Assembly (NCBI GenBank): GCA_000169115.1
Contig: AAVV01000006.1
Coordinates: 124,001 to 188,000 of the forward strand
Length of the DNA: 64,000 bases
Source of the DNA: a marine gamma proteobacterium HTCC2080
GTDB taxonomy: Bacteria > Pseudomonadota > Gammaproteobacteria > Pseudomonadales > Halieaceae
Direction: 5' to 3'
Below are positions 1 to 64,000 of this stretch, piece by piece; the first letter of the stretch is position 1, and each line of letters begins with the position of its first letter. Position numbers and translations under genes: made by a program. The notes below the pieces were generated by a model. The model saw only the letters and a program-made list of their open reading frames with translations, was not told where the DNA came from and searched no databases.

Positions 1-1
1 T

Positions 2-625
2 GAAGATTTGTCGACCGGCTTTCCTATTTTTCGCATGCTGGAGAGCTGGGATGGAGGTGTAGAGCACCACGAGGTACCCACTGACGGCTCCGCCTTTTCA
101 GTCGACGGCGTCGAGGGCTTGCAGCTGACTGCGGTTGCTCTAGACGGTAAAGCTCCGCCTTACTCACCCCACCGCAACGATCCACACCGAGGCGATAACG
201 TGGGTTACTTGGTCACCGACACTAACGCGGGAACGTCATTACTGTATGCGCCGGGTTTGGGACAGATGACACCAGAGCTGGTGGCGCTTATGAAAACGAC
301 TGACCTAGTGATGGTTGACGGCACCTTCTGGTGTGAAGATGAAATGGCTCGTGCTGGGGTTGGCACCAAGCTGGCGAGTCAAATGGGGCATCTGCCTCAA
401 AGTGGACATGACGGAATGCTAGCTTGGCTGAAAACGGTGGAGCGGCCCAGGAAAGTGCTGATTCACATTAACAACACCAATCCTATTCTGATTGAGGACT
501 CCCCTGAGCGTGCTGAAGTGGAAGCGCAGGGTGTTGAAGTTGCGATCGATGGGCTTGAATTCGAAGTTCAAATGATGGGTAGCCCTTTGGAAGCGGAGGA
601 CATTTCTCGCGATGTCGCTCCTTGA
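2..625 (+). CDS. pqqB: PqqB, C-terminal part (gene cut by window edge)
   Basis: The reading frame is open to the left edge, so this is the C-terminal two thirds of a protein that is usually about 300 residues. PqqB is a metallo-beta-lactamase-fold enzyme of pyrroloquinoline quinone biosynthesis, acting as a hydroxylase on the cross-linked Glu-Tyr intermediate in the cytoplasm. The first visible residues ([10 protein letters not shown], followed by a Trp-Asp-Gly-Gly) match the middle of PqqB, and [14 protein letters not shown] and LVMVDGTFW are typical of the family. The TTG at position 8 is not a credible start. The end overlaps pqqC by 14 nt. The identification rests on the fold-typical motifs plus the unmistakable pqqCDE neighbours. 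No pqqA is visible; it would lie to the left. Confidence 0.9.
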
Positions 626-1391
626 TACCGCTTCATCGCGAGACGCATCTAATCAGGCCCCTCTGACCCGAGCAGATTTTGAGGCGCGTCTGCGCGCCAA
701 GGGCTCGCGCTATCACATCCACCATCCTTTTCATCAAGCGATGTACGCGGGTGAGCTAACGCCTCGACAAATTCGGGGCTGGGTAGCCAACAGGTATTAC
801 TACCAAATAATGATTCCTCAAAAGGATGCAGCGATTCTGGCCAATTGCTCTGACCGGGAAATCCGCGTGAAATGGATCCAGCGTATCCTTGATCATGATG
901 GTGCCGACGGTGATGAAGGCGGTATTGAAGCCTGGTTGGAATTGGCTGAAGCGGTGGGACTTAAGCGTGATGAAGTGACCGATCTTCGCTACGTGCTACC
1001 CGGTGTGCGCTTTGCGGTCGATGCTTATGTCAACTTCGCACGTAACGCCACTTGGCAGGAAGCCGCTTGCTCATCGCTAACAGAGATGTTCGCGCCTGAA
1101 ATTCATCGGTCCCGGCTCAATACTTGGCCGCAACATTACAGCTGGATTGACCAAAGCGGATTGAAGTACTTTCAAAAGCGTCTAGGAGAGGCCCGGCGTG
1201 ATGTTGAGCATGGCCTGGACGTAACTCTCGATTATTTCAAATATCGCGAACAGCAGGAAAAGGCGCTGGGTATTTTACAGTTTAAACTCGATATTCTGTG
1301 GACAATGCTGGACGCAATGACCATGGCCTACGTGCACACCACGCCCCCATATCACAGCTGTGATGACGGTATTCATTCGGTACCTGGGTAA
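612..1391 (+). CDS. pqqC: PqqC, pyrroloquinoline-quinone synthase
   Basis: PqqC is the cofactorless oxidase that performs the last ring closure and eight-electron oxidation giving PQQ. The 259-residue product has the usual family length (about 250). Family landmarks are [17 protein letters not shown] near residue 33, the [20 protein letters not shown] stretch near 61, LDHDG near 93 and [11 protein letters not shown] near 158, which together carry the His/Tyr/Arg residues lining the PQQ pocket. The ATG at 612 lies inside the end of pqqB and the stop overlaps the longest possible pqqD frame, so translation is probably coupled through pqqBCDE. Confidence 0.96.
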
Positions 1392-1419
1392 TGCAATATT
1401 TCGGAGCTGGCTTCTAGAA

Positions 1420-1692
1420 ATGATCGATCCTGCGTCAATCCCTCAACTTAACAAACACTTTCGTCTTCAATGGGAAGAGGCGCAGGATTGCTACGTGTTG
1501 CTCTATCCAGAGGGCATGGTAAAGCTTAATGAAAGTGCCGGATTGATTTTAAATTGCGTTGACGGTAGCAAGAGCGTTGAGGTTATTATCGCCGAGCTTG
1601 CCGAGCGGTTTCCCCAAGTCGAGGACATCGCCTCAGATATTGAGGCGTTTATGACTACAGCCAGCGCTCAGCGTTGGGTTGCGTTTTCCTGA
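1420..1692 (+). CDS. pqqD: PqqD, peptide chaperone of PQQ biosynthesis
   Basis: PqqD is the small RRE-type (RiPP recognition element) protein that binds the precursor peptide PqqA and presents it to PqqE. From the ATG at 1420 it is 90 residues, the normal family size. The frame could be extended upstream to 1360, inside pqqC, but those residues are not PqqD-like. Visible family features are HFRLQWEEAQDCYVLLYPEG and LNESAGLILNCVDG, followed by the helical IIAELAERFP segment. It sits 28 nt after pqqC and 9 nt before pqqE. Confidence 0.93.
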   Translation: MIDPASIPQLNKHFRLQWEEAQDCYVLLYPEGMVKLNESAGLILNCVDGSKSVEVIIAELAERFPQVEDIASDIEAFMTTASAQRWVAFS

Positions 1693-1701
1693 ATTTTTGA
1701 A

Positions 1702-2829
1702 ATGTCTGCTGCCCCGGAAATTTCACCTCCCTTATGGCTGTTGGCTGAGCTAACTTACCGCTGTCCCTTGCAGTGTCCCTACTGCTCCAATCCCGTCGAG
1801 TTGGCCTCTGCGGGAACCGAGTTATCTACCGAAGACTGGTTTCGCGTGTTGCAACAAGCCCGGAAGATGGGCGCAGCCCAATTAGGTTTCTCTGGTGGTG
1901 AGCCCTTGGTGCGGCAGGATCTTGAGCTGCTGGTGGCGGAGGCGCGTCGCTTGGGCTTCTACAGTAATTTAATTACTTCAGGGGTAGGTCTCACTAGCGA
2001 CCGTGTTGGAGCATTAAGAGAAGCCGGGCTAGACCATATTCAAATTAGTTTCCAATCAACAGACAGTGATATCAGCGAGCTATTATCGGGGAGCAGAAAG
2101 GCCTTCGCGCACAAGCTGGCAATGGCTGAGGCGGTAAAGTCGGCGGGTTATCCTATGGTGCTGAATTTTGTTTTGCACCGACACAATATTGATCAGATCG
2201 AACAGATCATTGACTTGTCCCACGAGCTGGGTGCTGACTACGTTGAATTGGCCAACGCCCAATATCACGGTTGGGCATTGTTAAATCGTGATGAGCTCAT
2301 GCCTAGTCGAGAGCAGCTTTCTCGCGCCGAAATGGTTACCAACGCATGGCGGGAAGCCCATCCGGACGGCATGCGGCTCTTTTTTGTCGTTCCTGACTAT
2401 TACGAAGAACGTCCCAAACCGTGCATGAATGGCTGGGCGAAAATGTTTTTGGCTGTCGCACCCGATGGGCTGGCGTTGCCTTGTCATAGTGCCAGAAGCT
2501 TACCGTTGGAGTTTCCCAATGTTCGCGATCATGAGGTCGCGGCGATCTGGAACGAATCGGCAGCTTTCAATGCTTATCGTGGTTTTGATTGGATGCAGGA
2601 GCCCTGTCGCAGTTGTCCTGAAAAGGAGCAAGATTTTGGTGGTTGTCGCTGTCAGGCTTTTGCCCTTACTGGAGACGCATCTCAACCTGATCCGGTTTGT
2701 ACCAAGTCCGATCAGCGCGGTCAGATTGATGCCGCTTTGACCGCAGCTAATTGTCACAATGCATCAAGTTCTGCGCTGCAATATCGAACTTGGTCGGCGT
2801 CGCAGAACATTATTACCAGCACCCGTTGA
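1702..2829 (+). CDS. pqqE: PqqE, radical SAM Glu-Tyr cross-linking enzyme
   Basis: PqqE forms the first C-C bond of PQQ between Glu and Tyr of PqqA. The radical SAM cluster motif CPLQCPYC lies at about residues 20-27, followed by a GGEP motif near residue 75 for SAM binding. The C-terminal SPASM region is visible as CMNGW, LPCHSA, CRSCPEK and GGCRC, which bind the auxiliary Fe-S clusters. The length of 375 residues is normal. The last 30 residues are low in recognisable family features. It is the last gene of the operon; the next genes are on the other strand. Confidence 0.96.
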
Positions 2830-3026
2830 TGTAATTCAGCGATTGATGCATCGCTAGCGTTTGAGTTGTTGGCCTAGAGGCGCTCAAAGGGGCTTAGGTG
2901 GACCGGGTTGATGCGCAGCCATGGGGGCCCACCACCAGTAAAACGATGACACCCTGCTAATTGGAGTAGCTAGCACTGGGGTTCATTCACTGGGTCGCTG
3001 CGGTCTCGCTAACGATTTTTATCACT

Positions 3027-3836
3027 CTAGCGGCCCTTGGGGGCCCTGTTATTAAGCATGCGCCTTGCGGGATCAAACCCCAAGACAGCTGCATTTGTGA
3101 GTACTGTAAATGCGGCTAGATTGACCAACAGCGCCGGGGTATTTAAGTCTAGATACAGGGCATGTCGAATAAGCTCCACCACGTAGGTGAAGGGGTTGAT
3201 GACGCAGGCCCAGTAAACCCATGTGTTGCCGTCTTGCATAAATGTCAGGGGATAAAGAGCAGGGGAAAGAAAAAACAGAGGAAACACCACAAAGTTCATG
3301 ACTCCAGCGAAATTTTCTAACTGTTCGATCAGCGATGCCAACAATAGTCCTAGGGCCCCGAGGATAAACGCACCCATTAAAATGGCAGGAAGCGCCGTCA
3401 AATATCCAAGAGGGGGTGGCGCCACATCAAACAAGAATGCCACCGCCAAAAAGGCGTAAACCTGCAACAGAGATGTCAGTGCTATGGCGAAGAGTTTGCA
3501 GAAAAGTAGGTAGCTGCGGGGTAGCGGGCTGGTTAGAAGAACTCGCATGCTCCCCATCTCTCGGTCATAGACCATCGATAGCGAGCTTTGCATGCTGTTG
3601 AAAAGAATAATCATGCCTACAAGCCCCGGTGTGATGTAGACCTCGTAATCCACGGGGCTCCCGTACAACGGGATGACCATTCCCTCAAGGGTGCCTCTAA
3701 ACCCTGCGGCAAAAACCGCTAGCCAGAGCAGCGGCCGAACCAATGCGCTGATAAAGCGGGTGCGCTGTTGCAGTGACCGTTGAAGCTCACGTTTGAGGAC
3801 GCCCGAAAAACAAAAAAGATACGCAGAGTTTTTCAT
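3027..3836 (-). CDS. ABC transporter permease, PQQ-alcohol-dehydrogenase-associated type
   Basis: This is an ABC-2 type membrane permease of 269 residues with about six hydrophobic segments. The motif FNSMQSSLSMVYDREMGSMR (near residue 80) is the conserved cytoplasmic region of ABC-2 exporters, followed by LLTSPLPRSYLL. It overlaps the ATPase gene by 4 nt (ATGA), so the two are translated together. The pair resembles the two-component exporters (PedC-like families) that accompany PQQ-dependent alcohol dehydrogenase clusters, and its position next to pqqBCDE fits. The substrate is unknown, and no PQQ dehydrogenase is inside the window. The gene symbol is left empty because orthology to pedC cannot be proved here. 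Confidence 0.85.
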   Translation of the reverse strand: MKNSAYLFCFSGVLKRELQRSLQQRTRFISALVRPLLWLAVFAAGFRGTLEGMVIPLYGSPVDYEVYITPGLVGMIILFNSMQSSLSMVYDREMGSMRVLLTSPLPRSYLLFCKLFAIALTSLLQVYAFLAVAFLFDVAPPPLGYLTALPAILMGAFILGALGLLLASLIEQLENFAGVMNFVVFPLFFLSPALYPLTFMQDGNTWVYWACVINPFTYVVELIRHALYLDLNTPALLVNLAAFTVLTNAAVLGFDPARRMLNNRAPKGR

Positions 3837-4564
3837 GAGCCGGACTTCGATAGATTCAACATAAGGTGGTTGGCGTCGCTGGCTCCGGCTGCTGTTATGA
3901 GATCGGAAAGTTTGCCTTGGGCGTGAACCTCACCACGATTCAGTAAAATGACCTGATCGTCTGTCTCTAGCTCTTCTGCTACGTGGGTCGTCCATAGAAC
4001 CGTAAGACCTTCAGTTTTTATCAACGATCTGATGTGACCAATGAGCTGAATCCTACTTTCAAGGTCTAGGCTTGATGTGGCTTCATCGAGTAACAGGAGT
4101 TGAGGTTGATGCAGCAGGGCCCTGGCGATTTCCACGCGGCGGCGATGACCTCCATTGAGCCAGCGGATCCGTTCGTGCCTTCGATCCCAGAGCTGCAGGC
4201 GCTCCAATTCCTCTTGTGCCCGGGCCTGCACGTCAGTGGGAGACATTCCTTGAATCGCCCCGTGATACTGCAGGTTTTGCAAAACAGAGAGATCGAGGTC
4301 AAGGGTGGGTTGTTGAAATACAACCCCGAGGGTTGCTAATGCATCAGCCGGTGATCGCTGCAAATCATGGCCGAAAAGCACCACATTACCGGACGAGTTG
4401 CAAATCAGTCTGGTCAGTATTGAGAAAAGCGTTGTTTTGCCCGCCCCATTGGCGCCCAGCAGACCCACAAACATGCCTTGTTCAACAGTTAACGAGACGT
4501 TTCTAAGTACCTTACGGTCTGCAAAACTGTGGCTAAGGGCCTGAATATTGACGGCAACTGGCAA
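3833..4564 (-). CDS. ABC transporter ATP-binding protein, PQQ-alcohol-dehydrogenase-associated type
   Basis: This is the nucleotide-binding subunit of the exporter, 243 residues. Walker A is GANGAGKTT (residues about 37-45), the Q-loop is VVFQQPTLD, and Walker B is LLLLDEATSSLD with the switch His in WTTHVAEE. The ABC signature reads LNGGH rather than the usual LSGGQ; this is known from ATPases accompanying PQQ-dependent alcohol dehydrogenases and supports that assignment. It is the first gene of the two-gene minus-strand operon and is divergent from the acyl-CoA dehydrogenase operon across a 140-nt gap. Confidence 0.88.
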   Translation of the reverse strand: MPVAVNIQALSHSFADRKVLRNVSLTVEQGMFVGLLGANGAGKTTLFSILTRLICNSSGNVVLFGHDLQRSPADALATLGVVFQQPTLDLDLSVLQNLQYHGAIQGMSPTDVQARAQEELERLQLWDRRHERIRWLNGGHRRRVEIARALLHQPQLLLLDEATSSLDLESRIQLIGHIRSLIKTEGLTVLWTTHVAEELETDDQVILLNRGEVHAQGKLSDLITAAGASDANHLMLNLSKSGS

Positions 4565-4621
4565 AGCCTAAATACCCTGCTAATGAGAGGGAATAACGCT
4601 AACATACTTGAACGTAAAGAA

Positions 4622-4636
4622 AACATACGCTATGTT
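4622..4636. promoter_or_regulatory. Palindromic operator candidate between divergent operons
   Basis: AACATA-CGC-TATGTT is a perfect 6+6 bp inverted repeat with a 3-bp centre. A further AACATA half-site lies at 4601-4606, and an overlapping TTGAAC (4608-4613)/GTTCAA (4634-4639) pair is also present. It lies in the 140-nt gap between the ABC exporter and the acyl-CoA dehydrogenase operon. A dimeric repressor such as a TetR- or FadR-type fatty-acyl regulator is a plausible user, but no regulator gene is adjacent. Confidence 0.35.
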
Positions 4637-4704
4637 CAAATTCTGCCCGCGTCATCTTCCAGTCTCCTATAAGTCGTCACGGCTACCCCAAAAAGGAAAT
4701 CACC

Positions 4705-5961
4705 ATGGATCTTGGTATATCAGATCGTATTGCCCCCACCCTTGAGGCTGTCAGCCAATATTTGACAGATCACGTTATGCCTCTGGAGTCAGAGTTTTTT
4801 GCGGAAGTGCGTAAAGGGAGCCCGTGGGAAGCCACAGCTCGCCAAAAAGAAATTTTAGAGCAGATGAAGGCTGGTGCCCGGGAGCGCGGCTTGTGGAACT
4901 TCTTTTTAACGGGGCAGGGCGAGCACGGTTCCGGACTTAATACCGTGGAATACGCCTACCTTGCCGAGGAAATGGGCAAGTCCCATTTGGGCGCTGAGGT
5001 ATTCAACTGTTCAGCCCCCGATACCGGCAACATGGAAGTCATCCACAAGTACGGTAGCGAAGCGCAAAAAGCGCAGTGGCTTGAGCCTTTAATGCGCGGT
5101 GAAATTCGATCTTGTTTTGGCATGACTGAGCCTGGAGTGGCTTCTTCAGATGCCACTAATATTTGCACCTCGGCAGTTTTAGAGGGTGATGAGTGGGTCA
5201 TCAATGGCGAAAAGCACTGGACTTCAGGTGCTGGTGACGAACGCTGTAAGATAATGATTTGTATGGTAAAAACCAATCCTGATGCGGCAAAACACAAGCA
5301 ACAAAGTCAGATATTGATTCCTATGGACGCCCCCGGCGTCGAAATTTTGCGTCATTTAACCGTGTTTAATATGGACGACGCGCCTCATGGGCACATGCAT
5401 GTGAAGCTCAACAATGTTCGAGTGCCAAAGGACAATATTATCTTGGGCGAGGGTCGCGGATTTGAGATCTCCCAGGGTCGATTAGGTCCCGGGAGAATTC
5501 ACCACTGCATGCGTTCAATAGGTTCTGCTGAGCGCGCACTGCAAATGCTGTGTGAGCGCGCCACAACACGTGAAGCCTTCGGCCGACCCTTGGCCAAGTT
5601 AGGCGGCAACGTTGATGTCATTGCCAACGCCCGCATGGGTATCGAGCAAGCCCGTTTACTCACCCTGAAGACAGCTTGGATGATGGACAACGTGGATGCG
5701 AAGGAAGCGCGAATCTGGATTTCCATGATTAAGACGGTGGTTCCCAATATGACGCTGAAGGTTGTGGATGATGCCATTCAGATGCACGGTGGCTTGGGCG
5801 TTTCCCAAGACTTCCCGCTTGCTGCTATGTGGTCTGGACAGCGGACTCTCCGGCTTGCTGACGGTCCTGACGAGGTACACCGCATGGTGGTTGGACGTCA
5901 TGAACTTAAAAAGTATTCGGACAATTCTTCAGAACCCAAGGCCACGTTCCGCGACGGTTGA
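4705..5961 (+). CDS. Acyl-CoA dehydrogenase (ACAD10/11-like)
   Basis: This FAD-dependent acyl-CoA dehydrogenase (418 residues) catalyses the first oxidation of a beta-oxidation type pathway. FAD/substrate-binding motifs are GMTEPGVASSDATN (near residue 140) and EKHWTSGA; the C-terminal part reads QMHGGLGVSQDFPLA and RLADGPDEVHR. In medium-chain enzymes the catalytic Glu lies in a Tyr-Glu-Gly-Thr motif; here the corresponding position is Ala-Asp-Gly-Pro, which is the form I associate with the ACAD10/11 branch. A GGAAA ribosome site precedes the ATG at 4705. It heads a co-directional catabolic operon through 11.2 kb. The true substrate is not determinable; branched, cyclic or hydroxylated acyl-CoAs are possible. 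Confidence 0.9.
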   Translation: MDLGISDRIAPTLEAVSQYLTDHVMPLESEFFAEVRKGSPWEATARQKEILEQMKAGARERGLWNFFLTGQGEHGSGLNTVEYAYLAEEMGKSHLGAEVFNCSAPDTGNMEVIHKYGSEAQKAQWLEPLMRGEIRSCFGMTEPGVASSDATNICTSAVLEGDEWVINGEKHWTSGAGDERCKIMICMVKTNPDAAKHKQQSQILIPMDAPGVEILRHLTVFNMDDAPHGHMHVKLNNVRVPKDNIILGEGRGFEISQGRLGPGRIHHCMRSIGSAERALQMLCERATTREAFGRPLAKLGGNVDVIANARMGIEQARLLTLKTAWMMDNVDAKEARIWISMIKTVVPNMTLKVVDDAIQMHGGLGVSQDFPLAAMWSGQRTLRLADGPDEVHRMVVGRHELKKYSDNSSEPKATFRDG

Positions 5962-6020
5962 TCATTAGCTGCACGACCTGCTGTAAGTAACAGCAACAAA
6001 CGAGATTAAGGAGAAAGCGT

Positions 6021-6485
6021 ATGAGCATTAAGACACTGTCCATCGACGAATTTTTAGGTATGGCCGGCCAGAAACTGGGTACCAGCGATTGGGTAACACT
6101 TGGGCAAGAGCGTATTAACGAATTCGCCGATTGCACTGAGGACCATCAGTTCATCCATATCGATCAAGAAAATGCCGCCAAAACACCTTTTGGAGGCACC
6201 ATAGCCCACGGGTTCTTAACGCTGTCTATGCTGGTTAAGCTCTGTGAGAGCGTTTCTGTGCACCCTGAGGGGTTGGTCATGGGTGTTAATTATGGTTTGA
6301 ACAAAGTGAGGTTTCTGGCACCGGTTCGTGCGGGTAAGCGCGTTCGCGCTCACATAGAACTCGCGAGTATCGAGCAAAAGGATGACAATCGATTTTTGAC
6401 TCAGCAAAACATCACAGTAGAGATTGAGGGCGAAGATACCCCTGCGCTCTACGCTGAATGGTTGGGTATGACGATAGTTGCATAA
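6021..6485 (+). CDS. MaoC-like (R)-specific enoyl-CoA hydratase
   Basis: This is a hot-dog fold hydratase of 154 residues that adds water to trans-2-enoyl-CoA to give (3R)-hydroxyacyl-CoA. The hydratase-2 motif is visible as DHQFIHID (Asp and His catalytic, near residues 41-48) followed by FGGTIAHGFLTLSML. It has a strong AGGAG ribosome site at 6010. The 59-nt gap before it contains a short hairpin (5979-5995). Pairing with the SDR gene downstream suggests an R-hydroxyacyl route, as in peroxisomal multifunctional enzyme 2. Confidence 0.93.
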   Translation: MSIKTLSIDEFLGMAGQKLGTSDWVTLGQERINEFADCTEDHQFIHIDQENAAKTPFGGTIAHGFLTLSMLVKLCESVSVHPEGLVMGVNYGLNKVRFLAPVRAGKRVRAHIELASIEQKDDNRFLTQQNITVEIEGEDTPALYAEWLGMTIVA

Positions 6486-6520
6486 AAAAACGCGGCACAC
6501 TTTAGACAAGAGAAGAAAAT

Positions 6521-7441
6521 ATGACGATTCGATATGACGGCAAAGTTGCCATTATTACGGGGGCCGGTGGCGGTCTTGGAAGAAGCCATGCCATTGAAAT
6601 GGCAAAGCGCGGCGCTAAGGTTGTGGTCAATGACCTCGGTGGTTCAGTAAACGGCGAGGGCCAAAATAGCGATGCCGCTATGGCGGTCGTAGCCGAGATC
6701 GAGGCCCTTGGTGGTGAAGCCATGGCGCACCCCGCCAACGTTGCGAATGCCGATGACGTGGCCGATATGGTCGAGAAGGTCATGGCGCAATGGGGTCGCA
6801 TCGATATCCTGATTAACAACGCTGGAATCCTCCGCGATAAAAGCTTTACGAAAATGGACTTGGCAGATTTCCGGACTGTGCTCGAAGTGCATTTGATGGG
6901 CACAGTTAATTGCACCAAAGCCGTTTGGGACATCATGAAGGGTCAGGAGTATGGCCGCATTGTGGTGACTTCGTCTTCAAGCGGGCTTTACGGTAACTTT
7001 GGCCAGAGTAACTACGGGGCAGCTAAGCTCGGCGTGGTGGGGCTAATGAACACGTTGGCTCAGGAAGGTGCTAAATACAACATACGCGTCAATGCGTTGG
7101 CACCCACAGCAGGCACCCGCATGACTGAGGGTCTCATGGGTGAGCAGGCTTTCAATCTTCTGACTCCGGAAACAGTGACACCTGCAGTGTTGTTTATGGT
7201 GAGTGAGGATGCGCCCACTCAGACCATCGTAGCGGCAGGCGCTGGCGCTTATGCGGTGGCAAAAATCGTTGAAACAGACAGCGTTTGGTTGCCTGAAGAT
7301 CAACAAACTCCTGAAGGCTTGGCCGCGCACTGGGAGCAGATTTCCCAAGGAGCTGAAACACAGCTAAAGGCAGGCTTTGAGCAAACCTTCAAAATGGTGG
7401 GTAAAGCCGCTGAAGGTCTTGGCATTAAACTAGAAAACTGA
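6521..7441 (+). CDS. SDR-family (3R)-3-hydroxyacyl-CoA dehydrogenase-like protein
   Basis: This short-chain dehydrogenase (306 residues) resembles the dehydrogenase domain of peroxisomal multifunctional enzyme type 2. It has the nucleotide-binding GAGGGLG at residues 14-20, NNAG near residue 93, the catalytic Ser within TSSSSGLYGN and the YxxxK motif as YGAAK (residues about 165-169). The NDLGGS stretch after strand 2 is typical of this subgroup. The C-terminal tail of about 100 residues is longer than the minimal SDR. It would oxidise the MaoC product to 3-ketoacyl-CoA for the thiolase that follows 11 nt later. Confidence 0.92.
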   Translation: MTIRYDGKVAIITGAGGGLGRSHAIEMAKRGAKVVVNDLGGSVNGEGQNSDAAMAVVAEIEALGGEAMAHPANVANADDVADMVEKVMAQWGRIDILINNAGILRDKSFTKMDLADFRTVLEVHLMGTVNCTKAVWDIMKGQEYGRIVVTSSSSGLYGNFGQSNYGAAKLGVVGLMNTLAQEGAKYNIRVNALAPTAGTRMTEGLMGEQAFNLLTPETVTPAVLFMVSEDAPTQTIVAAGAGAYAVAKIVETDSVWLPEDQQTPEGLAAHWEQISQGAETQLKAGFEQTFKMVGKAAEGLGIKLEN

Positions 7442-7452
7442 GGAATTAGATC

Positions 7453-8631
7453 ATGAGAGAAGCCGTAATTGTTTCAACTGCTCGAACCCCAATTGGTAAA
7501 GCCTACCGCGGGAGCTTCAACAATCTGGCAGGCCCAAGCTTGGGCGGTAACGCTATTCGTGCCGCAGTCGCGCGTGCTGGCATCGAAGGTGATCGAGTCG
7601 ATGACGTCACCATGGGTTCTGCGCTGACGCAGGGTACACAAGGCATGAATATTGGACGTCTGGCTGCCCTGCGTGGTGGGCTTCCAGTGACAGTCAGTGG
7701 ACAGACCATTGATCGCCAGTGTTCATCGGGCCTGATGGCGGTTTCGATGGCGGCCAAGCAAATCATTGTGGATGGCATGGATGTGACCATCGGTGGCGGT
7801 CAGGATTCTATTTCGCTGGTGCAAAATGAGCACATGAACTCTCATCGTCTTGCAGATGAAGAGCTAATGGGTATGCACAAGAATATTTACATGCCCATGC
7901 TGCAGACCGCTGAGGTAGTGGCCAATCGGTATGGTATTTCTAGGGATGCGATGGATGAGTACGGATTGCAGTCTCAGCTGCGCGTTGCGGCAGCATACGA
8001 GGCGGGCAAGTACGACAACGAAATCGTACCGGTTACGGCCACTCGGATTGTCTGGAACAAAGAAACTGGAGAGCAGTCTGAGGCGGAAGTGACAGTTTCC
8101 GCCGATGAGGGCGTTCGAGCTTCAACGCTTGAAGGCGTTAAAGGTCTACGCACCGTCATTGAGGGCGGCACTATAACGGCTGGCAACGCCTCGCAGCTTT
8201 CAGATGGCGCCTCGGCGCAAGTGCTGATGGAAGCTAAGCTGGCAGAGCAGCTGGGTCTTCAGCCCTTGGGCGCTTATCGTGGCATGGCCGTTGCTGGTTG
8301 CGAGCCCGATGAAATGGGTATTGGTCCTGTCTTTGCTGTGCCCAAGCTGTTGAAGCAGCATGGTCTCAGCGTTGATGACATTGGTCTGTGGGAGCTTAAC
8401 GAGGCCTTTGCAGTTCAGGTTCTTTACTGCCGAGATCAGCTGGGCATCGACAACGATAAACTAAACGTCGACGGCGGGGCGATTGCGGTGGGACATCCCT
8501 ACGGTATGAGTGGCTCTCGCATGATTGGCCATGCTCTTCTAGAAGGTAAGCGACGCGGCGTCAAATATGTCGTTGTCACCATGTGTGTCGGCGGCGGTAT
8601 GGGTGCCGCTGGCCTCTTCGAGGTTTACTGA
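7453..8631 (+). CDS. Thiolase (acetyl-CoA acyltransferase)
   Basis: This is a 392-residue thiolase that cleaves 3-ketoacyl-CoA with CoA. The nucleophilic Cys is in DRQCSSGL (about residue 88), the NEAFAVQ motif is near 315, the catalytic His is in GHPYGMSG (about 348) and the second Cys in MCVGGGMG (about 378). All four catalytic elements are intact. It completes the dehydrogenase-hydratase-dehydrogenase-thiolase set, and the stop is separated from the next ATG by a single base. Confidence 0.96.
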
Positions 8632-8632
8632 T

Positions 8633-9613
8633 ATGGCTGTCGCTTTGGTATGCAGGGAGCATGGACTGCCTGAAAAGCTCGACTTATGTGACGACTGGCC
8701 AGTGCCCGAGCTGGGTGCTAACGACGTGCTTCTGCGGGTCAAGGCGGCGGGCCTAAATTTTCCTGATGTGCTGATTATCCAAGGTAAATATCAGTTCCAA
8801 CCGGAGCTGCCATTTGTTCCCGGTGGCGAATGTGCGGGTGTGGTTGAGGCGGTTGGCAGTGATGTCAGCCGTTGGCAGGTAGGGGATGAAGTTGTGCAGA
8901 TGGGCATGGCCGGCGGTTTTGCTGACACCTTGGTCGTCAATGAAAACAGCTTGCTGCCTAAACCAAAGGCACTGTCTATGACGGAGGCAGCAGGTATTGG
9001 TATCACCTACTTCACCTCATACTACGCTCTGGTTCAACGCGCCAACATACAACCCGGGGAAACCTTGTTGGTGCTGGGCGCTGCGGGCGGCGTCGGCAGC
9101 ACTGCTGTCGAGCTGGGCAAAGCCTTGGGCGCCAAAGTTATTGCCGCTGCGAGCAGCGATGAAAAGCTCGAATTGTGCAAGGAGCTGGGTGCCGATGAGG
9201 TCATCAACTACACCACTGAGGATCTCAAAGGTCGTATTAAGGAGTTGACGGAGGGTCGCGGAGTCGATGTGGTCTATGACCCTGTGGGTGGTGATTTCAG
9301 TGAAATTGCTCTGCGGTCAATGGCGTGGCAAGGCCGCTTTTTGGTGATCGGTTTTGCCAATGGCCCAATTCCCAAGGTGCCCTTAAACTTAACTTTGCTC
9401 AAAGGGTGCCAAATTGTTGGCGTCTTCTGGGGGCGGTTTATGTCTGAAGAGCCAGAAGCACATCTGTCTAACGTAAAAACTCTGTGGGAGTGGTTCGAGG
9501 CTGGAAAAATTAAGCCAGTCGTCACTGATGTTTTCCCAATCGCAGACTATGAGTCAGGTTATGCGGCGATGATGGAACGCAGAGCCAAGGGAAAAGTGAT
9601 CTTTACTTTTTGA
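8633..9613 (+). CDS. NADPH:quinone oxidoreductase-like MDR protein
   Basis: This is a zinc-independent medium-chain reductase of the quinone oxidoreductase (Qor) type, 326 residues from the ATG at 8633. Evidence is the GroES-like N-terminus with GLNFPDVLIIQGKYQ, FVPGGECAGVVEAVG, and the Rossmann motif AAGGVGSTAVELGKALGAKV near residue 150. No structural zinc cysteine cluster is visible. In a beta-oxidation operon such proteins often act as enoyl reductases or quinone/alkenal reductases; the substrate is unknown. A longer frame beginning at 8567 would lie inside the thiolase and is not supported. Confidence 0.9.
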   Translation: MAVALVCREHGLPEKLDLCDDWPVPELGANDVLLRVKAAGLNFPDVLIIQGKYQFQPELPFVPGGECAGVVEAVGSDVSRWQVGDEVVQMGMAGGFADTLVVNENSLLPKPKALSMTEAAGIGITYFTSYYALVQRANIQPGETLLVLGAAGGVGSTAVELGKALGAKVIAAASSDEKLELCKELGADEVINYTTEDLKGRIKELTEGRGVDVVYDPVGGDFSEIALRSMAWQGRFLVIGFANGPIPKVPLNLTLLKGCQIVGVFWGRFMSEEPEAHLSNVKTLWEWFEAGKIKPVVTDVFPIADYESGYAAMMERRAKGKVIFTF

Positions 9614-9615
9614 TC

Positions 9616-10761
9616 ATGACATCTTTCAGCCATAGCACAGTCCCCCATGTTCGTGTTGGCCCCAGCCTGGCAGGAACCTTGGGAGACGAATGTGCAAAGC
9701 TGGGCGTGAGTCGACCTTTGATAGTGACTGACAATGGGTTGGTCACCTTGGGTCTTATTGAGCCGATTGCTGGTGCAATATCAAAGCAGTGCGCGTCCTT
9801 AACAATTTTTGACGGCGTGACTGCGGATCCCAGCGAAGCTGTCGTTGAGGCGGCTTATACCGTCGCAAGGAATAACAATGTCGATGGTGTGATCGCTGTC
9901 GGCGGCGGCAGTTCTATGGATGTTGCTAAGGTCGTATCCGTTCTAATGGTTGGCGATCGTTCACTGGCAGATATGTACGGCGTCGATCAGGTGCCACCCG
10001 GGCGTTTGCCTTTGTTTTTGGTCCCCACAACGGCGGGGACGGGTTCTGAAGTTACGCCAGTGGCGGTGATTACTACGGGGGCAACGACAAAGGCGGGCGT
10101 GAGTTCGTCGGTATTGCTACCTGATGTTGCGATCTTAGATGCTGAGTTGACCCTGGGGTTACCGCGAAGCGCAACGGCAATGACAGGCATCGATGCGATG
10201 GTGCATGCGATCGAGGCTTACACGTCAAAGCTCAAGAAGAACCCTATATCCGATATGCTCGCGCTGAGAGCCCTGCGCTTGCTATCGCACAATATCAATA
10301 CGGTGTTGACACAGCCTGAAGACCTTGCCGCTCGTGAGGCCATGTTGCTGGGATCCATGTTTGCGGGTCAGGCCTTTGCCAACGCACCCGTCGCGGCAGT
10401 GCATGCCCTCGCTTACCCACTGGGTGGGCACTATCATATCCCTCACGGATTAAGTAACTCCCTCATGCTGCCGGCTGTGTTGGCCTTCAACGCGCCAATG
10501 GTGGAAAAGGACTACGGCGAGTTAGCGGCAGAGTTGCCCGGAGGTGTGGCGCCTAGTGCTGCTGGGTTAATGGGCTGGTGTGACGAACTGATAGGGGCGT
10601 CAGGCCTGCCTGCAACCCTCGAAGCTGCGGGGGTTGCGGCAGATGACTTGCCGATGCTCGCTGCCGACGCAATGTTGCAACAGCGCTTGTTGGTTAACAA
10701 TCCAGTTGAGGTGACCGAGGCCGCTGCACTGCAACTCTACGAGAAAGCTTGGTCAGGTTGA
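9616..10761 (+). CDS. Iron-containing alcohol dehydrogenase
   Basis: This group III metal-dependent alcohol dehydrogenase (381 residues) interconverts alcohols or hydroxyacids and carbonyls with NAD(P). The nucleotide-binding motif is GVIAVGGGSSMDVAK (near residue 95). The metal ligands lie in the conserved segment GIDAMVHAIEAY and in AVHALAYPLGGHYHIPHG, which retain the Asp and three His residues. The ATG at 9616 lies 2 nt after the previous stop. Its inclusion in the operon suggests that the pathway starts from, or releases, a short alcohol or semialdehyde. Confidence 0.92.
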   Translation: MTSFSHSTVPHVRVGPSLAGTLGDECAKLGVSRPLIVTDNGLVTLGLIEPIAGAISKQCASLTIFDGVTADPSEAVVEAAYTVARNNNVDGVIAVGGGSSMDVAKVVSVLMVGDRSLADMYGVDQVPPGRLPLFLVPTTAGTGSEVTPVAVITTGATTKAGVSSSVLLPDVAILDAELTLGLPRSATAMTGIDAMVHAIEAYTSKLKKNPISDMLALRALRLLSHNINTVLTQPEDLAAREAMLLGSMFAGQAFANAPVAAVHALAYPLGGHYHIPHGLSNSLMLPAVLAFNAPMVEKDYGELAAELPGGVAPSAAGLMGWCDELIGASGLPATLEAAGVAADDLPMLAADAMLQQRLLVNNPVEVTEAAALQLYEKAWSG

Positions 10762-10762
10762 T

Positions 10763-11194
10763 ATGGCCCTCCCTAAACCCGCCCAGAGAGCGCGTTACGC
10801 CCTTTTTTACAACGTGCCAACCCGATGGGCTGACAACGATATCTATGGTCATGCGAACAACGTGGTCTATTACGCGTGGTTCGATACCGTAGTGAACCAA
10901 TTTCTGATAGAACGTGGGGGTATGCGCCCTGGTCATGATCCCGTTGTGGGTTATGTCGTGGCTTCTGCCTGTGATTATTTTGCGCCAGTGAGTTATCCGG
11001 AAGTTCTCGAATTGGGTCTGCGAATAGAGCGCTTGGGAACTAAGTCGGTGTCTTGGGAATTGGGCGTATTTTCAGCAACAGAAAATACGACTCGAGCTGT
11101 TGGACGTTTCACCCATGCTTTTGTCGATCAGGCTTCGGGAAAATCCGCAGCTATACCACCAAGTATTCTTCAGGCCCTTGAGGCGCTGCTGTAG
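10763..11194 (+). CDS. 4HBT-type acyl-CoA thioesterase
   Basis: This is a hot-dog fold thioesterase of the YbgC/4-hydroxybenzoyl-CoA type, 143 residues. The family motif TRWADNDIYGHANNVVYYAWFD (split here: Asp of ADND and the GHxNN loop) is at residues 18-39. It hydrolyses an acyl-CoA to free acid and CoA, perhaps relieving CoA trapping in this operon. It starts 1 nt after the iron alcohol dehydrogenase stop and is the last gene of the cluster; a short T-run follows at 11207-11215. Confidence 0.9.
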   Translation: MALPKPAQRARYALFYNVPTRWADNDIYGHANNVVYYAWFDTVVNQFLIERGGMRPGHDPVVGYVVASACDYFAPVSYPEVLELGLRIERLGTKSVSWELGVFSATENTTRAVGRFTHAFVDQASGKSAAIPPSILQALEALL

Positions 11195-11244
11195 CAATTG
11201 AATTTAGCTTTTTTTGGCCTGTTTTCGACCACACAGCCAATTGC

Positions 11245-12462
11245 TCATCTATTACCACGCATGCGCGATGCGGTGATCACCACCATGATTAGAATTGCGG
11301 CAGCGCCCAAAGCTGAAAATGTGGGATCAATCTCGTACAAGAAACCGCAGATCAAGGGTCCTGTGACAAATCCTGCTGCCGGGCAGGCGGTTACTAAACC
11401 GGCTGCCGCACCCTGCTCTTCATGAGACACAGCCAAGGAGGCTGAGGCGGCAATTGCTGGAACAGCGAGACCTAGGCCTGCCCCCAAAGATGCCATGCCG
11501 ACTAAGACTAGAACGAAAGAACCAGGGATAGCGATAACTAAAGCCCCGAGGAGTAGCAGCGCTACGCCCGCGCGTATGAGTGTGATCGGTCGGCCTTGAA
11601 AACGGGAGGCGACGAAGAGCTGCATGGCGAAGGAAAAAAGTGCGGCGACCATAAGAGCGAATCCGGTGTACTGCGCCGTCTCGGTGCCGCTTAGGGATAG
11701 CATATCTTGAAGGCGGAAACCCAGGGTTTGCTGCAGGCCGGCAAAGCCAGTGAAACCGCCAAAGGAGCACAGCAAATAAAGACGCAGCCTCGGATCAACA
11801 AAGCGCAGTCTTTTGTTCGTTCGAGATTTGGCTTCTCTGATTTCTCCTGGGGGTAACTTGAGTGCGATGACGATCGCGGCCAGTGCGGCCAAGCCGCTTG
11901 CCGTGTAAAGCGGAAAAAGAAGGCCAAATCCAGCGAGAGCACCGGCAACAATGGGACCGATTATCATCCCTAAACTACTTGCAGTGCCCAGTCGGGCCAA
12001 GGCCTTGGTCCGATGTTCTCGTGAGCTGAAGTCCGCTGCGTAGGCAGCAGCTCCGGGGTTAGTGCCAGACATGACGACTGCCTGAGAGCAACGTCCCAAC
12101 AAAATCAGTCCGAAAAGCAGTGGTCCTGCGAGCCAGCCGCGCATGGCTGCATCAAAAATCATGGCGAAGACAAAATTACCGACGGCATATCCTGTGAGGC
12201 CAATAAGAATGACCGGTTTACGACCGATCTGATCACACAAGCGGCCCCAAACTGTCGCCGCAGCACTAAAAACCAAAGCCGATGACGCAATAATGCTGTT
12301 TATTTGAAGCACCGTTAGGTTCACTTCACGCCCCAGGGGAGGCAGGATCGCAAAAATAAAGGACTGACCAACAGCCGTGGTTAATAGACCAACGGTCAGT
12401 AGGCCCAGCTGTAATGGGCTTAAACGCTTATCTTCATCGGTATGAACGTTATCGGTTGTCAT
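11245..12462 (-). CDS. MFS transporter (drug-efflux type)
   Basis: This major facilitator superfamily protein has 405 residues from the ATG at 12462 and about 12 hydrophobic segments. The cytoplasmic loop 2-3 motif reads GRLCDQIGRKPVILIG, the motif A signature of TetA-like proton-driven exporters. Upstream in-frame codons extend to 12597, but that stretch is not membrane-like and lies over the carA leader. It is convergent with the thioesterase gene and divergent from carA. The substrate is unknown; export of an operon metabolite is possible. Confidence 0.88.
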   Translation of the reverse strand: MTTDNVHTDEDKRLSPLQLGLLTVGLLTTAVGQSFIFAILPPLGREVNLTVLQINSIIASSALVFSAAATVWGRLCDQIGRKPVILIGLTGYAVGNFVFAMIFDAAMRGWLAGPLLFGLILLGRCSQAVVMSGTNPGAAAYAADFSSREHRTKALARLGTASSLGMIIGPIVAGALAGFGLLFPLYTASGLAALAAIVIALKLPPGEIREAKSRTNKRLRFVDPRLRLYLLCSFGGFTGFAGLQQTLGFRLQDMLSLSGTETAQYTGFALMVAALFSFAMQLFVASRFQGRPITLIRAGVALLLLGALVIAIPGSFVLVLVGMASLGAGLGLAVPAIAASASLAVSHEEQGAAAGLVTACPAAGFVTGPLICGFLYEIDPTFSALGAAAILIMVVITASRMRGNR

Positions 12463-12714
12463 GAGGGTCTCTGTGTTGACATGGCGCATCCTAGAGCAAG
12501 TGGCGCTGAACTCAATGTTTTCTGCTTGCTCGTGGACAGAGCAGGGGTGTTCAAATAGACTAGCGTCCCAGCCGGCGGGGTCTTTGCTCTTAACCAAGAT
12601 GTAGACCCAGCGTTACTCAAGCCATTGCCAATACGCGTCACACCCTGTGCCATTTCGGCCACTCGGGTGACTCTTTATGACAGCCGTGCGGGCCTTGCTG
12701 ACTGGGAGATGAAT

Positions 12715-13860
12715 GTGTCAAACACCGCTATCCTCGCACTAGAAGATGGCACGATTTTTCGCGGTGCTTCTGTGGGTGCAGAAGGCCAGACTACCGGTGA
12801 GGTGGTATTTAATACCGCTATGACTGGTTATCAGGAAATTCTTACTGATCCTTCCTACGCGCGACAGATTGTAACTTTAACTTACCCCCATATTGGCAAC
12901 ACGGGCGTGACCTCTGAAGATGCGGAGTCGTCGGGTGTTCATGCTGCAGGGCTCGTGATACGAGATCTGCCTCTGGTTGCCAGCAGCTGGCGCAGTGAGC
13001 AAAGCCTCTCTAGTTATCTGTCTGGGGAGGGCGTCGTGGCCATTGCTGATATCGATACGCGAAAACTGACACGGATTCTCCGAGATAAAGGTGCCTTGAG
13101 TGGCTGTATCGTGGCGGGTGAAGATCCCGACGTAGACGCTGCTCTGGCTCAGGCTCGTGGTTTTTCCGGGCTTGTGGGTATGGATTTGGCGAAAGAAGTC
13201 ACCACGCAGGCGCCCTACACTTGGGAGGAGGGGAGCTGGCAATGGGGCGGAGATCAGCGTCCGGCACCGTCTTCCAATTTTTCCGTTGTGGCGCTAGATT
13301 TCGGCGTTAAGAGGAATATCTTAAGAATGCTGGTTGATCGAGGTTGTTCTCTAACCGTACTTCCAGCTGAGTCTGACATTGAAACTGTTTGTGCTTATGC
13401 GCCTGACGGTATCTTTCTGTCTAATGGTCCCGGAGATCCAGAGCCTTGCGATTACGCGATCGAACTCGCGCGTGCTGCGATGGCGCGTGGAATTCCACTT
13501 TTCGGTATCTGTTTGGGGCACCAGATTATGGCCTTAGCGAGTGGGGCTAATACTGAGAAAATGAAATTCGGTCACCACGGCGCGAATCACCCGGTGCAAA
13601 AGCTCGCCGATGGCGCCGTAATGGTGACGAGTCAGAACCATGGTTTTACGGTCTCTGAACAGGGGTTGCCAGAGACCTTAAGTGTCACTCACAGGTCGCT
13701 CTTTGATGGGTCCATTCAAGGTATAGCCCGCAACGACGTGCCTGCTTACAGCTTTCAGGGCCATCCTGAAGCAAGTCCCGGTCCACGAGACGCTGGGCAG
13801 TTGTTCGCCCCTTTTATACGCGCCATGAAAGATCGGCGAGCCGAGCAGGAGGGCGGTTGA
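12715..13860 (+). CDS. carA: Carbamoyl-phosphate synthase small subunit
   Basis: CarA is the glutaminase subunit that feeds ammonia to CarB for carbamoyl phosphate, the start of pyrimidine and arginine synthesis. The GTG at 12715 is preceded by GGGAG at suitable spacing and gives 381 residues, the family length; in-frame codons reach 12625 but add a non-conserved leader. The class I amidotransferase nucleophile is in [10 protein letters not shown] (about residue 269), with the His-Glu pair in [10 protein letters not shown] near the C-terminus. The N-terminal [12 protein letters not shown] is typical. It is adjacent to carB (1-nt gap). Confidence 0.97.
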
Positions 13861-13861
13861 A

Positions 13862-16800
13862 ATGCCAAAACGTCATGACCTAGAGAGCATATTAATATTG
13901 GGTGCGGGTCCTATTGTTATCGGCCAGGCCTGCGAATTCGACTACTCCGGCGCACAGGCCTGTAAGGCACTGCGGGAGGAGGGTTATCGCGTCATACTGG
14001 TTAACTCAAATCCTGCGACTATTATGACCGACCCGGCGATGGCCGATGCGACCTATATTGAGCCGGTAGAATGGCAGACAGTAGCCAGGATTATTGAGCG
14101 AGAACGACCCGACGCCATCTTGCCGACTATGGGTGGTCAAACAGCGTTAAATTGCGCGCTTAAATTGGCTGCCGAGGGTGTTCTCAATAAGTACGGCGTT
14201 GAGATGATCGGCGCCAGTAAGGACGCGATCGATAAGGCGGAAGATCGAGAACTATTCGATCAGGCTATGAAGCGGATCGGTTTAGAGACGCCCCGGGCCT
14301 CAACAGTGCACTCCATGGATGAGGCCTTTAAAGTGCTGGGTGACCTCGGCTTTCCCTGCATTATTAGGCCGTCCTTTACGATGGGTGGTTCCGGTGGAGG
14401 TATTGCTTACAATCGTGATGAGTTTGAGGCCATCTGCCAGCGTGGCTTTGACCTGTCCCCAACGAATGAATTGCTTATCGACGAATCTCTGATTGGCTGG
14501 AAAGAGTATGAGATGGAGGTGGTGCGGGACCGCAAAGATAACTGCATTATCATTTGTTCTATTGAAAACTTTGATGCCATGGGAGTCCACACCGGCGACT
14601 CGATTACGGTCGCACCTGCTCAGACTCTGACGGATAAAGAATACCAAGTGATGCGGGATGCCTCTCTCAAGGTGCTGCGCGAGATTGGTGTGGAAACCGG
14701 TGGTTCAAACGTTCAGTTTGGTCTATGCCCTGATACGGGTCGCATGGTGGTCATTGAGATGAACCCTCGGGTATCCCGGTCTTCTGCTCTGGCTTCTAAG
14801 GCAACCGGATTCCCTATTGCCAAGGTGGCGGCAAAGCTTGCAGTGGGTTACACACTCGATGAGCTTGAAAATGAGATCACGGGTGGCATTACTCCGGCAT
14901 CTTTTGAGCCCTCTATTGACTATGTCGTTACTAAGATTCCACGTTTTGCTTTTGAAAAATTTGCGACGGCTGATGCACGGCTGACCACGCAAATGAAATC
15001 AGTGGGCGAGGTGATGGCAATCGGTCGAACCTTTCAGGAGTCCGTACAAAAAGCGCTTCGAGGCCTAGAGGTTGGCTCGTCGGGCTTCGAATCACAAATT
15101 ACCGTGACCGATGCCGATACTCGTGCGGAGCTTATTGATGCCCTAACCAATCCTTGTGCGGAAAGAATCTGGTTTGTCGCCGATGCTTTTCGTTCCGGTT
15201 TCTCCCTTGAGGAGGTCGCGGGTTATTCAGGCATTGATCCTTGGTTCCTTGTACAAATTGAAGATCTGGTGGCTGCCGAGGGTCGTTTAGCGGGAAGAGC
15301 GCTCAGTAGTTTGAGTTATGCCGAATTAAGAGTGCTCAAACGCAAGGGTTTCTCTGATGCTCGGTTAGCGGTTTTGTTGGTTGCGTCTGAAGCAGAGGTA
15401 CGCGAATACCGCCACAGTCTTGGCTTGCGACCTGTGTACAAGCGGGTTGATACCTGTGCGGCAGAGTTCGCGACCTCGACAGCTTATATGTACTCTACCT
15501 ACGAGGAAGAGTGTGAGGCCGCAACCAGCGACCGGCGCAAAATTGTGGTGCTTGGTGGTGGTCCTAATCGCATTGGTCAGGGCATTGAATTCGACTATTG
15601 CTGTGTTCATGCCGCCCTCGCTATGCGTGAGGACGGTTATGAAACCATCATGGTTAACTGTAACCCTGAAACCGTATCGACAGATTACGACACCTCGGAT
15701 CGACTCTACTTTGAGCCGGTAACTCTTGAAGATGTTCTGGAAATTGTTGCATTAGAAAAGCCCGAGGGTGTGATCGTTCAGTTCGGCGGGCAGACGCCCC
15801 TGAAGCTGGCTCGAGCTTTGGAGAGCGCTGGGGTACCTATCATTGGTACAACCCCCGATCAGATTGATCGAGCTGAAGATCGTGAGCGCTTTCAGCACAT
15901 GATCCAAAAGTTGGGATTGCGCCAGCCCGAGAACACGACGGTACGCAGCGTTGATCAAGCGATTGCAGCGGCAGCCGCGATTGGCTATCCACTGGTCGTA
16001 CGCCCTTCCTATGTACTTGGCGGCCGCGCCATGGAGATTGTTTACCGAGAGGAAGATTTATTGCGCTACATGCGTGATGCCGTGCGAGTCTCTGAGGACT
16101 CACCGGTTCTGCTCGATAGTTTTCTCAGCGCTGCCATTGAAGTAGATATCGATGCCGTTAGTGACGGTAAGACAGTCGTGATCGGCGCTATCATGCAACA
16201 CATTGAGCAGGCCGGCGTCCATTCTGGTGACTCTGCTTGTTCTCTGCCACCTTATAGCCTCGATGCAGATGTACAAGATCAAATGCGGGATGTGGTCCGT
16301 GCAATGGCCATTGAACTTGGGGTCTGCGGGCTCATGAATGTTCAGCTCGCTTACCAGGATGAAGAAATTTACGTTATCGAGGTTAATCCTCGAGCATCTA
16401 GAACGGTTCCGTTCGTCTCAAAAGCAGTGGGCATATCTCTGGCGAAGATAGCGTCGCGCTGCATGGCTGGTCAGTCACTGGCAGATCAGGGGGTGACTCG
16501 AGAAGTTGTGCCACCTTACTTTGCTGTTAAGGAGGCGGTACTACCGTTCAACAAGTTTCCCGGTATTGACCCTATCTTAGGCCCAGAAATGAAGTCTACT
16601 GGTGAGGTAATGGGTACGGGGGACACCTTTGCAGCGGCATTTGCCAGAGCACAGCTTGGGGCGGGAGATGAGCCACCTCAGTCGGGTTTGGCATTGTTTA
16701 GTGTGCGAGATGCAGACAAGCCTGCGGCTATTGACGTGGCAAGGCGTTTGGTTGACCGCGGCTTCACGCTTGCCGCCACGGGTGGCACGGCAAAAGCGCT

Positions 16801-17083
16801 GGAATCGGCGGGCTTGCAAGTCCGCCGGATCAATAAAGTCCGAGAGGGTCGACCTCACATCGTTGATCTGATAAAAAACGACGAGGCTAGTCTGGTGGTA
16901 AATACCACAGAGGGTCGAACCGCCATTCAGGACTCCGCCCCCATTCGTGCGAGCGCCGAGCAGCACCGAGTTTTTTACACGACGACATTGGCGGCAGCAG
17001 AGGCAGTCTGCATGGCGCTTGAACAGGAAACTGATATTTCTGTAAGAAGGTTACAGGATTTACATGAGAGCATCACAGCATGA
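13862..17083 (+). CDS. carB: Carbamoyl-phosphate synthase large subunit
   Basis: CarB has the usual 1073 residues and consists of two homologous ATP-grasp halves. The first half begins with [19 protein letters not shown]; the second with [20 protein letters not shown] near residue 565. ATP-grasp motifs [15 protein letters not shown] and [15 protein letters not shown] are intact, and the C-terminal MGS-like allosteric domain ([12 protein letters not shown] near residue 975) is present. It overlaps greA by 4 nt (ATGA), so carA-carB-greA is likely one transcription unit, as in many gammaproteobacteria. Confidence 0.98.
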
Positions 17084-17556
17084 ATAAAGTGCCCATGACC
17101 GTTGCCGGAGAGCAGTCTTTAAGAGATGAGCTAGACCGACTTAAGCGTGAAGATCGACCTAGAATTATTCAGGCCATCGCAGAGGCGCGTGAGCACGGCG
17201 ATCTCAAAGAAAATGCTGAATATCACGCAGCTAGGGAACAGCAGAGTTTTGCTGAGGGCCGCATACAAGATATCGAACATAAACTTTCTCACGCCCAAAT
17301 CATTGATGTGAGTGCGATCCCCAATACCGGAAAAGTTATTTTCGGGACGACGGTTGACCTGATCAACACAGAAAACGATAACCCGGTCACTTACCGAATT
17401 GTGGGTGAGGACGAATCCGATGTTAAGGCCAATCTAATCTCGGTGAGCTCTCCTATTGCGCGGGCTTTGGTGGGAAAAAGTGAGGGCGACGAGGTGGTGG
17501 TAAAGGCTCCTAGCGGCGATATTTATTACGAAATTGAGCGTGTGCACCACATTTAA
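17080..17556 (+). CDS. greA: Transcription elongation factor GreA
   Basis: GreA stimulates RNA cleavage by backtracked RNA polymerase. The 158 residues match the family. The N-terminal coiled coil carries the acidic catalytic tip [19 protein letters not shown] (residues about 39-57, Asp and Glu intact). The C-terminal FKBP-like domain ends in [21 protein letters not shown]. Its ATG overlaps the carB stop. Confidence 0.97.
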
Positions 17557-17631
17557 GCTCCCCTAGTTTGAATCTGGCTTACTTTCTCGATAGCCTGTAT
17601 TGATTCTCTTTCTCATTAAGTGTTGTGCCCT

Positions 17632-17904
17632 ATGAATAACGCCTCTGCTGTTAAAGCCCTCTGGGACCTGCGTCCTGGAGAGGCCGCCACTGTCACTGGC
17701 TTTGGTGACACCCTGCCGGTTTCGTACCAAGGGAGGGTCATGGAATTTGGTTTTCAGCCGGGCGCTCGAGTTCGTTGCCTCTTAAATCCAGGTTTTGGAG
17801 CTCCCCGAGTTTACGGTATCAGTAACTCGGTATTTTCCTTGGACCGGGAGATCGCAGCTGCAGTGCATGTCGCGATCAATAATTCTGTGGAGGGTTTGGC
17901 ATGA
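17632..17904 (+). CDS. feoA: Ferrous iron transport protein A
   Basis: FeoA is a small SH3-like protein that associates with FeoB. From the ATG at 17632 it has 90 residues; a TTG at 17620 would add four. Family character is seen in LRPGEAATVTGF and EFGFQPGARVRCLLNPGFGAPRVYGISNSVFSLDREIAAAV (shown only in part as a typical SH3-like pattern). It overlaps feoB by 4 nt. No feoC follows. No convincing Fur box could be recognised in the 75-nt gap after greA. Confidence 0.92.
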   Translation: MNNASAVKALWDLRPGEAATVTGFGDTLPVSYQGRVMEFGFQPGARVRCLLNPGFGAPRVYGISNSVFSLDREIAAAVHVAINNSVEGLA

Positions 17905-19730
17905 GGCGGGTGCTACTTCTTGGTAGCCCAAACTCAGGGAAAAGCTCGCTATTCAATCGCCTAACAGGCTTGAGCCAACGGGTCGCTAATTATCCGGGCA
18001 TTACAGTTGATGTGGCCAGCGGCCCGATGGTTAGCCTTCCGGACACTGAGCTCGTTGATTTCCCGGGCACTTACTCCCTAGAGCCTATTTCAGGTGAGGA
18101 AGCCATTGCGGTGAGCTTTCTTAATGAAGCGCTGGCAGATGACAATGTCAGCCATGTGCTGTGCGTTGCCGACGCCACTCGGCTCGAAAAGTGTTTGCAT
18201 TTTATCCTGCAGGTAATCAGGGAGTGCCAACTTCACCAAAAACCGGTCACGATTTTGGCAAATATGTCCGATGTTATCAGGGACAATCAGCTGCACTTTG
18301 ACCCCATTGGGCTTTCGGAGGCCTTAGGCGTTCAGGTGATTTCAGTTTCCGCTAGGGAGAGTCAGGGATTTGAATCCCTAGTTGAGTGCTTGGGAGTTGA
18401 TGCGGCACTGAATCTCCATGCCGACCGTAATTGGCGTGAAACCCCGAACGAAATTCTACGCGGTACAGCTCAGCAATTGGCGGAAAAGTTTAGTCCCAAG
18501 GGCGACGTGCTGATCAACTCTCAGCTCAGGTTAGATCGTTTTTTTCTCAGCACTGCACTGGGTGGGCTGGCCTTCTTTGCCATTATGTTTCTGTTTTTCC
18601 AATCTATTTTCACCTGGTCGGCGCCGATTATGGACGCGGTAGAGTCTGTTGTTTCTGGTTTGGGTCAAGCCGTGGTGCCATTAATTCCCAATAAAGTTAT
18701 CGCTGACTTTGTTGCCGATGCTTTGTTTGGTGGCGTCGGTGCTTTTCTTGTTTTTGTTCCTCAAATTTTTGTGTTGACCTTGGTCATCGGCATCATGGAG
18801 GACTCGGGCTATCTCGCCAGAGCCGCCCTTATTTGCCACCGTCCGCTGAGGGTTTTTGGTCTGACAGGAAAAAGCTTTATCCCTTTGCTATCGGGTGTCG
18901 CCTGCGCGATTCCAGCCATCTATGCGGCGCGTTCCGTCGATTCGCCGCGTCAAAGAATGATGACTTATTTGGCTATTCCGCTCATGCCGTGCTCGGCACG
19001 GTTACCTGTTTATGCACTGCTAATAGCCACTTTCATTCCTAGCGACACGGCTTTATTTGGCCTAATAGGCTGGCAAGGTATGGCGCTCTTTGCCATATAT
19101 TTTTTTGGCATGCTGGTGGCTTTGCTGGTGACGGGTTTTGTGAGTAAGGCGTCAAAAAACAAGCAGCCTGAGCAACCCTTTGTGCTTGAGCTACCGCCTT
19201 ATCGACTGCCAACAGCAAAGCCATTGCTGCGCAACGCCTGGAATCGTTGTCAGCAATTCGTGACCCAGGCAGGCAAGATTATCCTCGCTGTCACCATGGT
19301 AGTTTGGGTGTTGGGTTATTTTCCAAATGGTGGGGCAGATCTTGGGCAGTCCTGGCTTGGAACCCTCGGGCACTTCGTTGAACCCGTGTTTGCGCCCTTG
19401 GGGCTTGACTGGCGTTACGGGATCGCGATTTTAACGAGCTTTCTTGCTCGAGAAGTTTTTGTGGGAACCTTAGGCACTATTTTTGGTATCGAAGGATCCG
19501 AGGAAAATATGTTGCCGCTGGTCGATCATATACAGGCTAGCGGTTTACCACTGGGCTCGGGGATAGCGTTGTTGGTGTTCTTCGCCGTTGCCCTCCAATG
19601 TGTGTCCACTGTGGTAATACTTGCGCGAGAGGGTTCATCTCGCTTAGCGCTGACCATGCTCGTGAGCTATCTCGTAGGGGCCTATTTGCTATCACTGCTT
19701 GTTTTTCAAATAGTCAGCGTGCTGTTGTAG
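17901..19730 (+). CDS. feoB: Ferrous iron transporter FeoB
   Basis: FeoB is the inner-membrane Fe(II) transporter with an N-terminal G domain. G1 is GSPNSGKSSLFN (residues 8-19), followed by NYPGITVD (G2) and VDFPGTYSL (G3). At 609 residues it belongs to the shorter FeoB forms. The membrane part contains Gate motifs with the conserved Cys in SGVACAIPA and MPCSARLPVY. The canonical G4 Asn-x-x-Asp is replaced by NMSDV (NxSD), still acceptable for guanine recognition. Confidence 0.95.
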   Translation: MRRVLLLGSPNSGKSSLFNRLTGLSQRVANYPGITVDVASGPMVSLPDTELVDFPGTYSLEPISGEEAIAVSFLNEALADDNVSHVLCVADATRLEKCLHFILQVIRECQLHQKPVTILANMSDVIRDNQLHFDPIGLSEALGVQVISVSARESQGFESLVECLGVDAALNLHADRNWRETPNEILRGTAQQLAEKFSPKGDVLINSQLRLDRFFLSTALGGLAFFAIMFLFFQSIFTWSAPIMDAVESVVSGLGQAVVPLIPNKVIADFVADALFGGVGAFLVFVPQIFVLTLVIGIMEDSGYLARAALICHRPLRVFGLTGKSFIPLLSGVACAIPAIYAARSVDSPRQRMMTYLAIPLMPCSARLPVYALLIATFIPSDTALFGLIGWQGMALFAIYFFGMLVALLVTGFVSKASKNKQPEQPFVLELPPYRLPTAKPLLRNAWNRCQQFVTQAGKIILAVTMVVWVLGYFPNGGADLGQSWLGTLGHFVEPVFAPLGLDWRYGIAILTSFLAREVFVGTLGTIFGIEGSEENMLPLVDHIQASGLPLGSGIALLVFFAVALQCVSTVVILAREGSSRLALTMLVSYLVGAYLLSLLVFQIVSVLL

Positions 19731-19775
19731 TCGCGGTTACCGCTTACCCGATGACAGGTTTTGTAAAAGAGACGC

Positions 19776-19805
19776 ACGCAGCATCTGGCTGATGTGGTGC
19801 TGCGT
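19776..19805. other. Hairpin downstream of feoB
   Basis: ACGCAGCA (19776-19783) pairs perfectly with TGCTGCGT (19798-19805) across a 14-nt loop. It lies between the convergent feoB and yhbY genes. There is no T-tract, so it may be a Rho-dependent 3' end structure rather than an intrinsic terminator. Confidence 0.4.
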
Positions 19806-19852
19806 CACACGCAAAAGAAATCGTAGGTTGGGGCATAGAGCTTAGGGCTGTT

Positions 19853-20197
19853 TTACAGTGTTCTCTGCAGGTTCGATTTGCGTGGATCTGCCTGGGGGTT
19901 ACGACGCAGCAGCGTCGCCGTATTGCCAATACGCTGTACCAGTTGGGCGTGGGTCGTTTGGCACAACTGCTCTATCAAAGCGTCTCGAAGATCGCGGTCA
20001 CCGACGGCGATTTTTATTTTGATGAGTTCGTGGTCGCCCAGCGCTCGGTCAACCTCTGCAAGCACGTTTGTGCTCAAGCCATTACCCCCAACACGCACGA
20101 CGGGGTTGAGCTTATGCGCAATGGCCCGATATTGCCGGAGCACAGTGTTGCTCAATGAGGTTTTTGGGGTTTTGCGCTCGCTTTCCATCGTGGTCAT
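19853..20197 (-). CDS. yhbY: YhbY family RNA-binding protein (CRS1/YhbY domain)
   Basis: This is a small KH-like ribosome-associated RNA-binding protein of 114 residues. The family core is LRQYRAIAHKLNPVVRVGGNGLS (residues 20-42; GxxG loop as GGNG) and HELIKIKIAVGDRD. YhbY acts in 50S subunit assembly. It is divergent from rlmE, the arrangement seen in E. coli and Pseudomonas. The first residues MTTMESERK allow an alternative Met4 start. Confidence 0.92.
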   Translation of the reverse strand: MTTMESERKTPKTSLSNTVLRQYRAIAHKLNPVVRVGGNGLSTNVLAEVDRALGDHELIKIKIAVGDRDLRDALIEQLCQTTHAQLVQRIGNTATLLRRNPQADPRKSNLQRTL

Positions 20198-20250
20198 CTA
20201 TACTCGGGGCCGTATAGTGTACGTCAGACTGTGATGAGAGTCCTCCACCT

Positions 20251-20877
20251 ATGGTTAAGAAACGTTCTTCCAGTCGCGCATGGCTAAAAGAGCATCGCGA
20301 AGATCTCTACGTGCAACGCGCAGTGAAGGAGGGCTACCGCTCTCGAGCTTGCTACAAGTTGAAAGAGATTAATGACCGTGACCGAGTTATTAAACCGGGT
20401 ATGACGGTTTTAGACTTGGGGGCGGCGCCCGGCGGCTGGTCTCAGGTGGCGGTCGAAATGGTCGGTGCTCGCGGCCGTGTCATCGCCAGTGACATTTTGC
20501 CAATGGACAGCCTAGCCGATGTTGAGTTCATTCTGGGTGACTTCACGGAGGAGGCAGTGTTTGAGGCTCTGCTAAATTTACTTGGAGAAAGCGCCGTAGA
20601 CGTTGTGTTGTCAGATATGGCGCCCAATATGAGCGGTGTGAGCGCAGTTGATCAACCACGATCTATGTATTTGGTTGAATTGGCGTTGGATTTGGCAACT
20701 CAAACCTTGGAAAAAGGCGGGACGTTGGTGAGTAAGGTTTTTCAGGGAGAGGGGTTCGAGGCTGTGATGAGTACTGCCAGACAGAATTTCGATCGTGTTT
20801 TGACTCGGAAACCCGAGGCCTCTCGCCCAAGATCCCGGGAGGTTTATCTTGTTGCCTCAGGATTCAAAGGGCAATAA
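20251..20877 (+). CDS. rlmE: 23S rRNA 2'-O-methyltransferase (U2552)
   Basis: RlmE (FtsJ/RrmJ) methylates U2552 in the A-loop of 23S rRNA during late 50S assembly. It has 208 residues, the family length. The SAM-binding motif is [15 protein letters not shown] (residues about 52-66) and the catalytic Lys-Asp-Lys-Glu set is consistent with Lys in YKLKEI, Asp in [10 protein letters not shown], Lys in VSKVFQGEG and Glu in RSREVY. It is followed by ftsH as in E. coli. Confidence 0.97.
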
Positions 20878-20945
20878 CGGCGCAGTTTTACTGTGATGGG
20901 CGTAGGCTGGGGGTATAGAGTGAAGGCTGGCAGTCGAAATCAGGG

Positions 20946-20974
20946 CTTGAAATCTAGTCATGGCGGCCCAACGT
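20946..20974 (+). promoter_or_regulatory. Heat-shock (sigma-32-like) promoter candidate for ftsH
   Basis: CTTGAAA at 20946-20952 matches the sigma-32 -35 element; after 14 nt, CCCAACGT (20967-20974) approximates the CCCCATNT -10 element. It lies about 57 nt before the ftsH start in the 153-nt gap after rlmE. ftsH is a known sigma-32 regulon member in E. coli, which makes this placement credible. Confidence 0.5.
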
Positions 20975-21030
20975 AGTACCCTGTATCGACACCTTTTGCG
21001 TGTCTCAGTATTTAGAGTGAGGTTAGAGTT

Positions 21031-22950
21031 TTGAACAATATGGCGAAGAATCTGCTCCTATGGCTCGTTATTGCCGCGGTCCTGCTCTCTGTATTCAACA
21101 ATTTCAGTATGCAGGGCACTACCGAGCAGGTTGGATATTCCAGCTTTATCGAGGAAATTAACAACGACCGAATTCGCAAAGTGGTTGTTGACGGGCTCAC
21201 GATCAGTGCAGAACGTTATGATGGCTCTAGCTTCGAAACCATTCGACCCATGGTCGAAGACCCTAAGCTAATGGATGATCTGCTGACCCACAGCGTGGAG
21301 GTTGAGGGTCGAAAGCCTGAACAGCAAAGCGTTTGGACACAGTTGCTGGTCGCCAGCTTCCCTATTCTCATCATTATTGCCGTATTCATGTTCTTTATGC
21401 GCCAGATGCAAGGTGGCGGCGGTGGCCGTGGTGGCCCGATGAGTTTTGGTAAGAGCAAAGCCAAGCTATTGGGCGAAGACCAAATAACGACGACCTTTGC
21501 CGATGTGGCAGGGGTGGATGAAGCCAAAGAAGATGTGCAAGAGTTGGTTGAATACCTTCGAGATCCCAGCCGATTCCAAAAGTTAGGTGGCAGAATTCCC
21601 AGAGGAATTCTGATGGTTGGACAGCCGGGAACCGGTAAAACGCTGCTGGCTAAGGCTATCGCGGGTGAGGCGAAGGTCCCCTTCTTCTCAATCTCGGGTT
21701 CAGATTTTGTCGAAATGTTTGTGGGTGTGGGTGCGTCTCGTGTTCGTGACATGTTTGAACAGGCTAAGAAGCAGTCTCCTTGCATTATTTTCATTGACGA
21801 GATCGATGCGGTTGGACGTCATCGGGGTGCGGGTCTTGGCGGTGGACACGATGAGAGAGAGCAAACACTCAACCAGCTCCTGGTAGAGATGGACGGCTTT
21901 GAAGGCAGTGACGGCGTTATTGTGATCGCTGCGACTAACCGGCCTGACGTGCTGGATCCTGCGCTACTGCGCCCCGGGCGGTTTGATCGGCAAGTGGTCG
22001 TTGGCTTGCCTGATATCCGAGGCCGAGAACACATTTTAAAAGTTCACATGCGCAAAGTGCCGCTGGGTGAAGATGTTGAGCCGTCGAAGATTGCCAGAGG
22101 AACGCCGGGCTTTTCTGGCGCCGATCTTGCCAACTTGGTAAACGAGGCAGCCTTGTTCGCTGCACGATCCGGGGTACGCATGGTGGGTATGCAGCAGTTT
22201 GAATTGGCAAAAGACAAAATCATGATGGGCGCAGAGCGACGGTCCATGGTGATGTCAGAGAAAGAAAAGTTAAATACGGCATATCACGAAGCGGGTCACG
22301 CCATTGTGGGCCGGTTGATGCCTGAGCATGATCCCGTTTACAAGGTGTCCATTATTCCTCGCGGTAGAGCCCTCGGTGTCACCATGTTTCTTCCAGAGGA
22401 AGATCGCTACAGTCACAGCCGTCGACATATTGTGAGCCAAATCACTAGCTTGTTTGGTGGGCGTGTCGCTGAAGAAATGACATTGGGCCCGGAGGGTATT
22501 ACTACGGGTGCCTCTAACGATATTCAGCGAGCGACGGAAATTGCTCGGAACATGGTCACTAAGTGGGGCTTGTCTCCTAAGTTGGGGCCATTGATGTATG
22601 ACGAGGGTGGTGAAGAGGTGTTCTTGGGTCGCAGTGCTGGACAGCCCGCTAAAGCAATGTCAGACGAAACGGCACGTGCTATTGACGCGGAAGTTAGAAA
22701 TATTATTGACGAGTGCTATCAGGGTGCACATCAAATCCTCGAGGACAATCGTAAAAAGCTCGACGTGATGGCGGAAGCACTCATGCAGTACGAGACCATC
22801 GACGCAGACCAGATTGACGATATTATGAACGAAAGAGTCCCGCGTCCCCCCGCAGATTGGGGCGACTCCGGAGACAGCCAATCTGATGATGGCCCCTCAT
22901 CTTCGACCGATTCCGTGGGTCCTATCGGCGATCCTGCTGGCGAGCATTAA
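21031..22950 (+). CDS. ftsH: ATP-dependent zinc metalloprotease FtsH
   Basis: FtsH is a membrane-anchored hexameric AAA protease that degrades sigma-32, LpxC and damaged membrane proteins. It has two TM segments (residues 6-22 and about 105-123), Walker A GQPGTGKT (near 199), Walker B IIFIDEID, the second region of homology and the zinc site HEAGH (near 421). The length is 639. The start may be the TTG at 21031 ([11 protein letters not shown], parallel to E. coli MSDMAKNLILW) or the ATG at 21040. Runs of Gly after TM2 and a Ser/Asp-rich tail are usual. Confidence 0.97.
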
Positions 22951-22965
22951 TTTACTGTTGATGCC

Positions 22966-23838
22966 ATGAAAATTCCGGGCTTTGGGCCGACACGATTGGT
23001 CTGCCCTGACCGGGAACTCCCCTTACGGAAGCCCTTAGTTATGGGCATTCTCAACGTGACTCCTGATTCCTTTTCAGACGGTGGAGCACTCTTTAGTGGT
23101 TCAGGCCTGAATTTTGATGCCTTATGCCACGCCGCTGAAACTATGGTGCTGGCCGGCGCTTCCTTTTTAGATGTGGGAGGTGAGTCTACACGCCCCGGCG
23201 CGCTCGCCGTCTCAGAGCAGGAAGAGATGGATCGTGTTCTTGGGGCCATCACTTGCATCAAAAACCGGTTCGACGTCGAAGTGTCTCTGGATACCAGCAC
23301 GCCAAAGGTCATGTTAGCCGGGGCCGAAGCTGGTGTCGGTATGATCAACGATGTGCGCGCCTTGGGTAGGGAGGGAGCTGTTGAAGCAGCGGCCAAGACG
23401 GGTTTGCCCATTTGCTTAATGCACATGCAGGGAGACCCGTTGACTATGCAGGCAGGCCCTCAGTATCGCGATGTTGTGTCGGAGGTCATTGAGTTTCTCG
23501 AACAACGAGCGGCCCTGTGCTCTGACGCAGGTATCTCGCGTGAACGGTTAGTTTTCGATCCTGGATTTGGGTTTGGTAAAACACCCAAGCACAACTTCAC
23601 TTTACTGAGTCGCTTGTCTGAGGTCGCCGCCCTCGGTCAACCCGTTTTGGTGGGCTTGTCGCGTAAGTCCATGATAGCCTCCGTCCTCGACCGCGACACC
23701 TCGCAACGTTTACCTGCGAGTTTGGCGCTAGCCGTGCTAGCGATGACCGAAGGTGCCCATATTTTGCGGGTGCACGATGTGGTTGAAACAATGGACGCTG
23801 TTGCCATGATGACCGCTTGTGCAGAGGCCTCGCTATGA
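22966..23838 (+). CDS. folP: Dihydropteroate synthase
   Basis: FolP condenses p-aminobenzoate with the pterin pyrophosphate in folate synthesis; it is the sulfonamide target. The 290-residue protein shows the two DHPS signatures, MGILNVTPDSFSDGG (near residue 26) and FLDVGGESTRPGA (near 66), plus the C-terminal SRKSMI loop. It lies 15 nt after ftsH and overlaps glmM by 4 nt, the conserved ftsH-folP-glmM order. Confidence 0.97.
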   Translation: MKIPGFGPTRLVCPDRELPLRKPLVMGILNVTPDSFSDGGALFSGSGLNFDALCHAAETMVLAGASFLDVGGESTRPGALAVSEQEEMDRVLGAITCIKNRFDVEVSLDTSTPKVMLAGAEAGVGMINDVRALGREGAVEAAAKTGLPICLMHMQGDPLTMQAGPQYRDVVSEVIEFLEQRAALCSDAGISRERLVFDPGFGFGKTPKHNFTLLSRLSEVAALGQPVLVGLSRKSMIASVLDRDTSQRLPASLALAVLAMTEGAHILRVHDVVETMDAVAMMTACAEASL

Positions 23839-25175
23839 ATAAAAAATATTTTGGTACTGACGGGATTCGCGGCCGAGTTGGTGAAACGCCCATTACACCG
23901 GAGTTTATGTTGCGCTTGGGCTGGGCCTGTGGCCGGGTGTTTTCAGAGCGTTCATCGGAAAAAGTGTCGGTTATTATTGGCAAGGACACCCGAGTGTCGG
24001 GCTACATGTTTGAATCTGCTCTTGAGGCGGGCCTTGTGGCTGCAGGTGCCAATGTGAAATTGCTAGGTCCTTTGCCCACGCCGGCTATTGCCATGATGAC
24101 GCGCAGCCAGAACGCTGCAGTAGGCATTGTTATAAGCGCCTCTCACAACCCTTACTACGATAACGGCATCAAGTTTTTTTCGGGGCTTGGTGCAAAGTTG
24201 TCTGACGAATTAGAGCTGGCTATCGAGGCGGCGCTCGATATTCCGATGCAAACCGTGGATTCGGCTCAGTTGGGCAAGGCAACGCGACTGAGCGATGCTG
24301 CAGGCAGGTATATTGAATTTTGTAAAGCGACCTTGCCGGGACAATACACCCTCAAAGGCCTAAATTTCGTACTCGATTGCGCCCACGGCGCCACTTATAA
24401 CGTGGCACCCGCTGTATTTCGTGAGCTGGGTGCTAACGTCACTGTTATCGGCGCTGAGCCAGATGGTTTTAATATTAACCAGGGTGTCGGCTCTACGGCG
24501 ACTGAATTGCTCAGTCAGCAAGTTGTTGAGACTGGAGCTAATTTTGGAATAGCTTTTGATGGCGATGGTGATCGCGTTCTCTTTGTCGATGCCGATGGGT
24601 CTCTTGTTGATGGTGATGCCTTGCTTTACGTCCTGGCGATGCACCGTCTTGCTGTAGGACAGTCCGATCCGGGGGTGGTCGGCACCCAAATGTCTAACAT
24701 GGGGCTTGAGATAGCCCTTGGAGAACAAGGTGTTCAATTAGCTAGAACGAAGGTAGGTGATCGGTACGTGCGCGAGCGCATGGCCGCTGAGGGTTGGCAG
24801 CTAGGAGGAGAGTCTTCTGGGCATTTGATTTGCGGGGACGTGACTACTACAGGAGATGGGATTGTAGCTGCGCTGCAGGTACTCAAGGCAATTGTCGCCA
24901 GTGGCCGGTCGCTGTCGGACTTGCTGTCGGGTATGAAGTGCTTACCTCAAGTCATGATCAATGTACCCCTGCCAGAAACCAGCCTCGATTTGACGGGCGA
25001 TAATCCCGTGTCTGCAATTTGTCGTGAAGTGGAGAGCGCCTTAAAGGGGCGGGGAAGGCTTTTGTTGCGGCCTTCAGGTACTGAGCCTGTAATTAGGGTC
25101 ATGGTCGAGGGTGATGACGCTGTTGAAATAAAACAGCTCGCTGAACAGGTCGCCGGTGTTATTCGATGTGCTTGA
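23835..25175 (+). CDS. glmM: Phosphoglucosamine mutase
   Basis: GlmM converts glucosamine-6-phosphate to glucosamine-1-phosphate for UDP-GlcNAc. It has 446 residues from the ATG at 23835. The N-terminal FGTDGIRGRVG, the phosphoserine loop VISASHNPYYDNGIK (catalytic Ser near residue 102), the metal site DGDGDRVLFVD and the phosphate-binding RPSGTEPVIRVM near the end are all intact. An upstream in-frame extension to 23817 lies inside folP and is not favoured. Confidence 0.97.
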   Translation: MNKKYFGTDGIRGRVGETPITPEFMLRLGWACGRVFSERSSEKVSVIIGKDTRVSGYMFESALEAGLVAAGANVKLLGPLPTPAIAMMTRSQNAAVGIVISASHNPYYDNGIKFFSGLGAKLSDELELAIEAALDIPMQTVDSAQLGKATRLSDAAGRYIEFCKATLPGQYTLKGLNFVLDCAHGATYNVAPAVFRELGANVTVIGAEPDGFNINQGVGSTATELLSQQVVETGANFGIAFDGDGDRVLFVDADGSLVDGDALLYVLAMHRLAVGQSDPGVVGTQMSNMGLEIALGEQGVQLARTKVGDRYVRERMAAEGWQLGGESSGHLICGDVTTTGDGIVAALQVLKAIVASGRSLSDLLSGMKCLPQVMINVPLPETSLDLTGDNPVSAICREVESALKGRGRLLLRPSGTEPVIRVMVEGDDAVEIKQLAEQVAGVIRCA

Positions 25176-25259
25176 GGTGTGGTCTTTGAGCTCGAGGCGC
25201 TTGCGGTCGCGAGGGGCTTCAGCTATCCTCGCGCGCCTGATTTGGCTGGAGCAGGCCTG

Positions 25260-26006
25260 ATGGCGGGACTAGTCATCGCCAACTGGAAGATGCATGGCAG
25301 TTTGGCATTGATCGAAGAGTTTTCTCAGCAGTGGCGAGGATTGCCGCAGCTGTCAGAGGTAGATGCGGTTTTGTGTCCGCCCACCCCTTATTTGGTGGCT
25401 GTGGGTGAAGCCTTTGAGGGACTACTGCTTCTGGGAGCCCAGAATTGCGCTGAGCAAGTCGAAGGCGCTTTTACCGGTGAGGTGGCGAGCCAGATGCTCG
25501 CTGAAATGGGGTGTAAATACGTCATTATTGGTCACTCCGAGCGACGATCACTGCACCGTGAGTCCGATGCGCAAGTCGCCATCAAAGCGAGAACGGCCAA
25601 TGCGGCCGGACTAAACCCGGTGGTTTGTGTTGGAGAGGCGCTTGAGCAGCGTGAGGCGGGTCAGCAAGACGCGGTGGTGAGTGAGCAGTTATTGGGCTCC
25701 TTGGCGCAGGTACCCTGTGACAACCTTGTGGTGGCTTACGAGCCTATTTGGGCGATCGGCACTGGACGCACGGCATCACCCGTTCAGGCGGACGACATGC
25801 ACGGCGTTATAAGGCAGCGTTTGCAGGAGCACTTCGGCGCTGCTGGATCCGAAATCCCCATCATTTACGGGGGGAGTGTAAAACCGGAAAATGCTGGTGT
25901 TTTATTTGGGTGCGATAATATTGACGGAGCCCTCGTTGGGGGGGCTTCACTAGAAGCCAAAAGTTTTTGGCAAATTGCCAGCGCTGCAAGTGCTGGGAGG
26001 GCGTAG
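25260..26006 (+). CDS. tpiA: Triosephosphate isomerase
   Basis: TpiA interconverts dihydroxyacetone phosphate and glyceraldehyde-3-phosphate. The ATG at 25260 gives 248 residues starting MAGLVIANWKMHGS, with the catalytic Lys in NWKM. The catalytic His is in IIGHSERR and the catalytic Glu in VVAYEPIWAIGTG; the phosphate loop YGGSVKPENA is present. A frame extending upstream to 25179 is non-conserved. The stop overlaps the secG start. Confidence 0.97.
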   Translation: MAGLVIANWKMHGSLALIEEFSQQWRGLPQLSEVDAVLCPPTPYLVAVGEAFEGLLLLGAQNCAEQVEGAFTGEVASQMLAEMGCKYVIIGHSERRSLHRESDAQVAIKARTANAAGLNPVVCVGEALEQREAGQQDAVVSEQLLGSLAQVPCDNLVVAYEPIWAIGTGRTASPVQADDMHGVIRQRLQEHFGAAGSEIPIIYGGSVKPENAGVLFGCDNIDGALVGGASLEAKSFWQIASAASAGRA

Positions 26007-26434
26007 TGGAACAGATTATTTTGGTGGTACACCTGTTAGTAGCATTGGGCATTATTGGCCTGATTATGATGCAGCAGGGCAAAGGCGCTGACATTGGTGC
26101 ATCATTTGGTGCGGGTGGCTCGCAAACACTCTTTGGCAGTGTGGGTAGCGCAAATCTCTTGACCAAACTAACAGCGTGGCTAGTCGCGGCTTTCTTTGCG
26201 AGTAGCTTTGGTTTGGCGATGATCGCTGATAGCCGCACCGCGGGTGATGATGATCTGGGCTTCGAATTGCCAATGGAAGCCGTTGAAATGACACCTGTAC
26301 AACCCTTGGAGAGCGACGTGCCAGTGGGAGATATGCCAGACATGACGTTTGAAGCTGAGGCGTCTGATTTGCCTGTGCTGGAGACAACACAGGGCGATGT
26401 TATTGACTCGGGACAAGAATTACCCGAGGGTTAA
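26006..26434 (+). CDS. secG: Protein translocase subunit SecG
   Basis: SecG is the small SecYEG membrane subunit. The GTG at 26006 overlaps the tpiA TAG and is preceded by a GGGAGGG ribosome site. Two TM segments (VEQIILVVHLLVALGIIGLI and LTAWLVAAFFASSFGLAMI) flank the conserved loop QQGKGADIGASFGAGGSQT. At 142 residues it carries a long acidic C-terminal tail (about residues 80-142) rich in Glu, Asp and Pro. The order tpiA-secG-tRNA-Leu is conserved in gammaproteobacteria. Confidence 0.95.
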   Translation: MEQIILVVHLLVALGIIGLIMMQQGKGADIGASFGAGGSQTLFGSVGSANLLTKLTAWLVAAFFASSFGLAMIADSRTAGDDDLGFELPMEAVEMTPVQPLESDVPVGDMPDMTFEAEASDLPVLETTQGDVIDSGQELPEG

Positions 26435-26440
26435 GTTTAT

Positions 26441-26526
26441 GCGGGAGTGGTGGAATTGGTAGACACGCTATCTTGAGGGGGTAGTGGCCTATGGCTGTGC
26501 GGGTTCAAGTCCCGCCTTCCGCACCA
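26441..26526 (+). tRNA. tRNA-Leu(GAG)
   Basis: This is an 86-nt class II tRNA with encoded CCA. The acceptor stem is GCGGGAG/CTTCCGC (one G-U pair), the D-arm reads GGAATTGGTAGACAC, the anticodon stem is CTATC/GGTAG with loop TTGAGGG giving anticodon GAG, and a variable arm and T-arm GCGGGTTCAAGTCCCGC follow. It sits 6 nt after secG. Its last 14 nt are repeated at 33504-33517. Confidence 0.97.
26513..26526 (+). repeat. Left copy of 14-bp tRNA-Leu 3'-end repeat (attL candidate)
   Basis: CGCCTTCCGCACCA, the final 14 bases of tRNA-Leu, occurs again in the same orientation at 33504-33517. Such a duplication of a tRNA 3' end is the usual footprint of site-specific integration by a tyrosine recombinase. 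Confidence 0.6.
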
Positions 26527-26635
26527 ATATATGAGAACTAGGGTGATTTAAAACTCTGATTTGGTTGGTTTTTTTAGGTAATCATTGCGCCACTCTAGGT
26601 GACTCATAGATACTTAATGGGTTGGAGGCGTCCTA

Positions 26636-26911
26636 ATGCAGGAGTCTCAAGTGGAAATTAAGTACCTCAAAGTCGATAAGAATACCGATTGGCTGTCCTG
26701 CCAAAGGAAGCCGCCGGTAGAGCTTTTAGGTAAAGCTAGGCAGCATGGTATTAAGTCCCCTCTGCGGCCTCTCGGTCTCACCACAGCAGCATCCACAGCT
26801 AAGATCACAGCAGCTATCGAAGCCTGTAATTTGATTCAACCGGTAGGAAGCGAGAGCAAACCTGCTCTTGCTGCAACCTCTGCCAACACACTGGTGCGCG
26901 AGACCTTGTGA
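26636..26911 (+). CDS. Small hypothetical protein
   Basis: This is an unrecognised 91-residue frame beginning MQESQVEIKYLKVDKN. A good ribosome site (GGAGG at 26624-26628) precedes its ATG by 7 nt, which is the main argument that it is translated. The product is basic in its first half and Ala/Thr-rich later, with no TM segment or known motif. It overlaps an opposite-strand frame (26726-26980) that has no ribosome site. It is the first frame of the island after tRNA-Leu. Confidence 0.35.
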   Translation: MQESQVEIKYLKVDKNTDWLSCQRKPPVELLGKARQHGIKSPLRPLGLTTAASTAKITAAIEACNLIQPVGSESKPALAATSANTLVRETL

Positions 26912-27093
26912 CCCCTCGCCAAAAAACACTCTGCTGTCGATTAAAAGCGACCCCGTTAAACAGCAGGGTATCGGTTGCACGAAGGTTCAAACCCACATAA
27001 AAACGTCGCTTATGGTTTGTCCGCGTGTGATGATGCGCGCGTTGCGCTCAACGTTTACAATGCCGAATCTTTATATAAAAGGAACCACCAAAT

Positions 27094-27522
27094 ATGGCAC
27101 TCGTCGATTTAGAAAGTCTCAAATCACTGGTCTGCAAGGGTTCAAGTGCTGCTGATGAGCTGGAGACCTTCAAAAAACTGCTGTTCACCGTACTGACCAA
27201 AGCTGCTCGCGTTGACCTTCAAACTGATGACAGTGAAGTGTCGACGATCCAATCCATCATGTCAGAGTACACCGGTGAGAGTTATAGTGCTGGCGATATC
27301 AGAGCCGAAGCCATTGGCCAAGCTCAGGAGGATTCCCTGAGGCCCGTCTCAAAATTGGCCGCAAGTCTGCCCGAAAATCTCCGTGTTCTTGCCATCTCTG
27401 CACTTATCGATGTTATGCGTGCAGACGAACGTGTGAGTTACGCAGAGATCGATTATTTCAATGCAGTTGCAGCAGCGATGCGACTGAGTTTCGCTGATGC
27501 TGCAGGCCTTGTAAAAGATTGA
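27094..27522 (+). CDS. TerB-like (tellurite resistance TerB fold) protein
   Basis: This 142-residue, probably cytoplasmic, all-helical protein follows the TerB pattern: a first helix-loop with acidic residues (LTKAARVDLQTDDSEVSTI, residues 33-51) and a second copy (LIDVMRADERVSYAEIDYF, near 108-126), the loops that bind metal in TerB proteins. An AAAGGA ribosome site precedes the ATG. It is a stand-alone gene with no other ter genes nearby. TerB-fold proteins are common accessory or stress/phage-response components, but no function can be assigned. Confidence 0.65.
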   Translation: MALVDLESLKSLVCKGSSAADELETFKKLLFTVLTKAARVDLQTDDSEVSTIQSIMSEYTGESYSAGDIRAEAIGQAQEDSLRPVSKLAASLPENLRVLAISALIDVMRADERVSYAEIDYFNAVAAAMRLSFADAAGLVKD

Positions 27523-27977
27523 AACAAGCACTCATCGTCAGACGAGACCCACCGATGCATAGTGTCACACTTTGCATCCAATTAAACTCGGCACGTTCTC
27601 GGTGAGAAGCATCATGCCTTGAGCTCTTCGGGGAGGCACTTCCTGAGCTTTTGCAGGGATTACAAGTTCCAGGCTGTAGATAGTACAAAGGCCAAGCCAT
27701 CAATCACCGAAGTCTTTGGTGGCATGCTGAGCTTCGATAATAGCCGGCGCTGTACTTAGTCAATACAGACCATCTAATAGGTTTCTGTTTACCCCGCTGT
27801 ATATCGGTAATGATAGGGTCACGGTGGTGTAGCCAAGCCACAAGCACACTGTGAAGCCGTTGAACCTCTATACTGTGCGAAGTGCCTGAAATTTACGGAC
27901 CCATTACTTTGGCATTGAATATTACCCCATGGCAGATAGACTAGGACCACAGGCCAGCTAATTATTGAGGTCCACCC
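27523..27977. other. Intergenic region in the island
   Basis: There are 455 nt without a credible gene. The one minus-strand frame (27458-27703) has no ribosome site and no family resemblance. No tRNA or strong terminator was seen. A TGAGG ribosome site at 27966-27970 serves the FHA gene that follows. Confidence 0.5.
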
Positions 27978-28673
27978 TTGCTATTCCGTGAGCTAAAACG
28001 GCGAAAGGTTATCCGTACCTGTCTCTTATATACTCTGCTTTGCTGGGGGGCACTGCAAGTGGGGGATATCCTTTTTCCGGCGCTGGGGTTCAACTCAGAT
28101 ACTGCTTCGCTCTATTTTTTATACCTGGCTATTGCTGGATTTCCCGTGACGTTTGCCTTGGCTTGGTTCTTTCAGATCACACCTGAGGGTATTGTCCGGA
28201 CCATGCCTTTTGTCGAGCGTCGTGTGCTGTCTAATATTCCGCCCATCAACGATAGACGCACCTCCCGAGCCGGCCATTTGTTTCGCAAAAGTGCGGAGCA
28301 ACCCGATTATTCTTGGATTCTGATCGCTGAAAGCGGCCCGCTTGCAGGGTTTAGCTTTGGAATCGTTAAAGAGGTGGTGATAGGTCGCTCTTTGGAGTGT
28401 GATTTAACCGTGGTAAGCCCCCATATCTCACGACGACATGCACGCCTGAGCCTAGATGGCGATCAGCTTCTAATAGCTGATTTAGGCTCGTCGAATGGAA
28501 CTGTCGTCAATGGTTATACCATTGCTGAAAATCAGGCGTTGCACCACGACGACGAATTACGCTTTCACGATATTATATTCAAGATCAACGCTGTGCACTC
28601 TGCCCGCCGCAGTGCACAGCAAGCAGCTGACAAAACAACCTTTGTAAATACGTCGATCACCAACAAAAATTAG
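27978..28673 (+). CDS. Membrane-anchored FHA-domain protein
   Basis: This is a 231-residue protein with a TTG start supported by TGAGG 7 nt upstream. The N-terminus FRELKRRKVIRTCLLYTLL followed by two TM helices (about residues 12-32 and 41-65) and ITPEGIVR resembles the membrane module found at the front of many proteobacterial adenylate-cyclase or TPR signalling proteins. A forkhead-associated domain follows (about 105-200): GRS near 135, SPHISRRHARLS and DLGSSNGTVVNG, which contain the Arg, Ser, His and Asn used for phosphothreonine binding. It probably reads Ser/Thr phosphorylation at the inner membrane. No classical Ser/Thr kinase is in the window. Confidence 0.85.
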   Translation: MLFRELKRRKVIRTCLLYTLLCWGALQVGDILFPALGFNSDTASLYFLYLAIAGFPVTFALAWFFQITPEGIVRTMPFVERRVLSNIPPINDRRTSRAGHLFRKSAEQPDYSWILIAESGPLAGFSFGIVKEVVIGRSLECDLTVVSPHISRRHARLSLDGDQLLIADLGSSNGTVVNGYTIAENQALHHDDELRFHDIIFKINAVHSARRSAQQAADKTTFVNTSITNKN

Positions 28674-29115
28674 AGCGACTGAGCTCTGCGGTAACAAAAG
28701 CTCGGCTTAGGCTCGGCGCCAGCTATCTCGTGCAACCGTAGGCTTGCTACCCCCAACTCGACTTTAGAAAAGAGTGTAGGCGTATTTCCTACGTGAAAAG
28801 TCAATGGGTTACAGGATAACTCCTTCTTGGTCCGGCACTATACCCTCGGTTGTCTTTCATCTATCTATATTGAGTAGGTCAACTTTCGCGCAGAACACTT
28901 GGACGATCCCAGGTTTGAGATGACGTTTTTCGAAACTAGGACTCACTCTACTGAGCCCAGCATTTTCTGCGGCATTCCGAACACTTACACTTCGGCGAGT
29001 CACCCGACAATAGTCACTGAATAATAGACGGGGTTTTTTGAGTATGCTCCTGTCTGCTCAAAGATAACCAAATCGCCTCGTGACTAAGCAACCCGGCTCT
29101 GGAGACCATATAGCC
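28674..29115. other. Intergenic region upstream of the EamA pseudogene
   Basis: There are 442 nt with no recognisable gene, tRNA or IS end. AT-richer than the core genes by eye. A minus-strand frame crossing the GCGTGG array (29014-29448) reads Pro-Arg or His-Ala repeats and is a by-product of the repeat. Confidence 0.5.
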
Positions 29116-29494
29116 ATGAAGCAAAGCACCCACTTTCCATTTTTTATGGCCCTTTTTGGTGTGCCGCTGTTTTCCCTGTTGGATACAATTACGAAGGCGT
29201 GGGCGTGGGCGTGGGCGTGGGCGTGGGCGTGGGCGTGGGCGTAGGCCATGGGCATCGATAGCGCAATGGTCTGGCGCTGCATTAGCCGCTGCTTTTGCCA
29301 TGGGGTCACTGTCGCTTATGTCTATGGCGTACCGGCGGGCAGAAATACAAAAGCGGACATCTATCGAATACACCGCTTTTATTTGGGGTGCGCTCTTTGG
29401 TTGGTTGTTTTTTGCAGGGGGTCTCACGGTACAAGCCTTATTGGGCACTGGGTTGATTGTCGCCGGCTGTCTAGCAGACCTTCGTAGAAGCTAA
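29116..29494 (+). pseudogene. Remnant of an EamA/DMT-family transporter
   Basis: The frame from the ATG at 29116 gives MKQSTHFPFFMALFGVPLFS then LLDTITK, which looks like the first TM helix of a drug/metabolite transporter. It then runs into seven Ala-Trp dipeptides and stops at 29242. In a different frame downstream (about 29250-29494) are the last helices of the same family: SLMSMAYRRAEIQ, SIEYTAFIWGALFGWLFF and ALLGTGLIVAGCLADLRRS. Around 200 internal residues are missing and the GCGTGG array sits at the junction. A functional transporter is not possible as it stands. Confidence 0.75.
29197..29244. repeat. GCGTGG hexanucleotide tandem array
   Basis: Seven perfect GCGTGG units (29197-29238) and an eighth with one change (GCGTAG). 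On one frame they encode Ala-Trp repeats, on another Arg-Gly; the reverse strand encodes His-Ala. The T to G/A change in the last unit creates the TAG that ends the upstream frame. Confidence 0.95.
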
Positions 29495-29650
29495 ACCTAG
29501 CTCACCTGCGAAAATAAATACAACAATGCTTTGCGACATTCGGCCTCGTGGCAGTCGGGATCGACGATTCCATGAACGATCCGACTTTGGCTCGAAAAGT
29601 CAGTTCAGGCCTTGGTGCAACCACACTACGCCGTAAAACCGAGTCATAAC

Positions 29651-29675
29651 GCAGTAACAACGAATAGGTTACTGC
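29651..29675. promoter_or_regulatory. 25-bp inverted repeat upstream of the DUF4956 operon
   Basis: GCAGTAAC (29651-29658) and GTTACTGC (29668-29675) form a perfect 8-bp inverted repeat with a 9-bp spacer, about 160 nt before the DUF4956 start. It has the geometry of an operator for a dimeric regulator. Confidence 0.4.
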
Positions 29676-29742
29676 TGAAATATCACTTCATAATAGGTCG
29701 ACAACAGTAGCAAAAGCAGCCACGACTTGAATGAAGTATGGA

Positions 29743-29760
29743 GTCAGCGGCCACGCTGAC
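29743..29760. other. Short perfect hairpin before DUF4956
   Basis: GTCAGCG-GCCA-CGCTGAC is a 7-bp stem with a 4-base loop, 74 nt before the likely start. There is no T-run, so it may be a leader RNA structure or a second operator. Confidence 0.35.
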
Positions 29761-29833
29761 CATCGCTTGGCGGTAATCCCCCAATAAAGGTAGACTCGTG
29801 CACTATTTAACGAGGCTGATTAGGGAGAAAAAT

Positions 29834-30568
29834 ATGCCCGATGAAAGGGGACGAATTGGCCAAGATCGACGCGTGCTAATTGAAGTTTTAATTAAGGTTT
29901 CCTTTTATTATGCCGCGTTATTCTCTCTAGTGTTTGCCCTACTGGTGGCGTCTCCTGATCTAGTTAAGGTGCTTCCGGTGGGTGGCGTAAACGAGCTTTC
30001 CTCGGGAGCCGAGCTGGAAATCATGCAGCTTGAGGAAGCTATGTTGAACGGCGATTTCGACGAGGAAGCGACCGAGAGCTACGCGACTCAGGACCGACTA
30101 CCACCATTATTGTTTAAAGATGCGCAGAACTTATTTTTCTCTATGCTGGGCTCTTTACTGCTTATGGTTCCCGTTTCATGGGTATACAAGGCTATTCACC
30201 GTCGAGGTGAACACGATCACTCCCTCGATGAGACTACATTGATACTGCCCGGCGTTGTTGCGGGAATTGTCATTGTTGTGCAACACAGCTTAGCTCTCGC
30301 ATTCAGCCTTGCAGGTATTGTTGCTGGGGTGCAGTTTCGACGCGCCTTGAGTGATACCTTTGACACACTGTTTATTTTTGTCAGCATTGCCGTGGGTATA
30401 GCAGCGGGTATTAAGGCCCTCGATATTGCAGCTGTCATCACAGTATTTTTTACAGTGTCTAGTTTACTGGTCTGCATATTCGGCGATGGGCTTGAGTCTG
30501 AACATTTGGCAGACCGAAAACAGGCGAAAATGTTGGAGAAAGCTAATCGTGACAAGGCAGAGCCTTAA
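29834..30568 (+). CDS. DUF4956 membrane protein
   Basis: This 244-residue integral membrane protein begins at the ATG at 29834 with GGGAG 6 nt upstream (a GTG at 29798 would add 12 residues). There are about five TM segments: one near residues 19-37, one near 105-122, then a closely spaced set from about 135. The signature SLALAFSLAGIVAGVQFRRAL is the core of DUF4956. The hydrophilic loop after TM1 is acidic (ELEIMQLEEAMLNGDFDEEA). In other phyla DUF4956 genes are recurrent neighbours of CotH-kinase and VTC-type polyphosphate polymerase genes (from memory), which matches the neighbour at 31755. It overlaps the phosphatase gene by 1 nt. Confidence 0.82.
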   Translation: MPDERGRIGQDRRVLIEVLIKVSFYYAALFSLVFALLVASPDLVKVLPVGGVNELSSGAELEIMQLEEAMLNGDFDEEATESYATQDRLPPLLFKDAQNLFFSMLGSLLLMVPVSWVYKAIHRRGEHDHSLDETTLILPGVVAGIVIVVQHSLALAFSLAGIVAGVQFRRALSDTFDTLFIFVSIAVGIAAGIKALDIAAVITVFFTVSSLLVCIFGDGLESEHLADRKQAKMLEKANRDKAEP

Positions 30569-31737
30569 TGCGCTGCCTTGTGGCTCTTGTGATGACTGTG
30601 ATCAGCCATTTTTTGGCTGCCGGAGCCAGCTCAGAAACAGTTATCGCCATTGGTGATGTTCATGGAGATCACGAGCAGTTCGTAAAGCTGCTACAAGCAA
30701 CGAAACTAATCGATTCTCGCCTGCGCTGGACGGGGGGGGAAACGCATCTTGTACAACTGGGCGATCTACCAGATCGAGGCCCTGATACCCGAAAAACGAT
30801 GGATCTGTTGCTTGAGCTACAAACATCCTCAATAGAGCAGGGCGGAGCGGTCACAACGCTGATTGGCAATCACGACATGATGAATGTGATGAACGATTTG
30901 CGCTATGTAGATCCCGGTGAATACAAGGCTTTTAGGAGTCGAAATTCAAAACGCTTGAGATCAAACTACTACAAACAGGTGGTTGCCTTTTTAACCGAAA
31001 CATTACCTAAGGCAGAGCGCCCCAGCTTTGATAAAAAGTGGCGCAAACAGTGGGAACAATCGCACCCACTGGGTTATGTGGAGCATAGGCTAGCATGGGC
31101 CCCCACAGGAACTTATGGCGAGTGGGTATTAAATCGCCCTACTGTTGCTGTTGTGGGCGATTCTCTATTCGTGCACGGGGGCATCTCTCCTGATTATATT
31201 TTGATGTCGATAGAAGACATCAACACCGCGGTTCACTCTGCCATGGGTGAAGGTTACACCGCCGCAGAAACGAGCATTCTTTATGATCCTTTAGGCCCTC
31301 TTTGGTTTCGAGGTTGGAGCCAGGATCTTGAATCTGAGGAAAACACAATGGCACTCAATTCGATCCTCAATAAATATGGTGTGGCGCGAATGGTCGTCGC
31401 GCACACCCCTGTTTTACCTGTAGTGGTGCCGCGCTACGATGGAAAAATCATAATGGTAGATGTTGGCTTGTCTCAGCACTATGGACATGGATTCTCGGCT
31501 TTAAAAATAGAGAATGGCCAAACCATGGCTATGGTTGGCGACCGCTGGTTTGACTTACCCTCTGACAGCAACCAAATCTCTGTAGAAGCCTATCTAAAAG
31601 AGGTAAGAGCTGCCGTTGCAAATCCTGCCTCTATCGATCGTTACTTAAACTCATTGGGCACGCAGCAGGCCAATGAGGCGCCGGCAGTTCCAGCGCATAA
31701 AAATCAGTCTCAGGCAAACGAGCTGTTGCACCCCTAA
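30568..31737 (+). CDS. Secreted PPP-family metallophosphatase (Shewanella-like phosphatase)
   Basis: This 389-residue phosphatase has an N-terminal signal peptide (MRCLVALVMTVISHFLAAGA, cleavage near residue 20-23). The catalytic metal motifs of PPP phosphatases are present: GDVHGD (about 29-34), GDLPDRGPDT (about 66-75, with Leu-Pro instead of Tyr-Val), GNHDMMN (about 99-105), and later His residues in VHGGISPDY and AHTP. This pattern fits the Shewanella-like (SLP) branch, whose characterised members dephosphorylate phosphotyrosine. It would act outside the inner membrane. ATG overlaps the DUF4956 stop, so the two are co-translated. Confidence 0.9.
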   Translation: MRCLVALVMTVISHFLAAGASSETVIAIGDVHGDHEQFVKLLQATKLIDSRLRWTGGETHLVQLGDLPDRGPDTRKTMDLLLELQTSSIEQGGAVTTLIGNHDMMNVMNDLRYVDPGEYKAFRSRNSKRLRSNYYKQVVAFLTETLPKAERPSFDKKWRKQWEQSHPLGYVEHRLAWAPTGTYGEWVLNRPTVAVVGDSLFVHGGISPDYILMSIEDINTAVHSAMGEGYTAAETSILYDPLGPLWFRGWSQDLESEENTMALNSILNKYGVARMVVAHTPVLPVVVPRYDGKIIMVDVGLSQHYGHGFSALKIENGQTMAMVGDRWFDLPSDSNQISVEAYLKEVRAAVANPASIDRYLNSLGTQQANEAPAVPAHKNQSQANELLHP

Positions 31738-31754
31738 TCCATCGTTAATAACGC

Positions 31755-32825
31755 TTACACCTCACTGTCGAGAGTGACCGGAGGTGGGATGATATTCCCC
31801 CTGCAGTGGGCGATTATTTGCTCTTGAACGCGCTGATCATCGTCAATTACCGAATAAAAATCATCTATAAATCTAAGCGTCTTCTTCAACGTCTTGTTGC
31901 TTAGCATTTTGGCATCGACGACCGTGTTCTTAATGTCGCTACGCGCCGCAGAGAATACAGCGATAGCTTGAGCGTAAAAGCGCTCCTCCTTACACCATCC
32001 GGTAAAGTAACGTTGCGTTGTTTTTTTTATCGGGTAGGCCTGAGCGGGAGATGAATAGGGTGCGTCAACAAAGCCTGAAGCGTCAAAATCATAGGGAATC
32101 GGATATAAGATGTCGCTGCCCTCCTCACCAACAACCCGCATATTGTGGCAGCAGTCATCATCAGGGGGCCCACGAAGCGTTGAGTAATCGGTGTTCCCCA
32201 AAAAAAACTGAAACAACTCGACAAGTGCTGTTTGGCCATGATCCAGCTTTCGACGACTAGCCTCTTTGACAACTTTCTGAATCTGATTTCCCCGTGCCGC
32301 AGCAGCGTTAATGTCTTCGATCAAAAAAGCCCGTGTTTGCCATGGCCTTCCTTGCTTGGTGGAATCGACATAACCAATGTCCAACTGCCTAGTTTTGAGG
32401 TGATATTCACTGACTCGCTCAAAGATTTGATAAGCCAAGTACTCAAGGGAAATGAGCTCCTCGTAGCGACCACTGCGTTTGCAGGGAGCCACAAGCTTCA
32501 ATTTGTCCTGACTAGCCATTAACGTGCCGTCGTTGCCTTTCTTTTTAAAATTCAGTCTCAACGGCGGGTTCGTACAATTAATTCGCCGAAAATTGCCCCG
32601 TGTTTTGATGTTGACCGGAATAGTAATTTTTTCTCCCTTACCGTCAAAAAAGGCAAACCGACCCTCCGAGTAAGGTCGTATGTCTTTCTTCCGATTTTTA
32701 TACAGCGACTTAAAGGGTCCGGTTAGTACAACATTTAAGGGTTCCGTTTGTTCAAATAATAAGGGATCAGCCTCGACAGAAACGGCTAGGATCAATACCA
32801 CTACAGCAACCACTCGTCTCTTCAT
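31755..32825 (-). CDS. Secreted CotH-kinase-like protein
   Basis: This 356-residue protein has a signal peptide (MKRRVVAVVVLILAVSVEA). It shows the layout of CotH-type atypical kinases: TRGNFRR near residue 75, where CotH proteins have a conserved Arg-Gly-Asn, then a Lys in DKLKLVAPC, LEYLAYQIFERVS, a catalytic-loop-like FFLGNTDYS with CCHNMRVV, and a metal-binding-like PYDFDASGFVDAPY. Several Cys residues suggest periplasmic disulfides. It is convergent with the phosphatase gene (18-nt gap). Kinase activity is an inference from motif order; I did not see a full canonical motif set. Confidence 0.6.
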   Translation of the reverse strand: MKRRVVAVVVLILAVSVEADPLLFEQTEPLNVVLTGPFKSLYKNRKKDIRPYSEGRFAFFDGKGEKITIPVNIKTRGNFRRINCTNPPLRLNFKKKGNDGTLMASQDKLKLVAPCKRSGRYEELISLEYLAYQIFERVSEYHLKTRQLDIGYVDSTKQGRPWQTRAFLIEDINAAAARGNQIQKVVKEASRRKLDHGQTALVELFQFFLGNTDYSTLRGPPDDDCCHNMRVVGEEGSDILYPIPYDFDASGFVDAPYSSPAQAYPIKKTTQRYFTGWCKEERFYAQAIAVFSAARSDIKNTVVDAKMLSNKTLKKTLRFIDDFYSVIDDDQRVQEQIIAHCRGNIIPPPVTLDSEV

Positions 32826-33503
32826 TACACTCTCTCCCAGGCCATCTACTTTATTAGTTTATTTCGCCAATGAAACAATGCATTAACGCTTTTTTGGTCA
32901 AGTCACTAACCTGCACCAATACGGATGGAATTACAAAAACCTTCTGTTTCACTTGAGCTTGCAAGGCTTCGAGCGTGGCGCGCATTCCAATGAATTCTGG
33001 CGTCACCCATACGATAAAGAGTCAACGCTTAAACAATTTGGTCCAACGCCCCTGTGATTTGACCCAAGACGACTCTATTCAAAAATTCTCGACGGCCATG
33101 TGCAGCTAACAATGCTCCTAACAGACATAACTGGTATAAATTCTTCGAGAGTTAGCTGTAGAACGCTGAATTTTTGTTCGGCAAACCCGGCAGAGCTGGG
33201 CGAGCTCGACCGCAGACCCATGTGTTGCTTTAGATGCCCTAGATGCACTTTCAGAGACTCACGATACCGATTGGTATAAGCGACCTGTCGAGGCTGCTGA
33301 GGCGTGAGCTTATTGTCAAAGGCCGCATCGAAACGGATTGATTGTGTAAGGCTGGTTAGGCTCCCCTTTTAAAATCCAGCTTTTACCTGCGGCGGCATCT
33401 TATAAATACTTTGACGGTTTCATAGATACCCCATAGATACTTTTGACAGAGCAGTGCTGCGGAAACCCTTGTATACTGTCGCCACGGAATGTTGATCCGT
33501 ACG
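32826..33503. other. Right-hand non-coding part of the island
   Basis: About 680 nt with no convincing gene. Minus-strand frames around 33050-33350 contain short readable stretches but have stops and no ribosome site; they might be decayed coding sequence. A TTGACA (33443-33448) and TATACT (33472-33477) pair is spaced 23 nt, too wide for a normal sigma-70 promoter. Confidence 0.5.
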
Positions 33504-33517
33504 CGCCTTCCGCACCA
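33504..33517 (+). repeat. Right copy of 14-bp tRNA-Leu 3'-end repeat (attR candidate)
   Basis: CGCCTTCCGCACCA identical to 26513-26526 of tRNA-Leu, not attached to any other tRNA body. An intrinsic terminator begins 1 nt later, which is what the ancestral tRNA-Leu 3' flank would look like. Confidence 0.6.
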
Positions 33518-33518
33518 T

Positions 33519-33564
33519 CTAAAAAAAGGAACGATGACGTTGAGTTGTCGTTCCTTTTTTTTAG
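33519..33564 (+). terminator. Strong intrinsic terminator
   Basis: A 14-bp stem (seven A, then GGAACGA, pairing with TCGTTCC and seven T) closes a 13-nt loop and ends in a T8 run. It probably was the tRNA-Leu terminator before the island arrived, or terminates a short RNA from this site. Confidence 0.85.
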
Positions 33565-33896
33565 GTAAGCCGGGTGCTTTTTGCTTTCGGCAAAGCCAAG
33601 CCGGCGAAAGTGCATGGAAATTCAACGAAACTCTATTCAAACCGCATTGCATATGGCCGTGTTGTTGCCCGGTATCATCGTAGGGTTGGGCTATCACAAA
33701 TTACTTACAGTCAGTAATAGGGTTCAAATTTACGGCCGCCAATGGCACGTTTAGCACCCCGGACGAACCCATTAGGGAGGCCAGCGCCGCACCATTAGTT
33801 GGGTCATGAGGATTTGCATTTTTCGATAGCCGTTACGTGCATCAAGTGCTGTGCCGAAACACGTGGGTTATTTATGGCAAATAGTCGATGGCTCAG
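33565..33896. other. Intergenic region before the tRNA-fMet promoter
   Basis: There are 332 nt in which I see no gene, RNA or repeat. It is presumably the ancestral spacer between tRNA-Leu and tRNA-fMet. Confidence 0.5.
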
Positions 33897-33925
33897 TTGA
33901 CGTTAGAGCGGCGCATCCCTATACT
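33897..33925 (+). promoter_or_regulatory. Sigma-70 promoter of the tRNA-fMet/rimP-nusA-infB unit
   Basis: TTGACG (33897-33902), a 17-nt spacer and TATACT (33920-33925). Spacing is ideal and both hexamers are one mismatch from consensus. The transcript would start near 33932, about 90 nt before the tRNA. Confidence 0.8.
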
Positions 33926-34022
33926 CCAGCGCCTCTGCTTAGTGGGTTTGACTCACTGAGGTGACAACCAAAGGTAACCCGGTAAAGAGGGTTCCTACAG
34001 GGGTCGTCACAACAGGTTTTGA

Positions 34023-34099
<77 letters not shown>

Positions 34100-34104
34100 A
34101 ATCG

Positions 34105-34130
34105 ATGGCAGCCATTGCTCAGGCTGCCAT
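34105..34130 (+). other. Hairpin after tRNA-fMet
   Basis: ATGGCAGCC (34105-34113) pairs with GGCTGCCAT (34122-34130), a 9-bp perfect stem just after the tRNA, useful as a 3'-processing barrier or first half of a tandem terminator. Confidence 0.6.
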
Positions 34131-34137
34131 CACGTTT

Positions 34138-34160
34138 AAGCCCCTGTTTGGGGCTTTTTT
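34138..34160 (+). terminator. Intrinsic terminator/attenuator between tRNA-fMet and rimP
   Basis: AAGCCCC-TGTTT-GGGGCTT followed by T4. It lies 36 nt before rimP. In the E. coli metY-rimP-nusA operon terminators at this position let NusA modulate read-through; the same may hold here. Confidence 0.8.
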
Positions 34161-34195
34161 GTATCCGCTATTAACGCATTTGAGACGCGACGTGT

Positions 34196-34696
34196 ATGGC
34201 TGGAAAGGAATCGCGATTGTCGGAGTTGTTGACGCCCACTGTGGAATCTCTGGGGTTCGAACTGTGGGGTCTGGAGCTTTTATCGCCTAATCGACGGCCG
34301 ACATTGCGACTGTTTATTGAGGGAGACACGGGCGTCAGCGTTGACGATTGCGCTAAGGTAAGCCGGCATGTGGGCGGCGTACTTGATGTAGAAGATCCTA
34401 TATCAGGCGATTACACCCTGGAGGTGTCTTCTCCCGGGATAGATCGGCTACTGTTTAAGGTCGATCAATATGGGCTTTATATTGGCGAGCCGATTGAGGT
34501 TAAGCTGCGGTTTCCATTTGAGGGTAGGCGCCGCTTTCGGGGTTGGTTGATGGGTATAGAGGGCGAGGATGTGGTCGTGCGTGTGGAAGATCACGATTAT
34601 CTTCTTCCACTCAAACAAATTGATCGAGCACGAGTACAACCTAGGTTAGATACTGGTGGAAAAAAAACAAAGTCTCCGGAAAAATCCGGGCAGTAA
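34196..34696 (+). CDS. rimP: Ribosome maturation factor RimP
   Basis: RimP assists 30S maturation. The 166-residue protein shows LTPTVESLGFELWGLEL, LRLFIEGDTGVSVDDCAKVSR and the family signature EVSSPGIDRLLF. The C-terminal Sm-like domain follows, ending in a Lys-rich tail. The ATG at 34196 gives a standard N-terminus, although the ribosome site is weak. It is the first protein gene of the nusA-infB operon. Confidence 0.96.
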   Translation: MAGKESRLSELLTPTVESLGFELWGLELLSPNRRPTLRLFIEGDTGVSVDDCAKVSRHVGGVLDVEDPISGDYTLEVSSPGIDRLLFKVDQYGLYIGEPIEVKLRFPFEGRRRFRGWLMGIEGEDVVVRVEDHDYLLPLKQIDRARVQPRLDTGGKKTKSPEKSGQ

Positions 34697-34748
34697 TTCA
34701 AGAGAGCAACAAGGTCGCCCAGATTAACGGGTCGCTGCGAGGAATACG

Positions 34749-36239
34749 ATGAGTAAAGAAATATTGATGGTTGCGGAGGCTGTTTCCGCAGAGAAAGGTG
34801 TTTCGGAAGATATTATTTTCGAGGCTATCGAATTAGCACTCGCGACGGCGGCGAAAAAGCGCTACGAGGAAGAGGCCGATATTGAAGTAGTGATCGACCG
34901 CGTCAGTGGCGAGTACCAAACCCGCAGGCGTTGGCTGGTGGTGCCTGACACCGAATTAGCATTGCTCGGGACGCAGTTCACGACTGAGGAAGCTGCAGAA
35001 GCTGACGCGAATTTGCAAATAGGTGATGTGCACGAAGAGATTATTGAAAATGCGGACTTTGGACGCATCGCAGCACAGACGGCCAAGCAAGTCATCGTAC
35101 AGCGAGTGCGTGATGCTGAGCGCGCGCAAATCGTAGATTTATATCGAGATCGTATTGGCGAGCTCTTGGCGGGGATTGTTAAAAAAGTCACTCGCGATAA
35201 TGTCATCGTCGACTTGGGCAACAACGCTGAAGGGTTGCTGCCTCGTGGGGAGTTGGTAGGCAGGGAGACCTTCCGTATCAACGATCGGGTTCGCGCTATC
35301 TTGAGCGAAATTAATACCGAGTCCAGGGGTCCTCAGCTAGTCATGTCGCGAGCTTGCCGCGAAATGTTGACTGAGCTTTTTAAAATTGAAGTCCCTGAAA
35401 TTTCTGAGGGTGTTATCCAAATTCGCGCTGCAGCACGTGATCCGGGATCGCGAGCTAAAATAGCAGTGAAAACTGGGGATCAGCGCATTGACCCTGTGGG
35501 AGCCTGCGTCGGTATGCGGGGGTCCCGTGTACAAGCAGTTTCTAACGAGCTCGATAACGAGCGTGTTGATATTATTCTTTGGGACGATAATCCCGCGCAG
35601 TTAGTCATCAATGCGATGTCTCCTGCCGAGGTAGAGTCGATCGTTGTTGATGAAGACAGCAACACGATGGAGGTTGCTGTCGCTGAAGACAATTTGGCTC
35701 AAGCTATTGGTCGTGGTGGGCAAAACGTACGCCTCGCTTCAGACCTAACCGGTTGGACGATTAACGTCATGAGTACTGACGAGGCCGTTGAGCGTCAGGA
35801 AGCCGAAGCTGTGGAAATCATAGAAACCTTCATGAACGCCCTTGATGTTGATGAAGATGTTGCGGTGGTCTTGGTTGAAGAAGGGTTTACTACGCTTGAC
35901 GAGGTGGCCTACGTGCCTCTCGAAGAGATGATGGGGATTGAAGGTTTCGATGAAGCAATATCGGAAGAACTTCGTGCCCGCGCTAAAGATGCCCTACTGA
36001 CAATGGCTATCGCCACAGAAGAAAAGTTGGACGTGGAACCCGCGGAAGACCTTCTGACTATGGACGGCATGGAGCGGCATCTCGCATTTGTGTTCGCTAG
36101 TCGAGGCATAGTTACGATGGAAGATCTTGCCGAGCAAGGCGTTGACGATTTGATGGATATAGAAGATATGACCGAAGAGCGAGCAGGAGAGTTGATTATG
36201 ACTGCTCGAGCACCTTGGTTTGCGGAGGAAGAGGCCTGA
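34749..36239 (+). CDS. nusA: Transcription termination/antitermination factor NusA
   Basis: NusA binds RNA polymerase and nascent RNA. It is 496 residues: an N-terminal domain (about 1-125), an S1 domain (about 135-200, [20 protein letters not shown]), two KH domains (about 230-345, [15 protein letters not shown] and [15 protein letters not shown]) and two acidic C-terminal repeats (about 365-490, each with a [20 protein letters not shown] pattern) as in E. coli. It starts 52 nt after rimP with GAGGAA nearby. Confidence 0.98.
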
Positions 36240-36292
36240 GCTTTATCGGGTTAAATCCATATCAACCAAGTCTTACGGATCAGGAGTAACAC

Positions 36293-39025
36293 ATGGCACA
36301 GACAGTAGAACAGCTAGCCGAAACGGTGGGTGCCTCCGTCGAGAGATTGCTGTCGCAAATGAAAGAGGCGGGTTTATCGCACTCGGCTGCAGAAGAAGAG
36401 GTCTCAGAGGAGGATAAGCAAACTCTTCTGGCTGCTTTAAAGCGCAGCCATGGAGAGGGCGAAGCCGCGCCGCGTAAAATCACACTCAAGCGTAAGCAGC
36501 TCAGCACGCTGCGAACTGGTGGTGGTGGAAAGCGCACGGTGAATGTTGAGGTTCGTAAGAAACGAACCTACGTAAAGCGCGACGAGCAGGAAGAGGTCGT
36601 TGAAGCCAGCGAGGAAGTCGCTGAAGGCTCAGCAGCGGCCGCAGACAGTGCTAGCACTGACACTGTGATCGTGCAGGCGGCTGATAGTGCTGAACTGACG
36701 ACCGATGTGTCGGCTGCCGATGGCGTCGAAGAGACCACTAGCGAAGCTACTGCGGTCAGTGTCGAAAATGACGTGACGGCTGATGTACCTGCTGCAGCTG
36801 AAGAAATCGATGAAGATCCAACAAATCTTGATCCAGAGGTGTTGCGCCAACGCGCGACCGCTCGCCGTAAGGCTGAGGAAGAGCAGCGCAAACAAGCCTT
36901 GGAGAATGCTGCTGAAGAGCGCAAGAAGGATGAGCAGCGCAAGGTTGAGGAAGCCAAGCTCCGACAGACAGAGGCAGCCACGCAATCCGCTGCGCCAAGC
37001 GAAGCCGATGCGGATCGAAAACCTAAGCGCATGCACGATGCACCGGTAACCCGAACGACTCGCGACGATACCGATCGCAAGAAAACCGGTCGTGGACGTC
37101 TTGCTAGAACCTCTATTGCGGGCGCCAGGGGCAAACAGCGCGGGCACAACCTGTCAATGAGTGACATTGAAGCCGCTGAGGGCGGTGCAGGGCGTCGCCG
37201 CGGTGGGCGACGTAAAAAAGGTCACGAAGAACACACTAAACACGGGTTTGCCCAGCCCACAGAAAAAATTATTTACGACGTTAATGTCCCCGACAATATT
37301 TCGGTGGGAGAGCTCTCTCAACAGATGGCTGTGAAGGCTGGCGTGGTCATCAAAGAATTGATGCGTTTGGGTGTTATGGCCACGATCAACCAAATGATTG
37401 ATCAGGACACGGCGTCCCTCGTCATTGAGGAACTTGGTCATAGGGTTAGGCTGGTTAGCGAAGATGAGCTTGAGGATAAGCTCGAAGAAACCATGGCTAG
37501 CCAAGAGGGTACGCTTACGCCGCGTGCGCCGGTTGTTACGGTCATGGGACACGTTGACCATGGCAAGACCTCCCTGTTGGATCACATTCGTAAAACTAAG
37601 GTTGCCAGTGGAGAGGCAGGCGGCATTACGCAACACATCGGCGCTTATCACGTTGAAACAGAGCAGGGGATGATTACCTTCCTTGATACCCCAGGGCACG
37701 CCGCATTTACCTCGATGCGTGCTCGCGGTGCTCGCTCAACTGACATCGTGATTTTAGTTGTTGCCGCGGACGACGGCGTTATGCCGCAAACCGAAGAAGC
37801 TATCCAGCACGCCCGTGCGGCTGAAGTGCCTCTAGTTGTGGCGGTCAATAAAATCGATAAAGAAGCCGCGGATCCCGATCGGGTGAAGAATGAATTGGCT
37901 GCGAAAGACGTTATTCCTGAGGACTGGGGTGGCGATACCCAATTTATTGAGGTGTCGGCGCAAACCGGCCAGGGCATTGATGCACTCTTAGATGCACTAT
38001 TGCTGCAGTCGGAACTGTTAGAGTTACAGGCCCCCAGAGATACGTCGGGACAGGGTATTGTTATTGAATCTCGGCTTGATAAGGGGCGGGGCTCGGTGGC
38101 GTCGCTCTTGGTCCAGCAAGGCACGCTTCGTCAAGGCGATATCGTGCTGGCCGGACTGCAATATGGTCGTGTGCGGGCTATGTTGGATGAGTCGTCACAG
38201 CCGATTGACGACGCTGGTCCAAGTATTCCGGTGGAAATTTTGGGCCTCGATGGAACACCAGATGCCGGCGACTCATTTGTCGTCGTTGAGAGTGAAAAAC
38301 GAGCTCGAGAGATTGCTGAAAGTCGTTCTGAAAAGCTCCGTTCCAACCGGCTGGCACGTCAGCAAGCTGCCAAGCTTGATAATATGTTTGAGTCCATGAC
38401 TGCGGGTGAACGTAAAGTCTTGAATCTTGTTATTAAGACTGATGTGCGTGGTTCCCTCGAGGCTCTGCAGGGCGCTTTGGCCGATCTCGGTAACGATGAG
38501 GTTAAAGTTAACGTAGTAGCCAGCGGCGTCGGTGGACTGACCGAGTCTGACGTGAGCCTTGCGCTAACCTCTGAAGCGATCATGTTCGGCTTTAATGTCC
38601 GGGCCGATTCGGGGGCACGCCGTCTTGCTGAGCAAGAAGGCGTAGAGGTGCGTTACTACAAAGTCATCTATGACTTGATTGATGACGTCCGATCAGCGCT
38701 CAGTGGCATGTTGTCGCCAGAGCTTCGTGAGGAAATTATTGGTATTGCTGAGGTTCGAGACGTATTCCGATCGCCAAAGTTTGGTCAGATTGCAGGATGC
38801 ATGGTGACCGAAGGAACGGTTTACCGCTCTAAGCCTATTAGGGTACTTCGGGATAATATTGTTATCTACGAGGGTGAACTCGAATCACTCCGGCGGTTCA
38901 AGGACGATGCTAGCGAAGTCCGTAACGGCGTAGAATGTGGTATCGGGGTGAAAAATTATACCGATGTAAAAGTAGGTGACCTCATTGAAGTCTTCGACGT
39001 CAACGAGATCGCACGAACACTCTGA
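36293..39025 (+). CDS. infB: Translation initiation factor IF-2
   Basis: IF-2 is the GTPase that brings initiator tRNA to the 30S subunit. The 910 residues include an N-terminal IF2_N domain, a long charged Ala/Glu/Arg-rich linker (about 80-300), a second IF2_N domain (near 325), and the G domain: [12 protein letters not shown] near residue 417, DTPGHAAF and NKID. The C-terminal beta barrels follow to the stop. The linker is where ORFs on other frames arise by composition. RbfA follows immediately. Confidence 0.98.
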
Positions 39026-39031
39026 TTGCCC

Positions 39032-39430
39032 GTGGCTAAAGATTACAGTCGGACGCAGCGTATTGGGGATTCTTTGCAGCAGGAGCTTGCTCGATTGCTG
39101 CAATTTACCCTCAGTGATCCGCGCTTAAAAATGGTGAGCGTGACGGGAGTCGATGTCAGTCGTGACCTGTCCCACGCGAAGGTGTTTTTTACGCAAATGG
39201 GTGTCGACGACGCTCAGGCCGCAGCGGAGACAACCTCGGCTCTAGATCGCGCTAGTGGTTTTTTACGATCAGAGATCGCCAGAACGGCAACCCTGCGTAC
39301 TGTGCCTAAATTGCGCTTTTGCTTTGACGAGAGTGTGGGTCGCGGCCGTGATATGGAGACGCTTATTCGTAAGGTTCGCGCGGCAGATAGCGAGTTGGGC
39401 AGTGAGCCAGACAGCGAAGAGGATGAGTAA
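39032..39430 (+). CDS. rbfA: Ribosome-binding factor A
   Basis: RbfA is a KH-fold 30S maturation factor. The GTG at 39032 gives MAKDYSRTQRIGDSLQQELA, the family-typical N-terminus; a TTG at 39026 would add two residues. Motifs RLKMVSVTGVDVSRDLSHAKV and LRTVPKLRFCFDES are conserved. There are 132 residues. It lies between infB and truB with almost no spacing. Confidence 0.96.
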   Translation: MAKDYSRTQRIGDSLQQELARLLQFTLSDPRLKMVSVTGVDVSRDLSHAKVFFTQMGVDDAQAAAETTSALDRASGFLRSEIARTATLRTVPKLRFCFDESVGRGRDMETLIRKVRAADSELGSEPDSEEDE

Positions 39431-39432
39431 GG

Positions 39433-40356
39433 ATGGCAAGGCGGCGGCGGGGTCGTGCAGTCAATGGTGTTTTAATCCTCGATAAACCACTTGGAATGAC
39501 ATCCAATGCTGCATTGCAAACTTGTAAACGCCTATTTGACGCGGCAAAGGCTGGCCACACAGGAAGTTTGGATCCATTAGCGACTGGCGTTCTACCTTTG
39601 TGCTTCGGCGAAGCGACTAAATTTTCACAATTCGTATTGAATGCCGACAAGGCCTACACCAGCACCTTTGTGCTCGGTATTGGTACTGACACTCTAGACG
39701 TGGAGGGTGAAATTACGGCGAGAGCCGATGCTTCCAATGTTGATGAAAGCACCCTCGAGGGCGCCATAGCAACGCTGACCGGCGCTATTGAGCAGGTGCC
39801 GCCGATGTACTCAGCCATAAAGCGCAACGGTCAGCCGCTTTACAAGCTGGCTAGGCAAGGCTTGGAAGTGGAGCGTGTTTCACGTCCCGCTACTATCCAT
39901 GAGTTTGTGTGCTTGGCATTTCGCCCCGGTGTAGCGGCTGAGGTCGATGTGGCAGTTCGCTGTTCCAAGGGCACGTATATTCGAAGCTTGGCCGAGGCGC
40001 TGGGTGAAAAAATGGGGCTGCCGGCCCATGTCAGCGCTTTGCGGCGTACTCAGGCCGGTTGTTATGCATTGCAGGAGTCGATATCTGTTGAGACGCTCCA
40101 GGAAGTCGCTGCGAACGGCGCAGACGCACTGGATCGCTGTTTGTCTCCTATGGATGGACCACTGCAAACACTGCCATCAGTAAGCTTGGTTGAGTCCTCA
40201 ACTTTTTACCTACAAAGAGGCCAGCCCGTACTGGTGCCAAATGCCCCCAAAAATGGTACACTACGGCTCTATTCGACGGACCAACGCTTTCTTGGCATCG
40301 GTGAAGTACTTGATGACGGACGTGTTGCACCGCGCAGACTTGTGAACGATTCCTAG
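39433..40356 (+). CDS. truB: tRNA pseudouridine(55) synthase
   Basis: TruB makes pseudouridine 55 in the T-loop of tRNAs. Of 307 residues, the catalytic Asp is in GHTGSLDPLATGVLP (residues about 36-50). LDKPLGMTSN at the front, YKLARQGLEVER and RCSKGTYIRSLAEALG are intact family motifs. The C-terminal PUA-like region is present. It lies 2 nt after rbfA. Confidence 0.97.
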   Translation: MARRRRGRAVNGVLILDKPLGMTSNAALQTCKRLFDAAKAGHTGSLDPLATGVLPLCFGEATKFSQFVLNADKAYTSTFVLGIGTDTLDVEGEITARADASNVDESTLEGAIATLTGAIEQVPPMYSAIKRNGQPLYKLARQGLEVERVSRPATIHEFVCLAFRPGVAAEVDVAVRCSKGTYIRSLAEALGEKMGLPAHVSALRRTQAGCYALQESISVETLQEVAANGADALDRCLSPMDGPLQTLPSVSLVESSTFYLQRGQPVLVPNAPKNGTLRLYSTDQRFLGIGEVLDDGRVAPRRLVNDS

Positions 40357-40460
40357 TATCCACTCAAGAGTCTCTGAGCAAGAAGTGATTTCATAACGGA
40401 CCTGTCTGTAAACCTGCACGGACAGAGCCCGATCTTACAAGCAGGTTGGAGAAGATAACT

Positions 40461-40730
40461 ATGGCTTTAGATGCAGCCACCAAAGCCCAAATTGTCACCG
40501 ACTACAAGCAGTCAGAAGGCGATACGGGTTCCCCAGAAGTGCAAGTAGCACTGCTCACTGCAAACATTGAACAGTTGCAATCCCACTTCAAAGAGCACGC
40601 ACAAGACCACCATTCTCGGCGTGGCCTTATTCGTATGGTCAACCAGCGTAGGAAACTACTGGATTACCTCAAGAGCAAAGACACGGCACGCTATGCAAAT
40701 TTGATCAAGCGTCTCGGTCTGCGTCGGTAA
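40461..40730 (+). CDS. rpsO: 30S ribosomal protein S15
   Basis: S15 has 89 residues from the ATG at 40461 with GGAGA 6 nt upstream, starting [26 protein letters not shown] and [21 protein letters not shown] are the standard rRNA-binding segments. The 104-nt leader after truB can fold (CTGTC/GGACAG and CCTGC/GCAGG complementarities at 40401-40446), compatible with the autoregulatory leaders known for rpsO in other bacteria. Confidence 0.98.
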
Positions 40731-40743
40731 AGACCATTTATTT

Positions 40744-40766
40744 GGCCGGCAAACGCCGGCCTTTTT
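40744..40766 (+). terminator. Intrinsic terminator between rpsO and pnp
   Basis: GGCCGGC-AAAC-GCCGGCC followed by T5. It lies 13 nt after rpsO and before pnp; as in E. coli, partial read-through probably feeds pnp. Confidence 0.85.
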
Positions 40767-40784
40767 ATTTATTGGAGAATATTA

Positions 40785-42929
40785 GTGAATGTAGTTAAAA
40801 AAACATTCCAGTACGGTGACCACGAGATCACTCTGGAAACGGGTCGTATTGCACGACAGGCGAGCGGTGCCGTTATGGTCACCATGGGAAACACCAGTGT
40901 GTTGTGCACGGTTGTTGCGGCGCGAGAAATGCGCGCCGGACAGGATTTTTTCCCACTGTCGGTTCATTACATTGAGAAAAGGTACGCAGTAGGGAAAATC
41001 CCGGGCGGCTTCTTCAAGCGTGAAGCGCGCCCCAGTGAGAAAGAGACGCTCACCTCACGTCTAATTGATCGACCTGTCCGCCCGCTGTTCCCTAACGGGT
41101 TTATGAACGAGGTGCAGGTAGTCTGTACCGTAATGTCTGCTGACAGCGAAACTGACCCCGATATACCTGCGATGATTGGTACGTCGGCAGCGTTAGCGAT
41201 CTCTGGCTGCCCCTTCAACGGACCTATTGGTGGTGCCCGAGTTGGTTTTACCGAGGCGAAGGGTTACTTGCTGAATCCAAACTATAGTGCCCTTAAGAAT
41301 AGTCAGCTCGACATGGTTGTCGCCGGCACCTCAGAAGCCGTTTTGATGGTTGAGTCAGAGGCGCAGGAGCTGAGTGAAGATCAGATGCTGGGTGCGGTGT
41401 TATTTGCCCATCAAGAAATGCAAACCGTGATAAAGGCAATCAGTGAACTGGTTGAAGAGGCCGGTAAGCCACGATGGGACTGGACTGCAGCGCCTGTCGA
41501 CGAAGCCTTAAAAGCAGCCGTTGAAGGTGAAGCTAAGTCTGGTTTGGGTGAGGCGTATCGAATCACAGAAAAAGCCGCGCGTTACGAGCGTGTGGGCGAG
41601 GTCAGAGACGCCACGATTGCGGCACTCGCTGTTGAGGGTGGGCCTTCTAAAGACGATATCAAGGATCAATTCAAAGCCCTTGAAAAGAACATTGTTCGCC
41701 AACGTATTATTAGTGGTGAGCCTCGTATTGACGGGCGCGACGGCCGCACAGTTCGACCTATCGTGTGTGAGGTTGACGTACTCGACAAGGCTCATGGATC
41801 GGCTTTGTTCACGCGTGGTGAAACTCAGGCCATTGGCGCTGTAACACTGGGTTCCAGTCGTGATGCTCAGATCATTGACGCACTCGAAGGGGAGCGTCGC
41901 GATCCCTTCATGCTGCACTACAACTTCCCTCCTTACTCCGTAGGAGAGGCCGGTCGTATCGGCTTTACTAGCCGCCGCGAAATTGGCCATGGGCGTCTTG
42001 CTCGACGTGGTCTTGCTGCAACATTGCCCACAGAAGAGGAGTTTCCTTACACAGTGCGCGTTGTTTCAGAAATCACCGAATCAAATGGGTCTAGTTCTAT
42101 GGCCTCTGTTTGTGTTGGCTCCTTAGCCATGATGGCTGCAGGCGTGCCGGTTAAGGCGCCCGTTGCAGGTATTGCTATGGGTCTTGTGAAGGAAGGCAAC
42201 CAGTTTGCGGTCCTTACGGATATTTTGGGCGATGAAGACCACCTCGGTGATATGGACTTCAAAGTGGCGGGTACCTCAGGTGGTATTACCGCACTCCAAA
42301 TGGATATCAAAATCGAAGGTATCAATGAGCAAATCATGGAGATTGCGCTTGAGCAGGCTATGCAGGCTCGTTTGCATATCTTGGGACAGATGAACTCAGT
42401 CCTGGCAGCACCTCGTGAGATCGTGTCGGAAAATGCGCCTAGCATGGTGCAGCTGAAAATTGATTCGGACAAGATACGAGACATCATTGGCAAAGGTGGA
42501 GCAACGATACGTTCAATCACAGAAGAATCTGGTGCGACCGTTGATATCGAAGATGATGGCACCGTAAAAGTATTTGGTGTCACCAAAGAGTCTCGTGATC
42601 ACGCAGTTAATGCGATTATGGCGATTACTGCAGAAGCTGAAGTGGGAGCAATATACGAAGGTACGATTGCACGCATTGTAGACTTTGGTGCGTTCGTTAC
42701 TATTTTGCCGGGCAAAGATGGTTTGGTCCACATTTCACAAATCGCTGAAGAGCGGGTTGAGAATGTCACAGACTATCTAAAGGAAGGTGAGACAGTTCGA
42801 GTTAAGGTACTCGATGTGGACCAACGTGGCCGCATTAAGCTCTCGATTAAAGAGGTTGCTGCTGACGAGGGTACTGACGCTGCTGACCCTGCGGTGGACG
42901 CCGAGTCTGAGGATCTTTCTGGAGAGTAA
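40785..42929 (+). CDS. pnp: Polyribonucleotide nucleotidyltransferase (PNPase)
   Basis: PNPase is the phosphorolytic 3'-5' exoribonuclease of the degradosome. It is 714 residues from a GTG start with GGAG 7 nt upstream. Two RNase PH-like domains (about 1-215 and 310-545), a helical domain between them, then KH ([15 protein letters not shown] near residue 565) and S1 ([19 protein letters not shown] near 628) domains. A short acidic tail ends the protein. A terminator follows. Confidence 0.98.
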
Positions 42930-42945
42930 ATACTCTAGTGCCGAT

Positions 42946-42975
42946 AAAAAACCGCGACATGTCGCGGTTTTTTTT
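42946..42975. terminator. Bidirectional terminator between pnp and acs
   Basis: An 8-bp self-complementary CCGCGACA/TGTCGCGG stem is flanked by A-run on the left and T8 on the right, so it can serve both convergent genes. Confidence 0.85.
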
Positions 42976-43015
42976 GCGCCGCCATTTCTCCCTAAGGCCT
43001 CACTGGCAATTATCG

Positions 43016-44962
43016 TCAACTAGGTTCTGAGCCGGTGCTTCTATGGGTTACTAGATCTTTGACCACCGAAGGGTCTGCTAATGTTGAGATATCGCCGAGG
43101 TTATCAAAATCGCGCTCTGCAATTTTTCTGAGAATTCGCCGCATAATCTTTCCTGAGCGGGTCTTGGGCAGCCCGGGGGCCCACTGGATGATATCGGGCT
43201 TGGCAATGGGTCCTATCTCTTTGACGCAAAGTTGAATGAGCTGTGCCTTTAGCTCATCGCTAGCCGTTACGCCTGCTTTTGGTGTGACATAGGCATAAAT
43301 ACCCTGCCCCTTAATATCGTGGGGGAATCCAACAACTGCAGATTCTGCAATATCTGGGTGTTCTCCTAGTGCGGCTTCCACCTCTGCTGTTCCCATACGG
43401 TGCCCTGATACATTGAGAACGTCATCAACCCTGCCCGTGATTCGATAATAGCCCTCTGCGTCCCTAAGCGCGCCATCGCCAGTGAAGTAATAGCCTTCAT
43501 AGGTACTGAAATAGGTATCCAGCATGCGCTGATGATCGTTGTATACCGAGCGTATTTGTCCCGGCCATGAGCGTTTTATGGCTAGGTAGCCCGCAGCCTC
43601 GCCCTCAAGCTCTATGCCATTTTCATCGAGTAGCACGGGCTCGACACCAAAAAATGGGAAGCTGGCAAATCCGGGTTTGAGGGCGTGGGCGCCAGGCAAC
43701 GGTGTAATCATGATGCCCCCGGTTTCAGTTTGCCACCAGGTATCAACGATCGGGCAGCGGGCATTGCCCACAATCTTGTGATACCACTCCCAGGCTTCGG
43801 GGTTGATAGGCTCACCCACCGAGCCAAGCACTCGCAACGTTTTTCTCGAGTGGTTTTTGACCCACTCATCTCCCATTCCCATTAGCGCGCGAATCGCGGT
43901 GGGAGCCGTGAAAAAAAGAGTCACAGAATGTTTATCAATGACCTCCCAAAAACGGCCTGCGTCGGGATAGGTAGGAATGCCCTCAAAAATGACCGATGTT
44001 GCGCCGTTGGCGAGGGGCCCGTACACGATGTAGGTATGTCCGGTCACCCAGCCTACGTCGGCGGTACACCACCAAATATCGCTAGATTGATAATCGAACA
44101 CATAGCGAAAAGTCATTGCTGCTTGAAGCAGGTAACCACCCGTGGTGTGGAGTACTCCTTTAGGCTTTCCGGTGGAGCCTGATGTATACAAAATAAAGAG
44201 TGGATCCTCTGCATCCATTGCTTCGGGCACGCACTCAATGTCAGCGGCTAGGCAAGCAGACGTGTAGTCCACATCCCGGTTATCCTGCCATTCGACATCA
44301 GCTCCGGTATGCGCGACCACAATGACGGAGGTTACGCAGCTACAGCTTTTCAGTGCGATATCAACGTTGGCCTTGAGAGGGACTTTACGCCCGCCACGAA
44401 TGCCCTCGTCTGCAGTAATGACCATGGCGCACTCGGCATCATTAATTCGATTTTGAAGCGCCTCGGGTGAGAAGCCACCGAATACCACTGAGTGGATCGC
44501 GCCAATGCGCGCGCATGCCAGCATGGCATAGGTCGCTTCGGGAATCATGGGCATGTATATGCAGACGCGGTCGCCGCGCCCAATGCCTTGTGACTTGAGG
44601 ACATTAGCTAGGCGGCAAACAGCGTCCTTTAATTCCCCGTAACTGATATGCCTGCTGGTGTCCGGGTCATCGCCCTCCCATATAAAAGCCGTCTGTTGAG
44701 CGCGTTCTGGGAGGTGCCTATCGATGCAGTTAATCGAAACATTAAGTTTGCCACCGATGAACCATTGGGCTTTTCCTGAGCTTAAATCTGCGTCTACAAC
44801 CTGAGTCCAGGGTGTCTCCCAATCGAGGAATTCTTTAGCGCGAGCCGCCCAAAATGCAGAGGGATCGTCTAGGGATTCGAGATACCACTGTTCGTAGGTT
44901 TCGGGGCTGATATGCGCCTGGGAAAAATTGGTAGGTACGGGGTAGAGGGGGTTCTCAGACAT
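43016..44962 (-). CDS. acs: Acetyl-CoA synthetase
   Basis: Acs activates acetate to acetyl-CoA via acetyl-AMP. It has 648 residues from the ATG at 44962 ([13 protein letters not shown]); upstream in-frame sequence to 45049 is not conserved-looking. The AMP-binding P-loop-like motif is [19 protein letters not shown] (about 264-282), WWQTETGG is near 412, and the acetylation-controlled Lys is in [11 protein letters not shown] near the C-terminus. The acetate-type symporter genes are divergent beside it, suggesting a joint acetate scavenging function. Confidence 0.97.
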
Positions 44963-45497
44963 GCTGTATCGCTCTTGTGGCAGACAACCATAAACTATGG
45001 GCCCCAGCTTACTATTATTAAGTTCAATGCTGAAGCTGACCGAGTTCATCTTGAAATGGGTAGAGTGTGTGACGGCTATCGCTATGGCACAACAGTTCAG
45101 CGGTGCTGGCCTTGCGGTGTAGCCAAATTAAATAGGTTCAAAGCAGTAAGGAACAGCCCAATGATGAACTTAAAACTGTTCAAAAATAATACTCGTTACA
45201 CGCTTACGGTAGGTCACACTGAGCACATTGCTGTGGATGTCGGAAGGGTTCAAAAGTGCAGCTGCTTGGGGTTAGGGCGTAGCCGTTGGATCTGTGCTAC
45301 CCCATCGCAGGTAAACTATGCCCGAAGACCCCCTACTTTTTAGTTTGCTCAGGGTTATTATTGCGCCTGGGCTAGGAGTCTATTTGTGCGGTTAAGCGAC
45401 CTGAGAATAGAGATTCAGGTAGTCTTAAGTGATTTATGTTCTCAGTCCGCTGTGGATTGAAATAGTGGCAGTAACACGACGTTGAAGGGTGTGAGCT
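44963..45497. other. Divergent control region of acs and the symporter genes
   Basis: 535 nt without a credible gene; a plus-strand frame across it (44912-45343) starts inside acs and lacks any family feature. It must hold the promoters of both divergent units. I could not single out a convincing promoter or operator by eye. Confidence 0.5.
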
Positions 45498-45764
45498 ATG
45501 AGCCAGTTGTCGGAAGCGCAGGCAAAGCAATATTGGAAGCGCAATCGGAGTTTGATGATTCGTCTGATGCTTATTTGGTTTGTGGTCAGTTTTGGCTGTG
45601 GGATCCTGTGGGTCGATACGCTCAACTTAATTCAGATAGGTGGATACAAGCTGGGTTTTTGGTTTGCACAACAGGGCTCTATTTTTGTTTTTATTGGCTT
45701 GATTTTTTATTACGTGGTGGCAATGGCCCGGTTGGATCGTGAGTTTGGGGTGGAGGAAGACTGA
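45498..45764 (+). CDS. DUF4212 small membrane subunit of an acetate-type symporter
   Basis: This 88-residue protein with two TM segments (about residues 22-40 and 53-74) matches the DUF4212 family (WKRNRSLMIRLMLIWFVVSF, FYYVVAMARLDREFG). Such proteins are encoded directly before VC_2705-type sodium:solute symporters and are considered their small subunit. GAAGGGTGTGAGCT upstream offers a ribosome site. It overlaps the symporter ATG by 1 nt. Confidence 0.92.
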   Translation: MSQLSEAQAKQYWKRNRSLMIRLMLIWFVVSFGCGILWVDTLNLIQIGGYKLGFWFAQQGSIFVFIGLIFYYVVAMARLDREFGVEED

Positions 45765-47503
45765 TGGAATTGGCCACCATTACCTACATCGTCGTGGGTC
45801 TGAGCTTTGCGGTTTACATTGTTATTGCCATTGCCGCCCGGGCGGGGTCGACTCAGGAATTCTATGTGGCAGGTGGAGGCATACACCCCGTAGCCAACGG
45901 TATGGCGACAGCTGCTGACTGGATGTCCGCGGCTTCTTTTATCTCTATGGCTGGGTTAATTGGAATCTCCTACAACGGCTACGGTGGCTCGGTTTTTCTC
46001 ATGGGGTGGACCGGCGGGTACGTTATTCTTGCCATGCTCTTGGCTCCCTACCTCCGCAAGTATGGCAAGTTCACGGTGCCCGAATTTATCGGTGATCGGT
46101 ACTACTCTGATACGGCTCGGGTGGTGGCGGTTATTTGTTTGATTTTATGTTCCGTGACGTATGTTATCGGGCAAATGAAGGGCATTGGTGTGGCGTTCTC
46201 TCGGTTTTTAGAGACAGATTACGAAACCGGGTTATACACAGGAATGATTATTGTTTTTTTCTACGCTGTACTGGGGGGGATGAAGGGCATTACCTACACT
46301 CAAATTGCCCAGTACGTTGTGCTCATTCTTGCTTACACAGTCCCGGCTATTTTTATTAGCTTTCAGCTGACGGGGAACCCGGTTCCTCAGTTGGGTCTAG
46401 GGAGCACTCTGGTGGGAAGTGACACTTTTTTGCTCGATAAGCTCGATAGGGTGCTGCTGGAGACAGGGTTTAAGGAGTACACGACCTCGGTACGATTGAG
46501 CACCCTCAATATGTTTGCATACACGGCATCTTTGATGATCGGCACCGCAGGTCTCCCCCATGTCATTATTCGCTTTTTCACAGTTCCCAAGGTGCGAGAT
46601 GCGCGTAAGTCGGCGGGGTATGCGCTGGTATTTATTGCGATTCTCTACACAACAGCCCCTGCAGTCGCGGCGATGGCTAGGCTTAATATTATGCAAACTA
46701 TCGAGCCTAAACCGGGACAGCACGTGTTGATTGAGGAGCGCCCTCAGTGGTTTAAAAACTGGGAGCAGACAGGCTTGTTGGCAATACAGGATAAAAATGG
46801 TGACGGGCGGTTGCAGTATGTGGCCGACCCACAGCGCAATGAGCTGGTTAAGCTCGACAATGACATATTGGTGTTGGCCAATCCTGAGATCGCCCAGCTT
46901 CCCAATTGGATTATTGCGCTGGTGGCTGCCGGTGGTCTAGCCGCGGCACTTTCCACCGCGGCGGGCCTGCTCCTCGCCATTTCGTCGGCGATCTCCCATG
47001 ATTTATTGAAGAGCACATTTTACCCGTCGATTTCTGAGCAGATGGAGCTTAATGCTTCCCGAGGGGCTATGGCTGTCGCCGTGCTAGGCGCGGGATATCT
47101 GGGCTTGAATCCCCCCGGGTTTGCGGCGGGGACTGTGGCGTTGGCCTTTGGTCTGGCCGCTGCGTCTATTTTTCCTGCACTGATGATGGGTATTTTTTCC
47201 ACCCGAGTCACTCGAGAGGGGGCAATTAGCGGGATGGTGATTGGATTGGGTGTCACTTTATTTTACGTTTTCCAACACAAGGGTGTAATGTTTGTAGCAG
47301 AATGGCGGTTTTTGCCCAGTCTCGGCAGGAACTGGTTTTTTGGAATTGAGCCGAATGCCTTTGGCTGTATCGGTGCCGTTGTTAATTTTATTATTGCACT
47401 GAGCGTGAGCCACCTGACAAGTGCGCCCCCTGAACGTGTTCGAAGGTTGGTGCAGGAGATACGGATACCAGCGGGCACACTAACTGCGCCGACTCAACAC
47501 TAA
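45764..47503 (+). CDS. Sodium:solute symporter (acetate-permease-like, SSS family)
   Basis: This large SSS-family transporter has 579 residues and about 13 TM segments. Family motifs are EFYVAGGGIHPVANGMATAADWMSAASFI (split: residues about 27-55) and YTQIAQYVVLIL. A hydrophilic insertion around residues 320-375 contains KNGDGRLQYVADPQRN, resembling a calcium-loop; this is typical of the VC_2705 subgroup. Neighbouring acs suggests short-chain carboxylates as substrate. Confidence 0.92.
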   Translation: MELATITYIVVGLSFAVYIVIAIAARAGSTQEFYVAGGGIHPVANGMATAADWMSAASFISMAGLIGISYNGYGGSVFLMGWTGGYVILAMLLAPYLRKYGKFTVPEFIGDRYYSDTARVVAVICLILCSVTYVIGQMKGIGVAFSRFLETDYETGLYTGMIIVFFYAVLGGMKGITYTQIAQYVVLILAYTVPAIFISFQLTGNPVPQLGLGSTLVGSDTFLLDKLDRVLLETGFKEYTTSVRLSTLNMFAYTASLMIGTAGLPHVIIRFFTVPKVRDARKSAGYALVFIAILYTTAPAVAAMARLNIMQTIEPKPGQHVLIEERPQWFKNWEQTGLLAIQDKNGDGRLQYVADPQRNELVKLDNDILVLANPEIAQLPNWIIALVAAGGLAAALSTAAGLLLAISSAISHDLLKSTFYPSISEQMELNASRGAMAVAVLGAGYLGLNPPGFAAGTVALAFGLAAASIFPALMMGIFSTRVTREGAISGMVIGLGVTLFYVFQHKGVMFVAEWRFLPSLGRNWFFGIEPNAFGCIGAVVNFIIALSVSHLTSAPPERVRRLVQEIRIPAGTLTAPTQH

Positions 47504-47531
47504 GCTCCCGACCTTTTTCTGGACTATTAAT

Positions 47532-48002
47532 ATGTCAATGATGACCAACAAACATGTTTTAGCCGCTCTCTTAGTGACGCCAATACTCGCCGTGCTCGCT
47601 TGGTACGGCACCGGGCTCCTGAGTGATGATGAGGAGCTACAGGCTGTACCAGCCCAAGCCGGTGCCTCGTATCCTCTGATTGAGCGTCCCGGTTGTCGCT
47701 ACCCCGGTGGTGACTGTGGCTTGTCTAATGAGGATTTTAAGTTGGCAATTGCTCTAACACCTACAGGGCAATTGCGCATGGTGTCAGCTGTGCCCTTAGA
47801 TTATGTTCTTTTAGGTTTGAAGTCGGCGGACGATCAAGGCCCGGTAAAGGCTTTGCCCGTGTCCGCTGAGCAGGATAAGTGGGTGCACAATTTTGCTGTA
47901 GTGCCCGGGAGTGGAGATCGTCTCAGGTTGGTGACTGGGGTTGCCGGCGCGTCCTGGTTTGGTGAGGTCTCGCTTACCTTTACTCAGCCTAGCGATCAAT
48001 AA
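47532..48002 (+). CDS. Hypothetical single-pass membrane protein
   Basis: This is an unrecognised 156-residue protein. A TM segment (about residues 8-30) is followed by an exported-looking domain with three Cys in a short span (RPGCRYPGGDCGLS). The rest is beta-rich in appearance. The start may be Met1 or Met4 (47541). It follows the symporter by 28 nt and its end overlaps the panC end by 7 nt. Similar small proteins next to acetate transporters are plausible but I recognise no named family. Confidence 0.75.
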   Translation: MSMMTNKHVLAALLVTPILAVLAWYGTGLLSDDEELQAVPAQAGASYPLIERPGCRYPGGDCGLSNEDFKLAIALTPTGQLRMVSAVPLDYVLLGLKSADDQGPVKALPVSAEQDKWVHNFAVVPGSGDRLRLVTGVAGASWFGEVSLTFTQPSDQ

Positions 48003-48844
48003 TGCTCTATGACGATGTTATCGATCAAACGTGTTCCGTCGAGTGAGGCTGCACAGAAAATGGCGACATCGGTATCGTCTTCCTGAGCGGGTTGCAGGTT
48101 GGAGCAACGTCTAGCCTCACAGTATTCAGTGATAAAACCCAGCGTGTTGAGTTGCTGTACAACGCCGTTGCAAAGTCCTGCATAGTCCCTACCACCGCCT
48201 TGAACCGCATCGTTTACGGCCATGAGGTTGCGATATAAAGCCGGTGCAAGGTCTAGGGCTTCTGATGTTAGGTAGCTATTTCTCGAACTAAGAGCTAGCC
48301 CATTGGCATCGCGCTGGGTGGGGACAGCCTCGATCTGAATCGGCATGCCAAGGTCGGCTACCATTTTTCGTATCACTAACAGCTGTTGAAGGTCTTTCTC
48401 GCCGAACAGGGCAATATCGGCTGACACAAGGTTTAGCAGTTTGCAGACTACGGTTGTTACACCATCGAAATGACCGACACGCTGGCGGCCACATAAAACA
48501 TCGGTAAGACCCGGGACGGTGACTTTTGTGTGCGCCTGTAACCCCGCGGGGTATAGATCCTCTACCGTGGGCGTGAACACAAGAGTCACGCCTTCTTCTG
48601 CCAGTAAATGAAGGTCTTGCTCAAGCGTTCTCGGGTAGGCGTCGAGGTCGTCTGTAGGGCTGAACTGAAGCGGATTGACGAAGATTGAAACAACGACATG
48701 CTCCGCCACGGCAAAGCCTCTTCGGACTAAAGAGAGGTGCCCGTCGTGGAGATTCCCCATTGTTGGCACAAAGGCCACGTTGTTGTTCCCCTGAAGCCCC
48801 GCTAGGTGTTGGCACAGCTCCCTAGAATTTTTGGCGATCTCCAT
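47996..48844 (-). CDS. panC: Pantothenate synthetase
   Basis: PanC joins pantoate and beta-alanine with ATP. Of 282 residues, the HIGH-type motif is PTMGNLHDGHLSLVR (about 27-41), with FVNPLQFSPTDDLDAYPRT and GEKDLQQL present. It lies 17 nt after panB in the panB-panC order typical of Pseudomonas-like bacteria. Confidence 0.97.
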   Translation of the reverse strand: MEIAKNSRELCQHLAGLQGNNNVAFVPTMGNLHDGHLSLVRRGFAVAEHVVVSIFVNPLQFSPTDDLDAYPRTLEQDLHLLAEEGVTLVFTPTVEDLYPAGLQAHTKVTVPGLTDVLCGRQRVGHFDGVTTVVCKLLNLVSADIALFGEKDLQQLLVIRKMVADLGMPIQIEAVPTQRDANGLALSSRNSYLTSEALDLAPALYRNLMAVNDAVQGGGRDYAGLCNGVVQQLNTLGFITEYCEARRCSNLQPAQEDDTDVAIFCAASLDGTRLIDNIVIEHY

Positions 48845-48861
48845 AGACCTCTGAACCTCGG

Positions 48862-49656
48862 TTAGGAGTAGGTATGCTCTTCTTTAGGATAAACCCCGGC
48901 TTTCACGGCTTCCACGAAGGCGCTCAGGGCGGCCTGTACCGAAGATGAACCCGTCATAAAGTTTTCTACAAACTTTGGAGGGTGCTCACTGAGCCCCAGC
49001 ATGTCGTGTAAGACCAATACTTGTGCATCAGTCCCGGAACCTGCTCCGATGCCGATAACTGGAATATCAAGTTTTGAACTAATGTCAGCGGCAAGGTGCG
49101 CTGGAATACACTCGAGCACCAATAAACTAGCGCCTGCATCTTGTATTTCGACGGCATCGGCCAAGATTGATTTGGCTTCCTTCGGAGTTCTACCCTGAAC
49201 CTTGTAGCCACCGAAAACGTTGACAGATTGTGGAGTAAGTCCCAGGTGTGCACACACCGGAATGCCGCGTTCTACCAGCTGGTGAATGGTCTCGCTCAGC
49301 CAAACTCCGCCTTCCAACTTGACCATTTGGGCGCCAGCCTGCATTAGCATCATGCCCGACTCTAGCGCCTTGTCGGTTGTGTCATAGCTCATAAATGGCA
49401 TATCAGCCACAACCAAAGAGTGTGGGCGGCCGCGGCAGACACAGCTGGTGTGATAGGCCATATCGCTAATCGTGACAGGAATCGTCGTGTCGTGACCCTG
49501 TAAAACCATACCGAGAGAATCGCCGACAAGAATAGTCTCTGCACCCGCATCACTGATTAGGCGCGAGAATGTTGCGTCATAGGCGGTCATCATGACGAAC
49601 TTCTCGCCCTCTGCCTTCATGGTATTAAGCTTACCGATGGTTATCCTGCTACTCAT
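48862..49656 (-). CDS. panB: 3-methyl-2-oxobutanoate hydroxymethyltransferase
   Basis: PanB transfers a hydroxymethyl group to alpha-ketoisovalerate to give ketopantoate. The ATG at 49656 gives 264 residues; a GTG two codons earlier is possible. Motifs FVMMTAYDATFSRL, ILVGDSLGMVLQG (metal-binding Asp) and GIGAGSGTDAQVLVLHDMLG are intact. Confidence 0.97.
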   Translation of the reverse strand: MSSRITIGKLNTMKAEGEKFVMMTAYDATFSRLISDAGAETILVGDSLGMVLQGHDTTIPVTISDMAYHTSCVCRGRPHSLVVADMPFMSYDTTDKALESGMMLMQAGAQMVKLEGGVWLSETIHQLVERGIPVCAHLGLTPQSVNVFGGYKVQGRTPKEAKSILADAVEIQDAGASLLVLECIPAHLAADISSKLDIPVIGIGAGSGTDAQVLVLHDMLGLSEHPPKFVENFMTGSSSVQAALSAFVEAVKAGVYPKEEHTYS

Positions 49657-49709
49657 CTGCACTATCCGATTGGCTGTCTTTCATCGCTAGGTTTCCTGTG
49701 GGTGCAAGA

Positions 49710-50405
49710 TTAACCGAAGAAGGTGGGATTGAAATAGTGCCGTCCACTACGAATATCGAGAAGATAATTAACAAGTTGAGAAAAATCCTCGTCTCCCTGG
49801 GATAAATCGATCTCGTTGGCATTCACTATCAGTAATGGTGCGGCGTCATAATAGAGAAAAAACTCGCTGTAAACTTCATTGATCTGCTCGAGGTACTCGC
49901 GGTCGATGCCGCGCTCACTGCTAACCCCTCGGCTGAGAATGCGTTCGAGGAGACGATCAGGAGAGGCTTGCAAATAGATTACTAAATCAGGCAGCGGGGC
50001 GTCTATTGTAAGTTGCTGAAACACTTTTTCGTAAAGGGAGTATTCATCAGGGTCTAGGTTGATTCTGGCAAACAAGGGGTCCTTGTCGATAAGAAAGTCA
50101 GAGACCCTGACTGGCTCAAATATATCGGTCTGACGTAGATCGGCAATTTTTTGGCTGCGCTGAAATAGGAAAAAAAGTTGTGTAGCTAACGCGGCTTCTT
50201 TTCGATTTTGGTAGAACCTATCTAAAAACGGGTTTTCGTGTGCGTCCTCTAGCAGTACCTGATAATTGAAAGCCTCTGCCAGGCGTCGCGCTAGAGTTGT
50301 CTTGCCCACGCCTATGGGCCCTTCGACCGCAATGTATCCGGGTGGGGTGCGCCCCCGCAAATCTAAATTTGTAGGGGCAAAAATTTCTGGAGAATTGGCG
50401 TTCAA
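49710..50405 (-). CDS. Deoxynucleoside kinase (dNK/dGK type)
   Basis: This 231-residue kinase phosphorylates deoxynucleosides for salvage. The P-loop is VEGPIGVGKTTLARRLAE (residues about 27-44); the ExDRS-like segment appears as DKDPLFAR and the LID as RILSRGVSSERG. The start appears to be a TTG that overlaps the folK stop (TTGA), with GGAA upstream; the start is uncertain by several residues. Its position between folK and panB is usual in several gammaproteobacterial groups. Confidence 0.88.
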   Translation of the reverse strand: MNANSPEIFAPTNLDLRGRTPPGYIAVEGPIGVGKTTLARRLAEAFNYQVLLEDAHENPFLDRFYQNRKEAALATQLFFLFQRSQKIADLRQTDIFEPVRVSDFLIDKDPLFARINLDPDEYSLYEKVFQQLTIDAPLPDLVIYLQASPDRLLERILSRGVSSERGIDREYLEQINEVYSEFFLYYDAAPLLIVNANEIDLSQGDEDFSQLVNYLLDIRSGRHYFNPTFFG

Positions 50406-50923
50406 AGTGGGGTTCCAGGTATTTCGCCGAGATCAAGTTGGACTGCGCTCAGCCTAAGGCTGTGGGTAGAGCATTTCCCGAGTAATGTACCAATATCCAC
50501 ACCATTGGGCATTAGATATTCATTGCCTAGCAGGTCGGCGAGGGGCTTAAGTACAAAATCTCTTTGATATAAACCCGGATGCGGTAGTGTCAGCCGTTCG
50601 GTTTGTACTGATGTGTTGCCGAAGAAGAGTAAGTCGAGGTCAATGCAGCGCTCTCCCCAATGCCTCCTGCGAACCCGGCCCATAGTAGTTTCTATCTTAA
50701 GTAATGCTGTTAGAAGCGCCGCAGGGTCAGAGGTCGTATCAATCTGGGCGCAAGCATTTAAAAAGGGTGGTTGATCGCTGGGGCCCATGGGTGATGATTC
50801 GTAAACCGAAGATACTGCGATAAGGCAAGTGTTAGGTAGTGAGATCAAGGCCATGCAGGCCTGACGAAGTTGATAGGCAGGTTCATTAATATTTGATCCC
50901 AGCCCCACGAATGCCTGTGTCAA
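50402..50923 (-). CDS. folK: HPPK, 6-hydroxymethyl-7,8-dihydropterin pyrophosphokinase
   Basis: FolK pyrophosphorylates hydroxymethyldihydropterin before FolP. Of 173 residues, the signature RRHWGERCIDLDLLFF (about 86-101) carries the metal-binding Asp pair, and GLGSNINEPAYQL is the typical N-terminus. It overlaps pcnB by 4 nt and is followed by the kinase gene in overlap, so pcnB-folK-dNK is one transcription unit. Confidence 0.96.
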   Translation of the reverse strand: MTQAFVGLGSNINEPAYQLRQACMALISLPNTCLIAVSSVYESSPMGPSDQPPFLNACAQIDTTSDPAALLTALLKIETTMGRVRRRHWGERCIDLDLLFFGNTSVQTERLTLPHPGLYQRDFVLKPLADLLGNEYLMPNGVDIGTLLGKCSTHSLRLSAVQLDLGEIPGTPL

Positions 50924-52194
50924 TCCTCTTTCTTCCTTCTCGGCCTGCGGCGTCGGGGCGGTCTTGCCTCAGTTCGTGGTGGCGCGGTTCCTACTAATTC
51001 TGGGTGCTCTAACTGTTGTTGCTCCCAGAATTTACCCGCATTATCCAAGGCTTCTGATGACTCCTCGCGCAGAAGTAGTAAGTCATAAGCGGCGCGAAAT
51101 CTTCGGTCAGCGATCAGGTCCTTGACGCGTTTTGGTTGTTTTCTTTCGAGTCGGGTTTGTAGTTCCCAAATTTCTCGGACAGGGTAGGAGAAACGTTTTG
51201 GGATCGCCATTTTCTGGCAAGTTTCAGCAATGACTTGCTGTCCTGCGCTGTGAATAGCTTGGGTTGCAGCCTCGCCCCCCCGTATCAGGTTATCGGCGCG
51301 TGTCTGTACGACAGGCCAAAGCAGCGCGGCGAGCAAAAATGCGGGTGTTACGTGGCGCCCGTCTTTTACTCTCTGATCCGTGTTGCCCATGGCTTGAGTG
51401 ACGAGCTTTTTAAAGCGGGGTTCTTTTTCGATAAGGAATGCCGCATCAGGACATAAGCTATCGAGTAGCTGATAGCGCAAAAGTAGCAAAAGGGTAGGGC
51501 GCCCGTAGCCGGCCATGAATAATTTCAGGAACTCGTCAAAAAGTCGCGCGGGCGGTATTTCTGCTAGCAGTGGGCCACAGGCACTGATCGCCGACTCAGT
51601 CTCTGATTCGATATCAAATTGTAATTTTGCAGCAAAGCGAACGACCCTGAGCATGCGTACTGGGTCTTCACGGTATCGGGTTTGAGGGTCTCCCAAAATA
51701 CGCACCAGCCGGGCATTTATATCTTGATGGCCGTCCATTTGGTCCAGAACAGATTCGTCAATGGGGTTGTAATACATTGCGTTGATAGTGAGATCACGAC
51801 GGGCAGCATCTTCCGCCAAAGTCCCATAAACATTGTCCCGTAGTAGCAGCCCTTTGTCAGATTGTTTGCTGGCGCTCTTACCAGATCCTTCACTTACATG
51901 GGGACCTCGATAAGTTGTGACTTCTATAATTTCGCGCCCATCTCGGACATGCACGATTTGGAAGCGACGACCAATAATTCGCGCGCTTCGAAATAAGCCT
52001 TTTATTTCTTCTGGGGTCGCATTCGTTGCGACATCGAAATCTTTAGGCTTACCTCCGAGGATGAGGTCCCTGACAGCGCCACCAACAATGTAGCCCTCGA
52101 AATTCGCAGCACGGAGTTTCTCTACCACACGAATAGCGGCGGGGCTTACGTATTTGCGATTGACCTTGTGCATAGCCTTTGGGATTAACGACAC
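50920..52194 (-). CDS. pcnB: Poly(A) polymerase I
   Basis: PcnB adds poly(A) tails that promote RNA decay. The GTG at 52194 is preceded by AGAGGT 6 nt upstream and gives 424 residues; another GTG at 52212 and an ATG at 52173 are alternatives. The nucleotidyltransferase motif is YIVGGAVRDLILGGKPKDFDVATN (shown in family context: GG, then DxD), followed by RRFQIVHV, and the C-terminus is a run of Arg/Pro/Lys as in other PcnB proteins. It lies about 80 nt after the sRNA-like terminator. Confidence 0.95.
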   Translation of the reverse strand: MSLIPKAMHKVNRKYVSPAAIRVVEKLRAANFEGYIVGGAVRDLILGGKPKDFDVATNATPEEIKGLFRSARIIGRRFQIVHVRDGREIIEVTTYRGPHVSEGSGKSASKQSDKGLLLRDNVYGTLAEDAARRDLTINAMYYNPIDESVLDQMDGHQDINARLVRILGDPQTRYREDPVRMLRVVRFAAKLQFDIESETESAISACGPLLAEIPPARLFDEFLKLFMAGYGRPTLLLLLRYQLLDSLCPDAAFLIEKEPRFKKLVTQAMGNTDQRVKDGRHVTPAFLLAALLWPVVQTRADNLIRGGEAATQAIHSAGQQVIAETCQKMAIPKRFSYPVREIWELQTRLERKQPKRVKDLIADRRFRAAYDLLLLREESSEALDNAGKFWEQQQLEHPELVGTAPPRTEARPPRRRRPRRKKED

Positions 52195-52270
52195 TGAACG
52201 ACCTCTGGGCACTTTGGGCGGTAGTGTACTATCCAGCGGCGCTTAGGGGGAGTTTGGCTTTCAGACAACA

Positions 52271-52300
52271 GAAAAGAAAATGGGGAAGTAATCTTCCCCA
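52271..52300 (-). terminator. Intrinsic terminator of the CrcZ-like RNA
   Basis: On the minus strand TGGGGAAG-ATTA-CTTCCCCA forms a perfect 8-bp stem with 4-base loop, followed by TTTTCTTTTC. Confidence 0.85.
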
Positions 52301-52359
52301 CCCAGGTCCGTTCTTGCTTTATTATTGCTTTTGGGCCGCTTATTATTATTTGGGCTCTG
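52271..52359 (-). ncRNA. CrcZ-like small RNA candidate
   Basis: In Pseudomonas the catabolite-repression sRNA CrcZ is encoded between cbrB and pcnB and is transcribed by sigma-54 with CbrB. The same gap here, on the same strand, shows a sigma-54 promoter whose +1 would fall near 52359, a first A-rich tract AAATAATAATAAG (52351-52339), a second tract AGCAATAATAAAGCAAGAAC (within 52332-52310) and an intrinsic terminator ending at 52271. Both tracts repeat the AAN triplet pattern bound by Hfq/Crc. The RNA would be about 89 nt, much shorter than CrcZ. No sequence search was possible; position, promoter, tracts and terminator are seen directly. Confidence 0.65.
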
Positions 52360-52370
52360 CTGAGAATTGA

Positions 52371-52384
52371 GCAGGACATGTGCC
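52371..52384 (-). promoter_or_regulatory. Sigma-54 promoter of the CrcZ-like RNA
   Basis: Minus strand TTGGCACATGTCCTGCTC has GG at 52384-52383 (-24 element) and GC at 52372-52371 (-12 element) separated by exactly 10 nt, matching the sigma-54 consensus TGGCAC-N5-TTGC except for one base in the -12 box. A sigma-54 activator gene lies just upstream. Confidence 0.65.
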
Positions 52385-52458
52385 AAGAGACAAAACCATA
52401 TAAATAACATGGGTTTAGTGGTTTTTTAGTTGCTTTAGACAAAGTGGTTTAATAAAAA

Positions 52459-52487
52459 GTGTTACTTTTATTCCCCTTGGTGTTACT
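52459..52487. promoter_or_regulatory. Activator-binding box pair upstream of the sigma-54 promoter
   Basis: GTGTTACT occurs at 52459-52466 and again at 52480-52487, spaced 21 bp (two helical turns), 75-100 nt upstream of the -24 element. That is the normal distance for an enhancer-type activator site. TGTTAC/GTAACA half-sites are what I recall for CbrB in Pseudomonas. Confidence 0.5.
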
Positions 52488-52512
52488 AAGGGTGATCGTT
52501 GACATCGCTTGT

Positions 52513-53904
52513 TTAGCGGTGGCTGCGCTTACCAGGCTGGGTGCGCGGCAGGCCAAAGCGCTGACGCCTTTCCCAGAGACATTTTCGGCTGACTCCCAGT
52601 TTTTGAGCTAACTGTGTTTCGCTCATGGAGTCTTGGTGCTCAAGGACGAAACGCATAAAATAATCCTCCAAGGACAGCTCTTCATCAGGTGCTGAGACGT
52701 CCGCAGTGTCGATTTCTGGTGTAGAACCATTAATGACCGATAAGGGGGCCTCAGGGGTTTTACTTGAAGGCGTTAGGCCCATATCTATCGCCTCTATGTA
52801 ATCCCCTTCCGCCATTACCAAACCACGCTCTACGGCGTGCTCAAGCTCCCTAACATTACCGGGCCAAGGGTGATGAACTGCCGCACTGATAGCGGTTGTA
52901 CTTAAGGGGCGATGCTGGATGTCCAGCTTTTCCGCTAGAGCTTCCGTAAACCACTGGGCCATTGAGGCAATATCTATCGATCGTTGCCTTAAGGGCGGAA
53001 TTGTTAGGCTCAAGACGTTTATTCGGTAAAACAAGTCTCGCCTAAATTCATTTTGACTTGCCAGGGCCGATAAATCTCGGTGGGTCGCGCAAATGAGCCT
53101 GACATCCACCGTTTTGCTGCTGACAGCGCCGATTTGTCGAATCTCCCCTTCTTGAATAAACCTCAGCAGTCTTGCTTGTGCGGATTGAGGAAGCTCACCA
53201 ATCTCATCGAGGAAAAGGGTGCCGCCATTAGCAGCTTCGATGAGTCCCATACGGTTGCTGGTTGCGCCTGTAAAGGCGCCCTTCTCATAACCAAAAAGTT
53301 CCGATTCAATGAGTGATTCTGGGATTGCAGCACAGTTTAGAGCGACGAGAGGCCGCGCGTGCCGCCTACTTAAGTTGTGTACTCGCCTGGCGGTTAACTC
53401 TTTGCCTGTTCCAGTTTCTCCTTGAATAAGCACCGTTGAGTCTGTTCGCGCAACTTTCTGTATTTGTTCATCAAGTTTTCGTAACGTAGGGCATTGACCC
53501 TGAAAAAATTGGCGTGTGGCCTCGCTGCGCTGTTTGCCCGCAGGTGCGGCGAGACCTTGGCGGGAGAGCGCAGCAGCGACTACATTCAGCAAATCGTCGT
53601 CTGAGCAGGGTTTCGCTAAATAATCGACGGCACCCGCTTTCATCGAGTCAACCGCTGAGCGCAGGCTGGCGTAGTTGGTCATGACAATGACCGGCACTGG
53701 GCTGGCTGAACGAATAAGTTCAGCACCGCTGGCGCCTGCAAGTTTAAGCTCGGTCACGATGAGGTCAAACTCAGCAAGGTTGTATCGGGTCTCGGCTTCC
53801 TGAACTCCCGAAGCCTCGGCAACCTTATAGTCCCTGGCCTCTAAAACTCGGCGTAAGGCTTGTCGTTGAGAGGGCTCGTCATCAACCAGTAATATCAGTG
53901 GCAT
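52513..53904 (-). CDS. cbrB: CbrB-like sigma-54 response regulator with Glu at the phosphoacceptor site
   Basis: This is an NtrC-type activator of 463 residues from the ATG at 53904 ([15 protein letters not shown], colinear with CbrB). Receiver domain residues 1-120: acidic DDE at 8-10, switch Thr in VMTNYAS, Lys in LAKP. The phosphoacceptor position reads [15 protein letters not shown]: residue 52 is Glu, where CbrB has Asp. AAA domain: GETGTGKE (Walker A), GAFTGA (sigma-54 contact), [12 protein letters not shown] (Walker B). C-terminal helix-turn-helix: [19 protein letters not shown]. Its gene sits between gluQRS and pcnB as cbrB does in Pseudomonas, but no cbrA kinase gene is present. The longer TTG start at 53934 is less likely. 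Confidence 0.9.
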
Positions 53905-53969
53905 ACAATCTGAATCCGTTGCGAAAAAAGGCAAAGAACGTGACCTACCACATTACTTTAAGTAACCAA

Positions 53970-53994
53970 GTAACAAAATGGGATTATTTGTTAC
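53970..53994. promoter_or_regulatory. Inverted repeat upstream of cbrB
   Basis: GTAACAAA (53970-53977) and TTTGTTAC (53987-53994) form a perfect 8-bp inverted repeat with a 9-bp spacer; another AGTAAC lies at 53961-53966. It is in the cbrB leader and touches the gluQRS stop codon. The GTAAC half-site is the same as in the boxes near the sRNA, suggesting autoregulation. Confidence 0.5.
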
Positions 53995-54881
53995 CTAGGT
54001 ACCCGAAGGGGATCCCATCGAGACCTGCTCCACTCGAGCACAGACTCGGAATCTTTGAGTCCAGAAGGGGGGCTGGGCTGTCCTAAGGCACGCAGCGCCG
54101 CCCTCAAGTTCTGAGCTGGATGGCTGTTGTCCAACGCCGCAGCACCCTGTTGTTTACTTAGTTTGGCGCCGTATTGATCCTTTATGACCGGCAGGTGCCC
54201 ATATTCAGGCGACGATAGTGCCAACCTGCGCTGTAAAAAAACTTGCCGGGGAGTTGAGTCCAGCAAATCTCTCCCTCGAACTACCTGTGTCGTTAAGGGA
54301 GAGGCATCGTCGACCGCTGCAGCGAGCTGGTAGGCGTACAACCCGTCCCGACGTCGGACGACAAAGTCGCTGAGTTGTTGGCCTAAATGCCAGTTTTGGC
54401 CGCCCAAAACACTGTCATTCAAAATGATGACAGTGTTTTGGGGTACCTTTACCCTGATGCTTGTGGGCTCTGTGGTGGTGAAACTTTTGTTGGCGCAGTC
54501 ATTTTGGCAGCTGCCATTAGCGCCAAGCATGGCGCGGGTGCAGCCACAATGAAAAAGGTCGCCGAGCTCGTCCAAAGCTTTTAGGGCTTGCTCGTAGCGA
54601 TCAGTGTGAGCACTTTGATACTGAATGTCGCCATCGAATTGAAATCCATGAGTTTCAAGGCTCATTTGGATAGCGCCTACCGAGCCTTTTACCGCTCTAG
54701 GGGGGTCAATGTCGTCGATTCTCAAGTGCCATAGCCCGCCCTGAGCGCGGGCATTCAGAAAACTTCCCAAGGCTGCCAGTAAAGAGCCCGCGTGCAAAGG
54801 GCCCGTAGGCGAGGGCGCAAAGCGCCCTATAGCGTTGCAGGAGCTAAGCGTATTGGGGGAGCTTATGGCTCTGCCGCCCAA
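53991..54881 (-). CDS. gluQRS: Glutamyl-Q tRNA(Asp) synthetase
   Basis: GluQRS glutamylates queuosine on tRNA-Asp; it is a truncated glutamyl-tRNA synthetase without anticodon domain. Of 296 residues, the HIGH-like motif is RFAPSPTGPLHAGSL (about 20-34), the KMSKS-like motif is KLSKQ (about 237), and a zinc site is suggested by CGCTRAML followed by CQNDC. It lies 24 nt after dksA, matching the dksA-gluQ order of Pseudomonas and E. coli. Confidence 0.95.
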   Translation of the reverse strand: MGGRAISSPNTLSSCNAIGRFAPSPTGPLHAGSLLAALGSFLNARAQGGLWHLRIDDIDPPRAVKGSVGAIQMSLETHGFQFDGDIQYQSAHTDRYEQALKALDELGDLFHCGCTRAMLGANGSCQNDCANKSFTTTEPTSIRVKVPQNTVIILNDSVLGGQNWHLGQQLSDFVVRRRDGLYAYQLAAAVDDASPLTTQVVRGRDLLDSTPRQVFLQRRLALSSPEYGHLPVIKDQYGAKLSKQQGAAALDNSHPAQNLRAALRALGQPSPPSGLKDSESVLEWSRSRWDPLRVPR

Positions 54882-54905
54882 ATATTACTCTTCAGGAAGC
54901 CCAGA

Positions 54906-55895
54906 TTAGCCGAGCTCCTGGCGCTCTTTTATTTCTGATAGGGTTTTACAATCGATGCACAGTGTTGCCGTTGGACGAGCTTCCAAACGCTTTACCCCTA
55001 TTTCGATACCGCAGGCGTCGCAATAGCCATAATCGTCGATGGTGATACGCTCAAGCATCCCATCGATTTTTTTGATCAGCTTGCGTTCTCTATCGCGCGT
55101 TCGAAGCTCCAGACTGAACTCCTCTTCTTGAGTGGCTCTGTCGGCAGGATCAGGAAAATTCGAGGCTTCATCCTTCATGTGAGACACAGTGCGGGTGACC
55201 TCGTCAACGAGCTCTCCGCGCCAATGCAGCAGCAGGCCACGAAAGTGCTCTAGTTGCTTCTCATCCATGTACGAGTCACCGCGGGATGGTTTGTAAGGTT
55301 TGAAGTCGTCAAAGTTTTGCACAGTACCTACAGCCCGAGCGACCTTCTTAGAGTTGGCCTTAGCTCGACTCGCAGTTTTCTTGGCAGGTGCTTTCACCGT
55401 GCTCTTCGACGTCTTAGCGCTTGCAGTGGCCGCTTTACCTTTACTAGGTTTCGCTGTCTTCGCCGGCGCTTTTTGAGCTGTTGCCTTTGAGGGTGCAGAT
55501 TTGGTGGTGGCCTTTTTTACTGGTGCCTTGGCAGGTGCTTTTTTAGTTGCAGCCTTTTTGGCCGGCGCCTTGGCAGGTGCTTTTTTGGTTGCAGCCTTTT
55601 TGGCCGGCGCCTTGGCAGGTGCTTTTTTGGTTACAGCCTTTTTGGCCGGCGCCTTGGCGGGTGCTTTTTTGGTTACAGCCTTTTTGGCCGGCGCCTTGGC
55701 GGCTCCTTTTTTTACCGCGGCTTTTTTAGCGGGCGCTTTGGTAGCTGCTTTTTTAGCCGGCGCTTTGGCGACTACTTTTTTAGCAGCGGCTTTCGCGGCA
55801 GGCTTTTTCGCGGCCAATTTTTTAGTCGTAGCCTTTTTAGCTGCCGCCTTCTTGGGCGTTGCCTTAGTCTTGGTGTTGGATTTTTTGGTGGCCAT
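54906..55895 (-). CDS. dksA: DksA with a long Lys/Ala/Pro-rich N-terminal extension
   Basis: The last 141 residues (from about 189) are a complete DksA, the RNA polymerase secondary-channel factor that works with ppGpp: coiled coil with tip motif FPDPADRATQEEE (Asp residues intact) and zinc finger CDACG-17-CIDC. Residues 1-188 are nearly pure Lys, Ala, Pro and Thr, with a 14-residue unit (KAPAKAPAKKAxTK) repeated about five times, like eukaryotic histone H1 tails and Pseudomonas AlgP. There is no internal start with a ribosome site close to residue 189 that I can see (Met near 209 is inside the core), so the fusion appears to be translated as one protein of 329 residues. Confidence 0.92.
   Translation of the reverse strand: MATKKSNTKTKATPKKAAAKKATTKKLAAKKPAAKAAAKKVVAKAPAKKAATKAPAKKAAVKKGAAKAPAKKAVTKKAPAKAPAKKAVTKKAPAKAPAKKAATKKAPAKAPAKKAATKKAPAKAPVKKATTKSAPSKATAQKAPAKTAKPSKGKAATASAKTSKSTVKAPAKKTASRAKANSKKVARAVGTVQNFDDFKPYKPSRGDSYMDEKQLEHFRGLLLHWRGELVDEVTRTVSHMKDEASNFPDPADRATQEEEFSLELRTRDRERKLIKKIDGMLERITIDDYGYCDACGIEIGVKRLEARPTATLCIDCKTLSEIKERQELG
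55531..55740. repeat. 42-bp tandem repeat encoding the DksA Lys/Ala/Pro extension
   Basis: Units begin at 55531, 55573, 55615, 55657 and 55699 (period 42 bp = 14 codons). They differ by single bases, mostly silent or Thr/Val/Ala changes, so copy number could vary by slippage without frameshift. Confidence 0.9.
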
Positions 55896-56088
55896 AGCTG
55901 GTTACCTGATTACCGATTTGTTTATGGAGGCAGTCAAAACACCGCAAAAAGGACTGCGCTAAGGAGGCTTGAACAGCACGCTCCCACAACGGGGTCGGGA
56001 AGCTACCAGATTAGCGGCGTTCTTGCCACTGAATTTGCATGGAGTTGACGTGTCACAATCAGATACCTAAGAGATATGGGCTCAAAGT

Positions 56089-56802
56089 ATGACTTGGCAT
56101 TGGGATTTTGATAGCTTGGAGCTAGGTATTCTGCACAAGCGTTACAAGCGTTTTTTAGCGGATGTAACGCTACAAAACGGCGAAGTCGTTGTGGCACATT
56201 GTCCAAATACCGGTGCTATGCGGGGGTGTCAGCAGCCAGGCTCAAGAGTTTGGCTGTCGCGAAGCGACAACCCTAAGCGCAAGCTGGCGTGGACCCTCGA
56301 GCTCGTCGAGGATAATGGTGACCTAGTTTGTGTGCATTCGGTTTTGGCGAACCGGGTGGTGGAGGCTGCATTACACGATGGCATAATCCCAGAGCTTTCT
56401 GATTTTAATAGGTTGCATCGCGAGGTGAATTTGGGGGCCAAATCCCGAGTAGACTTTAGGTTAGATAATAACGCTTCGCCGACATGGGTGGAGGTCAAGG
56501 CGGTGTCATGGTGTGTTGCCGCTGGATTGGGTCAGTTTCCTGATGCAGTGAGTGTTCGTGCGCGCAAGCATGTTCGTGAGTTGGCGGCTCTCGCAAGCTC
56601 TGGTGGCCGAGGGGCTTTGGTATTTTGCGCTTTTCACTCACGAATTGAGCGAATTGCAGCCGCTTTAGAAGTGGATCCAGAATATGCAGAGGCCTTGTCT
56701 CAGGCTGTGCAAGCTGGGGTGGAGGTTTACGGGTTGGGCGTAGATATTTCACCACAGGGTTTGCGAGCAACACAGCCGCTCAGTGTGGAGGGACTTGATT
56801 AG
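56089..56802 (+). CDS. sfsA: Sugar fermentation stimulation protein homologue SfsA
   Basis: SfsA proteins are nucleic-acid-binding, nuclease-like proteins of unclear role. The 237-residue product shows LGILHKRYKRFLADV, HCPNTGAMRGCQQPGS and VDFRL-x-WVEVKAV (DxnExK nuclease-like pattern: Asp in SRVDFRL, Glu-x-Lys in VEVK). It is divergent from dksA, the typical sfsA-dksA neighbourhood. The stop lies inside or just before the M15 peptidase start. Confidence 0.94.
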   Translation: MTWHWDFDSLELGILHKRYKRFLADVTLQNGEVVVAHCPNTGAMRGCQQPGSRVWLSRSDNPKRKLAWTLELVEDNGDLVCVHSVLANRVVEAALHDGIIPELSDFNRLHREVNLGAKSRVDFRLDNNASPTWVEVKAVSWCVAAGLGQFPDAVSVRARKHVRELAALASSGGRGALVFCAFHSRIERIAAALEVDPEYAEALSQAVQAGVEVYGLGVDISPQGLRATQPLSVEGLD

Positions 56803-56803
56803 A

Positions 56804-57541
56804 GTGTTAGACAACCCTAGCAGTGCAAAGCCCTTCGTTTCGTGGGCTCTTGGCCTTAGTCGCAGTGGTCTTACCGATCTACCTGAGATCGGCTTGGCCC
56901 ATGAGGCTGCCGCAGCAGCGCTATATCGACTGATGAAAAGAGCACAAAAAGCGGGCTTTAAATTATCTATTGCATCGGGATACCGCGATTATGAACGTCA
57001 ATTGGCAATCTTTAACGCCAAAATGCGCGGTGAACGACCGGTCTACGCTGATTCGGGGGTATTGCTATCGAAGCAATCACTGGGGAGTCGCGACTGGCTG
57101 CACGCGATTTTACGGTACTCAGCCTTGCCGGGAACATCTAGACATCATTGGGGAACTGATTTTGATATTTGGGATCCTACCGCAGTGCCCTCAGGCTATG
57201 TGCTCCAGCTGCAGCCGAGTGAATATTGCGGGGATGGACCCTTTGCTCAACTATCGAGCTGGTTGACGACACTAATTTTGCAGGACGATGCTGAGGGGTT
57301 TTATCGGCCCTACACCGGTGAGTCGGGCGGCGTTGCGCCAGAGCTCTGGCATTTAAGCCATCGTCCAACGGCTAAATTGTTTCAGCCACTGATGGAAAGC
57401 GCTTCACTTATCCACGTTTGGTCTGGGCAGGCGCAGCACCTCGGTCAGTCGTCTGATTGTGAGACCCTTGCTGGCCTGCAAGAGGTAGAGTCAGAGCACG
57501 ACGCCATAATGGATCAGTACGTCAGAAGCTATTGGGTGTAG
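56804..57541 (+). CDS. M15-family (VanY/D-alanyl-D-alanine carboxypeptidase-like) peptidase
   Basis: This zinc peptidase cleaves peptidoglycan stem peptides in characterised relatives. The motifs are IASGYRDYERQ (near residue 55), the zinc site SRHHWGTDFDIWD (His and Asp, near 108) and the catalytic Glu/zinc His in ELWHLSH (near 178). From the GTG at 56804 it has 245 residues; a GTG at 56783 overlapping sfsA is the alternative. GGAGGG at 56787-56792 is the likely ribosome site. No N-terminal signal peptide or TM is visible, which is odd for a wall enzyme. Confidence 0.87.
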   Translation: MLDNPSSAKPFVSWALGLSRSGLTDLPEIGLAHEAAAAALYRLMKRAQKAGFKLSIASGYRDYERQLAIFNAKMRGERPVYADSGVLLSKQSLGSRDWLHAILRYSALPGTSRHHWGTDFDIWDPTAVPSGYVLQLQPSEYCGDGPFAQLSSWLTTLILQDDAEGFYRPYTGESGGVAPELWHLSHRPTAKLFQPLMESASLIHVWSGQAQHLGQSSDCETLAGLQEVESEHDAIMDQYVRSYWV

Positions 57542-57598
57542 CCTCAACCTTCAGGCTTTACTGCCACTGGCGAATCGGCCGTTTAACTTGCCTCCGAG

Positions 57599-58234
57599 TC
57601 ATTCGTTTTTTTGCAGTAAGTGGCCGTAATGGTTCTGATAATCTTTTTGCGAGGCAGCGATAACTTTGAGTGCTTCATCACGACCGTAAACGCCGTCGAC
57701 CCGAATTTCGACATTTTTTCCAGGAATCATTTTATAGGTCGAAAAATAGTGTTGAAGACGCTCGGTTTTGATCGGGGGTAGGTCTTTAATATCGTTAACT
57801 TCTCCCCAAATATTGTCGCCTTCGAGCACTGCGATAATTTTATCGTCAGCTTCGCCCTCATCAATCATCTGGATACCACCGACAACCCTCGCATTGAGTA
57901 AGATATCGGCGCGAGTAATCAGGCGCTCCGAGAAAATGCAAATATCCAGAGGATCACCATCTGCAACATCAGCATGCGCACAACGGGCCGCTACTTCCTC
58001 GGCACAATAGGTGCGGGGGATAAAGCCATAGAGTGCTGGGGGTGTTGCTGTAGTTCGCTGTGGACGGTCTACCATTAAAAAGCCCGTGTTTTTATCGAGC
58101 TCGTACTTGACGGTATCACTCGGTAGCATCTCGATGTAAGCCCGCACAATGCCGGGCTCTACACCTTCAGGGATGGGCTCGAGGCCGTGCCACGGGTGGC
58201 GTCTATATGCTGAGAAGGGGTCATCGGTATACAT
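57599..58234 (-). CDS. ppa: Inorganic pyrophosphatase (family I)
   Basis: Ppa hydrolyses pyrophosphate. The ATG at 58234 has an AGGAGG ribosome site 9 nt upstream and gives 211 residues, longer than the 175 of E. coli; an earlier in-frame codon at 58270 is not supported. The metal site DGDPLDICIFSE (about 98-109) with conserved Asp residues and the GFIPRTYC segment are present. It lies downstream of the phosphofructokinase on the same strand. Confidence 0.94.
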   Translation of the reverse strand: MYTDDPFSAYRRHPWHGLEPIPEGVEPGIVRAYIEMLPSDTVKYELDKNTGFLMVDRPQRTTATPPALYGFIPRTYCAEEVAARCAHADVADGDPLDICIFSERLITRADILLNARVVGGIQMIDEGEADDKIIAVLEGDNIWGEVNDIKDLPPIKTERLQHYFSTYKMIPGKNVEIRVDGVYGRDEALKVIAASQKDYQNHYGHLLQKNE

Positions 58235-58380
58235 CTTTGGGGGCCTCCTGCCCTGGGTTCGAATAAACAAATCTGCTGGAAACAGACACCGTATTTTCCT
58301 TGCATGCCGAGGCCTGGCAGCCAGTCACAGTGGGCCGCGCGGTGTCGTGAAAAGAGGAGTCGAGTCCGGAACGGCGCGTA

Positions 58381-59649
58381 TTATAGCGACACTTTAAAGT
58401 TTTGGGCGAGTCGCTTTGTCACGGGAAGATTTTTAAGCGTCGTGTAGACGGGCATTCCTCCCTTGTACTGGGGGTAGGCTTCACCCTGCACTAGGGGTTC
58501 AAAGTAGGCTCGCCCCGCTGGACTAACACCAAAGCCATCTCGGCTTATGAATTTTCGGGGCAGCTTTTTTTCGCGGTTGGCAACCTTGGCCAGGGGGGTT
58601 TCGCCTATTCGCCAGCGATAGCGTTTGCCAGGCTCCCGGATGATCGTCGGCATAACCGCGTTTTTGCCCGCCAAGGCCATAGTGACCGCAGCGTCACCCA
58701 CGGCATAAGCCTGATCGACATCTGTTTGGCTCGCGATATGCCGTGCGGCTCTCTGCAGGTAGTCAGATACCGCCCAGTGATATTTGTATCCCAAACGACT
58801 TTTGATCAGGTCGGCTAGTGTAGGGGCGAGGCCGCCTAACTGCGCATGTCCAAAGGCATCACGTATCCCGCTATCGGTCAGAAAGCGGCCATCAGCCGTC
58901 TGTGCCCCCTCTGAGGCGACAATGACGCAGTAACCGCAGCGATCGACGGTTTTTTGAACTTTAGCGAGGAATCGGTCTTCATCAAAAGCTATTTCGGGAA
59001 ACAATATGACGTGGGGTGCGCTGCTTGCGTCTGTTTCCGCAAGGCAGGACGCCCCGGCGATCCAACCTGCGTGTCGGCCCATGACCTCAAGGATAAAAAC
59101 CTTTGTCGAGGTTTCACACATCGAGGCGATATCTAGGGCTGCTTCCCGGGTAGATATAGCGACATACTTGGCGACTGAACCAAAGCCCGGAGAATTGTCG
59201 GTAAAGGGGAGGTCATTATCGATTGTCTTCGGAATGTGAATAGCCTGAAGGTCATAGCCCAGCTTTTGAGACAGCTGCGAAACCTTGAGGCACGTATCAG
59301 CCGAATCGCCACCTCCATTGTAAAAAAAATATCGAATATTGTGGGCTTGGAATACGGCGATTAAACGTTCATATTCTGCGCGACTATCCTCTAGGCTTCG
59401 CAGCTTGTATCGGCAAGATCCAAAGGCGCCAGCAGGGGTCGTCATCAAGCCTCGAATGGCGGCTTTGGTCTCCTTGCTTGTATCTATAAGGTCCTCGCGC
59501 AGGGCGCCTACAATGCCATTTCGCCCTGCGTAGACCTTACCGATAGCATCCTTTCTTTTTGCAGCAGCTTCAAGAACTCCGCAGGCTGACGCGTTGATAA
59601 CTGGGGTAACGCCACCAGATTGCGCATAAAATGCATTAGCTTTGGGCAT
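58381..59649 (-). CDS. Pyrophosphate-dependent 6-phosphofructokinase
   Basis: This group II phosphofructokinase has 422 residues. The N-terminal QSGGVTPVINAS binds substrate, and the phosphate-donor loop reads NGGGDSADT, where ATP-specific enzymes have Gly-Gly-Asp-Gly-Ser; the second Asp marks PPi dependence. PKTIDNDLPFTDNSPGFGS and VMGRHAGWIAG are family motifs. PPi-PFK is common in marine and methylotrophic gammaproteobacteria and makes glycolysis reversible. It is divergent from mpl; ppa follows, so one locus both uses and hydrolyses PPi. Confidence 0.94.
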   Translation of the reverse strand: MPKANAFYAQSGGVTPVINASACGVLEAAAKRKDAIGKVYAGRNGIVGALREDLIDTSKETKAAIRGLMTTPAGAFGSCRYKLRSLEDSRAEYERLIAVFQAHNIRYFFYNGGGDSADTCLKVSQLSQKLGYDLQAIHIPKTIDNDLPFTDNSPGFGSVAKYVAISTREAALDIASMCETSTKVFILEVMGRHAGWIAGASCLAETDASSAPHVILFPEIAFDEDRFLAKVQKTVDRCGYCVIVASEGAQTADGRFLTDSGIRDAFGHAQLGGLAPTLADLIKSRLGYKYHWAVSDYLQRAARHIASQTDVDQAYAVGDAAVTMALAGKNAVMPTIIREPGKRYRWRIGETPLAKVANREKKLPRKFISRDGFGVSPAGRAYFEPLVQGEAYPQYKGGMPVYTTLKNLPVTKRLAQNFKVSL

Positions 59650-59747
59650 GGGGTTGTCTTGGATTAGGAAATAAGATGCCTAAAGTAGTGGCCTAAGCGG
59701 CTTAGCGCAATCCCCATGGTAAACTCTAGCCATTAGCGGAGTTAGAT

Positions 59748-61127
59748 GTGACACAACACATTCACATTGTTGGAATCTGTGGCACCTTTATGGGCGGGTT
59801 GGCATTGCTGGCTCGACAAATGGGCCATCAGGTGTCGGGTTCAGATGCCAATGTTTACCCACCGATGAGCCTGCAGTTAGCGGATGCGGGGATTGCGCTT
59901 GCAAATGGGTACTCTGCAGAAAATCTTGAGCCGCGGCCCGATTTAGTCGTGATGGGAAATGCCCTTTCCAGAGGAAATCCAGAAGTCGAGGCGGTGCTGG
60001 ATTTGGGTTTACCTTACATTTCGGGGCCTCAATGGTTGGGTGAAAATGTCCTTGCCGGGCGTTGGGTTATTGCGGTGTCAGGGACCCATGGAAAGACCAC
60101 CACTACCAGCATGCTTGCCTGGATTCTGGAATATGCAGGGATGGCGCCTGGATTTCTTGTGGGTGGCGTCCCTGCAGATTTCGGGCTGTCGGCAACGCTG
60201 GGAGGATCTGATTTTTTCGTGGTGGAGGCGGACGAGTATGATACGGCGTTTTTTGATAAGCGATCAAAGTTTGTACACTACAAGCCGCGCACACTCGTTA
60301 TTGCAAACCTCGAATACGATCATGCTGATATCTTTCCAGATTTGGCGGCGATAGAAACGCAATTCCATCATCTCGTTCGCTGTGTGCCGAGCCAGGGACT
60401 TATTATTCATGGACGCGCACCGGCCATAGATCAGGTATTTTCCAAGGGTGTGTGGTCGCCTCGACAAAGTTTTGGCACTGAAACAGATAGTCAATGGAAG
60501 GTGCGGGCTATGTCGTTGGCGGGAGAGCAGTTTGAGCTGGTCTCGCCGGAGGGTGCAACTGAAGTGGTCACTTGGTCCTTGATTGGTCAACACAATCTTT
60601 TGAATGCCTGCGCTGCGGTCGCTGCGGCACACCATGCCGGGGTTCCTCTGCCGGTAGCGGCGCGCGCTTTAGAAAACTTCAGTGGTGTGAAACGGCGCCT
60701 CGAGCTTAGAGGCACTCCGGGTGGGATAGCCATTTTTGACGACTTTGCACATCATCCAACAGCTATTGCGATGACCTTGGAGGCAATGCGTGATCGCATT
60801 GGCGTAGGGTCGGGTCGCTTGCTCGCTGTGATTGAACCGCGGTCCGCTACCATGAAGGACGGTCATCACGGTGTTGCGCTAGCAGCGGCTACTGCAGCTG
60901 CTGATGAGGTATTTTGGTACGAACCTCCCGGCCTATCATGGCCTTTGGCAGCGCTGGTCGCCGGTCAAACAGGGCAGTCGGTATGGCAGCATATCGATAC
61001 TTTGGTTGACGCCGTTGCGGTTACTGCAACAGCGGGGGACGCCGTTGTCGTAATGAGTAACGGGGGCTTTGGTGGCATTCATGAAAAACTGCTGCAATGC
61101 TTGGGCAAAACTGAGGATGTGGGCTGA
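59748..61127 (+). CDS. mpl: UDP-N-acetylmuramate:L-alanyl-gamma-D-glutamyl-meso-diaminopimelate ligase
   Basis: Mpl recycles wall tripeptide by ligating it to UDP-MurNAc. It has 459 residues from a GTG with CGGAG upstream. The nucleotide-binding N-terminus is HIHIVGICGTFMGGLALLAR, the ATP loop VSGTHGKTTTTSM (about 107-119), then EADEYDTAFFDKRSK typical of Mpl, and FDDFAHHPTAI. Length and order match the family. Confidence 0.97.
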   Translation: MTQHIHIVGICGTFMGGLALLARQMGHQVSGSDANVYPPMSLQLADAGIALANGYSAENLEPRPDLVVMGNALSRGNPEVEAVLDLGLPYISGPQWLGENVLAGRWVIAVSGTHGKTTTTSMLAWILEYAGMAPGFLVGGVPADFGLSATLGGSDFFVVEADEYDTAFFDKRSKFVHYKPRTLVIANLEYDHADIFPDLAAIETQFHHLVRCVPSQGLIIHGRAPAIDQVFSKGVWSPRQSFGTETDSQWKVRAMSLAGEQFELVSPEGATEVVTWSLIGQHNLLNACAAVAAAHHAGVPLPVAARALENFSGVKRRLELRGTPGGIAIFDDFAHHPTAIAMTLEAMRDRIGVGSGRLLAVIEPRSATMKDGHHGVALAAATAAADEVFWYEPPGLSWPLAALVAGQTGQSVWQHIDTLVDAVAVTATAGDAVVVMSNGGFGGIHEKLLQCLGKTEDVG

Positions 61128-61138
61128 TCTCACTGAAT

Positions 61139-63715
61139 ATGATTGAGTTATATTTTCGTCAGGTAACGAATCGAGCGTGGTTAGTCTTCGTTCTTTTCTG
61201 TGTACTTGTAACCCTAGCGGGCACTCAGCTGGATAAAATTCGTCTGGATGCTTCCTCAGATTCCCTGCTGCTGCAGGGCGACCCAGATTTGGCTTTTTTC
61301 AGGGAAACTAGCCGCCATTACGCCTCAGGTGAGTTTCTTATTCTTACTTGGCGTCCGCCTGGAGAGTTATTGGCTGCTAATTCCCTAGAGCCCCTCGCTG
61401 CCATGGTCGAAGCGCTGCGAAAAATACCAGGGGTATCATCGGTAACCAGCATATTGGACGTTCCTTTACTGGAAAGCCCACCTTTGAACCTGACGGATTT
61501 GTCTGAAGCCGAGCAGCTACCTACGCTTCGCGATCCTGCAATTGATACTGAACTCGCCTTCAAAGAATTTACGACCAGTCCGGTGTATCGAGACCTTCTG
61601 GTAGGCTCCGGTGGGGACGTGAGCGCTATTCAGGTGAGTTTAGCCACAGATGCAACGGGTGCTTTACTGTTAGATGAGCGCGAAGCTCTTCGCGATCGAG
61701 CCCGAGCAGTTGAATTAGACCCCTCAGCAGAACTACGTCTACAGGAGGTCGAGTCCCGCTATGACGCTTTTTTAGCGGCTGAGGGTGAGCGTCGCGGTGA
61801 GCTGGTTGCTCAGGTGAGATCCGTTGCTGAACAATTCAAGCCCCACGCGGAGATTTTTGTGGGTGGAGTGCCCATGATCGCCGCCGACATGATTGATTTT
61901 ATCCGAGCTGACCTTGTCGTATTTGGCATCGCTATTATCGGTATTATGATACTCGTGCTAGGTCTCATTTTTCGTGACTGGCGCTGGGTTTTGATTCCAA
62001 TTTTAAATTGTTCGGTAACCGCCGCAATGATGCTGGGTCTATTGGGCTTCTTGGACTGGCGCATGAGCGTGATTTCTTCAAACTTTGTCGCTGTTTTATT
62101 GATCATCACGCTGTCTTTATCGGTACACCTTGTGGTGCGTTATCGAGAACTAGAGCAGGTGAAGCCGGATCAGAACCGCCGCCTTCGCGCTGCAAGTGCA
62201 GCGCAATTGATGCTGTTGCCCTGCGGTTATACGGCGCTGACTACCATTGTGGCATTTGCGTCGTTGATGGTTGCAGGTATTCAGCCAGTGATCGACTTTG
62301 GTTTGATGATGACCGTGGGCATTGTGCTTGCGTTTGTTACAACGTTTATGTTGGTGCCAGCGCTTATTTCTCTTTTACCGTCTCCTGCCAAGATTGCAGT
62401 GACTTCAGTGGATAACGGAATGACCCTTCGATTTGCTGGTTGGGTTGAGCGTTACGGGGCAGGCGTGTTGTTGGTTTCTGGTGTCTTGATTGTCATCGTC
62501 GGTGTGGGCATTGCTCGATTGAAAGTCGAGAATCGATTCATTGATTACTTCAAGGAGAGTACGGAGATTTATCAGGGCATGGAGTTATTGGATGCCCGCC
62601 TTGGTGGAACGATTCCCCTTGATATTGTTCTTTATCCACCGCCACAGGAAGAGCCAATGGATGCGGATGCTGAGGACGGTTTTGAAAGACCGGAACCGAA
62701 GCAGTCAGACGTTGATGTGGCGACAGATGGCGACATGTTTGACGACTCTTTTGCCGATGATCCCTTTGGAGACGACGGTTTTGGTGGTGGTGATTTTTTT
62801 GCCGAAGAGGGCAGCGTTGCGCCGTCGTTTTGGTTTTCACCGCAGGGTCGTGACCTTCTTGATCGGGCTCATCAGTTGGTTGAGGTTCGTTCCGAGACCG
62901 GCAAGGTTTTGTCTTTATCTACCGCCTTTGAGGTGATGGACGGGCTATACGGGGCTCCTTTAGGCGCTATTGAGCTGGCCCTTGTACAAAATAGTATGCC
63001 AGAGGATGTCGCCGCGACACTGGTAAGGCCTTATTTTTATTCTGAGACAGATGAGGTTCGAATATCTGTTCGGGCAAAAGAAACCAGCCGAGATCTAAAG
63101 CGTGATCAGTTTCTTCGAGAGTTGCATTTGGAGCTGGTAGAGACGCTGGATATCGCACCCGAGCGCATTCAGTTCACGTCGTTGCTTGTGCTTTATAACA
63201 ATGTGCTTCAGAGTCTTTTCAAGTCGCAAATCTTAACGCTGGGTGTTGTGTTTTTAGTAATTGGGCTCATGTTTTGGGGTTTGTTTCGCTCTTTATCTTT
63301 GGCGCTGTTGGCGCTGGCCCCCAACGTACTCGCTGCAGGTCTTGTTTTAGGTGTGATGGGCCTTTTCGGTATTCCCCTCGACATTATGACGATTACGATT
63401 GCAGCCATAGTGGTTGGTATTGGTGTCGATGATTGCATCCACTATATCCATCGGTTTCGGGGTGAATTTGCGATTGATCGAAACTATCACGCAGCAATGC
63501 GCAGGAGCCATGCAAGTATTGGTAGAGCCATGTATTACACGACGCTCACCGTGATGGTGGGGTTCTCCTTACTGACACTTTCCAATTTCACTCCCAGTCT
63601 GTATTTCGGTCTGCTTACTGATTTAGCGATGGTAGCGGCTGTTGCGGGAGCGCTGCTTTTATTACCCCAGTTGATCTTGGTCTTTCGGCCTTTGGGACCT
63701 GAAGGTGGTCGATGA
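61139..63715 (+). CDS. RND/MMPL-family exporter with an acidic insert
   Basis: This predicted exporter of the RND superfamily (COG1033/MMPL type) has 858 residues in two halves, each with one TM helix, a large periplasmic domain and five further TM helices (first block about residues 255-425, second about 695-855). The helix motif GIGVDDCIHYIHRFRGE near residue 760 is characteristic of the second block. The second periplasmic domain carries a low-complexity Asp/Gly/Phe-rich insert at about residues 504-560. Substrates in related proteins are lipids, hopanoids or carotenoid-like compounds; none can be assigned here. It starts 11 nt after mpl. Confidence 0.9.
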   Translation: MIELYFRQVTNRAWLVFVLFCVLVTLAGTQLDKIRLDASSDSLLLQGDPDLAFFRETSRHYASGEFLILTWRPPGELLAANSLEPLAAMVEALRKIPGVSSVTSILDVPLLESPPLNLTDLSEAEQLPTLRDPAIDTELAFKEFTTSPVYRDLLVGSGGDVSAIQVSLATDATGALLLDEREALRDRARAVELDPSAELRLQEVESRYDAFLAAEGERRGELVAQVRSVAEQFKPHAEIFVGGVPMIAADMIDFIRADLVVFGIAIIGIMILVLGLIFRDWRWVLIPILNCSVTAAMMLGLLGFLDWRMSVISSNFVAVLLIITLSLSVHLVVRYRELEQVKPDQNRRLRAASAAQLMLLPCGYTALTTIVAFASLMVAGIQPVIDFGLMMTVGIVLAFVTTFMLVPALISLLPSPAKIAVTSVDNGMTLRFAGWVERYGAGVLLVSGVLIVIVGVGIARLKVENRFIDYFKESTEIYQGMELLDARLGGTIPLDIVLYPPPQEEPMDADAEDGFERPEPKQSDVDVATDGDMFDDSFADDPFGDDGFGGGDFFAEEGSVAPSFWFSPQGRDLLDRAHQLVEVRSETGKVLSLSTAFEVMDGLYGAPLGAIELALVQNSMPEDVAATLVRPYFYSETDEVRISVRAKETSRDLKRDQFLRELHLELVETLDIAPERIQFTSLLVLYNNVLQSLFKSQILTLGVVFLVIGLMFWGLFRSLSLALLALAPNVLAAGLVLGVMGLFGIPLDIMTITIAAIVVGIGVDDCIHYIHRFRGEFAIDRNYHAAMRRSHASIGRAMYYTTLTVMVGFSLLTLSNFTPSLYFGLLTDLAMVAAVAGALLLLPQLILVFRPLGPEGGR

Positions 63716-63986
63716 GCGTTTTGAGTGTCGCTCGGGATGTGGTGCCTGCTGTATAGCACCGGGCATAACACAGCCTTTTTTTGGTATGCCAGAGGGTAAA
63801 CCCCCGGGAGTACCCTGTGTACACCTAGATGCGGCCCGGGGCTGCGGCCTATACCAAGATGCCCGAAGACCGGCGGTGTGCGGCAACTTTAAAGCCCATG
63901 TCGATATCTGTGGTGACAGCGCTGAGCAAGCGTTAGAGTTATTAAATAAATTAGAACGCGCGAGCCACCCTGAGACTTCGTCATGA
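63705..63986 (+). CDS. YkgJ-family cysteine-cluster protein
   Basis: This small metal-binding-type protein of 93 residues starts with a GTG overlapping the exporter's stop. Cysteine pattern: CRSGCGACCIAPG near the start, PCVHLD, RGCGLYQDARRPAVCGNF, the YkgJ/UPF0153 signature of eight conserved Cys. The role in vivo is unknown; a metal site is inferred from the family. It overlaps the next frame by ATGA. Confidence 0.88.
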   Translation: MVDERFECRSGCGACCIAPGITQPFFGMPEGKPPGVPCVHLDAARGCGLYQDARRPAVCGNFKAHVDICGDSAEQALELLNKLERASHPETSS

Positions 63987-64000
63987 CTGAGATACCGCTC
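63983..64000 (+). CDS. Start of a further gene (cut by window edge)
   Basis: An ATG at 63983 overlaps the preceding stop (ATGA) and opens MTEIPL up to the edge. Overlap coupling suggests a real gene, but nothing more can be said. Confidence 0.35.

Follow-up and report, generated by a model that had tools for sequence, protein, structure and literature searches.

A predicted short CrcZ-type RNA gene beside a CbrB lacking its kinase in the marine gammaproteobacterium HTCC2080

Does the gap between cbrB and pcnB in HTCC2080 hold a small RNA gene of the CrcZ type and, if so, what would switch it on? According to the available part of a review from 2022, CbrAB is found in no family but Pseudomonadaceae, and the gene order cbrA-cbrB-crcZ has been described in Pseudomonas and Azotobacter alone (PMC8871633). 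The window, by which we mean the whole 64,000-nt stretch of DNA analyzed, carries on its minus strand gluQ, cbrB, the gap and pcnB in this order, as read from its open reading frames (Table 1). For this gap, the initial annotation had proposed a CrcZ-like sRNA gene outside Pseudomonas, with a promoter, two AAN tracts and a terminator in the right order and an RNA of about 89 nt. All of these elements were located on the minus strand in that order, and the RNA predicted here has two tracts and a length of 87–91 nt, its 5' end being inferred to lie 12 nt past the -12 C. The proposal is supported by the locus, the distances of the CbrB subsites and the promoter, the tracts, the terminator, a lone sub-threshold Rfam match and the presence of genes for Hfq and Crc. 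These sequence features confirm that the cbrB-pcnB gap holds a putative sRNA gene of the CrcZ type.

Table 1. Positions of the predicted RNA gene, its elements and the neighboring genes in the window
Feature	Position	Strand	Basis or remark
CrcZ-type short sRNA gene (predicted)	52359 (predicted 5' end) to ~52269-52272 (3' end)	-	RF01675 sub-threshold match, genus conservation
sigma-54 promoter TGGCACATGTCCTGCT	52370..52385	-	GG at 52384/52383, GC at 52372/52371
CbrB upstream subsite R2, GTAACA	52460..52465	-	R-subsite layout of P. putida crcZ, from the available part of PMC6296734
CbrB upstream subsite R1, GTAACA, 21 nt from R2	52481..52486	-	R-subsite layout of P. putida crcZ, from the available part of PMC6296734
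AAN tract 1 AAATAATAATAAG (candidate Hfq distal-face site)	~52339..52351	-	sequence reading, alignment
AAN tract 2 AAAAGCAATAATAAAGCAAGAAC (candidate Hfq distal-face site)	52310..52332	-	sequence reading, alignment
Conserved element GGACCTGG, directly 5' of terminator stem	52302..52309	-	GRCYTGG counts, alignment
Intrinsic terminator TGGGGAAG-ATTA-CTTCCCCA then TTTTCTTTT	52272..52300	-	8-bp stem, 4-nt loop, T-rich tail
cbrB, NtrC-type activator, Glu at phospho-acceptor position	52513..53934	-	start maybe ATG 53904, not TTG 53934
gluQ	53991..54881	-	~60 nt from cbrB, no cbrA in between
pcnB	50920..52212	-	longest open frame; true start may be further in

The Rfam CrcZ model (RF01675) matched the window at 52363-52265 on the minus strand (21.0 bits, E 7.9e-4), taking in the whole predicted RNA and covering model positions 275-380 of 398. 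Over the 3.6-Mb genome, this locus was the sole match at E <= 0.01 (23.8 bits, E 3.1e-4). Both the local and the genome-wide score lie far below the gathering score of 95 bits, and no CrcZ was found at Rfam gathering scores. We use the name CrcZ-type, rather than calling the RNA an Rfam CrcZ member, because homology rests on its place, its promoter layout and the intermediates described below.

Single elements are not telling. The promoter pattern alone is not rare (3 occurrences in the 64-kb window vs 2.55 expected), runs of at least four AAN occur nine times on the two strands of the window, and the predicted RNA folds with unremarkable stability (z -1.56; 13 of 200 shuffles equally stable). 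What exceeds chance is the order of the elements plus their conservation. In an alignment of the gap from 17 loci of the window's genus, reduced to 14 rows by dropping near copies so that rows were <90% alike, the RNA reached a mean pairwise identity of 0.83, the sigma-54 box 0.70 and the CbrB sites 0.69, against values of 0.29, 0.43, 0.32 and 0.29 for the four spacer segments. Lack of conservation of the promoter and tracts in close relatives, which the initial annotation had named as grounds for giving up the idea, is overcome by these identities (RNA 83% vs spacers 29–43%) and by the sigma-54 promoter pattern being kept in 16/16 same-genus relatives read. It is hardly credible, then, that the locus is a relic or a chance assembly with no function: single elements do arise by chance in the window, and the lineage has lost cbrA, an F1-like site and most of a stem described below, but the RNA shows 83% identity within the genus against 29% in its neighbors.

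How far does this arrangement extend? Sampling of the order covered 145 genomes, and pcnB was identified in 144; its upstream region was fetched for 120 of the 144, the window locus was taken from the window itself, and the remaining 23 were unread. In 105 of these 121 loci, from 38 families, cbrB lies upstream of pcnB; among the 16 without it, five are cut by contig ends. The addition of 16 same-genus and 24 other same-family genomes gave 145 genomes with cbrB upstream of pcnB, 134 of which (34 of the 38 families) carry the sigma-54 promoter pattern. The gene cbrA adjoins cbrB in 113 of the 145, is absent in 30 and cannot be told in two. RF01675, run over the 145 sampled genomes of the order, matched 34 at E <= 0.01 and seven above the cut-off, four of them in family f21, taken as Pseudomonadaceae from scores >300 bits, and three in f2. 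The spread is thus not visible from the Rfam model alone, because it misses many promoter-bearing loci, and the order-wide locus grades into Rfam CrcZ. Since cbrB precedes pcnB in 38 family-level groups, with the promoter in 34, the circuit has a broader distribution, and probably a greater age, than has been stated.

The promoter and the activator appear to have been kept together. According to the available part of a study of P. putida, CbrB binds there at subsites F1, R1 and R2, spaced 20–25 bp and lying upstream of the sigma-54 promoter (PMC6296734). The window has the sigma-54 promoter with R1 and R2; an F1-like GTTAC, which lies near -120 to -125 in the listed cbrA-bearing relatives of the window's family (f1), was not found in it. 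Across 124 loci, a set in which a few named records repeat genomes, at least two GTAAC sites occur 30–200 nt upstream in 94, vs a mean of 1.75 in letter shuffles, and their spacings are chiefly 21–23 nt, a layout as in P. putida. Moreover, in the 145 genomes with cbrB upstream of pcnB, the GAFTGA (or GSFTGA) motif by which CbrB contacts sigma-54 occurs together with the promoter in 132; the two are jointly missing in eight and mismatched in five, which supports the view that CbrB and the crcZ-type promoter belong together. In f15, three genomes with a broken GAFTGA (G614, G624 and G619) lack the promoter too, and G622 has an intact GAFTGA yet no promoter.

Some loci depart from this pattern. 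At L136, L138, L153 (f43), L130 (f9), L117, L142 (f46), L139 and L103 (f18), GAFTGA is lost or changed and the gap is without a sigma-54 promoter. The f43 loci retain CbrA, the acceptor Asp and AAN motifs in the gap, which hints that another sigma factor may have taken over. L060 and L065 (f42) have cbrA and cbrB, followed by a 140-nt cbrB-pcnB gap without a promoter, that is, CbrAB without an adjacent sRNA. At the other extreme, the gaps of L096, L110, L127 and L106 measure 1.6–2.2 kb and contain two to three sigma-54 promoters plus as many as 17 AAN motifs; they are probably tandem arrays of CrcZ-type RNAs.

The initial annotation had suggested that the RNA might be a minimal version of the system. 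A simple terminator finder predicted 135 units in the 124 loci, 86 of <=150 nt and 49 longer; these lengths are estimates, because the finder takes the first good stem. Short units (~80–150 nt) are the rule in f1, f4, f9, f11, f13, f14, f24, f30, f31 and f32, and also occur among downstream units of f47 and as single cases in f17, f26 and f41; long units prevail elsewhere. In three loci of the Pseudomonadaceae-like f21, the predicted RNAs measure 373–377 nt with four runs each, compared with ~90 nt and two tracts in the window. The small size therefore holds, but it is not peculiar to this genome, since short RNAs are usual in its family and in about ten others; nor is the locus simply shrunken, since the sensor kinase is absent and CbrB is changed at its phosphorylation site, as discussed below. 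Tandem copies are probable in several loci because two or more promoters are present.

By CbrB, the nearest named loci are those of a Halioglobus MAG and of Pseudohaliea rubra (56%); the Halioglobus record and G145, a genome of f1, have identical gap lengths and promoter letters. Halieaceae is thus the most likely lineage of the window. A model (R1) of the short type, built from rows filtered for the motif GRCYTGG and including the window, matched 39 of 41 genomes within f1; over the class it matched one of 369 genomes, the window's own, the model being specific to the short type and the filters stricter. At L046, L047 and L048, pcnB is preceded by another unit, which has AAN tracts and a GACCTGG terminator resembling that of the first. 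Such a second unit is present in 26 of the 41 f1 genomes, with starts ~100–650 nt apart, and the window has one unit. The second f1 unit may be a differently driven, CrcY-like copy, because no sigma-54 box was seen in the three loci read.

These units bear on whether there is a separate RNA at all. In the window, ~80 nt separate the end of the terminator from pcnB, both being on one strand, as would suit a sigma-54-driven leader or attenuator of pcnB. We consider this very improbable: the cbrA-bearing f1 loci read have a longer stretch between terminator and pcnB, maybe with a second unit, the stretch after the terminator is unconserved in the genus (29% identity), and the order-wide locus grades into Rfam CrcZ.

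The short RNAs share more than tracts and a terminator. In an unfiltered count, GRCYTGG was found near the end of 76 of the 86 short units, in 10 families, including all 43 from f1. It is present in three of the 49 long units; all three come from f47, one being a named record, and in them a first terminator was probably passed over. In f9, GACCTCC stands in its place. A short-type alignment was built from rows filtered for GRCYTGG (72 distinct rows, 53 aligned); the invariance of the motif in it is partly due to selection, because the rows had been picked for it, and the AAN tracts and the stem are likewise conserved there. RNAalifold, run on 40 sequences (f1 plus two named records), recovered only the terminator stem and no compensatory change, because MAFFT misaligned the partners of a second stem. 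This stem 1, of 4–5 bp, tends to flank tract 1 in f1; it has at least 4 bp in 29 of 44 sequences, with 24 distinct stems. Its mean score over the 44 sequences was 10.49, vs 8.64 (sd 0.36, highest 9.92) in 300 partner swaps, as scored by a script with segment boundaries chosen by the analyst. In the window, stem 1 is weak (3 bp).

It might be tempting to regard the short RNA mainly as a base-pairing sRNA, whose AAN tracts are held by Hfq and whose GRCYUGG is the seed. The element precedes the terminator stem in 76 of the 86 short units, from 10 families, beyond what a terminator needs, and the substitutions it allows (A to G, C to U) preserve wobble pairing with a fixed CCAGGUC. However, these are common changes anyway, and the exact element is absent from 10 of the 86 short units, including all of f9, and from the long units, three excepted. 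Nor was a target found in the window: CCAGGTC, the complement of the element, occurs once (6.7 expected), at 52302-52308, where it is antisense to the RNA itself, and a search for AANAANAA near the starts of 51 window genes gave two matches, both inside genes. We regard base-pairing as unlikely to be the main role, and it is not exclusive of a decoy role.

In Pseudomonas, CrcZ lifts the repression that holds back the use of less favored carbon sources. A decoy RNA of the CrcZ type would act on Hfq and Crc, and the initial annotation had asked whether the genome encodes both. It does. Hfq is 83 aa long, and there are two close Crc-family proteins, L002 and L004. The best matches of L004 are the Crc structures 4jg3 (203 bits) and 4f1r (202), followed by 2myi (197) and 2jc5 (145), the last taken by the analyst as the nearest true exonuclease entry. 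The entry 2myi is labeled exodeoxyribonuclease III, and we take it to be a Crc structure. L002 was rejected as Crc: it is a paralog that keeps the catalytic residues, and it is closest to the exonuclease 2jc5. L004 has lost these residues and retains KRRD at the positions of Crc 139-142 (K139-E142), residues that the available part of one source links to RNA and Crc-Crc contacts (PMC6422490); the Crc contact residues K155, E193, R196, R229 and R230 are not kept. By these comparisons, L004 is the Crc ortholog, catalytically degenerate by its predicted residues.

What, then, would drive the RNA? In the window, no CbrA, a transporter-kinase fusion, lies next to cbrB: gluQ and cbrB are ~60 nt apart, vs ~3 kb with a ~1000-aa frame in most loci read. 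In the genome, none of 10 SSF-domain (transporter) matches falls in an open frame >596 aa, and a same-family CbrA query found, at E <= 1e-20, only kinase halves, with no full-length match. As judged from these searches, CbrA is absent from both locus and genome. A transporter-kinase-like frame of up to ~1330 aa that matches the transporter half of CbrA is present in f15, f27 and f41; the cbrA-bearing G040 and G106 also have such a frame.

CbrB itself has changed. In the window it retains GAFTGA, and its acceptor Asp is replaced by Glu, so that the receiver has no phosphorylatable acceptor. The Asp is kept in 113 of 113 cbrA-bearing genomes, a count from which nine named records were dropped (at least three seem to repeat counted genomes), and an aligned Glu occurs only without cbrA, in three lineages. 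Among the 30 cbrA-less genomes, the acceptor is Glu in 12, Asp in 11 (the pocket being damaged in 10 of these) and Gly in five, and two (f46) are without an alignable receiver; the total of 12 accordingly leaves out G086 (f46). Glu was found in the window, G220, G189 and G223, in G115, G012 and G054, and in five genomes of f15. G078 (f41) is the lone cbrA-less locus with Asp and an intact receiver pocket. Fisher p values of 5.5e-11 (nine named records included) and 1.8e-9 ignore kinship and are not to be read as probabilities. A CbrB tree was built from 65 rows with the receiver excluded; f46, the other loci that lack GAFTGA and most repeats within a family were omitted. The best tree has five cbrA changes, two of them forced by well-supported branches, and three Asp-Glu changes, and a paired sign test is without power. 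The association between cbrA and the acceptor rests on few independent events, and in f1 and f15 the contrast between cbrA-bearing and cbrA-less genomes is seen inside one family.

Closer sampling shows receivers at several stages. In the window's genus, four of 17 loci, the window and its three nearest relatives, have Glu with the pocket T and K kept, seven have Asp with T changed to A, and six have Gly with K changed to R, among them G236, for which cbrA cannot be told; G207 gave no CbrB match at threshold. In f15, where seven of 25 genomes in a wider sample gave no match, all 14 readable loci of genus g19 have Glu and no cbrA, two more being cut by contig ends; in genus g383, G628 has Asp with cbrA, and G629 is cut. 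In f13, 10 of 12 genomes were matched, with Glu in four, Asp with a decayed pocket in two, the receiver missing in three and one cut; in the three without it (G604, G605 and G606), it is missing although gluQ lies 195–235 nt upstream. Across the cbrA-less lineages, then, some receivers have decayed or vanished, and the promoter and the RNA mostly stay.

The change of Asp to Glu at a phospho-acceptor is the classic phosphomimetic change, as exemplified by NtrC D54E. In the available text of one source, Glu is described as a partial phosphomimetic that may act through the conserved T and K; this is accepted in many response regulators but has been disproved in some pseudo-receivers, which can work through other inputs (PMC12632262). 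Phosphomimicry cannot be the whole story in the genus, because 13 of its 17 loci are without Glu.

We propose that the genus lost CbrA and that its CbrB no longer needs a kinase. Asp to Glu would mimic phosphorylated CbrB in the least altered members of the genus, the receiver decaying afterwards, and selection would have kept GAFTGA, the promoter and the RNA while the unused receiver decayed. CbrB bound at the two GTAACA sites would open the sigma-54 promoter, and the two AAN tracts of the RNA would be offered to the distal face of Hfq (with Crc), withdrawing Hfq/Crc from target mRNAs. Because CbrB would be freed from CbrA, the decoy RNA is expected regardless of carbon supply, and catabolite repression might be left relieved, or be set only by the levels of Hfq/Crc and of the RNA. 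That this short decoy RNA is driven by a kinase-free CbrB and made without carbon sensing seems to us reasonably probable. From sequence we infer transcription, Hfq binding, Hfq/Crc sequestration, constitutive CbrB activity and the physiological outcome, as well as a decoy RNA that is locked on.

The main rival keeps the same decoy RNA and has CbrB controlled without phosphorylation, through a different partner, the amount of CbrB itself, or the supply of sigma-54 or IHF, with Glu as a step of decay rather than a mimic. The decay of the receiver in the genus and in f13, and its deletion in three f13 genomes that retain GAFTGA and the promoter, would fit such a regulator, as would the other inputs of pseudo-receivers (available part of PMC12632262). 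However, it is Glu, and not another residue, that appears in three separate cbrA-less lineages, and the T and K that a mimic would need are still present in CbrB of the window and of the three relatives nearest to it. We find this rival somewhat unlikely though serious, and a CbrB freed by Asp to Glu and then subject to receiver decay appears the likeliest account.

With slightly less than even confidence, we further suggest that at least three lineages (the window's Halieaceae genus, f13 and f15), with genomes mostly <3 Mb (some incomplete), separately lost CbrA and locked the decoy circuit on: Asp to Glu would have come first, and the receiver would have decayed or been deleted afterwards. 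Heterotrophs with small genomes might thus abandon catabolite repression repeatedly along one path, and the short RNA may also pair with mRNAs via GRCYUGG.

Compared with Pseudomonas CrcZ (RF01675; with CrcY and CrcX), the window's locus is alike in its place between cbrB and pcnB, the R subsite distances, the sigma-54 promoter, the AAN tracts, the intrinsic terminator and the presence of Hfq and Crc in the genome. It differs in the 3' GRCYUGG, which was not found in f21, in scoring below the gathering score, in having no CbrA and in the Glu of CbrB. Like NtrC D54E and other phosphomimetic regulators, the window's CbrB is an NtrC-family activator with Glu at the acceptor, and it retains T and K; unlike D54E, the Glu here is natural and found in kinase-less lineages, and constitutive activity is predicted from its sequence. 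CbrB also resembles bacterial pseudo-receiver (aspartate-less) regulators in its orphan, non-phosphorylatable or decayed receiver, with the difference that here the former kinase, the target promoter and the stages of decay can be traced in one conserved locus. No report of the locus outside Pseudomonadaceae was found among the literature matches listed, which were judged largely by titles and the beginnings of abstracts and cover subscription literature thinly. The absence of CbrA and the replacement of the phospho-acceptor Asp of CbrB by Glu appear to be new.

Natural RNAs of ~90 nt give an idea of how small a part of CrcZ might be enough. Repeated kinase loss with Asp to Glu offers a natural experiment in which a two-component switch may turn into a constant activator, and gives a clear prediction on catabolite repression in these bacteria. 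Elsewhere in the window, at 40398-40517 on the plus strand, lies a ribosomal S15 leader just at the Rfam threshold (39.6 bits).
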